Assembly (NCBI GenBank): GCA_025330725.1
Contig: JAIWND010000001.1
Span: 1,990,501-2,054,500, forward strand
Source: Chlamydoabsidia padenii
Taxonomy: Eukaryota; Mucoromycota; Mucoromycetes; Mucorales; Cunninghamellaceae
Length of the DNA stretch: 64,000 bases
Direction of reading: 5' to 3'
This document shows, one piece after another, positions 1-64,000 of this stretch. The stretch's first letter is position 1. Every line of letters starts with the position of its first letter. The translations under genes and the position numbers were made by a program. The notes beneath the pieces are model-generated. The model was not told the origin of the DNA, made no database searches, and saw only the letters and a program-made list of their open reading frames with translations.

Positions 1-220
1 CTGACTGCTACTTTGGTGTCCCACAAAAAAAATCAGGGTCGGGCTTTTTACATTTTCCTTCTCCCTCTTTTTTTTTTTTTTATTATATCATATCATATCA
101 TTTCTTTTTGTTGTTGTCGTCCTTCTTCCTTTTGATTCATCAATTTCCTCTTACCCGTCTCCTATTATACCCTTCTACAAACCGAGTCACCTTGAACACC
201 TTCCTTAAACTCAGCACCTG

Positions 221-1636
221 ATGGTAAATACCCTTTTTTAATAGTATCATCAGGGGAAAACTCTTTAACCACTCTTTATTTAATTTCGTTTCTTTGTAAT
301 CTCTTTATAGAATACTCCTCCTCCCGAAAACTCATTTCCAATGCTCGACCTTGTGCCGTCGCTCTCAATGCCAGTATTACAACCAGTGGAATCGACAACA
401 ATAACGAAACGACGACGACATACCATTACTCGACCTGATGGTGCTTTATTATCTGACCATTCTGACCAAGACGAAAGCGAAGATCAAGCACTGGATCGTA
501 TATCAGATATCCTTTCACACCTGATTCAACAAGCCAACGATGCGGTACAAAACCATCAATGCACCAACAAGTCAAGATCCTCTCATGGACATGCTTCATC
601 AACTCGGTCTAGATCGACACTAGTGGCTTCTCGTTTACCTCGCCCTAAATCTCGGTCGAGTCAATACTGGATACATGATCGACATTCTAGTATTTCCTCT
701 ACGGCATCCTCCAACTCGCTCTTCTCACCAGTGCTCACCATGGAATCACCAATGACAGCTTCATCGATCGAACACAATGGCACTCTACACCCTTTTGGTA
801 TACCACCATGTACTCTTTCGAATCGGAATGACATGGAACTATATAAAAGAGCACCATCACCTAATACATTTGATCACCCTTTGATGGAATCTTTTCGGCG
901 ATTGGACACATCCATGGCTCTAGTCGACTCACTCTCTCGGGATCTGGCGCAACAGGAAGAAGAAGAAAAAGATTCGGGCAACAATAATACCACCAAATTT
1001 ACATTACTCTTACTTATTCCCCTATTACATATTCCCCATGCATTGATCACCACCGTATTTGATACCTCCATATCTCCTGGAAACACTAATTCAACAACAG
1101 CATCCTCCTTTGGTAATCATTCTTCTACAGCAACAGTGACGACTCCTTCTTCCATATCAGGTATAATAGCATGGTCTATCTTTTTTGCATTGGCTAACAT
1201 GGTCATCACTTGGTCAAGTCCAACTCGACCTCATCACCCACGGCGACTCTCTTTACCCGGCAGTTATCAACATCGTCATTCACCACACAATGCTTCTTCA
1301 TTGGCAACAACAAGTGACAACAAATTGGTACGATCTCAACGTCCTGCACCCATTAATACCACATTATGTATCGTCAAGAAATCATCCTCAACAACTTGTT
1401 CCCGACGTGGCAAGCGATCGACACCATCAGCATCACGAAAACGAATCATTTCTCGACATAAATATGAACCCAAGACAATAAAAACCAGTCGCTCTAATGA
1501 TAGGACATATACCATGGCGATTCAGGAATTAAGATTATGGGAGCAGGATTGGAAACAAGGTGGGATGGATAATCGTATTCATCAAGTGACAAGGGATCAA
1601 AAAGGTCAACAGCCACGGCGTCGCTACTCGTTATGA
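221..1636 (+). CDS. Hypothetical two-TM protein with Ser/Arg-rich flanks
   Basis: I do not recognise this gene. The long exon (311-1636) has an internal ATG at 341, but it is open upstream to a perfect TTTATAG acceptor at 310, and the matching donor (GTAAAT at 224) directly follows an ATG at 221-223. The spliced frame is continuous (M-NTPPPENSF-M...), so I take 221 as start, with a first coding exon of just three bases, and a product of about 442 aa. Visible: a Ser/Arg/His-rich N-terminal half, two hydrophobic stretches (near residues 233-253 and 283-302) separated by a Ser/Thr-rich loop, and a basic C-terminal tail. It is probably a membrane protein with both tails basic. If the intron is not used, the ATG at 341 gives 431 aa. 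Function is not inferable. Confidence 0.7.
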
Positions 1637-2524
1637 TTTAGGTCTGGTTATCCTTAATCTATATATTTTTTAGTGTTATTACCTAGTCATTCCACTTACA
1701 TGTAACCTCTTCTCTCCCCCCTTGAACCCACTCCTTACATAGTTATAGAATTCTCCTTTATCGTTTTGTCAATTGAAATAAATATATCATACTTCATACA
1801 TTGTCTTTTTATATTGTTTTAATACATGATTGGAATAGGTGGGCATGGTTAGAAAATGATTCCCATCTAACGTGAAAAGAAGTAGCCCATGTCGGTGTTT
1901 GAATTGTACAAAGTTTGATCCCGATGCAGGAAAATTAACAGCACAATCTAAACTGCTTTGGTATAGGCTTCTTTTGTAATGTATTTCGAGTGCACTCAAT
2001 AAACAACAATAAACATTCATTCTCTCTTTTTTTCAATGTTTCTATGAATCAGGAGAACGTATGCGCACGTTCCAGGGATCTACACCAAGGCAAATCAAGT
2101 TGATCCGTTTCTTACCCTCAAAGACAATGTATACTAAACCGAGGGTACCCAATAGAATCCTTCAATCGCGTATTCTACATAATGACAAATACAGTACGTT
2201 CGCTGCTTTTCTTCTCCCCCAGTCTGGGCATGTTCTTTGACTTGATGTCATGCTCTTCCTTATCAGTGGTCCTTGATAAAAGTAATGATCATCTGTTTAT
2301 ACATGATGGGCATGTCAAAAGACAAGGCTGGATATCCCATTCTCCAAATTCGGGTGAACCTCCGTGCAAAAGTGATACACTGAGTTTAAAACTGAAATGA
2401 TTGGCTGAGAACTGCCGGCGCCCGCTCTCAAGGTTAAATAAGGTTTTTTCCTTTTCTCTTTTTCCTTTTCTTTTCTTTTCTTTCCACTTTTTTTTTTATT
2501 TTTCTTCTTCTCTCAAATATACAA
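1637..2524. other. Intergenic, no gene recognised
   Basis: Spacer between two plus-strand genes. The last 100 bp is a CT-rich leader typical of the transcription start of the next gene, preceded by a GC-rich patch near 2415. Short open frames on both strands lack splice support or recognisable sequence. Confidence 0.6.
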
Positions 2525-3243
2525 ATGACTTACGGTGAATCCGATTCTTATCAAGGTAAAAAAAAAAAAAACAATATGAAACTAATTTGACCATTGTTGC
2601 TGACTCTTTCTTTACATTACAGGTGCTCCTCAAGTGGGCTACCAACGTCCTGACGTGAATGAATCCGTCCGTTATGCTGCTAAGCATGGTGAAGTGGATG
2701 ATGAAGGTAAGATGGTTTGACACACACAAAAAAAAGAGGGGGGGGAACTACTGATAACTAAACTGATTGATTGGTATAGAACAACACAGTATGTTCTCTT
2801 CCGTCTTATCAAACGTGTTGGACCGCGACGACGACGACCATAAACGCCCTGTAGAAGAACATGAAGTCCATCAAGTGGCTGATGCTCATGATCGTATTTA
2901 CAACCAAAACGGTGCTTCTGAAGCCTCTTCCCGCGATATGGGCTCTGCTGCTGCTCTTCAAGCCTTCAAGATGTTCTCCAGCAAAGGATCTGAAGGTGGT
3001 GGTAGCTCTGAATTGATTGGTTTGGCTATGGGTGAAGCCATGAAGCTTTACAAAGGTGGTTCCGGTGGTGGTGACCAAGCCGAAATGTTACAATCTGCTG
3101 CTGCCATGGCTATGAAACTCTATGCTTCCCAATCTGGTGGTTCCTCCAGTGGTGGTGGTGGTGGTATGGGTGCATTGATGGGTCTTCTTGGTGGTGGCGG
3201 TGGTGGTGGTGGTGCTGCCTCTTTGATCTCCAAACTCTTGTAG
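2525..3243 (+). CDS. Small Gly/Ala-rich fungal protein (DUF7721-like)
   Basis: Three exons (2525-2555, 2623-2706, 2780-3243) give about 192 aa; each junction has a GTAA donor and AG acceptor and keeps frame. The N-terminus is short and tyrosine-rich (MTYGESDSYQ), followed by an acidic/His stretch. Then comes a helical region with repeated AAALQAFKMF and LAMGEAMKLY type segments, and a C-terminus dominated by glycine runs. This pattern resembles small abundant fungal proteins annotated as beta-flanking or DUF7721 proteins; that match is from memory of the family look and is not certain. No signal peptide or membrane helix is seen. The strong CT-rich leader and short introns near the 5' end suggest a well-expressed gene. 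Biochemical role unknown. Confidence 0.75.
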
Positions 3244-3651
3244 TAGTAGTAGTAGTTAGTTTGATACTTTTATTTAATAAAATAAACAACTTGTCAAAGA
3301 AAACACTGTTTTGCCTCATCTCTTTTGGGTAAGAGGCGGGCTACAATTTATTGGGTCGCACAGAGCTCATTAAAAAAATTAAAAAAAAACTCGGCAAGTT
3401 GACCCCCTTAAACAACATTCTCTCCGCTCCCAAATTTATTTCCAGCTCTTCCTTTTTTTTTTTTGCTCTCTCTCTCTCTTTTACTTCCTTCATCTCCTTC
3501 TCATATACCATCTATACCATTCATTCATTCCTTCTTTGTCTTTACATATAAACAAAATAACTTTATCAACATCATTAACTGCCTCTTTATCTATACTCGC
3601 CTTTCCTTCTTGTTTATACTGTATCCCTAAAAGCAACTACAACCTACACCA

Positions 3652-5513
3652 ATGTATGACGGTAAAAAGGACAAGACGAAGGATTATCATCTTCAATTAC
3701 ACATGGCCGCAACTAACGGGAACGTAGGTAATGTCCAATTAACAAAATAACAAAACGTGGTAGGGGGTGGGTGGGTGTTTATTCAAAATAGGGTCAACTT
3801 GACTAACTTTTATCCATATATCTCTATCTTGACAGGTCTTGTAAAGTTTGCCTTGGATCATGGTGCACCGATAGACTCTGTTGTTAATGGATTCCTACCG
3901 TTACAGTTGGCTTGTATTAGTGATAACAATATTGCGGTGGTCCAGTATTTGATTGACAGAGGGGCTCAAGTCAACGCTCAAAGGTAATAATACTCATATA
4001 AAGAGGGATGGTTGGAAATCATTCTTACTCCTTAAAAAAGAGAAGAAGAATATATATATATATACTTATTACCTCTCTTGATTATATTAGATGGTCCAAG
4101 AAACATAGTGCAGATAAATCACAAGCAGTGGCAGGTGCTATCGGATCAACAGCGTTACATGTAGCTTGTGCCAATGGATGCAGTAAAATCGTCGACTTGT
4201 TACTACGAAATGATGCCAGGGTGGATTTAAAAGACAAGTACGGATCAAGACCTTTGGATATTGCTGCTGCTAAACATCATATGGAAATTGTTAAACTTTT
4301 GGAAACCTTTGGTGCCCTTCAACGCCACGAATCTAGTTATCAAGGGGGAAGAAGATCGATGGATGTCATTTACTCTACCAAAAAACAACATCATCAACAA
4401 CAACAACATTTATCCACAAGTAACAGTTATCAATCAACAACACCTTCTTCTTCTCTGGATGATCGTGCTGAACGAATGCGGCGACCTAGTTTACCTTCTG
4501 TCTTTGAAGGTAAATCTCATTTCAGCAAAAGAAAACCGTCAACACCCAGTTTGGATATCCCCCCTTTATCGACTTTACCCCCTGCCCCTCATCAATATAT
4601 CAACAAGCAGCAATCAACATCAGATCAACAGGCATCTTCAATGGATAACAACACCACACATTCCATTGATATCATTCGACATCGACGACCTTCACGGAAT
4701 AAATTACCCGAACTTGCCTGGTCAAAATCATCTGATGACACAATGATAGGCACTCCACCTCCTTTACCTCACCAAAAGAACACTACCAATCTTACAACAG
4801 CAACAAAACCCGATTGGTATAGTCATGGGGTTTTACATCATGATGGGAATGAAAACTATTTGACATCATTGGAACGACGAGCGTATGGTTTGGATGATAT
4901 GCCTACACGCCAATCTTTTGATCAAGTCCGACCACACCGCTTATCTCTTGAAACCATTCTGGATCCTCATCAAACCTCTTCCACCGACACAACCACTTCT
5001 CCACGCCCTTCACTCAAACGATGCAGCTCAGATGGGGGTCATTTACGAACAACAGCCTTGATGAATGCGATGGCGGCCAAGAAATCATCCTTGGATCCCG
5101 TCCCTCCTCTTCCCATCACCATGACAACAACACAAGAAGAACCAGAACCAGAAGAAACGATGCCTCGACATTCTCTTGCCACCGAAGACGAAGCATTACG
5201 TCAATTTGAAGAGAAGGAAATGAAAAAGGCTTGGTGGAGTGCTTTTGGTGGCCGCAAATCAATGGATGTGGCGACTTATCAACGACATCATCTTCAACAT
5301 CAAGACTCCTTTTCTTCCTCTCGACCTTCTCTTGACTTTAGACCTAGCTTTGATGTTGGTGGTGGTATGTGCCCTGGTCAGAATGCAACAGGTGAAGAAG
5401 TGGATATGAACTTTGAAGCCGATGAATATGAGGACGAACCTCAAAAGAACCGACAACGCAAACCTGGATTCTTTACAAGATGGGTAGGTGCCTGGTCCAA
5501 GAAAGGTGGATGA
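3652..5513 (+). CDS. Ankyrin-repeat protein with long disordered tail
   Basis: Exons 3652-3727, 3836-3983 and 4091-5513 give about 548 aa. The first ~150 residues hold about four ankyrin repeats: LHMAATNGNVGLVKFALDHG, LQLACISDNNIAVVQYLIDRG, a clear TALHVACANGCSKIVDLLL unit, and RPLDIAAAKHHMEIVKLLETFG. The rest is low-complexity Ser/Pro/Gln/His sequence with recurring RRPSLPS, RPSLDF and KRKPSTPSLD motifs that look like basophilic kinase sites, and an acidic then basic C-terminus. Ankyrin arrays bind partner proteins; no enzymatic domain follows, so a scaffold or regulator role is the most that can be inferred. The 400 bp upstream contains only T-rich promoter-like sequence. Confidence 0.85.
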
Positions 5514-5849
5514 ATTCCTCTCTTCCCTCCATTATTACATATATATATATATATATACATATATCTCTAGTGTAGTCTATTCTCTCGATTTGTACTTCTG
5601 TTGATCAGATCATCATCCTTTCTTTTTTACCTCTCATACCCTCCCCCACCTTGTTTTTTATCCCATCTTTGTCCATCTCTCTATCTCTTTTTTTTTTTAT
5701 ATCAAAAATAAAGTTATATCTATTTAACCATAAAAAAGTGTCCATCATGATTGTGATGATTCAAGCGGCGCTGAAATTATTCTCGTTGAAAAAGTGATGG
5801 GATCTTGGCTTGTACATCCTTCTTTTCCTTTTTTTTTTTCCTAAAAAAA

Positions 5850-6445
5850 ATGGGTTGTTGTGGAAGTAAATCAAGCCATGAAGAGGTAAACTCTTTATAA
5901 AAATCTAATCTTGTCGTAATGACTGACTGATTCTTTATATCTATAGGACAATGTCCACGCTCCCCTTATCAACAAAAGCACCACTGACAGGTAAAGAAGA
6001 ACAAGCACCATATCATTGTTAACACAACGAGTCTAGTAGACATCCCGAAGCACCACCCATTGACAGAAAAAAGGAACAAGAATTCTGGAAACAAGTCATT
6101 GACCGAACATCACAGTAAGGATGACTCGCTGGGATGATTGGAAATAAAAGTAAATCTAATGATTTCTTTTTTAGGAACCTTATTGATATCTCGAATGCAC
6201 CAGCGGAACCCTTACAAGAGCAAGATATTCATGCACGGATGGTCAAGTATCGGGAACTACTACAGCAGGTGACAGTGCAAAAACGTTCTTGGGACAACAC
6301 TCAGTGGGAAGAAGTATCGGAGGAACCTGTTGACCTTCCATGGCTGGACCAGGCTATGATTGATATACAACATGCAATCGATCAAATCAAAGTGGAATAC
6401 AAAGGCGATCTGGTTATTCGTATGGCTCATCACTCTCTCCATTAG
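5850..6445 (+). CDS. Ragulator/EGO subunit LAMTOR1-like
   Basis: Four exons (5850-5885, 5947-5990, about 6037-6114, 6175-6445) encode about 142 aa. The N-terminus MGCCGSKSS is a classic dual N-myristoylation (Gly2) and palmitoylation (Cys3, Cys4) signal. The body carries FWKQVIDRTSQNLIDISNA, a YRELL helix, and a C-terminal helix ending QIKVEYKGDLVIRM, matching the layout of LAMTOR1/p18 (MGCC start, IIDVSAA block, terminal KEELVV segment). LAMTOR1 wraps the other Ragulator subunits and anchors the Rag GTPases to the lysosome or vacuole membrane for TORC1 control. The third acceptor could be at 6036 or 6039 (one residue difference). The identification rests on motif order and length. Confidence 0.8.
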
Positions 6446-7119
6446 TTGCTACTCTTTCTCTCTTTCTTTTATTTATAAATATACCTACTATTTAAACATA
6501 TATAGATACATATACCTTTTTACAGTATTCATTGGGCATCTTCTTTCTTTTAGTTGTTGTAGTATTAATGATCCCCCTCCTCCTTTTTTTTAATACTCGA
6601 TGTGTTGCTAATAATAAATAAAAACATGTCTTCTTCTAAATTGGATATTATCTTGGTGTTGTTTGTTCCTGAATATATTATTTTAGGTGACGGGATTTGA
6701 ATTGCTTTGTTTCACCCTGGGAATGCATGGCTAAAGAAAAGTCAAAACTCACCGGCTTTTTCTTCTAGAATTGAGAAACATTCGTCATCACAGCAATTAG
6801 AATAAACACGAAATTAATGAAAAGTTTTGTTTTGCTTTCATTTTGATTAAAGAAGTAAAGTCAGGCATACATCTACTAAAAGGAGTCCATCTGCATAAAC
6901 AAGTTCAAATCCCGCTCTTCGATCGGCGCACCGGTCACCACCCCATAATGTCATACTCCATACATAATAAAGTCCAAGTTAATTTTTATTTTGAAGAAGA
7001 GTTATGTAAATGTCTATGAAGATAAACTATTACTAAAATAAAGAAATAAAAGTATAACTAGATAAAAATCAGGTGTAAAAAAGCAACATATAATCTAAAC
7101 TAAGGGTACCACCATACAT
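6446..7119. other. Convergent spacer with two CAAATCCCG elements
   Basis: Region between the 3' ends of the LAMTOR1-like gene and the P-protein gene. It contains AATAAA-type signals on both sides and two copies of the recurrent element in opposite orientation, at 6691-6699 (as CGGGATTTG) and 6906-6914 (as CAAATCCCG). No open frame between them is convincing; a short non-coding transcript is possible but unsupported. Confidence 0.5.
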
Positions 7120-8624
7120 TCAACTAGAGTCAACATCCTTGCGTTCATTAGGGAAGCTACCAAGAATAGCCACATCCAAACAATATTGATTTAAATCCTT
7201 GACGGCCAATTTGACTTTATCGCTTCGAGCATGACCTGAGCATTCGATAAAAAAGACATAGTGCCAAGGACGTAACCCGCTAGGTCGAGAATCGATTTTG
7301 AATAGATTGAGGTCATGATCCTTGAATATCTTGAGCCCATCACAAAGAGCCCCCGGTTGGCGATGATCGACGGTGAATCGTAGGAGGGTATGGTCGTCGC
7401 CCGTCACCTGATCATCACTAGAGCTGCCGATGATTAAGAAGCGAGTGGTATTTGCCGCCCCATGTTCGATATCCCGTGCGATAATATCCAGTCCATACAG
7501 TTCACTACATATTTCACTACAAATGGCCGCAGATCCTACTTCTTTTGCTGCCTGTTCTGCTGCTTGTGCGGTTGATTTCACTGAGATTCGTCTAGCGTCT
7601 GGAAGATGTGCTGATAACCATTCTTGTGTTTGTCCCAATCCCTAAATTGTAAAAAAAAAATAGTCATACATAGTCTGAGAGGGGGGAGGGAGGGAAGTGT
7701 GTACTTACCTGAGGATGACTATATACTTTGGTGATTTTATCAAGTGGACTGTTGGATAATAAACATTGATGGACCTAATCAGAGGTTAGTCTATCTTCTT
7801 TTTGTTTCTATTCATTATTAGTATGTACTTACTGTTAAATAAGTTTCAGCTCGGACCTTTACGTTTGCCTTGATCAGATAATCCAATGTTTCCACCACAC
7901 TTCCAAAAGTTGAGTTTTCATATGGAACGATCCCGTACGTCGTACCTCCCTTTTCCACCGATTCAAATACATCTATTTACATGTAGAAAAGTGAGTACCA
8001 TGTTATGAGAATCCGTGTTTTTCTATTTTTACCAGTGATTTGTTTCTGAGGGACATAGACTACACTATCCCCGAATCGTTTATAGACAGCTTGGTGAGAG
8101 AAGGTACCTGGTGGTCCAAGATACCCGATAGAGACATCTTTTTGAAGAGCAATAGAGGCAGACATAATCTATGTATAAATAAAACAGGTTAATCGGACAA
8201 GGTCAACTGGTTCAGCGCCTTCCCCCCCCCCACCAAGTCTTTGCACGTACCTCTCTAAAGATGGCGTTTAACGATTCGAGTTTCAAAGGACCAGGATTAA
8301 TTCGATGTAGCTATTAATTGGGGAAAAAAAAAAAGTTATCATATAATAAAGTCATTTTCCCTGCTTTACCTTTTCATATATTTCCTTTTCACGGCCAGGC
8401 ATATAAACATGGTGTTCTTCACTTGACTTTTCACTATAAAGATGTGTGTCAGCAAGGATGTGTCAAGTGACAAAAAACTACTATACTTACCCATGTTTCA
8501 ATTCTTCTTGTTGTCGTTTAGTTGTTCCAATATCCAATGACACGCGAGCACGTTCATTAAGTAAGTTGATAAGAGTAGTATCAAGAGAATCGATCTTTTT
8601 ACGCAAGGAAGGCAGGTCAGTCAT
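7120..8624 (-). CDS. pheA: Bifunctional chorismate mutase/prephenate dehydratase (P-protein)
   Basis: Seven exons (8491-8624, 8370-8433, 8251-8310, 8033-8168, 7833-7972, 7709-7774, 7120-7641) splice to about 373 aa, the usual P-protein length. Residues 1-90 are an AroQ-type chorismate mutase: LRKKIDSLD, ERARVSLDIGTTKR, and the IFREIMSAS helix that ends this domain in bacterial PheA. Residues ~100-275 are prephenate dehydratase, with YLGPPGTFSHQA, PYENSTFGSV and the catalytic TTRF motif. Residues ~280-360 are an ACT domain with the phenylalanine-binding PGALC and IDSRPSG motifs. The enzyme converts chorismate to prephenate to phenylpyruvate in phenylalanine synthesis, with feedback by Phe likely. 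The ATG at 8624 follows a CT-rich leader. Yeast uses separate ARO7 and PHA2 proteins, so the fusion is notable. Seven exons argue against bacterial contamination. Confidence 0.92.
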
Positions 8625-9015
8625 GGTTGAAAGAGAAAGAGAAATAAAAAATTAAAAAATAAATTGACTCACCTCCAAAGAAATCAAGTGCTGACATTTA
8701 TTTTGAAATCCCGCTTCCCCAATTTGGAAATGGATCCATGAATTCAAAAAAGTTAGACTTGTAGATCCCCTGGAAAGAAGGAACTTCTTTATATGAAGGG
8801 AATCATACAGAAAATCCATAGCTTCCCAATGCTAAGAATACTTTACCTGGGAACTATAAAACGTGATGATCCAAATATAGATGACTATGCTTTCTTGACA
8901 TTCTCTTTCTTCTTTTTTAGATCTTGATGACATTCTATTTGGCCACCAGGACATTTGTACATATATATTAACCAATATTCATTTTCTCTCTTTCTCTCTT
9001 CTTTTTCTTTTGCAA
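8625..9015. promoter_or_regulatory. Divergent promoter region, P-protein / membrane protein
   Basis: 391 bp separate two head-to-head start codons. A GAAATCCCGC element lies at 8705-8714, about 80 bp upstream of the P-protein ATG, and both sides end in CT-rich leaders. Confidence 0.5.
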
Positions 9016-9611
9016 ATGACCTTTCCCACTCACTTTTCATTGTATATTCCTTTATTATCATTCTCTCTATTCTTATCATCTTCTTTACAACCTTCTTTAT
9101 ATGTGGAAGGAGTGCCAGTGACAACTGTAGAAGGGTAAAAGATTCATGTTTTTAAAGGGGGGTTGAAATGACTAGATCTGAAACAGAGCCTGGACTACAT
9201 TATTAACCAATTAGGCTTGTGACAGAAGATCATAGTAAAATCTTGTCCAAACGTCTTACCTCTCTTTTCCCTCATAATGGCACTCATTCAATCACTCAAA
9301 ACACGCTTCATGTCATCGCTGCTGTCATCGGCATTGTCGGGGCGGCCCTCCTCCTCGTGGGGTTTTTCATCTACCTGAAAAGGAAGCGGCGATTGAAATC
9401 AGTTCCAGTCATTACTGTGGTCACAAAGTCACCTTCCCATCAATTCGACAGTGTACATCATCATCATCATCATCGCCGTATGTCACAGTTCCAAGTTTTC
9501 CAGTCTGATTATTACCATGAGCAATCATTACAACAAGAATCCTCTACAAGTAAACTTCATCCTCCTTGTATTGATGATATGATTGCCACACTCCCTCCTT
9601 ACAAACCATGA
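9016..9611 (+). CDS. Small type I membrane protein, unknown function
   Basis: Two exons (9016-9134, 9215-9611) encode about 171 aa. The first exon supplies a signal peptide (MTFPTHFSLYIPLLSFSLFL...). The second gives a short luminal segment with an NGT glycosylation sequon, one transmembrane helix (HVIAAVIGIVGAALLLVGFFIYL) followed by the basic stop-transfer KRKRR, and a cytosolic tail with a run of six histidines. The tail ends ATLPPYKP; LPPY matches the LPxY motif bound by Rsp5/Nedd4-type ligases (inference). The second exon alone has no usable ATG near its 5' end, which is why the upstream exon is required. No family recognised; it could be a small receptor-like or adaptor protein. Confidence 0.7.
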
Positions 9612-9907
9612 ACCTGTACAGATTCCTTCATTGATTTGTATTCCATTGTATGATAATAAAGTCATTTCACATATCACATCTACCCTACTTTCATAGTGCA
9701 TGAATGCAAAGAATAGACTTTTCTGATATTTTGAATTACCGCGGCCTTAAAAAATTAAAAGACGATGATTGGTCGAGATGAAAAAAAAAAGGCCTCGACT
9801 AGCCATAGAGATCTAATTTGAAACCCAGCGGTAAAAAGATTAATTTTGCCTTGTCTCTCTCTGTTTCTTTTCCTTTCCTTTACTTTATTTTTATTTTTTT
9901 GTCCATC

Positions 9908-11536
9908 ATGTTAAAGGTAAAAACAAAAGAAAAGAAAAAGAATACATATGGTTAATATGGTTACTAAGATCAATATGGTAATGTTTACAACCCAAATAGC
10001 TTATTCCCCACATCCGACAAACTAAACAAACAGCGCACCGGGGCGCTCAGTCCTTCTATAGTACTCTCCAGAATTCACACACTACCAACTCGTCAACACA
10101 ACAAGAGCAACAACAACAACAACCGATACCTGGTCAGTCCTTACACCGTACCAAACCACCAAATCAATCTCTCTTCAACGATGAAACTCGGGCTCACTTG
10201 GAAATGTTACGCCAACATCACTTCCATGCTTCTAATCTACCTGATTCACCAGACTTTGGGATTAACCAGTATTTGAACATTAACGAAGAGTTACGGCAAC
10301 AACTCAAGGATATCGTTGGTCAATTCCATGCGCCAGTTAGATATGCATTTGCTTATGGAAGTGGTGTGTTTCGTCAAAGTGGATACGATGAAAAGGTAAG
10401 GTTGAAGGATATACTATGAAGATGATAATAACAGTGTTTTTAATATAGAATAAACCCATGATGGATTTTATATTTGGGGTCAGCCATCCTGGTCATTGGC
10501 ACGCTTTGAATATGCAACAGAATCCTCATCATTACTCTGGTTTACGTATGCTGGGGTCCAACACAATCTCCAAGATACAGGATAATGTGGGTGCTGGCGT
10601 CTACTTCAATCCCTATGTTGAAATCAATGGTATTGTAAGTGAAATTAGGTATCACTATAAGAAAGTATTCAACTCTTTCTTTTGTATATTTGAATAATAG
10701 GTAATCAAATATGGTGTGGTCTCCATCGACAAGTTATGTAGGGATCTGATTGATTGGGAAACATTGTATTTGGCAGGTCGGATGCATAAACCAGTCAAGA
10801 TTCTTCGTGATGATGCTCGTGTCCGTTTGGCTAATCAAGTCAATCTTACTGAAGCTGTCCGGGTGGCCTTGTTGACTCTGCCTGAAAAATTCAATGAAAA
10901 AGAACTATATGAAAAGATTGCTGGGATCAGTTATGTGGGTGATTTCCGTATGGTGGTGGGCGAAAATCCAAATAAGGTCAAGAACATTGTCGGTGCTCAA
11001 CTGGATCATTTCCATCGTCTTTATTTTAGTCTGATGGATGATTTACCAAATGTTGCTGTCCTCAATGATGGTTACTTTCAGGTAAAAACATTGATCATTA
11101 TATCATCATCATCATCATCATCACTCATCCCTTTTCTCTCTTTTATATATTTATAGCAAAGCTTGAATCCCAAATTCCGTGGTTTGATGGTGCAAAAACT
11201 ACCAAGAACCTTATATGATCAAGTATTACATCAACATCGTACATTTGCCTCTCGGAACAAATTGGATTTGCCATACAACAAGTCTGAAATGTATCAACAA
11301 ATAGCCGCTTCCTCTGAACTGCCAAAGTATATGGATCAATGTAAGTCTTTTTTTTAGCTGCTTCATGATCTAGTCTTTATTAACTATTTTTTTTTTTTAA
11401 TTCTATAGCATTACGCTCTATTATTGCTCGTCCTGCCATGACACAAAGTATGAAAGGTATCTTCACTGCTGGTATCATGAAATCAACTCGTTATGCCTCT
11501 GCCAAACTAGGAAAATGGATCAAGGGTCGGAAATAG
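9908..11536 (+). CDS. TAM41: Mitochondrial phosphatidate cytidylyltransferase (TAM41)
   Basis: Six exons (9908-9916, 10000-10395, 10449-10634, 10701-11081, 11157-11340, 11409-11536) give about 427 aa. The first coding exon is only nine bases (MLK); the joined N-terminus is basic and Ser/Gln-rich, fitting a mitochondrial presequence. The core shows the TAM41/Mmp37 signature: YAFAYGSGVFRQSGY (nucleotidyltransferase GSG loop), MMDFIFGVSHPGHWHALNMQ (metal-binding Asp), and LRMLGSNTISKIQDNVGAGVYFN, followed by VIKYGVVS and DLIDWETLYLAGRMHKPV. TAM41 makes CDP-diacylglycerol from phosphatidic acid on the matrix side of the inner membrane for cardiolipin synthesis. All junctions keep frame and have canonical sites. 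Confidence 0.93.
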
Positions 11537-11739
11537 GGCTCTTTTTTTTTTTTTTAGAAATAGAATATGTAGCTATCTTGATAACTACCTGTATTGTAAC
11601 CCCTTGATGATATTTATTGGTTAGTTGTATTTGTTTAGCTTTGTTTAGGATAGATTTGATATTGGTTGTATTAAATAAATAAAAAAGAACTAGACATACG
11701 CGACGGAATCTGGAAACCTCCATGAGACGGTACAACATC

Positions 11740-12650
11740 TCATGAACTACCCTGTGTCAGTACCCAAAACCAGTACATGGATTCCAAATTTTTAAAAACT
11801 TGAGGAGCATCTCTGAAGTACATCGAACATGCTACATCAGGGTCGTATGTACTTGGATAATTATAACGTATGATTTCGGGTTTTATGTAAGATGGTCCTC
11901 CTTCAGGTAACTTTTCACCGGTTTATCCCAGGTCCACACAGAGGTTGATTAACCAGATTATGTGTTCATGGGGTCCACGGAAGTTAATCTTCCCCTTGAT
12001 CTTCACCATGTGTTGGATTCCGTTGACCTCGATAAAGTTCTTGAGGTATGAAACCATGCATCCATGTGAATTCACACACGACGTCGTTTACTTTGGTAAC
12101 TCCTCGCGATGTCGTGACACCCAGTCTCTTTTCCAAAATAGATCATATATTAAGGTCTTCATCTTCGGATTCCTCATCACCACACTCATCATCAGATTCT
12201 TCATGCCTCCCAGTCCAAGGCTTTGCATTGCGTAACTCCTTCAAGTGAATTCTGGTTTGCTCATCCGTCCGTAGGTTTTCAAGCCCAAAGGTAAATGATG
12301 AGTAGAAAGTCACAGCATATCCGGTGTTAGAATACCTAGTGTTCCAGATGATACACACCTTGCGGAGAAGGGAAGGATCTTTGGTATTAACAGCCTTGAG
12401 TATTGGGATCTGAGTACATTTCCCTAATAGAGAACAGCATCCCGGTTTGTAAAACTTGCTCCAGTACCTTACATATACCACCGTCACGAAGTAACCATCG
12501 AGGGGTGGGTTTCCTACCCACAGCTAGTAAAAAATAGGTGCCAGAAAACTCGCCGATTGTATCTAGTATTTCCGGTATCAATTCACTGATTCTGGGTGTT
12601 TTTTTGCGAGGCTTTAACAATTTTGGTATTCGACCTTGTATACTTCCTGG
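11740..12650 (-). pseudogene. Eroded protein-coding remnant, family unknown
   Basis: The minus strand carries coding-like blocks that need frame changes to join. A block at about 12650-12400 (KTPRISELIPEILDTIGEF...) is followed in another frame by DPSLLRKVCIIWNTRYSNTG... and an acidic stretch, then a stop at 12143. Further fragments follow, such as DVVCEFTWMHGF, KNFIEVNGIQHMV and YNYPSTYDPDVACSMYF, ending at 11740. No introns with canonical sites remove the breaks, and no start codon is found at the 5' end, which abuts the RPS29 promoter. I read this as a decayed gene. I do not recognise the family; the TGYAVTFYSS region and acidic tail are not diagnostic. Confidence 0.5.
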
Positions 12651-12848
12651 TTTGGCTTTTTGCTATGTTAGCATGGATATGTCTCTGATTGGCTGGACTC
12701 TCTCTCCCACTCGATTTTTTTTTTTTCTTTGGGAAACTTTTTTTTTTTTGGGTGGCTTTTTTTTTTTTTTTTTTTGCCCCTTCTTGTTTTCCCTTCCTCT
12801 TTTTTTTTTCCTTTCTCTTTCTTCTTCCTTCTACTTTAATATATCATC

Positions 12849-13215
12849 ATGGCCCACGCTAACGTTTGGAACTCTCGCCCCAAGACCTACGGTAAGGGCT
12901 CTCGTCAATGGTAAGTCATTCACGGGGAATTCTTTATCAGTAATACGCAAACCATAGATGGTCTCCTCTTACATCCACCTCAACCTCATTGACAATTCAC
13001 TTGCTAACCTACTTGCCCTCCCTTTTTAAATCTATAGCCGTGTCTGTGCTCACCAAGCTGGTTTGATCCGCAAGTACAACCTCAACATCTGCCGTCAATG
13101 CTTCCGTGAATACGCCAACGATATTGGTTTCCACAAGGTAAGATAAAAAAAAAAATGGTTGGGCTTATATAAAAAACTAATACATGATTGGATACCCTCT
13201 TTATAGTACCGTTGA
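12849..13215 (+). CDS. RPS29: 40S ribosomal protein S29 (uS14)
   Basis: Exons 12849-12910, 13038-13137 and 13207-13215 encode 56 aa ([20 protein letters not shown] then CRVCAHQ...), the exact length of eukaryotic S29. The zinc-binding cysteines are present as CRVC and CRQC. The last exon encodes only Tyr-Arg-stop. uS14 sits in the head of the small subunit near the mRNA entry region. The 130-bp T-rich/CT-rich leader is typical of ribosomal protein genes in fungi. Nearly certain. Confidence 0.97.
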
Positions 13216-13785
13216 ACTAGTCTCTGTTTACTCTTTATGGATCGTTTTTGATCCAAATAAACTTGTTTTTAAACCATTCTATTATCTTGTTTGTGTGGGT
13301 ATCTCTATTGTTGTTTGGTGGGGGTGGTTATACTAACACCTTTTGGGATAGAGTCAATGGATTGTTGGGTATGCTATTGACTTTTGGATCATATGTTAGG
13401 GAAATTGCATGATAAAATTGGGGCAAGGTACATCGGATTGTCAGTTAGCATGATTGATGGTGAAATGAAGTTTAGGTGTAATCAAACCATTTTTATTCAA
13501 CATTGTATTATAAAGACAAGATGTAAAAGATATTTTTATTGTTTTGTTATGAAGGGGAGGGGGAAGGATATATGCTAGTTGATCTTTTTTTTTTTTTTTT
13601 TTTTTGTATGGATTTGCGTGAAGAATATGTATATGTAACAACTAGATGCAGAAGAGACTGTATATAAACGACTAGTATATGGGATGGGGTAGGGGGAAGA
13701 AGTAAGAATGTACAGATATGGTCTAATGATAAACGACAAACAGGGTAAGAGAGAGAGTTCGTAAAAGTTTGCCTTGATATGGTTG
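13216..13785. other. Convergent 3' spacer
   Basis: Between the 3' ends of RPS29 and EAF1. AATAAA at 13256 suits RPS29 polyadenylation. A 20-base T run lies near 13586-13605. No gene seen. Confidence 0.55.
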
Positions 13786-16700
13786 TTACTGTTGTTGTTG
13801 AGGTGGAGGAGGGAGGGGTGATGATGATGGTGCCTGTTGCGTAGGTTGAGTTTGCTGGGTAGTATGAGGTGCAGGAGATGTTTGTTGCTGCTGCTGTTGC
13901 TGCTGTTGCTGCTGTTGAAGAGCTTGTTGTTGCTGGATAGCTTGTTGCAGTTGTGCCATTTGTTGAAATCTTTGAAGTTGCTGCTGTTGTAAAAGAGATG
14001 CTGATAGCTGTTGTTGCTGGGTTGTATGCACACCACCAGCAGCAGGCGGAACACTATTGGGATTAGAAGTCATTGGGATCCCTGGGTTTGTATTTGGTTG
14101 CTGTTGTTGTTGCTGTTGTTGTTGTTGTTGTTGTTGTTGAGCCGCCGCAACTGAATTCCTTAATTGAAGTTGAGTAAAGTACCGCTGAAGCTGTAGTTGC
14201 TGTTGAGGTCCCATTTGGTTAAGAGGAAGTCCCATCAACTGAGCCATCAATGCCAATGGATTGTTTTGCAATTGAGCTTGAGCATTCAACTGCTGTTGTT
14301 GAGAGTTCAAAGCCTGTTGCTGTTGTGGTGGTGCTTGTTGTGCATGGTGTTCGTCCTGCTGTGGTTTCGTTGCCGGTTGCTGAGCCCCAATTGGAGAAGC
14401 CATTTGCGAAACTTGCTGAGCTACAGTTTCAGCACTTGGAGCTGGTGTATGAACTACAAGACATAAATGTTAGTGTCCGATACCAACCTTTTTATTTTCA
14501 TGCATGTTCTTACCTTGTGTTGCCATTTGTGGGGCAACCGGCCTTTGTACAGGTGTTGATCCATTTGATAAATTATGACCATGAGAGGCCGCTACTTGCT
14601 GGGATTGTTGTAACTGTTGTTGTACCTGTGCTTGTGTTGCTGCAGCCATCAACGCCATCTGCTGTTGACGAATATGTTGTATTTGAGCAGGGGTATACCT
14701 ATTCAACGCCGCATTGACATTATTTTGTGCTGCTGGAATGTGTTGTTGCTGCTGTTGTTGTTGTTGTGGCACTCCATTCGTAGGCGGAAGACCCATAGGT
14801 GGACGGTTTAGAGATGCATGATTTACTGGTGATGAAGCATGTGCTTGTGCCTGAGCCGCCACTGCTGCTAACCTTTGTTGGTGTTGCTGCTGCTGTTGTT
14901 GTTGCTGCTGAGCTGCTGCGAGTAGTTGTGGATGAGGTACAGGTTGTGATGCTGGTCGAGGAACCGCCTAGGTGAAGAAGAGGGGGGGGATTAGTTTAAT
15001 ATAAGAAGATAGATTACAATCAAGCCTTGTTACTTACGTTCAAGGGATGTGCAGGAAGACCATAGTTTGCTGATAATTGTCGTTGTTCCAATAATGCTTG
15101 AGCCATCTGTCGATCCCTTTGGAATTTCATCATAGTCAAATCCATAGCAGTCGGAAGTCGTTGCCCTGCCGAGCCAAACCCATGTGTTTCGACAGTACTC
15201 CTTGGTGGTAAGGTAGTGTCTATTTATGAGAGTAAAACCCATTAGTATCATCAATAAATTCACTTGGATTTCCCCCCCCCCACCTTTTTTTTTTAAAAAA
15301 AAAAAGAAGAAAACTTACTCGTTGGTTTTTGTGCTTCTTCTCTTTTCTTTTGAGTTTTCTTGATGGCTTCGAAAATGTTGTATTGTCGATGGCGTTTGCT
15401 AGTGGAATCAAGTCGTACCAAAGCAGGTCTCCGGATATGGTCCTTCTTCATATGAGTCACATACACTATCAGATAGAAAGATTAGCATTAGTTTTTTTTT
15501 TTTTTTTTTGAGTTACATGTTGATAATAAACTTACTCGAGTTGACTTGACCAGTCAAGGAGGTCAGATTGTTTTGGCGCCAACGTTCATGACATTCCCAA
15601 GGTGTTCGTCGTAATCCTGATATAGCCAATCGATCCGCATTCAAGGTGTCACAAATCAAATCCCAATTAAAGGAATATTGAAGAATCAGTCTGATCAAGC
15701 ACACATCATCCTCTTCAGACCATGTATTAGAAGGATGAGTATGACTGGTTGGTGGAATCGGCGGTTGGACGGCAGGTGTATCCCGATGTTTTCTTGGTGC
15801 GAATAGAGCTATAAAGAAAGAAGAAGCAATTTAGACATATCCCCAAATAAATGTACATGTTAAACTTACGTGAGACCAATGGAGTGGGATCATACCGACC
15901 GAGTTGTGGCAGTGTCTTGACCTTCTTTTCCTTGTTGTAAGAGTATGGAGATATGATAGGTTCACCATCAATAGCACGCTTGTTTTGATTGTTGGTGTGA
16001 GAGGAATCCGATACCAGTTTGATTTTTCGAGATATAAGGCCGGACAATGGTACAATATGGTTGTATTCGATTTCATCAAAGTAAGGATCGTCATAGTCTG
16101 GATTAGGTGGCGCATAAAGTAGTAAGTCAGGGAAGAGAGCATGGGCATCATAATCACCAAAATCTTGTAGAGGAAGTGTAATCAAAGGCATGTCAGGGTC
16201 CAAGTCACGGATCAAAGCACGATATTCTTCGATAAGGGATGCAGAGAGACAAGGTGTGGCGAATTGGTCTTCAGTATCAGCGCCATCTTCCTCCATAAAA
16301 GTTGTTGAAGATGTTTGTTGTCCAGAATGTTGTGGTTGTGATTGTTCGTCAGATCCATGTGTTACCGTAGTTGTTTCAGTGGGCTTATCCACATCCATGT
16401 TCTCCTTCTTGACAAGATCCGGTGATTCCTTTATACTTTGTTCGTTGTCGCTTGTGTCCATCATTGTCGCCTGATCACCAGTGTTTGACGAAGGAGTGGA
16501 GGCAAGAGGTATTTTGGACTAGTAAGGGATACACAAATGTTAGCATACATTATTCTTGTACAATCATTAACAGTACCTTTACACAAACTGTAGACTTGTC
16601 TTCCACCCAATGCCATTCCATGACAGCACGAGATATCATATAAGCCATTGCCTTTTTCCATTTCCGTTCTTCTTTAAAGTCAGTATACATCCATTTCTAA

Positions 16701-18082
16701 ACGTATTATCAAGAGTTAGTTCACATAACATTTTACTTTTTCCCACTTACCATTTCATCCAAAACAGAGTCCCAATGTGTTTTTGAACGTGGTAAAGAGC
16801 GGTGTCGTTTCAGTTGACGGAATCCCCACATATTTTTGCCCTTGAGATCTTCGATTTTTTGGATAATCTTGACGGTTTTTGCTTCATCATGAGCAAGCTA
16901 TATCAGATTCAAATGATTAAGGAAAAAATTAGTATCCATATCTTTTTTACTTTTTATGTACCTACCTTCCAGTCCTGAGTCGATAGTGTTTTGTTGGCTG
17001 TTTGTAAAGCTTTATGTAATGGTTGAGCTTTTGCCTTGAGATGCCAAGCATATAAATCCATCCCCTGTACACGATCATGACCCAATTCCTTTGTTAACTT
17101 GATGCCATTGTATGTTTGAGGTTGCCCGACTTTCCATTCGTCACGTGGTTGTGTGATCCGGATACGTTGTGGTTGCTTTGGTTTCGGTGACTGGACAAGG
17201 ATTGATGTTGTTGTTGATTGACTGGATTTGATTTCTTTAGATGATGATGATGATGCTGATGATGATGATGATACCGATGATGTTCCAAAGTCTTTTTGCT
17301 ACAAAAAAAAAACAATAATAAAAGATTACTTTGTGATTTTAGAATGGTGACTATATTATATCCACTTACGTCAAGCCTCGATAAGATTTCGTCGATGCTT
17401 TTAGGGCGCACAGCACCACTAACCCCACGAGTGACCATACGAGCTGGAGGAGGAAGGTTTCGTTTGATTGATTTCTTTTCAGTGGTTTTGTTGGGATCTG
17501 GAGAATGATTTTCGTTTGAAGGTGATGCTGATGGTGAGTCCTCCATTACTGTGTCTTCGTTGCCGACCATGTATTCGCTACTATTTACATGATAAAGAAT
17601 TAGTCTTCAATTTCCCCTCTTCCTCCTACATCAAGGATTATTTCCTTACCTTAATTTGTGTTTATCGAGGAAGGATTTCAGTTTATTATCGTCTAATGTT
17701 GTAAGATCCATATTTGCCCAAAATGTTGCCCAGATGTTTTCATTGTCCTCGTCTGTATTGCCACCTTCTTGTTCTTGTTCACCCATCCCAACCAAAACAA
17801 ACAATTCTCGAAGAAGATCCTGTCGTCTTGATAAGATATTCCTATCAATAGTAAAGAGAATGAGAGAGAGAGAGAGAGGTTAGTTTATAACGAATTGATT
17901 GATGAGTGTTCGTTTTACCTGATTTCATCATGCTTCGATTCGATGGCTAAGGAGCGGGATTCTTCCGTTTGATTCTATTAATAAAACCAAAATTGAGGTT
18001 TCCATATAGCAATTTATGTTGCGAGTAAGCTTACCTTCAAGTTTTGAGGAGGGTTGGGCTGTATAGATTCTGGAGTAGACAT
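13786..18082 (-). CDS. EAF1: NuA4 scaffold EAF1/VID21 (HSA + SANT, polyQ tail)
   Basis: Thirteen exons: 18035-18082, 17919-17974, 17650-17841, 17370-17580, 16966-17298, 16751-16897, 16577-16696, 15870-16518, 15536-15808, 15319-15465, 15038-15219, 14514-14967, 13786-14453. They splice to about 1,159 aa with frame kept throughout. Residues ~230-355 form an HSA helical domain (TKELGHDRVQGMDLYAWHLK, KIIQKIEDLKGKNMWGF, DEMKWMYTDFKEERKWKKAM). Residues ~612-670 form a SANT/Myb domain (NTWSEEDDVCLIRLILQYSF, RTPWECHERW). The C-terminal ~350 residues are glutamine/alanine/proline-rich with long polyQ. This order (HSA, then SANT, then Q-rich tail) is that of Eaf1/Vid21, which assembles the NuA4 acetyltransferase in the nucleus. 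It lacks SNF2 ATPase motifs, so it is Eaf1 rather than Swr1/p400. Confidence 0.9.
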
Positions 18083-18816
18083 GTTTGTTGTTCTGTTGGA
18101 AAATGAATAACCAGCATATATGCAGCAAAAAATGTTGGGAATTCAGTTGCCTAGTTTGACAGTCGTACAAGATCGAATGTCGTGTTGTAGGTATAACGTA
18201 AAAAGTTGTTAATGTTCTTGTTGAGAGCCTATTCAATGTAACAAGAGGAAGAGAATGAGTTGGCAATTTGTGTCAGATGGATAGAAGAAGATCGTGTTTG
18301 CGTTGACTATATGTAAAAACGGTGTAAACTATTATTCGCTGATGATACTGAAAGGGAAGGGGAGAAGAGTAAAAGATGTATTATAAAAAAAAAAAATAGT
18401 TGAAGAATGGAAGAGAGGTATACAAGTTATCGATGTGGTTCTTTGTTGAATTGGTGGGCGCGGTTGTGTACGTGAGGGTGTGTCAAGGAGTGCAAGTAAA
18501 TAAAAAGGTCAACAAAAACAAACCGATCCTTCTTCCATCAATCAATCAAAAGAACATTAGAAAGAGTAATTATACTTACAAAAGAATACCAAAGTAAAAG
18601 GGATCCTCCTAGATTTTAAAGAAGAGTAAGGAAGAAAGAGAAACAACAACAAAAGAAAAAGAAAACAGGATTGCAAAATGTGACTCCGCATTTTTTTTTT
18701 TTTTTTTTTTTTGGTGTTCCCAAATCCAAATTTGGAAGCAATCAAAGGACCTAAAACATACAATGACACATGCATACAGTTTATTATAACAAATGTACTA
18801 CAAACTAAAAAAAAGA
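18083..18816. other. EAF1 upstream region / ATPase 3' spacer
   Basis: Tandem minus-strand spacer. No gene seen; short frames are A/T-rich. A 20-base T tract lies near 18692-18711. Confidence 0.5.
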
Positions 18817-21800
18817 TTAAATCAATTTGGTATAACTAGGTGGAGCATATCGTCGTCGGATAAACTTGAAAATGTAAAGAGGTAGACTACTGATGGCAGT
18901 GATCACCGCCGTTTTCAGTACAAACTGTCCTGTCAAGATAAACGCCATATCTACATCAATAAGAGTTTAGATTAGTAAACTGACTTTTTCTTCATCTATA
19001 TATTTACCAAAGTAAGTTGGAAGCAGCCACATGGAGGCGAAATAGATCATCATTGTTACTATTTCTGCGATGATCATGATTTTATGCCTATAAAATCAAA
19101 TCAAAAAAAGAAAGATGAGTATTCATTTATAACAGTTAGTTTTTCCTTACCATGTATTGATTTCCAAAGCGACCATGAGAAGTTCATTCATAATTAGTGC
19201 TGTAAAGGAGATAGATACAATATGAATGAACTCATCTTCGAAAAGCAAGATGGATAAAACCATAATCGTACCACCTATAAAAGTCATTTTTATGCATAAA
19301 CAAGTCATTTCATACGTCAAGACCACTACCTCTATTTTTTTTTGGTCCATTTACCTTGATACACACTAATGAGTAGCCATACAAAGAAAGTCTTGTATGA
19401 TAAAGACCGTCCCTTGGTGAGATCCTTGTAAAGTTCTGGGTAGAGAAGGGCAATATCTTCATTAACATCTTGATCCAAAACTAGTGAGAATACAGGCGCC
19501 ATCGTGTAAAGGGTAGCATAACTACAAATACAGATGAATTAGCCATATATCAAATATCATTGTCTTAGTTGATTATATTTACCCGACAATGAGCATGCCT
19601 TGATATAATGCAATGGGCGCAAAATAGAATATTGCTGAGAATACTGCTTGCATGACGGATATGATAAGACCACGATGAATAACAAATTGGGACAACTTTG
19701 CTGATCGCTTGTAGCTATTTCGACCATGCCATACTGTAAATTATGAGAAAATTAGTTCAGTCAGCCATATCATATGATTACTACTTACAAAGAAGTTTCG
19801 TCAGATGACTAAACTGAGTGATGGAGAAGTCTGCCGCTAATGAAGCTTGTTTTCCTTCCTTCCCTACAATACCAACACCTATTAAAAAGAGAATAACAAA
19901 AATGAGTTAGTATGCATCATCACCATTATCATTTGTATAGTAACGTACCTACGTGGGCTGCCTGAATCATACTGACATCATTACCACCGTCGCCTATACA
20001 CAAGACCCGCTTGTTGGTATACGCTCTAATCAACTTGGTTATCTCCGCCTAAAGTAATAAAAAAAAAAAAAGATCAGCGACTGTCTTGTTGAGATATGCC
20101 TGTACTTACCTTTTGTGTTGGTGAGCATCTACAGCAGACAACAACCGGCAGTCGTGTAGTCAATTCGATAAACTCCTCCTGACAACTTTCTAGACATAAC
20201 TATAAATAATATAAAACGTTAGTATTGATACCAGAGTACTCCCCTCCCCATGTTGTTATATTATGTTTGTTACCTGTAAGGATTCGCCATCGATCACAAG
20301 ACAGCTGTCTGTTTTTGACTGCAAAGCATCGATTTCATCTAGAGCATCAATGTATGACTTTACTATAAAGGAAAAGACAGAGATTAGTATAATCAAGTTA
20401 GAATCGCATCGTCACCTATCAACTTACACTTCGTCACCTGATGAATGTTCTGATTTCGAGCAACCAGTTTGGATGAGACAGCAATACATGTTGCCGTTTC
20501 AACCTTGTCACCTGTGAGCATCCAGATCTTGAGGCCGGCATTTCGCATTTGTTCCAAAGCATTCTTGACCCCATCCTGTAGTTTATCTTCCACCCCAGTA
20601 AGACCGAGCAATTCCAAATCCATTTCCAAGACAGATTCCACCACACCTTGTTTAAGCGCATTTCGATCATGTAAGGCCACCTTGGCGTCATCATATTGCA
20701 GCTTGAATTCTTCATAGGCTTCCTCAGAGAGCTTCTTTCTTGCAATCACCAGAGTACGAAGACCTTCCCGCGCCATGTTACCACATTCTTCCTCTAGCCA
20801 GTCGTTGTATTGGACAATGCGCGCCATCACTGCATCAGCACCCTTTTCGTAAAACATAATGTCCTGAGTTTGACGATCCCTAATGATGATCCCCATACGC
20901 TTTGTTTCGCTCGTGAATGGGAAGATGTCGAGAATGTCAAAGGTCAATGTTTCGCCTGTTGCAGATACATATAGTTTTATTTTGTTGATATCCCGTGCCA
21001 CCAGTGTTAATCCCATCTGTTCAGTCCATTTGACAATTGCTACTTCATCGGGGCTTGATGCTTGATAGGTAATATCGTCGTCCAGACTGACCGATGGTGT
21101 TACCTAATATAGAGAGTCAGTGAGCCAGCACCATAACATATAACCCATAGAGTATACTTACATTGTGACATAATGCTAGAGCCTGTACAATTTCACGTAC
21201 ACGAGAAGCAATGTTGCGGCGCCCTTTTCCTGCTAATCCAGACATACCTAAACATAAATTTGATTTTAGTAATCTGTCTTTAACCATTATCGCATTTATT
21301 TTTTTACCTGATTCTTGTTCGAATGAGCTGACCAAGTGGGTCTGAATTTCATCCATTGTATCTGAGCTATAAGACATCGTCCCCATGTGCAGTTTCTTGA
21401 GTTCCATATCTACACGATCGGGTCAGTTTGTTATTTATTGTCACCCATGTTTCCTTCTTTTTCTTATTTTTTTTATTCTTACCATTTTGAGTCAAAGTAC
21501 CAGTTTTGTCCGACAGCAAATATTCGATCCGACCAAGTTCTTCAGGTAGAGTGCTTGTCCTTACTATGGTGCCCTTGATGTCTTGGTCATTTTCGATTTG
21601 TCGACCGTAGACGGTTCTTCCCATATCTAGATTAACCCGCAAGCTGATAGGAATGATGGAGGAGAAGAGAATCAAGAATCGGAATACATAGATGTACCAA
21701 AGACCATGGAATCCGTTGAGTCCGACCATAATCACCGATATGCCAAGGGTCACCAAAAAGAGAATCTATAAAAAGAAGAGGGTTAATTACAATACAAAGA

Positions 21801-23278
21801 GAGAATTAGTTTATTTTTGTTTAAGCTTGCTTACTTTTGCCAACCGATTGATTTCGATGTCTATCAAGCCAACCTTTGTTTCTGGTTGATTCGTATTCAT
21901 GACAGCCCGAGTTTCGTTTCCAGTGTAGATAACAAATCCAATAGCCGATCCAGACGCCAAAACCGTATTCATCCACAATGTATTTTCACCCCCCAGAGGT
22001 TCCACTTGTTCCACGCCATTGTCTTCTTCATTATGAGTAAATGTTCCTACAAAGTTATGAATATCCTTGTGTGGTTTGTCAGCTAGTCACAGACAATGGA
22101 TACAAAAAGTAATAATTAAAAAGAGATTGAGTATATTTATTGCAACATTTTATCCCCCCCCCTCTAACTTACCATAAATAGATCCTCTGATATGGTGCAA
22201 ATCATCATCCGAGTCTAGTCGTTGTAGTGATGGTACGGCCAGACGTAATTTCCAGTCAGTTTCCCCATCCAGTTGATCAGTACGAATAAAGCATGACCCG
22301 TTTTCTTCTGATGTCCGAAGAAGAATCATATCCGCCGGTACCTACATAAAAATGTTATCACTGGATTCGGACAAAGTGTTTTCTTTGTTCGATTGATCAC
22401 TTACCCGCTGATCCTTTCGAAGCACAATCATATCTCCAACTTTGATTTTCGAGCTTGGTATAATTTGGAGTCCAGACAGTGTCATGCGTTGGTATAGTTG
22501 GGAATTGGCCTCCTTGTCACGTTTGTATCGTTGATAATCGTCGATGGCTTCTTTGCTGATTGTCACCAGTAACACAAAACAGAGGGGTCCAAAGTATGTA
22601 AAGATATAGCCTATTGAGTCAGTTTAGTGCCAATCCAGTCGGGTGAGTTTATTCATCTTACCTATTTTTAGGGCCGGGACCATTTGAGATAGTGCTACCA
22701 ACAAAAAGTAAAGATTGAAGAAGACCACAAACTAAAAGACCACATATACATTGCATTTAAACAAAGACAATTGAGTTATAACCCTTTATTTAGTAGTTTT
22801 ACTTGTTACCTGTTCAAAGAGGACGATCGGTATAAAGGTAATGATGTTGTATTTTTGATTGGTGACCGTGTTTGCCGCAAACTTGTTTTTGAATTTATCT
22901 GAAAAGAGGTAAGCGAATGGTTAGTTCAATCAAAGATCTTTTCATATCATATCTATTACCGTTTGAATGTAGGGGAATTGTTCTTGACTTGTATATTCGT
23001 CTAGACTTTAGGAATTGCCAATCGAATCGTTGTTTAGATGTCTCCCGAAGTTTGCGCCGCCTTTGTCGAAAAGATGACTCCTAATATAAAGAGAGTTTAG
23101 TATACAAGGTCAACATGGTTTTACGCTAATCAAGAAGACTTACCCCACCTAATTCTTCACCAATGAGCGGGTCTTCATCGCTGTGTATGGAATAGGGTGC
23201 ACGTATTTTGCCATCACCAGACCTACTAGAGAAGTTGATAAGACTTTGTAAGGCAATAGAGCTTGAACTTCGTGGCAT
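18817..23278 (-). CDS. NEO1: P4-type ATPase, NEO1/ATP9 class (lipid flippase)
   Basis: Many short exons from ATG 23278 to TAA 18817, with product about 1,050-1,100 aa. All P4 hallmarks are visible in order: actuator [14 protein letters not shown], phosphorylation site [12 protein letters not shown], nucleotide-binding KRMGIIIRD and MFYEKGAD, hinge [14 protein letters not shown], and [16 protein letters not shown]. The last ~250 residues hold six membrane helices ending [13 protein letters not shown]. The wording of these blocks, especially [20 protein letters not shown] and [20 protein letters not shown], is that of Neo1/ATP9A-B rather than Drs2 or Dnf. This class works without a Cdc50 subunit and acts in Golgi/endosome membranes on aminophospholipid asymmetry (family knowledge). 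A GAAATCCCGC element lies ~100 bp upstream of the start. Confidence 0.92.
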
Positions 23279-23854
23279 CGACGTCCAGAATAAAGAGTGG
23301 AAGTATAGGGAAGAAGAAAAAAAAGTGAAACTTTTGAGCTTTTTTTTTTAAAAAATCACGACGCCTTAACATTTGAAATCCCGCTTTGAATGCCAAGTGG
23401 GCTGTCATGCGAGAAGGAGCATCCTATGCTCATGGTTGAACAAGTGGAATGACATCAATAGTTGATATAATACTGTATATAACACAATACCGTTTTCTGG
23501 AAACAAGATATTTGAATCGACGAAATCCTTTTATTCCATACTTTTTCCTAGGGTGTGTACACATCATAGTAGAATGGAAGCTTTTGCTTCATACAACATG
23601 AACAATGCACCAGTACTAATATAGAGTTACATTATAAATTGATTTTTGCAGTAAATTTATATATAATGACATCGTCCTGATTGCCAATGTGTAAAAGAAT
23701 AAAAGAAATGTGAAGGCATCGATATTCAACCCCCGCTGATCATTGTTGCATGAAAAACTTCTTTTCACAGCAATGTAGTCCATGCCATCCCCAAGCTACA
23801 ATAAGTGTAAAGTAACACAAATTCATTTATGAGAGCAATTTTAAGAAGATAAGC

Positions 23855-23891
<37 letters not shown>

Positions 23892-24031
23892 GATGACAGC
23901 AGTAAAACGAGGGGATCGGGGTTGACATTACATAATATAATACAGTATAGATATTAAAAGTGGTAAAGTATATTGAATCCAACAAGTTTATTGTAGTTAA
24001 AACAAATATAAGCTATAGTAAACTAATTTTA
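23279..24031. other. NEO1 promoter side and ureG 3' spacer
   Basis: Upstream of NEO1 there is a GAAATCCCGC element at 23375-23384 flanked by TTTGAA on one side and TTTGAA on the other. The rest is AT-rich; no gene seen. Confidence 0.5.
23857..23890. repeat. (TA)n microsatellite
   Basis: About 17 uninterrupted TA units in the spacer between NEO1 and ureG. Confidence 0.95.
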
Positions 24032-25283
24032 TTATTCTTTGGCAGCACCACTGGCTCGCCATTCCCCAATAATAAGACTGATGATTTCATCCATGCCAAC
24101 ACCATTCTTGACTTGGGCAAAGACAGTCGGTCCATTTCCACTATACACAAAAGAAAATGAGTGATGTGCCTGTTTAAATTCATTTTTTTTTCTTACCGCA
24201 TCTTGTTTGCATCCCGTTCCATCACACTGAGATCAGCACCAACAATATCGGCCAAATCAGTTTTGTTGATGACAAGCAAATCGCTTTGAGTAATACCAGG
24301 CCCTATAAACAGATATATATTAGTTTAGTTTAGTTTATGGCTACAGTAGTAACTTACCTCCTTTTCGAGGCACCTTGTCACCACCAGCAACATCAATTAC
24401 ATAGATGATAAAATCAGCTATATAGAAGACCACATTAGTATAAAGTTAGTGATGTACACCTTTAGTTTTCTTGTTACCTAATTCACGACTAAGACGTTGA
24501 AGAAGTAAGGTTAGTTGTCAGACCCAGCAAGGTTGTACAAACCCCTATATTCAAACATGGCAAAATACATACCTATAATTAGCAGCAAGGTTATCCCCAC
24601 CTGACTCAATCAAGAGTAATTGAGTGTCAAATTTCGCATGGAGGATTTCAAGAGCGTTCATATTGGCAGATACATCTTCACTATATGAATACAAAAAGAA
24701 GAAAGATTAATGGTAGGTACGGAGGAGGAGTGAGTACAGGTGATAATTTACCGAATAGCCTATAAACATATACAAACAATGAGTCGAGTTGGCGATACAT
24801 TTATATTTGTGTGGAGATGCAAGAAAAAGACTTACAGCGTGAGGACAGCCACCTGTTTCAATAGCAGCGATTCGTTCTTCAGGTAACGCCTTGTTTCGCA
24901 CCAAGAATTCAGTGTCTTCTTTAGTAAAAATATCGTTGGTCACAGCCGCAATAGAGTACTTTTCCCGAAGTCGTTGACACAGTGCCAACATGAGTGCCGT
25001 TTTACCAGAACCTACAGGTCTATTCAAATATCAAAAAAGTGAGACTATGCTATGCCCCCTCTTTATTTTCCACTTACCCTCCAATCCCCACTGTGAATGC
25101 ACGTTCAGACCAGTCCCGGTTTTTATATTCTGCTTTAGGACGTTCTTCATACAGCCCTGGATGGTCGAGATCTTCATGGGTGTGGCCGTGTCCATGAGTA
25201 GGGTCATGAGAATGACTATGGCCACCATGGTCAAGTTCATGAGTATTTGATTGAATTTTATCTTCGAATCGGCAATTCGACAT
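24032..25283 (-). CDS. ureG: Urease accessory GTPase UreG
   Basis: Several exons from ATG 25283 to TAA 24032. The N-terminal ~45 residues are a His-rich metal-binding extension ([24 protein letters not shown]). The GTPase core follows: P-loop [12 protein letters not shown] split by an intron, [13 protein letters not shown], the nickel-site motif [54 protein letters not shown] and the guanine-specificity motif VINKTDL. The C-terminus reads [12 protein letters not shown]. UreG hydrolyses GTP to deliver Ni2+ to apo-urease together with UreD/UreF. It is divergently paired with the urease gene, as its job predicts, and has the shared CAAATCCCG element about 95 bp upstream. His-rich UreG N-termini are also known in plant and some bacterial UreG. 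Confidence 0.95.
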
Positions 25284-25379
25284 GACAAGAAGTAAAATCG
25301 TGAAGAGGGTGAAGGTAAAAGAAAAGAAAAAGAAAAAGAAAGTGGGAAAGAGGCATTTCAGAACTTTGAAGGAAAATGT

Positions 25380-25388
25380 CGGGATTTG
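25380..25388 (-). promoter_or_regulatory. CAAATCCCG element (ureG side)
   Basis: Part of TTCAAATCCCGAC on the minus strand, upstream of the ureG ATG. Binding factor unknown. Confidence 0.5.
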
Positions 25389-25752
25389 AATATCGTCATT
25401 TTTCTTTGACTTCTTAATTTGAGTTGGACATCCTTTATCTGATGGCCTTCTTAGCATGAATCTGTGATACAGAGAGAGAAGTACTAGTTTTTTTTTTTAA
25501 ACAAAGAGTTTTTATTGGTTCAAAAAGAGACATCAAATGATCTGTCAAGTCTCAGTTATCCCATCTACTCCTGAGCAAGAAGAACGTACGAATCATGAAA
25601 GGTATTATTGCATTTGTATAAATGAAAACTGCATAGTGTCAACAAAAGCAAAAGGAGAAAGAAGGGGTGTGTTGATGTATAGTATAGAGTTTATGGTAGT
25701 TATCCATATGAAGGAGTCCTTTGTGCCACACCTTTTCATGAATCTACAAATT

Positions 25753-25761
25753 CAAATCCCG
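25753..25761 (+). promoter_or_regulatory. CAAATCCCG element (urease side)
   Basis: Part of TTCAAATCCCGAC on the plus strand, about 120 bp upstream of the urease ATG. Confidence 0.5.
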
Positions 25762-25881
25762 ACATGGAGCGTAACTATTTCTGCCGCGATCTTTTTTTCA
25801 TTTTCTATTTCTTTCTTTTTCTTTCACTTTCTTTTTATTTTTACTCCATTACTCTATATATCATAAACTTTACAAATCCAA

Positions 25882-28800
25882 ATGCGTCTTGTTCCACGTG
25901 AGCTTGATAAACTGATACTCCATCAAGGTAATGACAACAAGAACAACAAAGAAAAAAAGAAAAAAGAAATAAAGGTTGAACACAAAGACGGTCATACAAA
26001 TACCATCAACTTTGTGGATTAATTATTAACCTTTATATGTATGTTTTTTTTTTTTACAATAATAGTTGGTGAACTTGCGCAAAAACGACTCGCACGGGGA
26101 ATAAAACTGAACCATACGGAAGCCACTGCTTTGATTGCCTCTCAACTACTGGAACTGATGCGGGATGGTGTCTATACAGTGGCGCAACTAATGGATATGG
26201 GCAAACAAATGCTTGGACGACGACATGTTATGGATGAAGTCTTGGATATTTTAGATGAAGTACAGGTGGAAGGTACTTTCCCTGATGGCACATACTTGGT
26301 GACAGTTCATGATCCTATTTGCACTGATAATGGTAATTTGGAACTGGCTCTTTATGGCACTTTCCTTCCGCTCCCTTCTCAAGACTCCTTTAAACTTCCT
26401 CCAGAAAAACGCACCAAAAGGGACGCACCAGGGGCGATTATTGCTTTGCCAGGTACAATCGAACTAAATGCGGGTCGAAAACGAATCTCACTCACTGTAT
26501 CTAACACGGGTGATCGTGCAGTCCAGGTAAGGATCATGACGAAAAAGAAAAAGGGGAAGGACAAACTGTAACTTTAAAAAACATTACAGTTACCGAAAAT
26601 AGAAAAATTACAGGGTTTAAAACAAAGGGATGGTACTAATTAGTACATACTTCTTTTTTCTTTTTTACTTCTTTATAGGTTGGATCCCATTACCATTTTA
26701 TTGAAGCCAACGCTGCATTACACTTTAATCGTGCACTATCGTATGGTATGCGACTAGATATTCCTGCTGGTTCGGCAGTACGATTCGAGCCCGGCGACTT
26801 TAAAACGGTGACCTTGGTGGAAATAGGTGGAAACAAAATTATTACGGGTGGAAACAATCTTGCAACAGGGCCACTGGATCTGGTGAATCTACCTGCGATT
26901 ATGGACAAATTGATACAGAATGGGTTCTTACATGATGCGAACACTCCACTTTTACCAAATGCTCCTCCTTACGCTTTGGATCGAGACTACTATGTGGATC
27001 ATTTTGGTCCAACAACAGGTGACTTGGTACGGCTGGGCGATACAGATCTCTGGGCTAGGATCGAGAAAGACTACACAATGTATGGTGACGAATGTAAATT
27101 TGGTGGTGGGAAGGTGCTACGTGAAGGAATGGGGCAAGCAACTTACGCATGTGATGACGACGTTCTCGATCTAGTCATCACCAATGCTGTGATTTTTGAT
27201 TATACTGGTATTTACAAGGCGGATATTGGCATCAAACATGGTATCATTGTCGGCATTGGAAAAGCGGGAAATCCTGATGTCATGGACGGTGTGACGCCCA
27301 AGATGGTGGTGGGTGCAAGTACGGAAGCTTATGCTGGTGAAGGCAAAATATTCACAGCTGGTGCGATTGATTCTCATGTCCATTATATCTGTCCTCAAAT
27401 CTGCGCCGAGGCAAGTTGGGTTAAATAAAAGGGAGATTCACGACTCACTTTTTTTTTTTTTTTTTATACTTCGGATTACCAAAAATAGGCATTGGCTGGA
27501 GGTATCACTACTCTCATTGGTGGTGGAACTGGTCCAAACACAGGAAGCAATGCAACAACATGCACTCCCGGAAGACACCACATTGAATACATGATGAAGG
27601 CGACGGATGATCTTCCGTTAAACTTTGGGTTCACTGGAAAGGGGTGTAGCTCAGGAAAAGAAGAATTGGTCGAACAAATCAAATCCGGTTGTCTGGGACT
27701 CAAGGTGCATGAAGATTGGGGGGCTACCCCTGCAGCTATTGATGCTTGTTTAGAAGTCTGTGATGAATTGGATGTGCAGGTAAACAATGAAATAAACCAA
27801 ACAGTGCAAAATTCAACTAACCTACTTCACTTTTTTTTTAATTAGACTACTATCCATACTGATACTCTTAATGAAGCTGGATTTGTTGAAACTACTGTCG
27901 CTGCATTCAAAGGAAGGGCTATTCACACTTATCATAGTGAAGGGGCTGGTGGTGGTCATGCCCCTGATAGTAAGTTAAAAAAAACACTCCCTAACTAGAT
28001 ATCTTTGACTCATTAATCACAATCTATGGTTAGTTATTAGTGTTTGTAGTGAAAGCAATGTCTTACCATCATCCACCAACCCAACTCGACCATTTACAGC
28101 TAATACTCTCGACGAGCATGTGGATATGCTTATGGTGTGCCATCATTTATCCAAGACGATCCCTGAAGACGTGGCCTTTGCTGAAAGTCGAATCCGTGCC
28201 GAAACCATTGCTGCTGAAGATGTGCTACACGATATTGGCGCCATCAGCATGATCAGCTCAGATTGTCAAGCCATGGGACGGGTTGGTGAAGTGGTTTTAC
28301 GTACCTGGAAAACAGCACACAAAATGAAACAACAACGAGGAAAACTCCCCGAGGACGAAGGACATGAAGACGACAACTATCGAATCAAACGGTATATTGC
28401 AAAATACTCCATTAATGTGTAAGTAAACAAAACAATAAACAGATTAGTAATAAGGATGGAACTAATGGACTGTTTATAATGTAGGGCTATCTCTCATGGG
28501 GTGGGTCATCTGGTCGGGTCAATTGAAGTGGGCAAGGTGGCGGATTTGGTATGCTACGACCCGGCCTTCTTTGGGTCGAAGCCTGAAATGGTGATGAAGA
28601 GTGGAATTATTGCATGGAGCATGATGGGTGATGCTAATGGGTCGATATCAACAACTCAACCAATCATATTCAAGCCTATGTATGGAGCCCAACCTTCTGG
28701 TCTCTCCTCCAGCTGTTTTGTCTTTGTATCTCAGCTCTCTATAGACTCTGGTACTGTGCAAAAATACGGTCTACGCAAGAAGATCGAAGCCGTCAAGAAC

Positions 28801-28956
28801 TGTAGGAACATTGGAAAGAAGGATATGAAACTCAACGATGCTATGCCCGTCATAAAGGTGGACCCTGAAACCTATCAAGTTACAGCAGATGGACATCCAT
28901 GTATATGTGATCCGGCAACCGCTCTACCTATGGCCCAATCCATCTATCTCTTCTAG
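25882..28956 (+). CDS. ure1: Urease (single-chain, nickel-dependent)
   Basis: Seven exons (25882-25927, 26066-26526, 26679-27410, 27489-27779, 27846-27969, 28034-28418, 28485-28956) give about 836 aa, the length of plant and fungal fused ureases. The gamma-like N-terminus ([14 protein letters not shown]), the beta-like middle (ATGPLDLVN region) and the alpha catalytic part are in order. Active-site features seen: nickel HVHYICPQ; the carbamylated Lys in GLKVHEDWG; nickel His in IHTDTLNE and [15 protein letters not shown]; the flap His in MVCHHL; and the nickel Asp in MMGDANGS. It hydrolyses urea to ammonia and carbamate in the cytosol and needs UreG, encoded head-to-head. Intron 3 uses a GC donor (GAG|gcaagt, 27411); no GT alternative keeps frame. 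Confidence 0.97.
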
Positions 28957-29618
28957 TTTTATCTCTATCTCATATTTGATTAGTCTTTATTTTTATTCAC
29001 TCCTTTGTTGCGTCTCGCACTCTTACCCTAGTTTGTAATTTTAGTTGTTTATAGTACATTTCCACCTCCTTCCTTCTTTTGTCTTAATAATACTTACCAT
29101 AATGTCATTCGGGTTTTCTCGGATGTTTTGACAATCTTTTTTTTTTTTTTTTGTCACTCCATACTTTTTAATAATAAACATCATTATTTCATCATTTGTA
29201 TGAATCTGCATATGACCCGACTTCTTGCTTTACACGAGCAGGATTGGCTTTAAACACCGACTTTCTATTTACCCCTGATAATTAACCTTTGCCTAGCATA
29301 TTCCGAATAAAGGGGGTGGGAAAAAGATACTTCCTATTCCAGCGTAATCAAACTTGGCTGTGAAACTAGATTTGAGGCGGGTTGGAAAGGGAGAAAAGGT
29401 CCATCAACAATGTCGGCCAGCGGTCGAGTAGGGTGACAGTTGATTACATCAGCTTTTTCCGGTTTGATTGGTATTGTTATGTGGTAAGCAATGCTAACTT
29501 TTCCCTTGGATTCAGTCTCTTGCTTTGAAAAATCGATGGTCATGTTAATTCAAATCCCGCCAACAAAATTTCCTACCCAGTTCGCTGGCAACCTATTCCC
29601 TCTTTGTTTGTTTTTGAA
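28957..29618. other. Spacer between urease and INCENP-like gene
   Basis: Contains an AATAAT-rich 3' region of urease, a 16-base T run near 29139-29152, and the promoter of the next gene. No other gene seen. Confidence 0.5.
29551..29559 (+). promoter_or_regulatory. CAAATCCCG element (INCENP side)
   Basis: AATTCAAATCCCGCC lies about 60 bp upstream of the ATG at 29619, in gene-sense orientation. Confidence 0.45.
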
Positions 29619-31124
29619 ATGTATCGCTCAGGCTCTCTACATCCTCAAGGTCTAGCTTGGATCCAACAACGTGAACAAAAGTGGAATGATCTCGTGGGTA
29701 TTAAAACGACACAACTACAGTCTTTATTCAAGGAACACCTCGACTGGTTTCGTCAACACAAAACAACAACGTAAGTCTCCCCATTATTGAATTAAAAAAA
29801 AAAAAAAAAGCAAACTCACTTTTTCCCCCTCTTATGCTTTTGATAGTTCCATTATAGCTACTCGACGACCACTGGTGGACACTGATATAGCGGATGATAC
29901 ATCTTTAAAACGTCGACGATTAAACGAACCACAGCAAGAGCAACTCACAACACAGGAAAGTCAAGATCTCGATGAAGCAGAACAAGTAAATGATGACGAA
30001 GAAGATGCAGTATTGTCTCCTCTTGGTGAAGATCAACTGGCGACGACTAATGACTACAAGATTATTACACCACAAGCTTCGCCTCCACCTGATGCCACGT
30101 CAACTCCCAACGGCACCAATGATAAGAGGAATGACACTGCAACCGAACAAGTAGCATCAACAGCACATATTATCACACGGGAATCTCTTTTACGACGATT
30201 CGAAGAGGAAGAACAACGGCATGGTCGGTATGGTTTACGGAATCGTAGTCTCGACACCCGCCCCCGTGAAAACGACACACAGCAACGACGACAAACCATC
30301 TCTGAAGCACCAGTAAATCCAATATCACTCTCCTTCATCCTGTCTTCACTCCATGAACAATCCAAATCTCTGAACAGACCGCAGGAAGAACAAATTGATG
30401 ACGAAGTACAGTTACTGACACCCAAGAACAACAACAACAACAAATCCATGCTTTCTGATATCGGGGACGATCCGGGCAGCCAACACTCATCTTTTATCCA
30501 GGGTAATGATTCCTCGTTTATCTCACGCATGTTTAGCTTTGGCCGTTTGGACTCTTCGGTGATGTTGGAGCCGGAATCGAATAAACGCGACTCTAGGATG
30601 TCTAGGCTGGGAACTACTCCATCAAGAACGACGACGAAGCAAGTGAAGGAGCCTGGTACTCCCTCTTTCCGGAATTCTTCACGGCACACCTTATCACAGC
30701 ACAAATCACCCTCTGAATCAGGGACAAAGGTAAACTGCAATACACACACACACAACCTGATTAACAGAACTCTTTTATATATGTATCATTAGCAAAGCTC
30801 GACAAATGGTAGTGATAAATCGACTCTGATTCCCCCGACGGCACCAGTAGATCAAGAGCATAATGTAAGTGGGGTAGAAGGTTGGAATGAATCCATTTTA
30901 TTCATCTCTCTCTTTTTTTTTTTTTTTTGTTTTGTTAGGAAGACGAAGTAACAAAACAACCTGATGCGGATCAAGAACAAGAAGAGCAGGTACATATCCC
31001 TGGTTGGGCGTTGCGACCTGAACTAGATCAGCTATTAACAAAACAAGCAAAGGTGGATGCTGATATGATATTTGGGAAAATGCCACCTATGCAGGTCTCT
31101 AGACTTACCAACACTAGTCATTGA
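29619..31124 (+). CDS. INCENP/Sli15-like chromosomal passenger subunit
   Basis: Exons 29619-29770, 29847-30729, 30793-30864 and 30939-31124 encode about 430 aa. The C-terminus reads VHIPGWALRPELDQLLTKQ then ADMIFGKMPP, which fits the IN-box consensus (IP.WA...L...L..Q...D...IFG) that binds and activates Aurora B kinase. The N-terminus (GLAWIQQREQKWNDLVG) is a helical segment like the INCENP region that binds Borealin and Survivin. The middle is disordered, acidic then Ser/Arg-rich, and includes RRFEEEEQRHGRYGLRNRS. Length is short compared with animal INCENP but near small fungal versions. The protein should act at centromeres and the spindle midzone in mitosis. Identification depends mainly on the IN-box. 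Confidence 0.75.
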
Positions 31125-31281
31125 ATATAGTATAGTATATTGATTCCCCCCGCCTCTCCAATTTATTCTTTGTAATAAATAAATAATAAAGTCAAATGTT
31201 TTATTTGCTGGTAACAAAAGCAACAGCCCCCCTCTAATTTTATTAGTTAACTGTATGTGTAATAATAATGGTCATGATTTT

Positions 31282-31282
<1 letters not shown>

Positions 31283-31318
<36 letters not shown>
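31283..31318. repeat. 36-nt poly(A) tract (poly(T) on the other strand)
   Basis: Uninterrupted run directly 3' of the GH47 stop codon, on that gene's sense strand a poly(T). It has no target-site duplication, so it is not read as a retroposon tail. A longer similar run lies in a GH47 intron near 32480-32525. Confidence 0.9.
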
Positions 31319-31320
<2 letters not shown>

Positions 31321-31321
31321 A

Positions 31322-32482
31322 TCAAGTAAATAATCCATTCACAGCTTCGGCAGTTGCGCCAAAAGTTTTTCCAAGCCAAGACCAGACGTCGGTAGACACA
31401 GGCTGGGCTGCACGTGAGATGGTGAGACCAGGTGTAGGAGGAGGTGCAGCAAATCGAGAGGATACGAGAGGGTTGATGTCGACAATACGTAGAGGGTGGC
31501 CTTCGGTGTTGAATACCCATTGATCTAGCGGGAATCTAGCGGGTTGAGAGGGATCATCAAACATCAGGTACAGGTACTTGAAGGTTTCGGCAAACATGTA
31601 GCTTTCTTGACGATCATCCCATTTAGGTGTAAAGGTTTCCACATTGTCCAGACCCGAGAAGCCAGAATTAGCACGACAGTAAGTATGTAACGAGTTGAAG
31701 ATGTCCCATGCAATGTCTTGATAATTCTTGTCCTGATCAAATTGATAAAAGTAGAAGACGGATTCCAGGGTTTCTACAAATAGGTAACATGTCAAACTAT
31801 TAGTGATGTGAAAAGAGAAGATCCTATTTTACCTGGTCGGAGCACATAGCCTGCATCAAAGTCAAATACACCAAATTGCTTGGCCAGTAGTTCCTTGTGT
31901 TGCGTCACTTCACCAATAGCATTTCCATCCTGGGAGATCCAACCAAATACTTCAGGGGCGATACCTGTTCTTGTTGATGCCCAAGAGCTGTAGCACCCTT
32001 TCAGTAGTCGTTTCGCATCCGCTTGAACATCCGCCAGTTCATCAATCCAATAGGCACTGAGAAGTAAAGCCGAAGGAGCAAAACAAGCCTACAAAAAAAA
32101 AGGAGGTAGCATAAGCATGATTGAATAAATATCATTTTTTTTTCTTACCAATTCATCCATAACAGGCAGATCGACACCGTGCTGACGACTAGAGATAAAC
32201 ATCATATCATCATGGTTCTTGGGAGATTGTAGCATGTAGTTTCTTAATCCATTCACCGCATCAATCATCATTTGTTTCTTTTGAGTATCCTTGGAGTTGG
32301 AGAAGATGTATTGCTTGATGAGGTATTCGTAAAAGCTGTCGGCCATGCCACCCCATGTAAGATAATCACCAACAGACTTGCCAGTATCAGGATTGATCAA
32401 GTGAGGGTAGAGTCCTTCATAAGATGTCGTTGTATTAAGAAGTGTATCATAAACGCGTTGACCCTAATTACATATGTACAAT

Positions 32483-32528
<46 letters not shown>

Positions 32529-33491
32529 ATGTTAATATATTTCGTAGACACAATAAAGGATTTAACTTACAATGTCATGGTATTTCCAATCACCTGTAAT
32601 TTGTGATAATCTTGTGAATTCGATTTGAACAGCACCAAGTTCAGCCAGAGCCGAAGCACCTTCTTCCCAGTTTGATTTGACAGCATGTCCACTAGATAAA
32701 AGCCCGGATTAGTTTATCGATATTGGAGGGGATTCCCCTTTTTTTTCGACTTACGTATGGAAATCAACATATTGATAAGGAATACCAGTAGGAGATTCAG
32801 TAAAAGCAGGAAGTAGTCGTTCCACCAGATCAGCAGCCTTAGCAGCAAACATGTAATCATGAGATAGTTCATAAGCAGACAAGAGACCACCTACATAACG
32901 GATCGTAGTTTCAAATACATGGACATTGTCATTGGTCGACCCCCAGTCAATAGCAGCAACAAATTCCCTGGCTTCCTTGAATTCATCCATGAGTCCCATA
33001 ATGTACAAAGTATCCAGAGAGTCGACAATGGTAACACCCCATCCATTCCTAATGCCAAAACAAACATATTAGTACAGTACACAAATAAAGAGGAAGCAAG
33101 GGAGAGATTACCTGCTTGTGAGAGGAGTATTGGTGACAGGTCTGTTTTCATCAAAACCCCAGCTGTAAGTACGATAGCCTTGCCAAGCAAACTGGAATGC
33201 CTCCTTGATCGCACGTTGTTTTTCTTCGTTGGTGAGTTCATTGGCGGAAGGGAGCGGATCTTGAAAGGTGCCTTCATAGAATCGTTCCAGGGGTAAGCGG
33301 AATCCCAGACCTTCTTCCAAGGAGGACAATTGGGCATTGGCGACATGTTGGAATGTTAAACCTATCAATGCAGTGATACAGCAAGGAATCAATATCATTC
33401 TTGTTCTTGATACCTAAATCAAATAAAAAGAGAGAAAGAAAGTGAGTAAAAAAGTAGAGAATTGTGCATTTTTGTTGATTACCGCCATCAT
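31322..33491 (-). CDS. GH47 class I alpha-1,2-mannosidase, secreted/ER
   Basis: Starts with a nine-base first exon (33483-33491, MMA) spliced to 33413 and continues through several exons to TGA at 31322-31324; roughly 560 aa. An N-terminal signal peptide (MILIPCCITALIGLTFQHVANAQ) has no following anchor. GH47 signatures follow: REAFQFAWQGYRTYSWGFDE-like start, RNGWGVTIVDSLDTLYIMGL, VHVFETTIRYVGGLLSAYEL (catalytic Glu), GGMADSFYEYLIKQYIFS, YVLRPETLESVFYFYQF (catalytic Glu), and the calcium-binding VFNTEGHPL near the end. Such enzymes trim mannose from N-glycans in the ER/Golgi or outside the cell. It lacks EDEM-type extensions. The next gene upstream is on the same strand 136 bp away. Confidence 0.93.
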
Positions 33492-33626
33492 GTAAAATCC
33501 CCGAAGTGAGAATCTGGAAAATGCATGAATTAGTTTTAAACACCGCCCACCAACATGAATGGAAGAATGGTGATGTTTATTGATGTACATTTAGATAGTA
33601 TTAATTAATCTACCTTTTAACTAGAC

Positions 33627-35792
33627 CTAAATCATAAAAATAGGAACTTCATTTTGACATTTTTGATATTCAAGTATGCAACTAAAATGAAGATCAGTTA
33701 GTTCAATGTCGTTAAAAGCATTCTTTTAGTTGATCCTTACCCAACATTGTCATCACTGTTAGCGATCATTAAACCTTGGGTATCTGGAGTAAAAGCTACA
33801 TTGTCCATGAATTTTTTTTTTAAAAAAAAATGTGAGTAATGAGGAGTTTTCATTATTATTATTATTATTATCCCGATCTTTGTTTTTCTGTATTACCAAC
33901 ACCAGCAATATCACCAAAGAAGTCGATGACTTGACAGGATTCATAATCAGAGGTGTCAAATACATGTACAAAGTCAATCGATTCTAAAAAAAAAAAAAAA
34001 AATGTGTAGATATATTTTAGCATAAGATTATTATTGTTTGTTATCGATCTTACCTGCCATCGCCAACCACTTTCCATCGTTAGAGTAATGAAGAGATCGA
34101 ATGGCACCAACATGGGCCCCAAGTACATGTAAACTTTGTGATAGATTGCGTATATCATATATCCTTGTAGTTTTGTCTTGATTGCCAGTAGCCAAAGTTC
34201 TGCCATCAGGACTATAACAGCATGTAAAAGAGAAATCATGATGATCATCCAGTATCTTGATCACTATATAAAAAAAGGGGAAATGAGCTTAAAAAACTTT
34301 ACTGTTATATGTGTTTTGTCCTTTTATACCTTTTCCGGATGAAGCATCCACCAGATGAGTTTCAGTCGAATCACCAACGACACATAACATATGTTTATCT
34401 TGAGACATTGCCGAGCACTAGACATAAAAAAGAAGGATGAGGTTAGTGTGATTCATATAAAAGGAGGACCAAGTATTTACATTCACCGGAAATGGAAAAG
34501 TAAAAGATTGTTCCATTTGAAGAGTATTCACATTGAGTAATCTTGTTTTCGAATCATTATCCGATACAAGTACCTGCCAATTTCCGTTTTTTCCAGTGAC
34601 AATATCCGCATGATTGACAATACCAGTGTTTTGATCCGAGATGATACCACAATGAGGTAAAGAGAGTGATGAATCCAGTCGTTGTAGTACATAGTCACCG
34701 AGAAATCCACCCACAAATAGAATATTATCTTTGGATGCCATGCTGCTAATCTTGAGTGTACGATAGTGAGTAGGATATATTAGATTGAGATCAAGTATCT
34801 CTTTACTGGTTTGTCGTTGCGGTGACCATTGTCGTACTGTGTTGCCACCTATAACCGTATTAGAGTAGTTCATAAGTGAGAGTGTAATAATATATAGCAG
34901 CAGTTTATACTTACAAATGTAGTGGACCGTGTTTTTCGACGTGGCAGATAGTAGATTTCGTAACTGAAAGTGGCCAATGCCGCATGATTCGTTGAGTTTG
35001 GCATACTTGAAGTCATAAAACCGTTGATCCCTCCGTACATTTTTTACTTTTTGGTTCTATACAAAAACAAAAAAAAAAAGTTCATTTTTTTGTTATGACT
35101 GCACGAGTGATTTTACCTTGATCGAGTCTTCCACAGTGAGGTCTCCCCTATCTTTTTTCAAGCTGAGGTAAGAATCAAATTCCACCAATCTATACAATCA
35201 AAAGACAGTTAGTAAAACTACATTTTCCTTCTTCTACTGGTTACTTGCCTTCGTTCACGGTACGCTTCTCTGGTCATGCGTTGTTGGGACCAAATGATGC
35301 CTTGCTACAAGGAACGAGTTGTTAGATTCATGCTGGTCTACCTTCTGGACTCCGCCCCAATTACTTTTTTTTTTGTTACTTACAATATCCACACCATTCG
35401 AGTGCATAGTATCAGTTATACTCTAGTGCCCCCCCCCCCCAAAAAAAAAAAAAAAAAAAGACCCCATTTCAAAGAGGCAAGATGAATGGTTAGTAATTGG
35501 TGATAGTTTTTATCAGGGGATTCTTACATACATCGTAAGCATTCTGGGGATATACAGAAAATACCTGGTCATAGTATGGTGAGTTTTCTATGGTTGAAAT
35601 ATAATCAGAAGGTCATTAGTAAGTTACATTAACTGTGTTTATTGTTTATGCCTTACCATATCTAGAGTGAGTCATGTACAGTAAGTCGTCATAGGTGCTG
35701 GTAGTCTTGAGTATCAGTGTTATGGTGCAATTGGTATTTTATTTATATTCTTTATATATAACTTACTTTTCATAAGCAACAGAGGCATCCAT
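33627..35792 (-). CDS. WD40-repeat protein, uncharacterised
   Basis: Multi-exon gene from ATG 35792 (exon 1, 35767-35792) to TAG 33627. The second exon must use an internal acceptor after ACTACCAG to keep frame (MDASVAYE-N-TYDDLLYMTH). The N-terminal third (QGIIWSQQRMTREAYRERRL, FDFKYAKLN-like) is not a repeat. It is followed by WD-type units: VHYICGGNTVRQWSP, HMLCVVGDSTETHLVDASSG, FSFTCCYSPDGRTLATGNQD then TTRIYDIRN, and LHYSNDGKWLAMAESIDFVH. The last exon adds a short tail. It should fold as a beta-propeller and act as a scaffold. I cannot assign a named family member; the DUF-like N-terminus resembles uncharacterised fungal WD40 proteins. Confidence 0.85.
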
Positions 35793-36121
35793 TGTATTAA
35801 TAGGCAGTATAATTTGTTGGAATGAATAAGTAAATGATTAAATTGAAGAAGAGGGAAGTAAAATTAAAAAGACCTGCGAGTGATAAAAAAAAAAGTCGGA
35901 GATTGCATTTTATTTCTCGTTGAGCAAGTGTGCTACAACAGTCAAAAGGTAAATGGATAACTGCATAAAAATCAAAAGAAGATGGGTAATGTAAAAAAAG
36001 TTATATAGCTAACTAGTTAAGTGGGGAGTAAAAAAAAAAATAGGATTGAGGTGGAGAAGAAGAGACCAGAAGCACCAAGATCGATCAAACTAGAGAATCA
36101 GGTCAAATGACTGTATTAGTA
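35793..36121. other. Short spacer
   Basis: Tandem minus-strand spacer with the promoter of the WD40 gene. No gene seen. Confidence 0.5.
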
Positions 36122-38747
36122 CTAATCGTTTCTATGGTTGCCTTTTTCAGTTTCAATATTACCTGTCAGCAAAGCCTTTTCAGCAAACCACCTGACATCC
36201 ATGTCCGTATCACTATTGAGTTTTTCTAAAGCAGGCTTGACCTGAGAGGTGGTCAAAGTTTCAGTGGCAGGGCTGGTTCTGAGTATAGGTGCCAACACCT
36301 CCAAGGATTTGGCCACATTGAATCGGACGTTGGGGATAGGATCTTCAACTAGTTCCAATACAGTAGGTAAGATGTTGTCTTTAATGATTTCAGGGCTTAA
36401 AGATACAGCCATAGTCTACAATAATTTAGTTAGTAAAATACCTTGTCCTTTTCTTTCTTTCTTTCAATCGTCTACTTTACTGAGAGTGCAAATAAGGTGG
36501 TCATCCGATACAAGTAGTTTTCATTATGAGCCAGAGACATGACTTGAGGAAGGACAGTTTGCTTGGCCCAATCACATCCAAAGATTTCCACAAGTTGTTT
36601 GAGATTAGTCGTAGCTGCATCACGGACGGAGAACACCGTATCGCCCAACCAGGAAATGCATAATTGTAACAGTCGTTCGTCAAAGAATGCCACACCGAGT
36701 TGAGATGCCAAAAAAGGGATATATTCTATGATGGCCAATCGGACACGCCACTGTTTGTCTTCTGCCAATTCGACGATTGCTGGAAGTAAAGACAGAGAGA
36801 GTCGTTCCACACCAATAACTACAATAAGAGTAAAAGTTTCAGTTAGTATGATACACAGTCCCTGATCGTATTCATGCTTACCCTTGTTCACATTTTCGAG
36901 CTTTGAAATAATGTTCAGTCTGACATCAGAGGAGTCATCCTTTAAAAGTTGTAAGAATAGTGGCAAAAGGTATTCAATGGTCCTACAGATAAATAAACAT
37001 ATTTAGGGACCATGCCAATTCTTTTCTTTTTCTTTTTCTAATACTTACACGTCCTTTCCAAATATGGGAGCGAGAGCACTGATATTGGCCGCTACAGCAG
37101 CACGTACTTGTTGATTTGTGTCGATGACAAGATCCTTGATACATGGTATGAGTTTGTCCACCACAGTCATTTCATCAACCATCTTTGCAAAAGCTATGTA
37201 GGCATAAAGTCAAATTAGTCAATTCCTTTTTTTGGGGGAGGTGGATTATAGATATTATTACCTGATGCTTGTCCAATAGTCATAATCTTGACTTCGCCTT
37301 CACTGTCTTTGATGAGAGCTACAAAGAGGTCAGCAAGTTCTTCTCGAGACAAAGTGACGCCAAATGCTTCGCATAACTATATGAGTTCAAATAAACATGA
37401 GTGGTCACCTTGGCATCCATTTTAGCACCTTGGTCACTTACATCTGCATAATGAGTAGCCACCATACTTCGCACACGCCATGATCTATCTTGTCCCAAAG
37501 TCTTGAGAATAGGTAAAAGATGATGCTTGTTTTCTTCAGGTGTCAGTATACTTGTCGTTTTCAATACATCTTCAACCGTAAGAAGGCGTACTGTATCTTG
37601 ATCATCTTTGGTAAGCTTGACAAAGGAGGGCATGAGATTCATCAAGTAGTCCTTTTTATCCACCTTTTTGACAAAATCCTGGATGCATAAAAAAAAAAAG
37701 AGAGAGAGGTAAGATTTATCCCATTAACCAAGTATATGCCTTTTCATTGACTTACCCCAAATGCCTTTGCAGCAGCTCTTCGTACCATGGGAGTATCGTC
37801 TTCCATCAACTGCACAAACAAGCTAAAATATAATACAAAAGATAAAAAATTAAGTAAATCATGAGGTAAGTCTTGTAAATCCATCCATGTATCTTACCGT
37901 TGCAATTCAGTTTTTCGCCCAGTAGAGAATTTCTCATACACCACAGCAAATAAACCAGTAGCAGAGGTTCGACTTGTAAACCATTCACCATTAGCCAAGC
38001 TGGTCAATACGGATAAAAAGTATTGTTCTACTTGATGGTCGTTAAAGGAGAGTACCACTTGACAGATAGATTCCACAGCCTAATACATAATAACGGGATC
38101 AGTGATATACATCAAATCTTTTTTTTTTTTTGGGGGGGGGGGAAAGAATGATTACCTTTTCGCGAACAAGTATTTCTTCCACCGTAGCCAAATTTTGTAA
38201 AGGACCAAGTAAAACATGACCGAATTCGGATCCACCAACATAATCAGTAAACTTGCCTAATTCTTCAGCGACCGCCAAGAGGATTTCATCATCGTCATCA
38301 ATAGAGTCTAAAGATAAAGAACAGGGTGAGTATCAAAAAAGACAAGCTTCATATATATATATATCATTAAAACTTACCATTTAGAAAAGGAATCAGTTCG
38401 ATTCTTGTTCTTTCGGGACCAAGAGCCATGGCAATAGTGCCCAGATTTTGAATGGCGTTAATACGGAGTTGGACATCATCGTTTTTCAATTCGTCGACTA
38501 GGATACCCATAGGATATAGTTCCTGATCATCAGTCGCGCCACCAAAGGTATAATTGTTATTAGGAGTGGATGCATGATCATAGAATTGTTGTGGCGGTGG
38601 AGACATCAACGTATGAGCATCGCCGCTTCCTGGAAAAGCAGTAGGGGAGCCGGCATCGTGTTGTCCAGGTGCTGTGTTGTTTGTTGATGACGAAGCAAAG
38701 GTAGGTCCGCCTTCAGTAGAATCCATCTGAGCTTGGTGTATATTCAT
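36122..38747 (-). CDS. TPD3: PP2A scaffold (A) regulatory subunit, HEAT repeats
   Basis: About eleven exons from ATG 38747 to the stop at 36122. After a disordered Ser/Pro/Asn-rich leader of ~85 residues, the protein is a continuous HEAT array: [136 protein letters not shown] and [20 protein letters not shown]. This is the PP2A-A/PR65 signature, repeat by repeat. It holds the catalytic C and variable B subunits together. The leader is longer than in animal PR65, which starts almost at the first HEAT repeat; yeast Tpd3 also has extra sequence. Alternative upstream ATGs are not in a supported exon. Confidence 0.95.
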
Positions 38748-39792
38748 GGTATTGTTATGGTGTGGATAACAGTGATGGAGATGATGTGAAAGACACTGAT
38801 TGAAAGGAAAGGAGAGAAGAGGGAGAGAGAGAGGAACCGCTTCACCCAATATATATACAACTCCAAATTCAGTCCCCGCTTTTCGGCTTACCAAAAAAAA
38901 AAAAAAAAAAAAAAAAAAAGAGTGTAGGTCCCCATGAATCAGAACTGGAGTAGCAGTGTTAATACACATTAATATTATCATGGCAAACCATTGTTTATTA
39001 AGATATTGTTTAATACAGCATTGCAATAGTACTATAGAGATAAAGATCTATAACTAGTGCGGAGTAGGATAGGAGGAGAGGATATCTAATGTGTGAAATA
39101 TAATCAGGAATCCAAGAAGGAATCCAAGGAATAGCAGGATACAAAGAAGTGCTGTTACTAAAAAGACAGATACGGACAAGTGTTAAAAGGATGTCCACCA
39201 TTAAATACAGAGACAAAGTCAATCAAAAGAAGAAGGAAGGAAGTTGAAAGGTTTAGGTATAATTCCATTTGCACTTCCACCCACTTTGTACATATTATTA
39301 TACCTTTTCCTTGACTATTGCAGTATGATTGGCGGCAGCAGTCGAATCAATATAATAAAAGTGAGAAGAAGGAAGACATCAGAAGAAAAAGGGGTGGAAC
39401 GGTCCATCTTTTATCTCCGCTTTGAAACGCCGCTGCTGAGATTATTTATAGGAGCTCAATCAGTTGAGCCTGACACCTTTGTAGGGCTAATACTTTTTGC
39501 TACACATGATTTTGCTCTTATGCGTGGATTCTAAATCGATTGACCTATCATCAATCTAATATATATAACTTCTATTTTTTACAAGGACCCAAGGATAAAG
39601 ATTATTAAGAGAGATTACACAGGAATTACCATATTAAGGACCAGTATTCAATCACCGCGAGTGAAGTTTATGCACGCTTTTTTATTTTTTTTAAAAAAAA
39701 CACCCAAGTAAGATATAAAAAAAAAGTCATATAGTAGTAGGAATGTATGTATATATTAAGTCATCATGAGATAAAGGGGGACATGTGCAATA
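38748..39792. other. PP2A-A promoter region and possible small-gene region
   Basis: A 27-base A run lies at about 38893-38919. On the minus strand near 39407 an ATG (MDRSTPFSSD...) follows a TATAAATA box and a TTTCAAAGCGGAG element, opening a hydrophobic frame of 30 codons. A possible donor (about 39311) and acceptor (about 39164) lead to another hydrophobic stretch, but no splice choice keeps frame, so no gene is called. Confidence 0.4.
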
Positions 39793-42700
39793 CTAATCTA
39801 CATCTAATTTTTCTTGGGTGAAGCATTTGCGGAGATCATCGTCTGTCACATATTCACCTCCACCTTTAGAGATCAATGGTGGTTTGGTTGTCGAGTCCAT
39901 TTCCATTCCATCAATACTGGCAATTTGTCGGTGTCGTTGCTTGGCGTTATGAATATCCTGTATTCTTTCTTCAATAGTATCGCGGACAATATACCAAAAG
40001 ACTGAAGTCTAGAGAGAGAAGGTATGAGTTTAAGTGTGGATAGGAAGGGTGCCACATACATTTTTATGCCTTACCTCTTCTGTTTGACCGATACGATGGA
40101 CACGTCCGATAGCTTGTTTCTCCAAAGAATCATTCAATACTGGTTCAATGATAAACACAGTCTTCGCTTCCAACAATGTTAGCCCACTATACAAGTCCCA
40201 AGAGTAAAAATAAAAAGTTAATTATCACTTTGTCATGTTATGCTTACTTGTCGTAGTGTTTACCTCGAGTGACTACGAGCGTGTAGTAGCATCACGTTGA
40301 TTGAAGGATCCGACCTGAATTGTTGGATGATATTATCCTTTTTTCCAGTAGTCAGACTGACATGTCCCAGTCCATTATTAGTCAAGCCCTTGGACATCAT
40401 TTCGAGAAGTCTATTCCATTGAGAAAACACCAAGCATTTGCCGTTATTTGTTTGCTGAATGTACTTGATATGTCTAACAATGTTATCCAGCTTGGCACCT
40501 ATAAAGAGTAAAAGACCATATTATTATCACCCAACAGCAATAGACAGCCTTTCCCATTTTCTTCCTCTTCTTCTACTTTACCTAGTCCTCCTTTGATATG
40601 GACCTGCCCTATTTCTGACAAGATAGTATTTGTAAGTCCGCCACTTGAGGGGTTGTTCTTTTGCTGTGTGTCACTAGAGTTTTCGTCCTGCTGTTGTGTC
40701 CTTCCGTCCTGCTGTAATGTTGCCCTCGACCACGCTACAAAAAAGGTAAAATTAGTTAATGTTTATATATCGAGCCACAGGACTTACATATGGAGTACCA
40801 TTCCTTTCGCTTCACTGTAGAGCTGCATTGAGGACATCGACGACTTGTTTTGAACCAAGCATTAGCACAAACATCGCAGTACTGATGGTAGAGAAATAAA
40901 GAGGAAAGTGTGGGTTAGTAATTTAGCTACTTCCAAAAAAAAAAAAAAAAAATGATTGAATGTTTCTTACCAAATGGCCACTAAGCAGTATCATGATAAA
41001 ACAAAAGATAAAGTGCACATGTTAGAGAACTGAGCATTCCATATACATCAACTGCTTACCAATAAGTGACAATACCAGATATAAAGTGTTCATTACAGAT
41101 AAGACAAAACATTTCTTGATTACTGTCATCGCCATCCTGCTGTCCTTGTTTTTCTTGGGCGATATTTTCCAGGTACCGCTGCCGTGAGGATTTTGTAGAG
41201 ATCTCGTCTTCGAGGGCTGCGATGTCGCGGCGCAAGTACTGGATTTCGGTATCTGGATGTTGGCATTCCCATACCTATCACCATCATTGTTTTGTTTTGT
41301 TTTGTTTTGTTTTTTTTTAAAAAAAAAAAAAAAAAAAAAAGATATTAGTAAGGGGATATGCGAGAGTATTCGTTATATTGATCTACCTTGACATGGTCGG
41401 ATATTTGTTGAAGTCCCTTGTAGTATTCGATGCGGTGATTAGCCAAACCAGAGAGTTTCCGGTATTCCCTATAATTATGCAATAAAAGTTAAATATATGT
41501 AGACCGGCGTGATTCATGGTAACTTACGATTCCAATGTTTCCTGCAGGTCTTTTTGTTGCCTCAGTTCACGTGTCAGCCGAGTTAATTCTGTTTGTATCA
41601 AGTGTTGCTCCACTTTATGCATGGTGTTCGGTCCAGACGCAGTTTCACGAAGTTCAGCCAATAGTAGTCGCAGGTTATCGGAGGATTGACCATTGGGTGC
41701 AATTTTTTGTCGCAATTGGACTAGTTTCACACGCAAATGCTTGATTTCCTGTGGTGCCAATGCATTAAAAAAAAAAATTAAGCGAGAGAGAGAAAGGAGA
41801 CGAGTGTATTAGTATAGTCATTCCACACTTTTCTTTCTCTATCATTCTATTACCTCGTTTTCATTGTCATCAAGTTTCTCTTCTTGTGAGTTTGTAATCC
41901 TTGGAGCTTGCCATACACCATTGACCCAGTAATGTCTGTCGCGAAGAATGTCTTGATAAAGGTCCTGATATAAGTCGCATTTTTGTTGTGTGATTAAAGA
42001 GATGTCATATTCATCACCTATGTAACCAAGAAAGTTATTATCAAGTCAATAATGTTCTATATTGCGTATCCTTTTCTCTTACCTTGTACATCATCACCAT
42101 TTGCGTCCACCAGTTCGGATGTCAAGTAAGCCAAAAGCATAGTCCGCCATTTATCGATCACCTCTATTTGTTGGTTCATAACTTCTGTCACGTTGTCCAC
42201 CCGCATCAAGAAATCGTCGGTCAATAATATTGTTTCCTTTTGAGGAGAGAAGGATACCAACATTTGCCCCGGCGTGAGATGAGGGGTCATCGTTTCAACC
42301 ACATCATTTATTGAAGCATTTACCTATATAATAATAAAAGCCATAGATACTTTAGTCCTATGTATGCCTTGATGTGCTATTTGTTTTTTCTTTACCTTCT
42401 CTTGAAGCCGGGTTAATATCTGTCTTCTAATATCAGCAGCCTTGTCGTAGTATTCATCTTCTTTTTCCTTGTCTTCCAGCATATGATGAACACCAGCAAT
42501 GTAAAAGTAGTATTGATGCAGGATGTTTAGCCAATTGGTGTATGTATTATGTAAAGCCGCCACGATTTTGCCGTCCTTATTTTTGTCGTCCTTATTCTTG
42601 CTACTACCTCTGTCACTTTCGTGCTGTTGCTTGTTAACAGAGTTTGTATCCCTGGCTTTGGTTAGTCTTGCGCCATGCACCTTGACCTGTTCTTCCACCC

Positions 42701-45220
42701 GAGGCAACCACTCCATATAGATTGATAGGGGTATTTTCCAATCGTCCTGAGCCAATTCATGCATTCCACCGTATGCCAGTCTGCGATTAGCCAAAGTAAC
42801 CTGAGCTTCCTCAACCACTTCCTTGGTCATTTGTATCATTGTTTTCAGGACTATAAAATAGAATCAGTTAGATTATGTAAGTAAAAAATAGAGAGGGTAA
42901 TTTAAATTTCCGTCTTGCCTTGATCCAGTGATTTCGGTTGCGTTGCTTCTTGATTTTTCCCCAATACTGCAGGATAGACACATGTTTCGCGCAGATCAGT
43001 CAACTATGTAAAAATATCATGATTAAAACCACTATTTGATAATCCATGCCCTTCAGTTTTTTTTTTTTCTGTCTTACCCAATGTCTTAGTTTCCTTTTGC
43101 TTTCGTTGTATTTGACCATTTCACCTGGCATATCTGTAGGTTCTTCCCATCCAATAGATTCCAACCAATCAAGATTAGCTTCTTGTCGACACTTTTCGTA
43201 TGAATCATTATAATAGTGCTGTTCAATGGTGGAGAAGGAGATCTTGATAACATGACGATGCTGTTTTGGGATATGGATCTGGCTTTGTAAAAAACATTTC
43301 ATATTCCTTCGCATGAGTTGTTTGGTAAAGTCCAAAAAGAGTGGCTGAAGTGAAGAATACAGGTGACGGTATCGAATTGGTTTGATGTCGTTAAATTGAT
43401 CCAGGAAGATAAACAGCCCATAAAGGTCATCGTAATTGGATGATTTAAGAGGTGTACCAGTGATCCCCCAGCTATAATAACGAGGAATAAGACATGCCAT
43501 TTCCGCAGTTTGGGAGACAGATGATTTTACTTGTTGCGCCTATCAAGATAGAAAGAGTTTGTTGATTTTATGTATTTTCATTCATGGATTGTTATTGTTA
43601 TTTCCTACCTCATCCAAGACACAGCGCCACCATAGTATTTGAACCAGCGGACTTCTTTTCGCCTTGCGCTTGATGTCTATATTAAAAAAAAGTTGGTTAG
43701 TATGAGATTCATGTATAAAAAAAGTTTCCTTCCTTCTTACCAAATCTGCGAGGTCGATCAGGAGTAATCCGAGAGAAGTTGACTTCGGTGCTTAAAACCT
43801 AAGTCAAAGCACAAAAACATTAGTTAATCACGCACATCTATTCTCTAATTTACATCTCCACATACCTCATAAGTCGTTAAAACAATGTCATTGGCTACCA
43901 AAGTGTCCGCATAATCCTTGGTTTCCATTTCAAGAGGTATGCTTTTGATACCAGAGTAAATAGTTGTTTGCAAACCAGGAGCATGTCGTCGAAATTCTGA
44001 TTCCCATTGGTGAATGATAGTGCCTGGTGTAATGATCAATGTAGCGCCAGTTTTCGTCAGTTCGGGATCATCCATGCGGTCATAAACGTTGGATTTCTCG
44101 GCAGAGTTAATTAAAATCAAGGCAATCGTGCTATTCAGTCGTAACAAGTTGGTATTCTTACGTTATAATCATGCAACATCACAAGTTCTTTTCTGATATT
44201 TACCTAACAGTTTTTCCAAGACCCATCTCATCAGCAAGGATACCACCTCGATACATCTTTTGTCGTTTCGATTCCAGTTCTTCAGCCCAGGAGGAGCATA
44301 TCTTTTGTGTAATACGATTGATGTATAAATGTTGTCCGGTTGTGGTGGCATTGACTTTTTCCCACAAGTAAGGCGTTTGGTCGGGTCCTCTTGTGTTTTC
44401 TTGTAGAGTACCATCGTCCAGTATTGAGAAACCTTCTCGATTTACCTATCAGCAAATAGTAAGAATGACAATACTATGTTAGTCTTCTTTCTACTTTTCT
44501 TTATTCTATTACCATCCATTCCACATTTTGTGACTGGAAAGGAGACAACGTAGGCTCCAGACCCTGCGCATGACATTTCTTCAAAAGTGTAGAGGACACA
44601 GGAGGTTGCAGATGCCTATAAAAGTCATCGATTGGAAGCATGCCAGTAGGAGAGTGTTCGATCGGGTATAGATATGGAATGATCAAGTTAAAGAGATGTC
44701 CACGTATAGACTTTGATTCAATGTTGGCACCCAAGGTTAAAATGGCTACACAATTATTGTTGTTGTTGTTGTTGTGTTCCAGGGTAATGTTGAGTGTTGT
44801 CACAAGAGTTTGGGAGCAAAGACGTGCCAAATGGATAAATAACTGTTTTGTATCTTTAATAGTGTCGCTTTTGCTGTTTGATTCATTTGAAGAAATCGTC
44901 TCGGCCAATGTGGGAGATACTTCATTTTCTAAAACAAGTTGTTGATCAGCCACCGTCACAACCTTCAAAGCTGCTAATGGACCAACCCCAGGTATGTGTC
45001 TAAAAGACCAGTGAGCTTGCAAATGTTTGTCGTTCAAAGTATCTATTAATGAAGGTGTAGCACAATAAAAGGGAAGAGCTATTTGGCCGATTGTTGTAAG
45101 TGTTTCGCCCTTTCGCCGTTTGACAGAGGGCTCGTCCACGTTGTCGCCATTGTTTGAGTAGGTGGTAGAAGAAGATGTTGCAATTTGACGTAACCGAGCG
45201 TCAACAGTATTGTAAGGCAT
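39793..45220 (-). CDS. SHPRH/Irc20-type SNF2 helicase with inserted RING (E3 ligase)
   Basis: Long multi-exon gene from ATG 45220 to TAG 39793, product roughly 1,400-1,500 aa. The SNF2 N-lobe shows [14 protein letters not shown] (motif I, 44.2 kb), [18 protein letters not shown] (Ia), [15 protein letters not shown] (DEAQ box) and [14 protein letters not shown] (III). A long helical/coiled insertion follows. A C3HC4 RING comes next (CLIC, CGHLYCDVC, CPQC; about 40.8-41.1 kb), then the C-lobe ([53 protein letters not shown]). This order is that of SHPRH and yeast Irc20, ligases linked to PCNA ubiquitylation and genome stability. One internal exon (40971-40980) is only 10 nt and encodes part of the RING. 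It is divergent from the Fbxw7-like gene. Confidence 0.92.
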
Positions 45221-46326
45221 AGAAGATCCACGTATACACCGAACCACCTTGTTGAATTAATAGTGAAAGTAAAAGAGAGAAAGGAAAATCGAAAACATAC
45301 CAACAAGAAGAAGAAGAAAAAAAAAAAAAAACTTTCAAATTCCGAAAATGTACATTTTCAACATCATGGATTCAAATGGGTGATTTGATTCATAGTTTGA
45401 TTATAGTCGTGTTCCACTTGCGCATTAACAAGCATCCTTGAGAGTTTTTATTTTGAGTCCGACGTACGACGTGGTCATGCCGATGCCGGGATCCCAAATA
45501 CATTTCATGCAGATTCAACTGGATATAATAGACAAAGTGACGTCGTACATTTCCGCAAGGGAAGATTGGATGTTCTTTTTTCGAAGGAGCAAAACTCAGG
45601 GGCGATGACGGAATACGAAATCATTGTAACATGAATGAATCGCTAAAAATAGAATTGTCCTTGCCTAGTCAAGAGTCGGATTAAGTAAATTGGAGGGTAC
45701 TTTCATATAGAAGATCATTCTATTTACCATCAATGTTGATGCTGGGCCCGACTTTATCCTCAGAAATGAATGCTGTGCTACTTTTATTATGCCGTCACCT
45801 TCCGTATTAGGTGGACTCTTAGATTGACAGTGTGGTACGCCTGCCCATGTTTTTTTTTTTTACACTGTTTACTATTTATCAAAAGTCATTTGTATACTCA
45901 CTCTTAACAGACAGACGAAAACCGTCAGGATGATCTGCCATTCGGAGTTACAAAAACAATAAAGTTTAGTCTACGTACATCAGTGGCATGCAATGAATGA
46001 AGAGCACTTTGATTAGTAAACTCCATCCCTTTCTCCACGGTTCTAGTTCTCTTTGAAAGATGCTGCTACTTTTATACCAAAACAAGATACTTCATGTTCA
46101 CAAGTGGATTAATATAGCAAACAAATTATTAGTTCCTTTGGATCGATTTGATCTATGCAGGCGGTGGCTTAAAAATGGGGTGAGTCGAGAAAATTCATTA
46201 GATGGTTTTTTTTTCCATTTTTCTTTTTTCTCTCTTTCTTCCCACTTTTTTTTGTTTTTTTTTTTGTTTCCTGATCCTCTTTGATTCCCACATCTCATCT
46301 CTCCACTTACACCAACACTCCTACAC
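45221..46326. other. Divergent spacer SHPRH / F-box WD40
   Basis: 1.1 kb. TTTCAAATTCCG lies at 45334-45345, about 120 bp upstream of the SHPRH start, a weak match to the CAAATCCCG element. The plus-strand side ends with a T/CT-rich leader. No gene seen. Confidence 0.5.
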
Positions 46327-48289
46327 ATGCACAATACCACCTTCTCCATTCCTTGTAAAAAAGGTCGATCTAACTGGGCTTTTATGGATATTGGTGGTCA
46401 TGAAGATATTTCACCACCGGCAACACCACCCAATATTAACTTTGCCAGTCCCTCCTCCTCCACCCTCCAACAACGAACACCTGCTCCTCAACGCTCAAGT
46501 CATAATGGGAGTCGTCTAGGCGTTGACCATCCTTTACAACTGGGCACCTTCTTCAATGACTCTCAAATGGAACAGATACATCAACTAAAGACGTCCTTTC
46601 AACAACTCGATCCTCAACAAAAACAAGTCTTCTTTAACGAACTCATCAACTGCTGTAACAACACTCAATTGACCTATCTTAACAGCTTGATTGTACCTCG
46701 ACTCAAAATTGACATTCTCAAAGAACTGCCTATCGAAATATCACTGCATGTCCTCTCCTTTATTGATGATCCCAAAACTCTGGCAAGGGCGGCCTGTGTA
46801 TCTACTTTTTGGAACTCTTTACTACAGGATGAAGCAACTTGGAAGTCCCTTTGTACAAAACACCAATACCAACGACGAAATTCAAGTATCTGTGGGGGTG
46901 AACTCCTAGCCCCGCCCACTCATCGACTCAACTTTTCTTATCGGCAACACTTTAAACGAAAATACAACATTGCTTCCACTTGGGCTCATGGTGGACGGAT
47001 CAAGGTGGTGGATGATGTCTTTGTGGGTGATACTTTGGTGACCTCACTTCAGTTTGATGACAAGTATATCGTGGTGGGATGTGATAATCATCGGATTGAA
47101 GTCTTTGATACTCAGACGACAAGACGCATTCGGACTTTGGAAGGTCATGAAGGAGGTGTTTGGGCTTTACAGTTTAAGGGTGGTGACAAGTATGATCCTG
47201 CTCGTACATTGGTCTCTGGTGGTTGTGATAGGTAAAAAAAGAAACAAACTTTCTCCCTCTTTGATAGATACTCCATATTGAACTAAACTAAACTCCATTT
47301 ATATAGGGATGTCCGTGTATGGGATTTAGACACTGGGGAACGACGGCACATCTTACGAGGACATACATCAACGGTACGATGCATCAAAATGAAGGATAAA
47401 CGCACTGTGGTCACTGGTAGTCGGGATTGTACAATTCGTGTATGGGATATTGAAAGAGGTGCTCTTGTCCATTTACTACTTGGTCATCAACATAGCGTCC
47501 GGTGCTTGGAAATACATGGGAACACTGTGGTATCTGGTAAGGAGATTACTTTACACACATACAATGACTGATCACTTTTTTCTAATTTAATTTATAGGAT
47601 CATATGATTCTACAGCTCGTATTTGGAGCCTACAAACCGGACGATGCCTCCATGTACTTAGTGGCCATCAATCACAAATTTACGCCATTGCTTATGATGG
47701 TCAGAAAGTGGCCACTGGTTCTTTGGATTACACAATCAAGGTATGGTCATCGGAAACAGGACAATGCCTGGCGACTCTACAAGGACATACTTCATTGGTG
47801 GGGCAACTACAACTGTCAGGAACAACATTAATCTCGGGTGGATCGGATGGTTGTTTACGAGTCTGGTCAATGACAACCTATGAATGTTTACAACAAATCT
47901 CGGCACACGATAATTCGGTGACATGTCTTCAATTCGATGATCGTCGGATGCTCTCCTGTGGTAACGATGGCAAAGTACGACTATGGGATCTCAAATCTGG
48001 AAGATTGATTCGGAATTTCACTACTCCTGGCAAAACTGTATGGAAACTACAATTTAACGATACAAAGGCAGTGGTGCTGAAGCAATTGGAACGACCGGAA
48101 CGACATACAGTAATGGAAGTGCATGATTTTGATGTAGTGTCTGATGATAATTACGATGAAGACGAAGACGACGACGATGATGATGATGATGATACGGGCA
48201 CCGATATATATTCATCAAGATCAACGGCTTCACCACTTCCTTCTATTGCCTCTTATTCTTCGAATACTATGATGATGGATATGGATTAG
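46327..48289 (+). CDS. F-box/WD40 SCF substrate receptor (Cdc4/Pop1/Fbxw7-like)
   Basis: Exons 46327-47231, 47307-47536 and 47598-48289 give about 608 aa. After a disordered N-terminus come an alpha-helical dimerisation-like segment (FFNELINCCNNTQLTYLNSL), an F-box (residues ~130-175, KELPIEISLHVLSFIDDPKT then FWNSLLQDE) and a linker. Seven or eight WD40 repeats follow from residue ~225 (IRTLEGHEGGVWALQF, RHILRGHTSTVRCIKM, LVHLLLGHQHSVRCLEIHG, CLHVLSGHQSQIYAIAYDG, CLATLQGHTSLVGQLQL and others). The C-terminus is acidic with nine consecutive Asp. This layout is Cdc4/Fbxw7, which brings phosphorylated substrates to the SCF ubiquitin ligase. An alternative start at 46384 (MDIGGHEDISPP) is equally good and would remove 19 residues. 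Confidence 0.93.
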
Positions 48290-48826
48290 ACGCTACTTTA
48301 TACATCTCCCCCTTCACGCTACTCTCACTAGTGTAGTTATATACAATTGTACAATACAACGATCCCTATCATCCCAAATCAGTTACCCTTTAACATTTAT
48401 GATATCAAACTGGTTTCTTTAACATAGTCCCCCTTTTTTTTTTTGTTATCACATACAAATATGAATATAGTCCCTACCAATAGTCTTTTTTTTTATGCAA
48501 CTTAATAAAGCGCCGTAAAAGGACCACTACCATTATCTTTTTATTTTATTTTAATCAAAGGACTTGCAACAATAGGTGCCATGCGAAACTTGACAATCCG
48601 AATTGGGGATTCTATATTTGCATGATTTAACGGTGTTTAAAATATTGTAATGGAGCCCACTTGTTATGATGTATCCAAAGAGACAGAATAACAGTATCAT
48701 ATATATATAGGTTTTTTTTTAAAAAATATATATATGGTTTATTGATAATATATAATAGAGAAGGGGTAAAAAAGGGGATGATTATCCTATTTAAGCTATC
48801 ATCAACTAGTAGAGTATTATTGTTTG
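48290..48826. other. Convergent 3' spacer
   Basis: AATAAAG at 48504 suits the F-box gene. Near 48711-48735 there is an inverted A/T hairpin-like stretch. No gene seen. Confidence 0.5.
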
Positions 48827-50558
48827 CGTGCAGCCCGAGCTTCTTGATCTGCTTGTTTTTTGGATTTGCTGTTAGGATCAAAGTACGGTTTTTCAGCCTA
48901 AGAAGAAGAAGGACGATTAGTAATACAGACAATTAAAGCATGGATGAATACCACTTACTTGAGGAGTCACTCTCCATCCATGACGAGGGGCGACATCCAA
49001 ATAATCAAAGATGGGGTTGTGGAAGGTTGTCCTGTTGTCCCAAACTATATATATAAAAAGAAGGTTTAGTTCATGTTCATATAATACTTTACCTAATGAT
49101 AACCTTACCAGCTACAGTGTTTTCTATGTGAGAGTATATCCCCCCCAAAAAAAAAGAAAGGGGTCTACAGTTAATCATCCTTTTCTTTTTCTTTTTTTTT
49201 TTTTTTTTTTTTTTTCCTCCTCCTTACCTTCCCACTTTAATCTGACTTGGAAATCATAACCAGCCGTGATGTGATTGAATAAAAGTTGTAAGATCGTATC
49301 AGATTCATTTTTCGAGAGACCAACAATGGAAGTTGTGAATTCAGGTTGCACGTATAAAGCCTTCCACCCAGTGACAGGATGCGTTCTAGATAAAAATAAA
49401 GATGAGTCATGGTTTATATGCAACGGGGGGAGGAGAAGTGGTTTCTTACCGGATAACAGGATGAATACTTTCGACATGTTGACGCCTTATGACATGATTT
49501 TGTGCCTTGGCTTCATCAAATTGTCTTTGTGCAGAATGTTTGGCTTGTAATCCTTCCAAAAACTTTTGCATTGGTGGGGAGAGTCGGTCGTATGCAGCAT
49601 AGCTTGAGGCAAACATTGTATCTCCGCCAGTAGGTGGGACAAGGGTCTATAACAAGAGGTTGTTAATAGGGATTATAAAGAAGGTTTTATATGTGTCTGT
49701 ACCATCTTGAGTAAGGTTACTGAGGGTGGTTGTTCTTCGTATGATACCTAAGAGAAGAATAAAAAAGAATTATCAATCAAGTCGCCTTATTGGCCCACAT
49801 TTAACCTTTGAATTACATCATTATGCCATTGTTCAGTTTGACTAGTCAAGTCCAAGTATTCTCGTTCAACAGAGCTATAAAAATTAAAAGGAGTTGGTTA
49901 CCAGGTAATTCATCTTTCATTCAATTGACTTACTTTTCATCATAATATACCACATGGACTTCAGGGTAACCAGGAGGATGACCAAAGGTAGAATGGATAT
50001 GACTAGATAAAATAAAATAAAAAATAAAATAAAATAAAAAATAGAGAGAGTAAAGTCAGTTAAAGTTAAGAAGAAAAGACACAATGTGGTATGAACTTAC
50101 AGAGGTCCAAATGATTTTGCAAATTCTAGTCCTTGATCGACATTGATATCTTGATCTCTAAAGATGAGCACCCCACGTTCAGCAACCAGTAGCGCCAGAT
50201 CATCCTTTTGAGTTTCGGTGAGTTGTGACAATTGAATACCATGGATTTCCGTACCAATATGAGGAGTAACATCGAATATCTTGGTGGCATTGTCATAAAG
50301 AGAGGCTTTCTTGGGATCACCACGAAGACCACGATCCTTGTGTTCAAAGGGTTCCAATTCAGGGTACTATAAAAAATAAAAGAGAGAGAGAGAGAGAGAC
50401 AAGTTGGTCGATTTGAGCACTTTTTTCATTGAATTTATTCCTCCTACCTTTTTATCAGGATAAACCAGATATCGACCTTTTTCCTTTCCTAATTGTGCAA
50501 GATCAAGACCTTGGTGTAAATTGTCAGAGAGTTCATCTACAGTAACGTTAGGAGCCAT
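48827..50558 (-). CDS. TauD/TfdA-type Fe(II)/2-oxoglutarate dioxygenase
   Basis: Multi-exon gene from ATG 50558 to TAA 48827, about 380 aa. Conserved features: HIGTEIHGIQLSQLTETQKD and ERGVLIFRDQDI (TauD N-terminal fold), the iron-binding HxD in QWHNDVSYEEQPPS, LVPPTGGDTMFASSYAAYD, HPVTGWKALYVQPEF, and the distal His and 2-oxoglutarate Arg in VWDNRTTFHNPIFDY. The family includes taurine and alkylsulfonate dioxygenases such as yeast Jlp1, used to release sulfite from sulfonates. The substrate here is not readable from sequence. The C-terminus is short and basic. No signal peptide, so it is likely cytosolic. Confidence 0.92.
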
Positions 50559-51478
50559 AATAGTTTGTTTGTTTTTTTTCGTTTAGTAAAGATATATGCA
50601 AAAGAAGAAGCGTTCTGTTTTTGACATTTTACCTTGATTTATGTGCAAAGGGCTATTGTGCACACTTGCACCATTATCGCGCAATTAAAGAATTCCCACA
50701 CCTCTTGCCGGTGTTACTTGAGATGTATTTGTCGGACTGTGGACCTGTTAATCATTATGCTTGAGATGGTGTGATTCAAAAGAATGTGACGCTTCCTCCG
50801 TTCGTGGATCTTGACTGGATAAACTATAAGGCAAGCAAATAGGTATCATATGAGTAGTCGTGGTATTTTTTTTTTATGCAAAACTTTTTTTTTTTAAAAA
50901 AAAAAGCTTATTACCTGGTTTTATGTTTGGGTCACATATCAAAACATAATAGCGTGAGAGAAGTGGTGATGGTGGTTTGATGCAACCATGACTTGAGTTC
51001 AATGGGAAAGAATCATTAAACATTATCGTAACTTGACAAGACTGTTCTTGTTAAAAGGTCTAAATATCGTCAAGAGAGAGAGAGAGAGAGGAGGGGGGGA
51101 TTGAAAGTGTTATTCCGAATAGCATGTTTCCTTTATACAATACTTACCATTAGAAGACCAATTGCCAGGAAGGGTGAGTGAGAGAATAGTACAACATTGT
51201 GTGAATAATATGTCTAATGCCAAACATACTGGATTAGTAATATTAATGTTTGTCCGAAGGGGTGGAGATAACAGGAAGAAAGAAGTTAAAATGCTGGGGT
51301 TTAAAATAATCGAAACATGATTTTTAATACTTTGGAATAAAAGAGGGGGGGGGGAGGTATCAATAATATCAAGAAGGAAATGATTAAAGATAATGTAACT
51401 AGATGTAATAACAGTAGGAGTAATAGTAATGTAAGGAGGAGACTATAAATAATAGAATAGTGCATAATATTGGGAGGA
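50559..51478. other. Spacer with spliced-transcript-like signals
   Basis: Holds the dioxygenase promoter and the CDF 3' end. On the minus strand a CT-rich stretch leads to a strong donor (GTAAGT, 51142-51147), and a CT-rich tract with TTTAG acceptor follows near 51063. No coding frame with an ATG survives splicing, so this could be an untranslated transcript. A (GA)n run lies at about 51073-51091. Confidence 0.35.
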
Positions 51479-52982
51479 TCAACCACCAAAGCCAACACCA
51501 TCCACCACACGACGATGTTCTACTTCATGGTGCGCATTGTAATCCAGGTGCACAAATGCTCTTTCAACATTTTCCATCATTTCCAATGCATCTTGTAAAG
51601 CTTCACCCACATCATGGGCTTCGTGTAGAGGACATTCAGGAGGTAGGATGATATCAATTTCAACCAAGAGACGATCACCATTATAGTAAGCACGGACAGT
51701 ATCCACAGCGGTAATCTTGGTGGAGAATCGGTAGGCCATATAAGTCAATTGCTTCAGATCTTCCGAGCTTGCTGCTTGCCCTGTTAAACGACGAATATTT
51801 TCTATTATACACAAGAGTTAGTCAATGTTTCCCTTTTCACTTTTACTTACCTAAAAGGATTTGCATCCATTCATAAATGATATAGATAGATAAAATAATG
51901 GCACCCACTGGATCCAACCATGGCATCTTGGCCCAAATACCTAATAAAAACAATAAAATCAGTCTACCCGATCCCATTATTCCCTTTTTTTTTTTTTTCT
52001 TTGTTTGTTTTTATGCTTACCAACAACAGGAAAGATAGTACTTGCAATACTAAACACCACATCATTTTCATGATCATGAGCCAAAGCATCTACACTAGAA
52101 CTTCCCTTGATCGTCGCACACCAAAACCATAAGAGAGCCTTGATCACAATATTCGATCCCAGTAACACCAAAGCGCCCGTACTAAGATCCAATTCTTCGC
52201 CCGTCTTACTCGGATCAGTCAATCGTTGGATGGAGTTCATCAAGACTTGTGAGAAGGAAGTAGTGATGATCACAGCAAACACTATAATTCCCAAAGGTTC
52301 CATTCGTGACTAGAGAGAAGAGAAAAAGGATTCAGTTGACTAGATATGAGGTACTCTCTTTACCTTGCCCACCGGATAAGTATAATAATCTTTATGTCGA
52401 ATAATGCGGATGGTGAAGAAGATGATCGCATTGCTGACAATATCTAAAAAGCTTTCAAAGGCCGACGCTAAAATAGCCATGGAGCCAGAGAAGAGTGCAA
52501 GGAAGACTTTAGTGGCAAAGAGTGCAAGGTTGGCTACAAAAGAGAGATTAATGGCCAAGTGAATCATCCATAAAGCTGTTCGTTTTTCGTTTTGTGAGGA
52601 TAGTGGTGTCAACAGTGATGTGTTTTCGTTGGGATTTTCCTCGTCATGTCGTTCGTGTTGATATTCCAGAGGTGTCACGCCATGCTTGAGGGCTTCAATC
52701 ACATTATCCACTTCCATAAACCGATCAATCATATCATTTTGCTCCTATTTATTAAAATATTATTTGTTAGTATGATAATAAAACCGGCTATCTTTTTTTT
52801 TTTTTTATTCTTTCAAATTTTACCTTGTAGAATCGTCTGACTGTCTTGTTAGTAATCTTGGCAAGTTGATCATCAGGTAGGCGCAAAGAATTAAAGTCGA
52901 CAGGAGGTGGTAAGGCTGAAGCTGCCAAAGACACTAGGCCTTTTTGACAACTCTTTCGTCTACTGGACTGTGAGTCAGTCAT
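51479..52982 (-). CDS. Cation diffusion facilitator (CDF/MTP) metal transporter
   Basis: Exons from ATG 52982 to the stop at 51479, about 410 aa. An N-terminal cytosolic region (KITNKTVRRFYKEQNDMIDR) is typical of Mn-CDF-like members. The transmembrane part follows (IHLAINLSFVANLALFATKV, SGSMAILASAFESFLDIVSN, SRMEPLGIIVFAVIITTSFS, ALVLLGSNIVIKALLWFWC, ALAHDHENDVVFSIASTIF, LDPVGAIILSIYIIYEW). A C-terminal cytoplasmic domain ends AFVHLDYNAHHEVEH. The metal site on TM5 is DHEND (DxxxD). On TM2 the usual DxxxD is ESFLD, a conservative Asp-to-Glu change. CDF proteins export divalent metal from the cytosol in exchange for H+. A GGGGATTCAA element is ~60 bp upstream. Manganese is the likely substrate from family resemblance only. 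Confidence 0.9.
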
Positions 52983-53651
52983 TATTAGAAGACAAAGAAG
53001 AAGAGAGAAAAAGGGAGTTTTTTTTTTTTTTGAGGGATTCCTTTTAAGCGGGGATTCAATTGAATTGAAATTTAATTGCTTCTATATATCAAAGATAAGG
53101 GAGCTTTTTATGACCCATGCAACTATTGTTGGAAGATATTATTTTGGATAAAAAAGACAATGACATTGATCCTTTTATAATGCCTTATTAAACTGCATAA
53201 AAAGGATTATTGGTAAAACTGTTGGTAGGCACTATATTTGTCTGCCCCTCTTTGATTAATATGATATTATAGTCCCGCTCTCGAGAAAAAGTTCCAATCA
53301 ACTCCCATTGAGTCTATTCTTGCTGAGCAGATAGTTTCTCAAGACTCTGAGAATTTCAATGACTCTAATCTCAACTACGTACCATTCATGTCAATTCTTT
53401 CACCATCGTTGTGTTAAATAGCATCAAAAGGAATTCACACACACTCACACTTGACATTGATATGCTACTCCCCAAGGAGGATCGACATTTCAAACCCAGT
53501 CATTCATGCAAAATCCGTAAAACCAAGATGGATAGACAACAAGTATAAAAATAGCAAATGTGATTATTTATTAAATGCACATACATATAATGGATAAACG
53601 GACTAGTTAAAATATAAATTAAAAAAAAAAAAGGCAAAAGGATTCTAGCAG
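52983..53651. other. CDF upstream region
   Basis: Contains AAGCGGGGATTCAATTG at 53046-53062 on the plus strand, upstream of the CDF start. No gene seen in the rest. Confidence 0.45.
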
Positions 53652-53884
53652 CTATATTAGACTTACCAGGAAACAAACGACATTCCAGCAAGCTATTAAA
53701 GAGGAGCATTGACCATGTCCAGTATTATGAGCAAATGAAGGTTCATAGCCCTCTATATAATCAAAAAGTAAAATTTAAGATGAGTGAACTGCCTATATTG
53801 ATTTTTGTTAAAAAGTTGATCACCGTTTGTTACATTAAACGATTTGTCTTGATAATCGTGTGAGGAGCCTTTTTCGGATGACAT
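53652..53884 (-). CDS. Candidate micro-protein with hydrophobic Cys-containing tail
   Basis: Tentative. ATG at 53884 opens MSSEKGSSHDYQDKSFNVTN. A GTGATC donor follows and a TATATAG acceptor near 53753 leads into EGYEPSFAHNTGHGQCSSL then IACWNVVCFLVSLI and a stop at 53652, about 53 aa. The C-terminal half is hydrophobic with three cysteines, like small palmitoylated or CYSTM-type membrane-tethered peptides. Support beyond the frame: a CAAATCCCG element at 54007-54015 sits 120 bp upstream in the same relation seen for other genes here. The weak donor is a concern, and an alternative donor (GTAACA) gives a different tail. Confidence 0.35.
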
Positions 53885-55399
53885 GAGATCAATACGTTAA
53901 AAGGTATAAGAAAAAGAGGGAAGAGAAAGAATAACATTTAAAAAGAATCATCTGACAACTTGGGGATACATATCATAAAGGAAAAGACAAAGTAAGGTGT
54001 CAGGGTCGGGATTTGTAAGCCAAAAAAGGCAATCGGGATCAAGTCATAACAATCAATGATTGAGACAATGGTTCCTTTTATCTACTATGGCTCATCAAAT
54101 GTTGCTATTCGATATGTGAGCTTTTTTCATAATGATTTTACATCCCATTTATACATGTATCATTTCACTTTTTCTTCTTTATGATCCGACAGATGAGGTT
54201 AAACACTCGTTCAGGAAAGTATATGATTATATGCCGACGAACGAGTATATTCACATCCCGACTGACATTGACAAACAAGTAGAGTAGACAAAGGATCATG
54301 AAACCTGGCCCAGTGAAGTACAAAGCAGTAAAAAAAAAAAACATAATTTTTATTGATATTAAACTATACTATGTTTAAAGGGAGATGCCATCAAGAGACA
54401 CAGCATGGATTAGAGTATTCAGGTCACCAAAGGGAAGAGACACATAAAAGTGCTGAATTGGTGTATAGTGCTTGTTTTACTAATAAGGTACAGTCCGCTA
54501 TTCATTTAGTTGATTCATGTTTGCTGGGAGTGTTCGTTCGTATAAGGCGTGCCACGCATACCTAGACATATGGATTACAAAGGTAATGAGTTCCAGTTCA
54601 ACCTTTTTCTTTTTCCCGGCCCAAATTCATTTTATCCCCTTCCCCTTTGGCTTGCAAAGTTTGATTCAATCCCTTTTGCTGAAATAAACTAGTGGTCGTA
54701 TGCATAAGTTTGTTGCTGAGAGCAAGTTGTCTCCCCACCACCAAATCGCATGACCAGTTTCAAAGATTAAACCTTCATGACCCAGAGTTTTCTTTTAGGT
54801 AATATTTTACTAGTTTGAAAAAAAAAAGTGGTTAGTGTTTGTTCGTTATTTGTAAGATAAAAGTTTATCTTCAGCCTTACAAATACAAGTAACAGAATCA
54901 AGTAGAAGAGGAAAGAAAGTAATTGAGAGAAAAAGAAATCCCCCATTAAAAAAAAAGCCCGACGGAAAGCGGGATTGGAATTTCGACCTCCTGTTTGACT
55001 TTGAACTTTTGTCGTTTCTCCAAGCAGTCCATTTGCATTAAAATTTCTAAACGGACAGGCGGAGCATCAGGACTGCACTTTTATCATACAAGTTTGGATA
55101 AATTTCGACAAGGGAGGGTCCCATGCCATCTCTTGTACACATCTTCCTTTACAGTCATCCATCTATTATTGAGTGACTCACTATATCACCTAGTTCACGA
55201 CCCGTTTTAATCATTTGCATGATCATGGTGACTGGAGTGATATGGGAAATACTTCGAGAGACTTCGATGATTGAGTGGCTTGAGATGGTATGACCAATGA
55301 GGATGCCGTGTGTTACTTTTCAACAGTCAAAGAAAATTTTTTTCTCAGGAGAGCGGAATGTGAAAAAGTTTTAATAAAAAGGGGAGGGACCCCAAATAA
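53885..55399. other. Gene-poor spacer
   Basis: 1.5 kb with CATCCCGAC at 54253-54261, CAATCCCGC (reverse) near 54967-54975 and scattered A/T runs. Open frames (for example 54353-54565 plus) have no splice or homology support. Confidence 0.5.
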
Positions 55400-55519
55400 C
55401 ATTTCCTTTCACTCTTCTTTCCTTCATTGATAATAATGACTTGGTTATAATGGTAAGTTTATTATTTTTTTATATTTTTATTGTTACATGTATGTCTTGT
55501 TATGGTATGTTATGTATAT

Positions 55520-55642
55520 GAAGGTGGGATGATGAAAATTCAAACATTGTCTTCATTTTATCTTATCGACCATGGTGAAAGAACCCGCTGTGCTTCGCTG
55601 AGCGCAGTTGTTACTTGCCAGTAAAAACCCCTGACCACATTC
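55520..55642 (+). ncRNA. Box C/D snoRNA candidate
   Basis: Box C ATGATGA at 55529-55535 and box D CTGA at 55631-55634 are flanked by GAAGGTGG (55520-55527) and CCACATTC (55635-55642), which pair in 7 of 8 positions as a terminal stem. An internal CTGA at 55598-55601 could be box D'. It lies inside intron 1 of the host gene, about 100 nt before the acceptor. The guide target is not assigned; in yeast snR190 is co-transcribed upstream of U14, which makes a snR190 role worth testing. Confidence 0.6.
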
Positions 55643-55854
55643 ATATACATCATATCATACACATTATATACAATTCAATTTAACTATTATCATATTGTAT
55701 ACTAAATCATTATGCTTTTTTTTAATATCTCCAATGTATAGATTCTATCATTGTAATTGGCTCATTGTTATTTGGGGATTGTTCACTTAAATTACTAATA
55801 GGTAAGTCATCAATTGAAAAAAAAGAAGAAAAAACCATCAAGACAGGAAAATGT

Positions 55855-56009
55855 ATTCTTGGAATCAACATGATGATGAATCCCGTGTTCGCAGTTTCCT
55901 CTGGAGAGACTTGTGCGGGCTGGCGTGTTCCAATGGATGTCATTCGTCTTGGCCCCGTCTCAGTGTCAGTTTTATAACACTTCCTTGGATGTCTGACTGT
56001 TCCAAGAAT
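55855..56009 (+). ncRNA. snR128: U14 box C/D snoRNA (SNORD14/snR128)
   Basis: Both diagnostic U14 18S-pairing domains are present. Domain A, TTCGCAGTTTC (within 55888-55900), is the exact complement of the conserved 18S GAAACTGCGAA. Domain B plus box D, TTCCTTGGATGTCTGA (55981-55996), matches the U14 3' end. Box C is ATGATGA at 55870-55876. The ends ATTCTTGGAA (55855-55864) and TTCCAAGAAT (56000-56009) form a perfect 10-bp stem. It lies in intron 2 of the non-coding host. U14 is needed for early 18S rRNA processing and guides a 2'-O-methylation. Confidence 0.93.
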
Positions 56010-56161
56010 ACTATACGATTGGTCTTCATTACATTTATGTACTGTGATACTCATCTATTCCTTATTTTATTAGTCAATAGATATTTCTTTATGAATAAAG
56101 CCGATATCCTTTTATTATACCATCATCCCCTTTTATATTTGTCTACTTTTTATTCTTGTCT

Positions 56162-56272
56162 TTGTCTTTGTGATGATATCTTTTTTTTGCATATTCTGGC
56201 ATCTCTAATATCAATGATCTTCCGTTTTATACCGAGGATCATAATGTATTTAACTTAGATTCTGAAAGACAA
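56162..56272 (+). ncRNA. Box C/D snoRNA candidate
   Basis: Box C GTGATGA (56170-56176) and box D CTGA (56262-56265) are bracketed by TTGTCTT (56162-56168) and AAGACAA (56266-56272), a perfect 7-bp terminal stem. A possible D' (CTGG) and C' (ATGATCT) lie between. It is 150 nt after the U14 sequence on the same strand and may belong to the same transcript, though no clear intron encloses it. Target unknown. Confidence 0.5.
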
Positions 56273-57009
56273 TAGACACTTTAGAATATAGTTTTAGTAA
56301 AAAAAAAATAAAAAGTCATTTGGCTGATTGACCGTAATGTGCAGAGACGGAACCCTAAAAATGGAAATCACATGCTCTACTCTATGCCATTCACATTGAT
56401 CCCTTCTTTTGCTAACTATGTCACCTCATACGAAGCCTCAGTGCTATATGATCAACACTTTCAGCAATAACAATGGCCATTTTTAATGCAACGACTTTAC
56501 ATTTACATGCGACACCATCAGGATTAATATCTTGTGCACCAACAACTTTTACAATAGTGCAAACACGTCCCACCCTCTAGTCCGCCTTTAGTAAAACAGT
56601 ATGAATAGACTAGCGAATGACGTTGGAGGGAATGCAGCATATGATAAGCATGGAATACCCACGTGTAACAATCGCTGCCGCCATCCATTTGGTATTAAAC
56701 TTCCATATTCTCTCTGCAACTTTAATCACCTTGACCCAACTGTGATCACCAACTGTATTGAAGAAACCTGTAGATGTAGATGTCCCGTTCCATTTAACAA
56801 TAGATTAATTAAATAATAAAACCTTCTTTTTATGATTTATACCTTGGATAAAGAATCAGGGGTAACTTTAATGTTATCATGTTGATTCTAACACCTCTTA
56901 TTTATTAGTAGATGTGTGTGTTTGTAAAAATATAAATAAAGGGGATAACACTATGCTAATAAATTAGTCTATTAATAAAGATAGATAAAGCCCCAATGAT
57001 CCATTCTAT
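56273..57009. other. Spacer with coding-like minus-strand stretches
   Basis: Two minus-strand open stretches (about 56800-56625 and 56575-56430) can be joined by a plausible 85-nt intron but have no start codon upstream. The translation is not recognised. It may be an eroded exon pair or chance. The squalene synthase 3' region, with AATAAA-type signals, begins near 57000. Confidence 0.3.
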
Positions 57010-58638
57010 CTAGAGTGATTTCAAGTATTGGACAATGACCATCCCAATAAGACCGACAAGGATAGGTAAAATGATAGATGTCGAGTTGTTGGTCTTGACT
57101 ACGACTTGTTTACTAGGTTCGATATTGGCCGTAATCCATTGTTCAATCTATATTATCACAAAAAGTACCTGTTAGTATAGTACAGATCCCTCTTTTTCTT
57201 TTGTTACTTTTCCAATAGCCATAGAGATCTTTAAAAAGTTCGGATCGGTGGTTTCATTCTTCTGTGAGATGACTTGAATGTATTCCCGGAAGATGGCGAT
57301 CACATTATCCATATTTGTACTAGCCAAAATCAATTTGACAGCTTCCCCTTTTCGAATCTTGACATTGCGTTGATATACATTCAGATTGTTAAAAACCAAA
57401 GCCAAAGTGGAGATAGCCATCACTTGGGGAATAGCACAAAAGTTGAAGACAGATTGGTTTCGTAGTTTGGACAAGTAGGTCAGAACATCAGGTACTAATT
57501 CTAACACATTGAGCACCATTGCACTTAGACAAGCACGAGACTATGAAAAGGAAAAGGAAGAAATGGAGCCAGTCAGTAGACTGATCTGATTCCAATATAT
57601 ATATATATATATATATATAAATACATACCTTTTCCCTGTGATCAGACTTGATAAGATCCCCAAAGTTATCAGCATAATTACCCCAGATTTCCTTTGGCCA
57701 GAATTGTCGACCATCATCCAAGTCTTCACGATAATCACGAATAATGTTGGTTTTTTGTAAAAAGAGGCCCATACAATTAGAGAGGTTCTTGTCATTAGCA
57801 ATCAAGGGATCTTCCAAACCAGAGGCAGCGAACAGATCAGATAAACCATAGCCCACCAGACCAGCCACATAATGACAATACAGATCAAAATCCTTAATCG
57901 TCGCTATCGATGTATTTTCCCGATGTTCACCCGTCGCATAATCCGCCATACCATTTCCCATCAATCGTGTAATGTCCGCAATCACTTTTTGAAATCCAGG
58001 CTTGAGTCGAAGGAATTCATCAATCACCACATCAAAATGTACCAAGAGATCACGATCTTTTTCATTAGGCCCATCTACAAAGAGAGAGAGAGAGTTGAGT
58101 TAGAGCCCCTACTACTACTATTACTACTTACTTACTTTCATTGAATGTCCACCCTTTTCGATAGATAATAGTATCAAAGGATCGAAGTAAGTCCACCTTT
58201 CGATTCAAATCCAAAGACATATCATCTTCAATGGTATCCAATCCACGTAGCACAAGGTAAAATATACAGATCTATTCAAAAAAAAAAAAAAAAAGGTGAG
58301 TAACAGGTACAAAAATAATGATGACCAAGTAACCTTACCGCGTCCCGAAGATCGTCGTCCAGTTCTTGAATGACAGCAGCAAAACTACGAGAAGTCTATA
58401 TACCCCAAACCACCCGAAAAAAAAAAGAGTTAGATATCATGTGAAGAAGACCAATAAAGATAATACAAGCATTGGTACTTACCATGTTCAAGTAGTTATA
58501 GCATCGCTTTTTTGCAGGGTCAGAAGCCAAGGCCTTTTGATGAGACTGCTTGTTTCGAGAGGACGCCGAAAACTTGTATTCAAGCAAAGCCTTGATTTCA
58601 GAAGGTTTTGTAATGGAATCTAAAAACACAGAGAGCAT
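57010..58638 (-). CDS. ERG9: Squalene synthase
   Basis: Multi-exon gene from ATG 58638 to TAG 57010, roughly 420 aa. Motifs: SITKPSEIKALLEYKFSAS (N-terminus), CYNYLNMTSRSFAAVI, the first Asp-rich site LVLRGLDTIEDDMSLD, the YCHYVAGLVG block, the second site NIIRDYREDLDDGRQFWP and IPQVMAISTLALVF. A C-terminal membrane anchor (SIILPILVGLIGMVIVQYL) tethers it to the ER. The enzyme condenses two farnesyl diphosphates to squalene, the first committed step to ergosterol. The start is 202 bp from the divergent CENP-O-like gene. The first residues (MLSVFLD) differ from the usual MGxxxFLxHP start but align in length. Confidence 0.96.
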
Positions 58639-58840
58639 TAAGAGGTATGGATTGAAAAAATGTGATGAAGAAAGGGAAGAAGAAGTGGGAAAAAGGGGGC
58701 GCTCTTCTAATTTCCAGGGCCCTTTTTTTCAAACGCCACCATTTTACTCTGCAGGTTTAAAATTTCAAAAAAAAAAAAAAATCCGGTTCTCGCTCTCTCT
58801 CTCTCTGTCTTTCTCTCTCTTTCTAAAACTGACCACCACT

Positions 58841-60134
58841 ATGGTAGTCGATTCTCTGTAAGTATAACAAAACTCCTTGCACCATTCGATCTCATACTAA
58901 CTAATCATATTTATGTATCATTTTCTTTTATAGTGAATTCAAAGACCTACAATCTCAACTCGAACAATTACAGTTGGAATGTAAGTCCTTTAGAAAATTG
59001 GGAGGGGGGGGAGGCTTATTACATCAAATGTATGATTAACGTTAACGTTTTTTATTTTTATTGCATTAGTAAAAAATAAGAATGACGAAAAACGAAAACT
59101 TCGTTATATTTTGGGTGGGGAAAAGTTAAAGGTCCTGCAGTTGAACCATTTCAAGGCACCCATCCGAGGTAAAAACAATCAAATAAAATAAAAAGGAGTC
59201 CTGGTATATATCTTTTAACTCGGACGTGTGTGTGTGTTTTTTTTTTTTTTTTTGTATAGATCCTTATACACGATCCCTGGTTAATAAAGACGCCGAACAG
59301 GCCGAAGTAAACAGGATATACAACACACATACACACAAACGCTAATGAATCCTTTAATTGTATAGATATTTATGCAACAATTACCTGCCTGGTCTCAAAA
59401 AAGATTTATTCACCAACTACTAGGTAACTATCGACTCGCAGGCCCGACGACTTTTGATTATAAAAGCAACTACCTCTGTATTCGACTGGACACCTTTTAC
59501 AATCGACGATACTACGAACCTTACTATATTGTCCTGGACCCAATAGACGACAATAGGATTCAATGGACATCACTTCCTTGGTTTCTTGCAAGCATTCCGG
59601 AAATTGAAAAACGGCCATTATCAACTGCTGATCTAAACGTAATTACTACAGCTCTCCACGATAAATGAACACTAACCCCTCCCTTTTTCCTTTGCAAAAA
59701 AGGAATTACTTAGGAGCTATCAAGTAGCATTACTGGCATTTGTGGCAAGAAGGGAGCAGCTCAAGGAATTAAAGGACAAGACGGATGGAAGATATGTCAA
59801 TATCTCACCTATTGGAGAAACAGGTCAAGGACTTACCTTTACGCGTCGACTGCCGGAGAATGATTCGAGGTAAGTAGTCAACTCTTCCCACAAACAAGTT
59901 GAACTCATAAACGATTTTTTTTAATGCTTTATTTTGACTAGCTTTACGGTTGTTATCTTGTATGAAAATACAGGATCCATGTACCCTACCAGTGTCAAGG
60001 CCAGATCGAGAAGACGACGGTCACTATGGATGTCGGACACTGTTGCTGTGCCCCAGGAATCTGAACCTATCCAACGTATTGTCGATGCATTTAAAAATAA
60101 TACACTATATGAAGCTTTTAAAAAAATGGTCTAA
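58841..60134 (+). CDS. CENP-O/Mcm21-like kinetochore protein
   Basis: Seven exons (58841-58857, 58934-58980, 59070-59168, 59260-59306, 59366-59638, 59703-59869, 59942-60134) give about 280 aa. A short coiled coil (EFKDLQSQLEQLQLELKNK) precedes the conserved part: NYRLAGPTTFDYKSNYLCIR, LDTFYNRRYYEPYYIVLD, IQWTSLPWFLASIPEI, and a helix ending VALLAFVARREQLKELK. These match the CENP-O (Mcm21/Mal2) pattern of an RLTG-like strand, an F/Y-N-x-YYEPYY strand and a C-terminal basic helix. CENP-O is part of the inner kinetochore COMA/CENP-OPQUR complex. The first exon is 17 nt. The family is fast-evolving, so assignment is by pattern and moderate in certainty. Confidence 0.72.
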
Positions 60135-60534
60135 TCCTATGATAGTTTACTTTTTTATATATTTTTTATTTGTCTATATTCTTCCCCACTATACTATCTT
60201 ACTTATTAATAAAACTGGAAACTTTATGCTTCCCTTTGAAAATATAACCATCATTGTCTTTATTATAAAACTCGACATTTTATGCAAATGCCACCATGAC
60301 TAAAACATATCCGTTTAATTAATAAATTGGTTACATGTTTGTTCGTTTTACAATGATGCATCATTCATTGTGTAACACGTCGGGATTTGACTTCAGATCC
60401 CTCGCTCGTACGCGTGAGGATCAAAAGGCCTTTGTCAAATCCATACCCCATAGCCAAACAAGACAATCATTTCCTTTAAAATCATTTTTATTAGTAATAC
60501 AAAAGGGTAAAATAAACAACTATACACATCTATT

Positions 60535-63500
60535 TTATGGGGAAGGAGAATAAAAGGGATTGACGGGATAGATATTGATGATAGGAGGAGTACGTTCGAC
60601 ATTGACTTGAATGAGCACATCAAAAGTAGCAAATGTCTTGAATACCTGCACACGATCCGATCGGCCATCATGAGCACCAGTCTTGTTATTTTCCCGGATC
60701 TGACCCACCGTGTCCATATTCACAGCTATATTATTTTTCCAGTACACTGTCAACGTGTTGGCATCGTATACGAACCCATCCAAAGGCAAAGCATCCATAT
60801 ATACCCGCGATTCAAGACCATAGTCTGGGACAAGCAAGTCAAAAGTATCATTATTCACCTGTAATACAATAGCCTGACGTATAATGGGGCCTTCTGTATG
60901 TGAGATCCTGGCGAGGTAGCGAGTCAGGTAGAGGTGTCCACTTTGTTCTTGGGCATTCTTTGCTCCATCCTTCTTTTGATTACATTGTAAGGCAATGGAT
61001 TGTACTTTTTTCTTGGCGTATCCACAATCATCTATCAAATTATAAAGTGAGTACTACTTGCTCAATAAAGAGAGAGAGAGAGAGAGAGTTACCTTTTTCT
61101 TGCAGGATGGATTCTAATTGACGATGTACAATGACATCGGCATATCGTCGGATAGGTGAGGTAAAGTGAGTATACATCGGGACATTCAAGGCAAAGTGCA
61201 GGAATTTGGAAGTGTCATCAAAGGATCCTGTACAAAAGTATTTGGCACGCCGCATAGGTTTGATCGCGAGAATACGCAAGACGTATTTGACCTCTTCGGA
61301 TTCAATGGCGTCAAATGAAGCTTGTAGTGTCCCGGATGTACTTCCGTCAATAGAATAGCCCAAATTTTCCGCCACCTGTATAAATTCATCCTATAAAAAA
61401 AAAAAAAGAGAGATCAGTTTACCACTCATCACTACCATCCTGTTGTTTCTATATAGTACTTACCAGGCGACGTTCAATAGGTGGTTCATGACGACGGAGC
61501 ATTGCTTCACCAGGATAATGTTCGCATATCTTTTCAGCCACACTCATGTTTGCGCGTAACATGAATTCTTCAATCAGGCGATTGGATTCCTTGAGTTGAT
61601 AGACCCACACTTTTTCAGGTTCACCCTCTTTATCCAGTTTGAAGGACAGCTTGATAGAGTTCATTGAGAGAGCACCATTTTCATACCGCCGTTTTCGCAT
61701 AGAGAGAGCCAACTTGTGTAGATCGAGAATATCTTGTTCAACCAAAGCTACAGGATGATTCATGACCTTGGCTGTTGAGGGTAATCCGCTGTTGTCAATT
61801 ACACTTTGAGCATCGTCGTAGGCCAATTTTGCACATGATCTACAAGAAGGAATAAAACACACATACACACAGTTAGTCATCCTACAATAAATACTCTTTT
61901 TGTCTCTTTGAAAAGTGGTTGGACTTACTTGATGATAGTTCGACCGAACCAAGTATCCAAAATATTACCAGCGCTATCCATTTTCCAGATCACAGAGAAA
62001 GCCAAGCGTTCCACATCAGGATTCAAACTACAAAGTTGTTCACATAGCAGAGAAGGAAGCATAGGAATCACACGGTCCACCAAATAAGTACTTGTTGCAC
62101 GGTCTCTTGCTTCCACGTCCAATTGCGTGTTTCGTTTTAAAAAGTATGATACATCGGCGATATGCACACCTACTTCATATTGTCCATCTTCAAGTCTAGT
62201 AATGTGCAAGGCATCATCCAAATCTATTATCATATTAAAGTATAAGTATACAACCACCATACTTGACCTTTATTTCCTTTTCCTTTTACCTTTAGCTGTT
62301 TCTGGATCAATGGTAAAGATACGCTCCGACCGAAGATCCCGACGAGTCTTGTATTCCTTTTCAGGAATAGACCAAGGGGTTTTTGGAAGAGCACGTAGAG
62401 CCTTGATGCTAAAATCAGCATCTAAAATGTTGTTGTTGGCTAGAATTGATTGTGCCTCCACCGCCATTTCACCAAGAGGACCAATGTCAGAAACCAATTT
62501 GCCAAATGGATATTTTGAGTCAATAGGCCAGCGTGTGCATTTTCCCTATCAAGAGCAAGAGAGAATCAGTTTCATAATAGTTAGTATTTCCTTTTTTGAA
62601 AAAAAAAGAGTAATTGATTATAGTTGATGACTTACGGCGAAGATTTCATTCTTGTATTTTGATGGATCCTTCAAAAAGTCATCAGGTGCATGGGATACAG
62701 GAATGGCAATGAGAGGTGCACGTCTATCAGTCGGTCGAAGCCACACCAAGCGAATGTGATTGTTGTTTGCAGCAGGAAGTGGTGATTCTTCATCCGAGTC
62801 ATCTTCATTGTTCTTGTCTTTAGTGGTTTGTCCACCGCCATGTCGATCAATATGAATAGTCCTGTTGAGATATAGTTAGTATAAAGAATCTATTTAAAAA
62901 TGCCATTCATATGTACTTACCCCGTGATTTGTTGCCCTTCCATGCGATGCAGAATACAGACGACTTGCCCACAATGTTTTGGTTTGTTCTTGTCCACGTT
63001 GTCTTCATCATCAGTTGCGATTTCAGTAGCTCCGTTGCTTGGATTTGAAGGTTTTTGAGAAGCATCCTTGTTTTTCTTTCGGTTCCAAATAGTATCCACA
63101 TCAATTAACCGGACAGCCACCATGTCACCTTCCAAGGCCCGATTCCGATCACGCAAACCATTAATATAAATGTCGTATTCCAAATCATCCGATGTCACGT
63201 AACCGTCAGATCGATTGCGTTTACTGATTCGTAAGATACCTTGGTAAAGTGTACTTTTTGCGATTTCTTCCTCCACCAACTTTGGCGACATGTATGGTTC
63301 ATAGTGTGGTCGTCGTCCTACTGTTACTTTGTCGTCTTGATGAATGTAGTCAGTTGTCGTTGTTGTTACCATAGTGGCAGCCTGTCGTTCTTCCTCCAAT
63401 TTCTTTTCGATCCGCTTCTTTCGGCGTACTATCCCCCCCCAAAAAAATAATAAGAGTTGAGATCTTGGTTTCATTCTAATGACATGCTATACTTTTCTTT

Positions 63501-64000
63501 TTATTTCGTTTTACCTTTCTTCTCCTTTCGAGTTTTTGACTTGGTAGACTTTTCACCATCATCTTGCTGGGTCTGAGACTGATTTGTCGCTTGATGGTCC
63601 TGATTGTTGTGAGTGTTGCTGTGTTGGTGAGCGTCTTTTTCTTGATTGCTACCAGTTTGCTGATGTTGACCGTTGGTGCTTTGTTGATGATCCTTCTGGT
63701 GTTTACTATTTGTTGTTTGTTGTTGGATCTCTTTATTTACTTGATGTTGAGCAGTTCCTTCGAATTGATTGCAGGCCCGGACAAAGTAGTTGGACAGAGA
63801 GAGTGCTGGATCCAAAGCAGGTCCCGCTGACAGTTTCTTTTTGCGATCCCGACGAGGCATAGAGTCCATGGCAGGCGGTTTCTGAGAGGTGGTTTCTTTT
63901 GATGGTGCCCCAGGTTGCTGCGGTTGTTGAGAGATGATTTCCTTGGGTCGTTTCTGCTGCGGTTTCTGTTGAGTTAGATCACCGAATTCAATCTCTTCCA
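60535..64000 (-). CDS. DIS3L2-type 3'-5' exoribonuclease (RNB), 5' partial
   Basis: Minus-strand gene ending at 60535; its 5' end runs past the right edge, since the Q/P-rich frame is open to 64000. After a long disordered Gln/His-rich leader come cold-shock domains ([31 protein letters not shown]) and a full RNB domain: [18 protein letters not shown] with the catalytic Asp cluster, [49 protein letters not shown], and [22 protein letters not shown]-terminal S1-like region follows. No PIN domain is visible, arguing for Dis3L2 rather than Dis3. Yeast Ssd1 belongs to this family but has lost catalysis; the intact Asp residues here predict activity. Such enzymes degrade oligouridylated RNAs in the cytosol. 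Confidence 0.9.

Follow-up and report, generated by a model that had tools for sequence, protein, structure and literature searches.

A predicted spliced, non-coding host gene for U14 and neighbouring box C/D snoRNAs in Chlamydoabsidia padenii, with complementary exons at its first junction

From what kind of gene does an early-diverging fungus such as Chlamydoabsidia padenii make its U14 snoRNA, and do the exons of such a gene serve any purpose once they have been joined? Mammalian U14 resides in introns of protein genes. A preliminary description of our window (the whole 64-kb stretch of DNA analysed here) had placed U14 in the second intron of a spliced host with two exons and no coding capacity, and had regarded this as a different arrangement. 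The locus is situated between pieces of a cation-efflux transporter gene and a squalene synthase gene, both on the minus strand, and its features are collected in Table 1. Papers are cited below for those of their portions that were covered.

Table 1. Features of the predicted host gene and its surroundings (window positions).
Feature	Position	Strand	Remarks
Cation-efflux transporter gene, pieces	51479-51817 and 52340-52744	-	flank the host locus on one side
Exon 1 of predicted non-coding host	55410..55452	+	55410 is a working choice of 5' end; donor 55453
Predicted stem-loop, 5' arm	55429..55452	+	exon 1 side of junction
Predicted intron 1, 289 nt	55453..55741	+	GTAAGT...TATAG; candidate branch site TACTAAATC
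snR107/snR190/SNORD12-type C/D snoRNA (candidate)	55524..55632	+	in intron 1; box C 55529-55535, box D CTGA 55631-55634; RF04328
Exon 2 of predicted host	55742..55801	+	between top acceptor and second-best donor
Predicted stem-loop, top, loop and 3' arm	55742..55772	+	exon 2 side of junction
Predicted intron 2, 272 nt	55802..56073	+	GTAAGT...TTAG; branch-like TACTCATC ~20 nt before end
U14 (SNORD14) with 12-bp flanking stem	55853..56011	+	RF00016 match at 55865-56000
Predicted exon 3, start	56074..56161	+	AATAAA at 56094
snR48-type C/D snoRNA (candidate)	56162..56272	+	RF00471 and RF01505 at the same place, 56165-56267
Squalene synthase gene	57010..58638	-	convergent with host; spliced ORF 421 aa; PF00494 E 1e-39; 99% identical to the C. 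padenii protein over 90% of its length

As for U14, our searches agree with the preliminary description on boxes C and D, on domains A and B and on the place of the snoRNA within the second (predicted) intron, between donor 55802 and acceptor 56073. The Rfam model RF00016 matches the plus strand end-to-end with 41.6 bits, for which E is 8e-7 when 1.7 kb are searched and 3e-5 when the whole window is, and this is its single match at E<=0.001 in the 34.2-Mb assembly of C. padenii (Mucorales), which is the genome that we searched with covariance models (99 of 675 candidates scored). By alignment and by position alike, box C (55870-55876), domain A (55888-55899), domain B (55980-55992) and box D follow each other in order and are closed by a terminal stem, with the letters of both domains mostly agreeing with the Rfam consensus; box C begins 68 nt past the donor and box D ends 77 nt ahead of the acceptor. 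Pairing in the terminal stem is perfect, as had been described, albeit over 12 bp (55853-55864 with 56000-56011) rather than 10. A U14 score under threshold had been named beforehand as a reason to give up the assignment, and while the match is full-length, its score does literally lie below the gathering cut-off of 64 bits. We do not take this as a refutation since box C, domains A and B and box D are all present and a long insert separates the two domains, which, on our reading of the alignment, probably accounts for the low score. Folded plainly, the U14 stretch does not exceed its shuffles in stability (z of -0.67, with 48 of 200 shuffles equally stable). Viral contigs scanned for a 17-base piece of U14 gave seven stretches, none with an Rfam match at the gathering threshold.

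Intron 1 carries a further C/D snoRNA that the preliminary description had not mentioned, upstream of U14 and on the same strand. Its match to RF04328 is weak (27.7 bits, gathering 44; E 0.013 in 1.7 kb, 0.47 in the window, 0.06 in the genome) and is the highest of eight genome matches at E<=10, the runner-up having 22.5 bits (49 of 5704 candidates were scored). We assign it to the snR107 type because this score comes together with the place just 5' of U14, a 12-base element (UACUUGCCAGUA) that equals the RF04328 consensus exactly and a long flanking stem (21 nt, 86% complementary); TTACTTGCCAGTA at 55611-55623 likewise agrees with the consensus, and the stretch folds with a z of -1.99. On our reading, UACUUGCCAGUA would be the published antisense element 2 of the snR107 family. 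The first antisense element (55549-55574) shares GUCUUC with the consensus for six bases and then diverges beside D', so that methylation guiding may have been lost, while the second element is intact. Loss of guide activity is also stated for snR190 of Saccharomyces cerevisiae (PMC11971394).

Downstream, a third snoRNA absent from the preliminary description follows the U14 intron. Two Rfam models match it below their cut-offs (RF00471, 37.7 bits, gathering 60; RF01505, 32.8 bits, gathering 40), as is true of the Rfam scores of all three snoRNAs, and it is the higher of two genome matches at E<=10, the other having 26.5 bits (58 of 8149 candidates were scored). Its terminal stem, TTGTCTT/AAGACAA, is exact over 7 bp and adjoins the boxes, and the stretch folds with a z of -2.37. 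This snR48-type RNA probably lies in exon 3 or is made independently; a third intron around it was ruled out, as none of the region's 12 best donors is a GT between 56074 and its 5' end. A scan of all 64 kb for places that combine boxes C and D with a terminal stem of 6 bp or longer gave one on the minus strand and three on the plus strand. The latter coincide exactly with U14, the snR107-type RNA and snR48, and we consider it unlikely that chance C/D boxes account for the locus. Two observations may be added on the window. Shortly 3' of snR48, at 56351, lies its sole AACCCTAA (both strands counted), which we take to recall the Tbf1/telo-box sites found near snoRNA genes elsewhere. At 27117-27408 on the minus strand the Rfam family 5_ureB_sRNA scores 86.4 bits opposite a urease-like ORF on the other strand; we treat this match as a false positive, and the family looks to be based on conserved coding sequence rather than on an RNA gene.

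What, then, argues for a spliced host around these snoRNAs? A splice weight matrix was trained on 12 introns from two neighbouring protein genes, the splicing of both of which yields long open frames. Within 55300-56600 it ranks 55453 (11.1 bits) and then 55802 as the two best donors, and 56080, 55741 and 56073 as the three best acceptors with a branch site; among the 3752 GT sites on the plus strand of the window, 55453 is in the best 6 and 55802 in the best 30. For intron 2, acceptor 56080 slightly outscores 56073, and the latter taken alone reaches 4.7 bits, just under the 12 training acceptors (5.3-11.0). The candidate branch site of intron 1 departs from the CTNAY form of the training introns. 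Where GTAAGT/TATAG introns had been described, both donors indeed read GTAAGT and intron 1 does end in TATAG, but intron 2 ends in TTAG. Each of the two host introns holds one snoRNA, and both are long when set against the coding introns of the neighbours (59-90 nt, median 70). The predicted spliced RNA (55390-56300) has a longest ATG frame of 55 codons, which overlaps snR48, and in Pfam searches none of the three stop-free frames across the locus passed the cut-off, the one hit being at chance level (E 0.07), so a protein product of the host was ruled out. Several predicted snoRNA-bearing introns combined with the lack of a long ORF after splicing are the marks of a UHG-type host. Transcription and splicing are predicted. 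Going by the sequence, we regard an intronic U14 in a spliced host that makes no protein as well supported, and the two-exon, non-coding host put forward earlier can be upheld on the strength of the top-ranking splice sites and the missing long ORF.

Exons 1 and 2 can pair with each other over their junction, which had gone unnoticed in the preliminary description. We found this pairing in a directed test modelled on reports of stem-loops in fission yeast, for which three spliced combinations were folded: all exons together give a z of -2.8, exons 1-2 one of -4.7 and exons 2-3 one of -0.1. The predicted stem consists of 11 bp, a C/C 1x1 mismatch and 14 bp, i.e. 25 bp in total (-19.5 kcal/mol), topped by a three-base loop which the exon junction adjoins; counted strictly from exon to exon, the helix has 23 bp. 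Some 7 of the 25 pairs (counted by eye) are G-U, and for this reason the stem is not a simple inverted repeat of the DNA. Mean pair probability of the arms is 0.96 in the spliced RNA, 0.88 with intron 2 retained and 0.89 in the unspliced RNA, whose predicted fold also pairs the donor itself. As the arms pair before splicing too, splicing seems not to be a strict precondition for the stem. Should transcription begin upstream of 55390, a 12-bp helix of 55390-55401 with 55766-55777 would compete with the outer half of the stem and leave the inner half in place.

Helices as long as this one are rare in our controls. None of 20000 dinucleotide shuffles matches the 23 bp, and among 41471 GC-matched placements outside the locus 36 have an equal helix, all at two places which are both purine/pyrimidine tracts; inside the locus, the same test finds 15 placements. 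This later test splits the locus off, whereas the folding-energy test and the first placement test took it in. The first placement test found 21 of 13935 placements reaching the observed helix, and 4 of 8034 once low-complexity placements had been dropped. By the looser criterion of energy, the 2141 GC-matched placements include 10 that fold as well and 26 that equal the number of spanning pairs, and none that does both; with GC matching lifted, both hold for 44 of 9754. Exon pairing is absent from the second junction of the host (exons 2/3), where the helix measures 10 bp. In two further snoRNA hosts of the genome, the helices at nine predicted junctions measure 8-15 bp. The nearest to ours is at the first junction of the host at locus L023, where 17 of 1000 shuffles attain its 15 bp; across these nine junctions we saw no sign that exon pairing is a general feature of the snoRNA hosts here. 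Exon bounds of the controls come from the matrix scan, except that two L023 acceptors and one L024 donor missing from its list were set by eye, and the L024 donor is one base off. The snoRNAs, the splice signals and the exon pairing of the U14 host are, in sum, supported at the level of sequence.

The two control hosts deserve attention in their own right. L023 (680-1852, contig C78) and L024 (953-1871, C56) appear to be paralogous predicted non-coding hosts that carry snR77-snR75-snR74 and a weak snR73-like match, with one snoRNA per 196-233-nt intron; snR78 was observed in the L023 copy only. They lend themselves to a comparison of how snoRNA hosts fare after duplication. A search of the genome for SNORD38 gave no match at E<=1 (64 of 3076 candidates scored).

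The explanation that we favour, and hold to be probable, is a non-coding snoRNA host of the UHG type. We infer transcription, splicing, one transcript for all three snoRNAs and cutting of the stem. Polymerase II would make a single transcript that is spliced twice, with excised intron 1 giving rise to the snR107/snR190-type RNA and excised intron 2 to U14; once debranched, the introns would be trimmed up to the snoRNP-protected flanking stems of each snoRNA. The host exons would not be used for protein. Spliced together, exons 1 and 2 would instead fold into the 25-bp stem-loop over their junction, and a double-strand-specific nuclease might cut this stem and so remove the cap, whereupon a 5'-3' nuclease could destroy the spent exon RNA and free the 5' side of the snR48 situated within or past exon 3. 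A role for the stem in cap removal and decay is suggested by analogy with the Pac1 stem-loop of Schizosaccharomyces pombe, and as U14 is predicted to be intronic, its own release would not need the cut. In budding yeast, Rnt1 acting on a 5' stem-loop is the usual means of cap removal for individually transcribed box C/D snoRNAs (PMC5934358). Given the rest of the explanation, cutting of the stem by a nuclease is a possibility that we lean slightly against. Profile matches for RNase III and dsrm domains in the genome did not reveal a clear Pac1/Rnt1 gene, one of which split exons may hide. PF00636 has four exon-level matches at three loci, PF14622 seven at five loci and dsrm three, and the RNase III domain loci (L020 on C27, L021 on C25, L022 on C89, L029 on C33 and L032 on C67) comprise one two-domain protein, mitochondrial ribosomal-like proteins and one weak sub-threshold match (C67). 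We take the two-domain protein to be Dicer-like.

The main rival to nuclease cutting leaves the gene as it is and assigns the exon helix to splicing, where it would draw the ends of the long intron 1 together with no part for RNase III. That the arms pair in unspliced RNA (mean probability 0.89), that intron 1 with its 289 nt is far from the coding median of 70 nt (n=12) and that a Pac1/Rnt1 gene was not clearly found are all in line with this. Yet there is no such exon pairing at intron 2 (272 nt) or at the nine predicted introns, 196-233 nt long, of the other hosts, so intron length alone is no reason for a helix, and a donor that is itself paired in the predicted unspliced fold hardly suits a splicing aid. 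We consider this role unlikely, albeit the strongest of the competing readings.

Less probable still, to our minds, is that intron 2 goes unused: splicing would remove intron 1 alone, and nucleases would release U14 and snR48 from exon 2, with the junction stem marking where to cut. S. pombe has such a layout, with U14 exonic and a stem separating it from snR107; the helix of C. padenii persists if intron 2 is retained (mean probability 0.88), and acceptor 56073 is weak. Against this, 55453 is the one donor in the region to outrank the GTAAGT at 55802, acceptors 56073 and 56080 both belong to the region's top three, and U14 sits between these sites at 68 nt (donor to box C) and 77 nt (end of box D to acceptor). 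Very improbable, finally, is an origin of each snoRNA from a promoter of its own, with the apparent host exons and their pairing due to chance. The Rfam scores under cut-off leave some room for it, and putative promoters do precede each snoRNA of cluster V in Neurospora crassa (PMC2780460). The best donors and acceptors of our region nevertheless fall around U14 and the snR107-type RNA, and the exon helix beats all 20000 shuffles.

How does this gene compare with known systems? That a non-coding U14 host would be a different arrangement does not hold, and its novelty is ruled out by papers on Neurospora and fission yeast. In N. crassa, cluster V consists of CD16, which is listed against snR190 and HBII-99, and CD37 (U14), each of them listed as intronic; their co-transcription was validated by RT-PCR, and the hosts of clusters I-V were termed UHG-like and have short ORFs only (PMC2780460). 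Cluster V resembles the C. padenii locus in having an snR190-type RNA and U14 in introns of a UHG-like host; in this ascomycete, however, the snR48-type CD8 is listed apart with the location 'IR', which we take as intergenic, and exon pairing is unmentioned in the covered part of the paper (PMC2780460). The early-diverging fungus Rhizopus oryzae is reported to have spliced, poorly conserved non-coding hosts with intronic snoRNAs (clusters I-III), but these snoRNAs are other ones (PMC3596301), and the term U14 does not occur in the main text of that paper. Human ZFAS1 is a non-coding RNA with members of the SNORD12 family in successive introns, and U14 is not described as hosted there in the part of the source covered (PMC11971394). 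The S. cerevisiae snR190-U14 (snR128) dicistron presents the same two types in the same order (PMC11971394); unlike the C. padenii gene, it has no introns and relies on Rnt1 for release.

The nearest parallel to the exon stem is mamRNA-snoU14 of S. pombe, a spliced non-coding precursor with snR107 in its intron and U14 downstream (PMC11971394, PMC12508059). There, once the snR107 intron has been spliced out, Pac1 cuts a stem-loop that spans the resulting junction, and mamRNA has a further role in controlling meiosis (PMC12508059, PMC11971394). Both genes thus have an intronic snR107-type RNA, U14 downstream and a junction stem-loop flanking the snR107 intron. They differ in that U14 is exonic in S. 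pombe (PMC12508059) and predicted to be intronic in C. padenii, in that the S. pombe stem (-15 of exon 1 to +121 of exon 2; PMC12508059) has the junction close to its base and ours has it beside the loop, and in that no stem is predicted before splicing in S. pombe (PMC12508059) whereas the arms can already pair at that stage in C. padenii. These differences speak against simply carrying the S. pombe mechanism over, as do the place of our stem at the first junction and the lack of a clear Pac1/Rnt1 gene among the domain matches. According to the authors of PMC12508059, conservation of the locus beyond Schizosaccharomyces 'was not evident'. For mixed snoRNA clusters of other eukaryotes they predict last-junction stem-loops in at least seven of ten (PMC12508059). 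In animal and plant clusters of this kind, e.g. human SNHG25, the last snoRNA is exonic and follows intronic ones; their predicted stem lies at the last junction and concerns other snoRNAs (PMC12508059), whereas that of C. padenii is at the first junction.

Already known, therefore, are an intronic U14 in a non-coding host, the snR190/snR107-U14 order and junction stems in snoRNA precursors. As far as our searches of open-licence papers show, new are the locus in Mucorales and snR48 as its third member and, outside Schizosaccharomyces, the split exon stem at an snR107-U14 gene. Exons of non-coding snoRNA hosts are commonly held to be functionless; here they are strongly complementary, and they are so, in a distant fungus, at the very junction for which an RNase III switch has been tested in fission yeast. 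It is tempting to propose, as a tentative idea that we would sooner doubt than assert, that an snR107/snR190-U14 gene, its snR107 placed in an intron between exons that pair into a nuclease-sensitive stem, was present in the common ancestor of Mucoromycota and Dikarya. If true, 'junk' host exons would be conserved as structure and not as sequence, and pairing-preserving changes in relatives would make the switch old and its age directly testable. On this proposal fission yeast would have kept the switch, budding yeast would have lost the introns but kept the order, and in C. padenii, to which the snR190-U14 gene order now extends among the Mucorales, the switch would control a gene for three snoRNAs.
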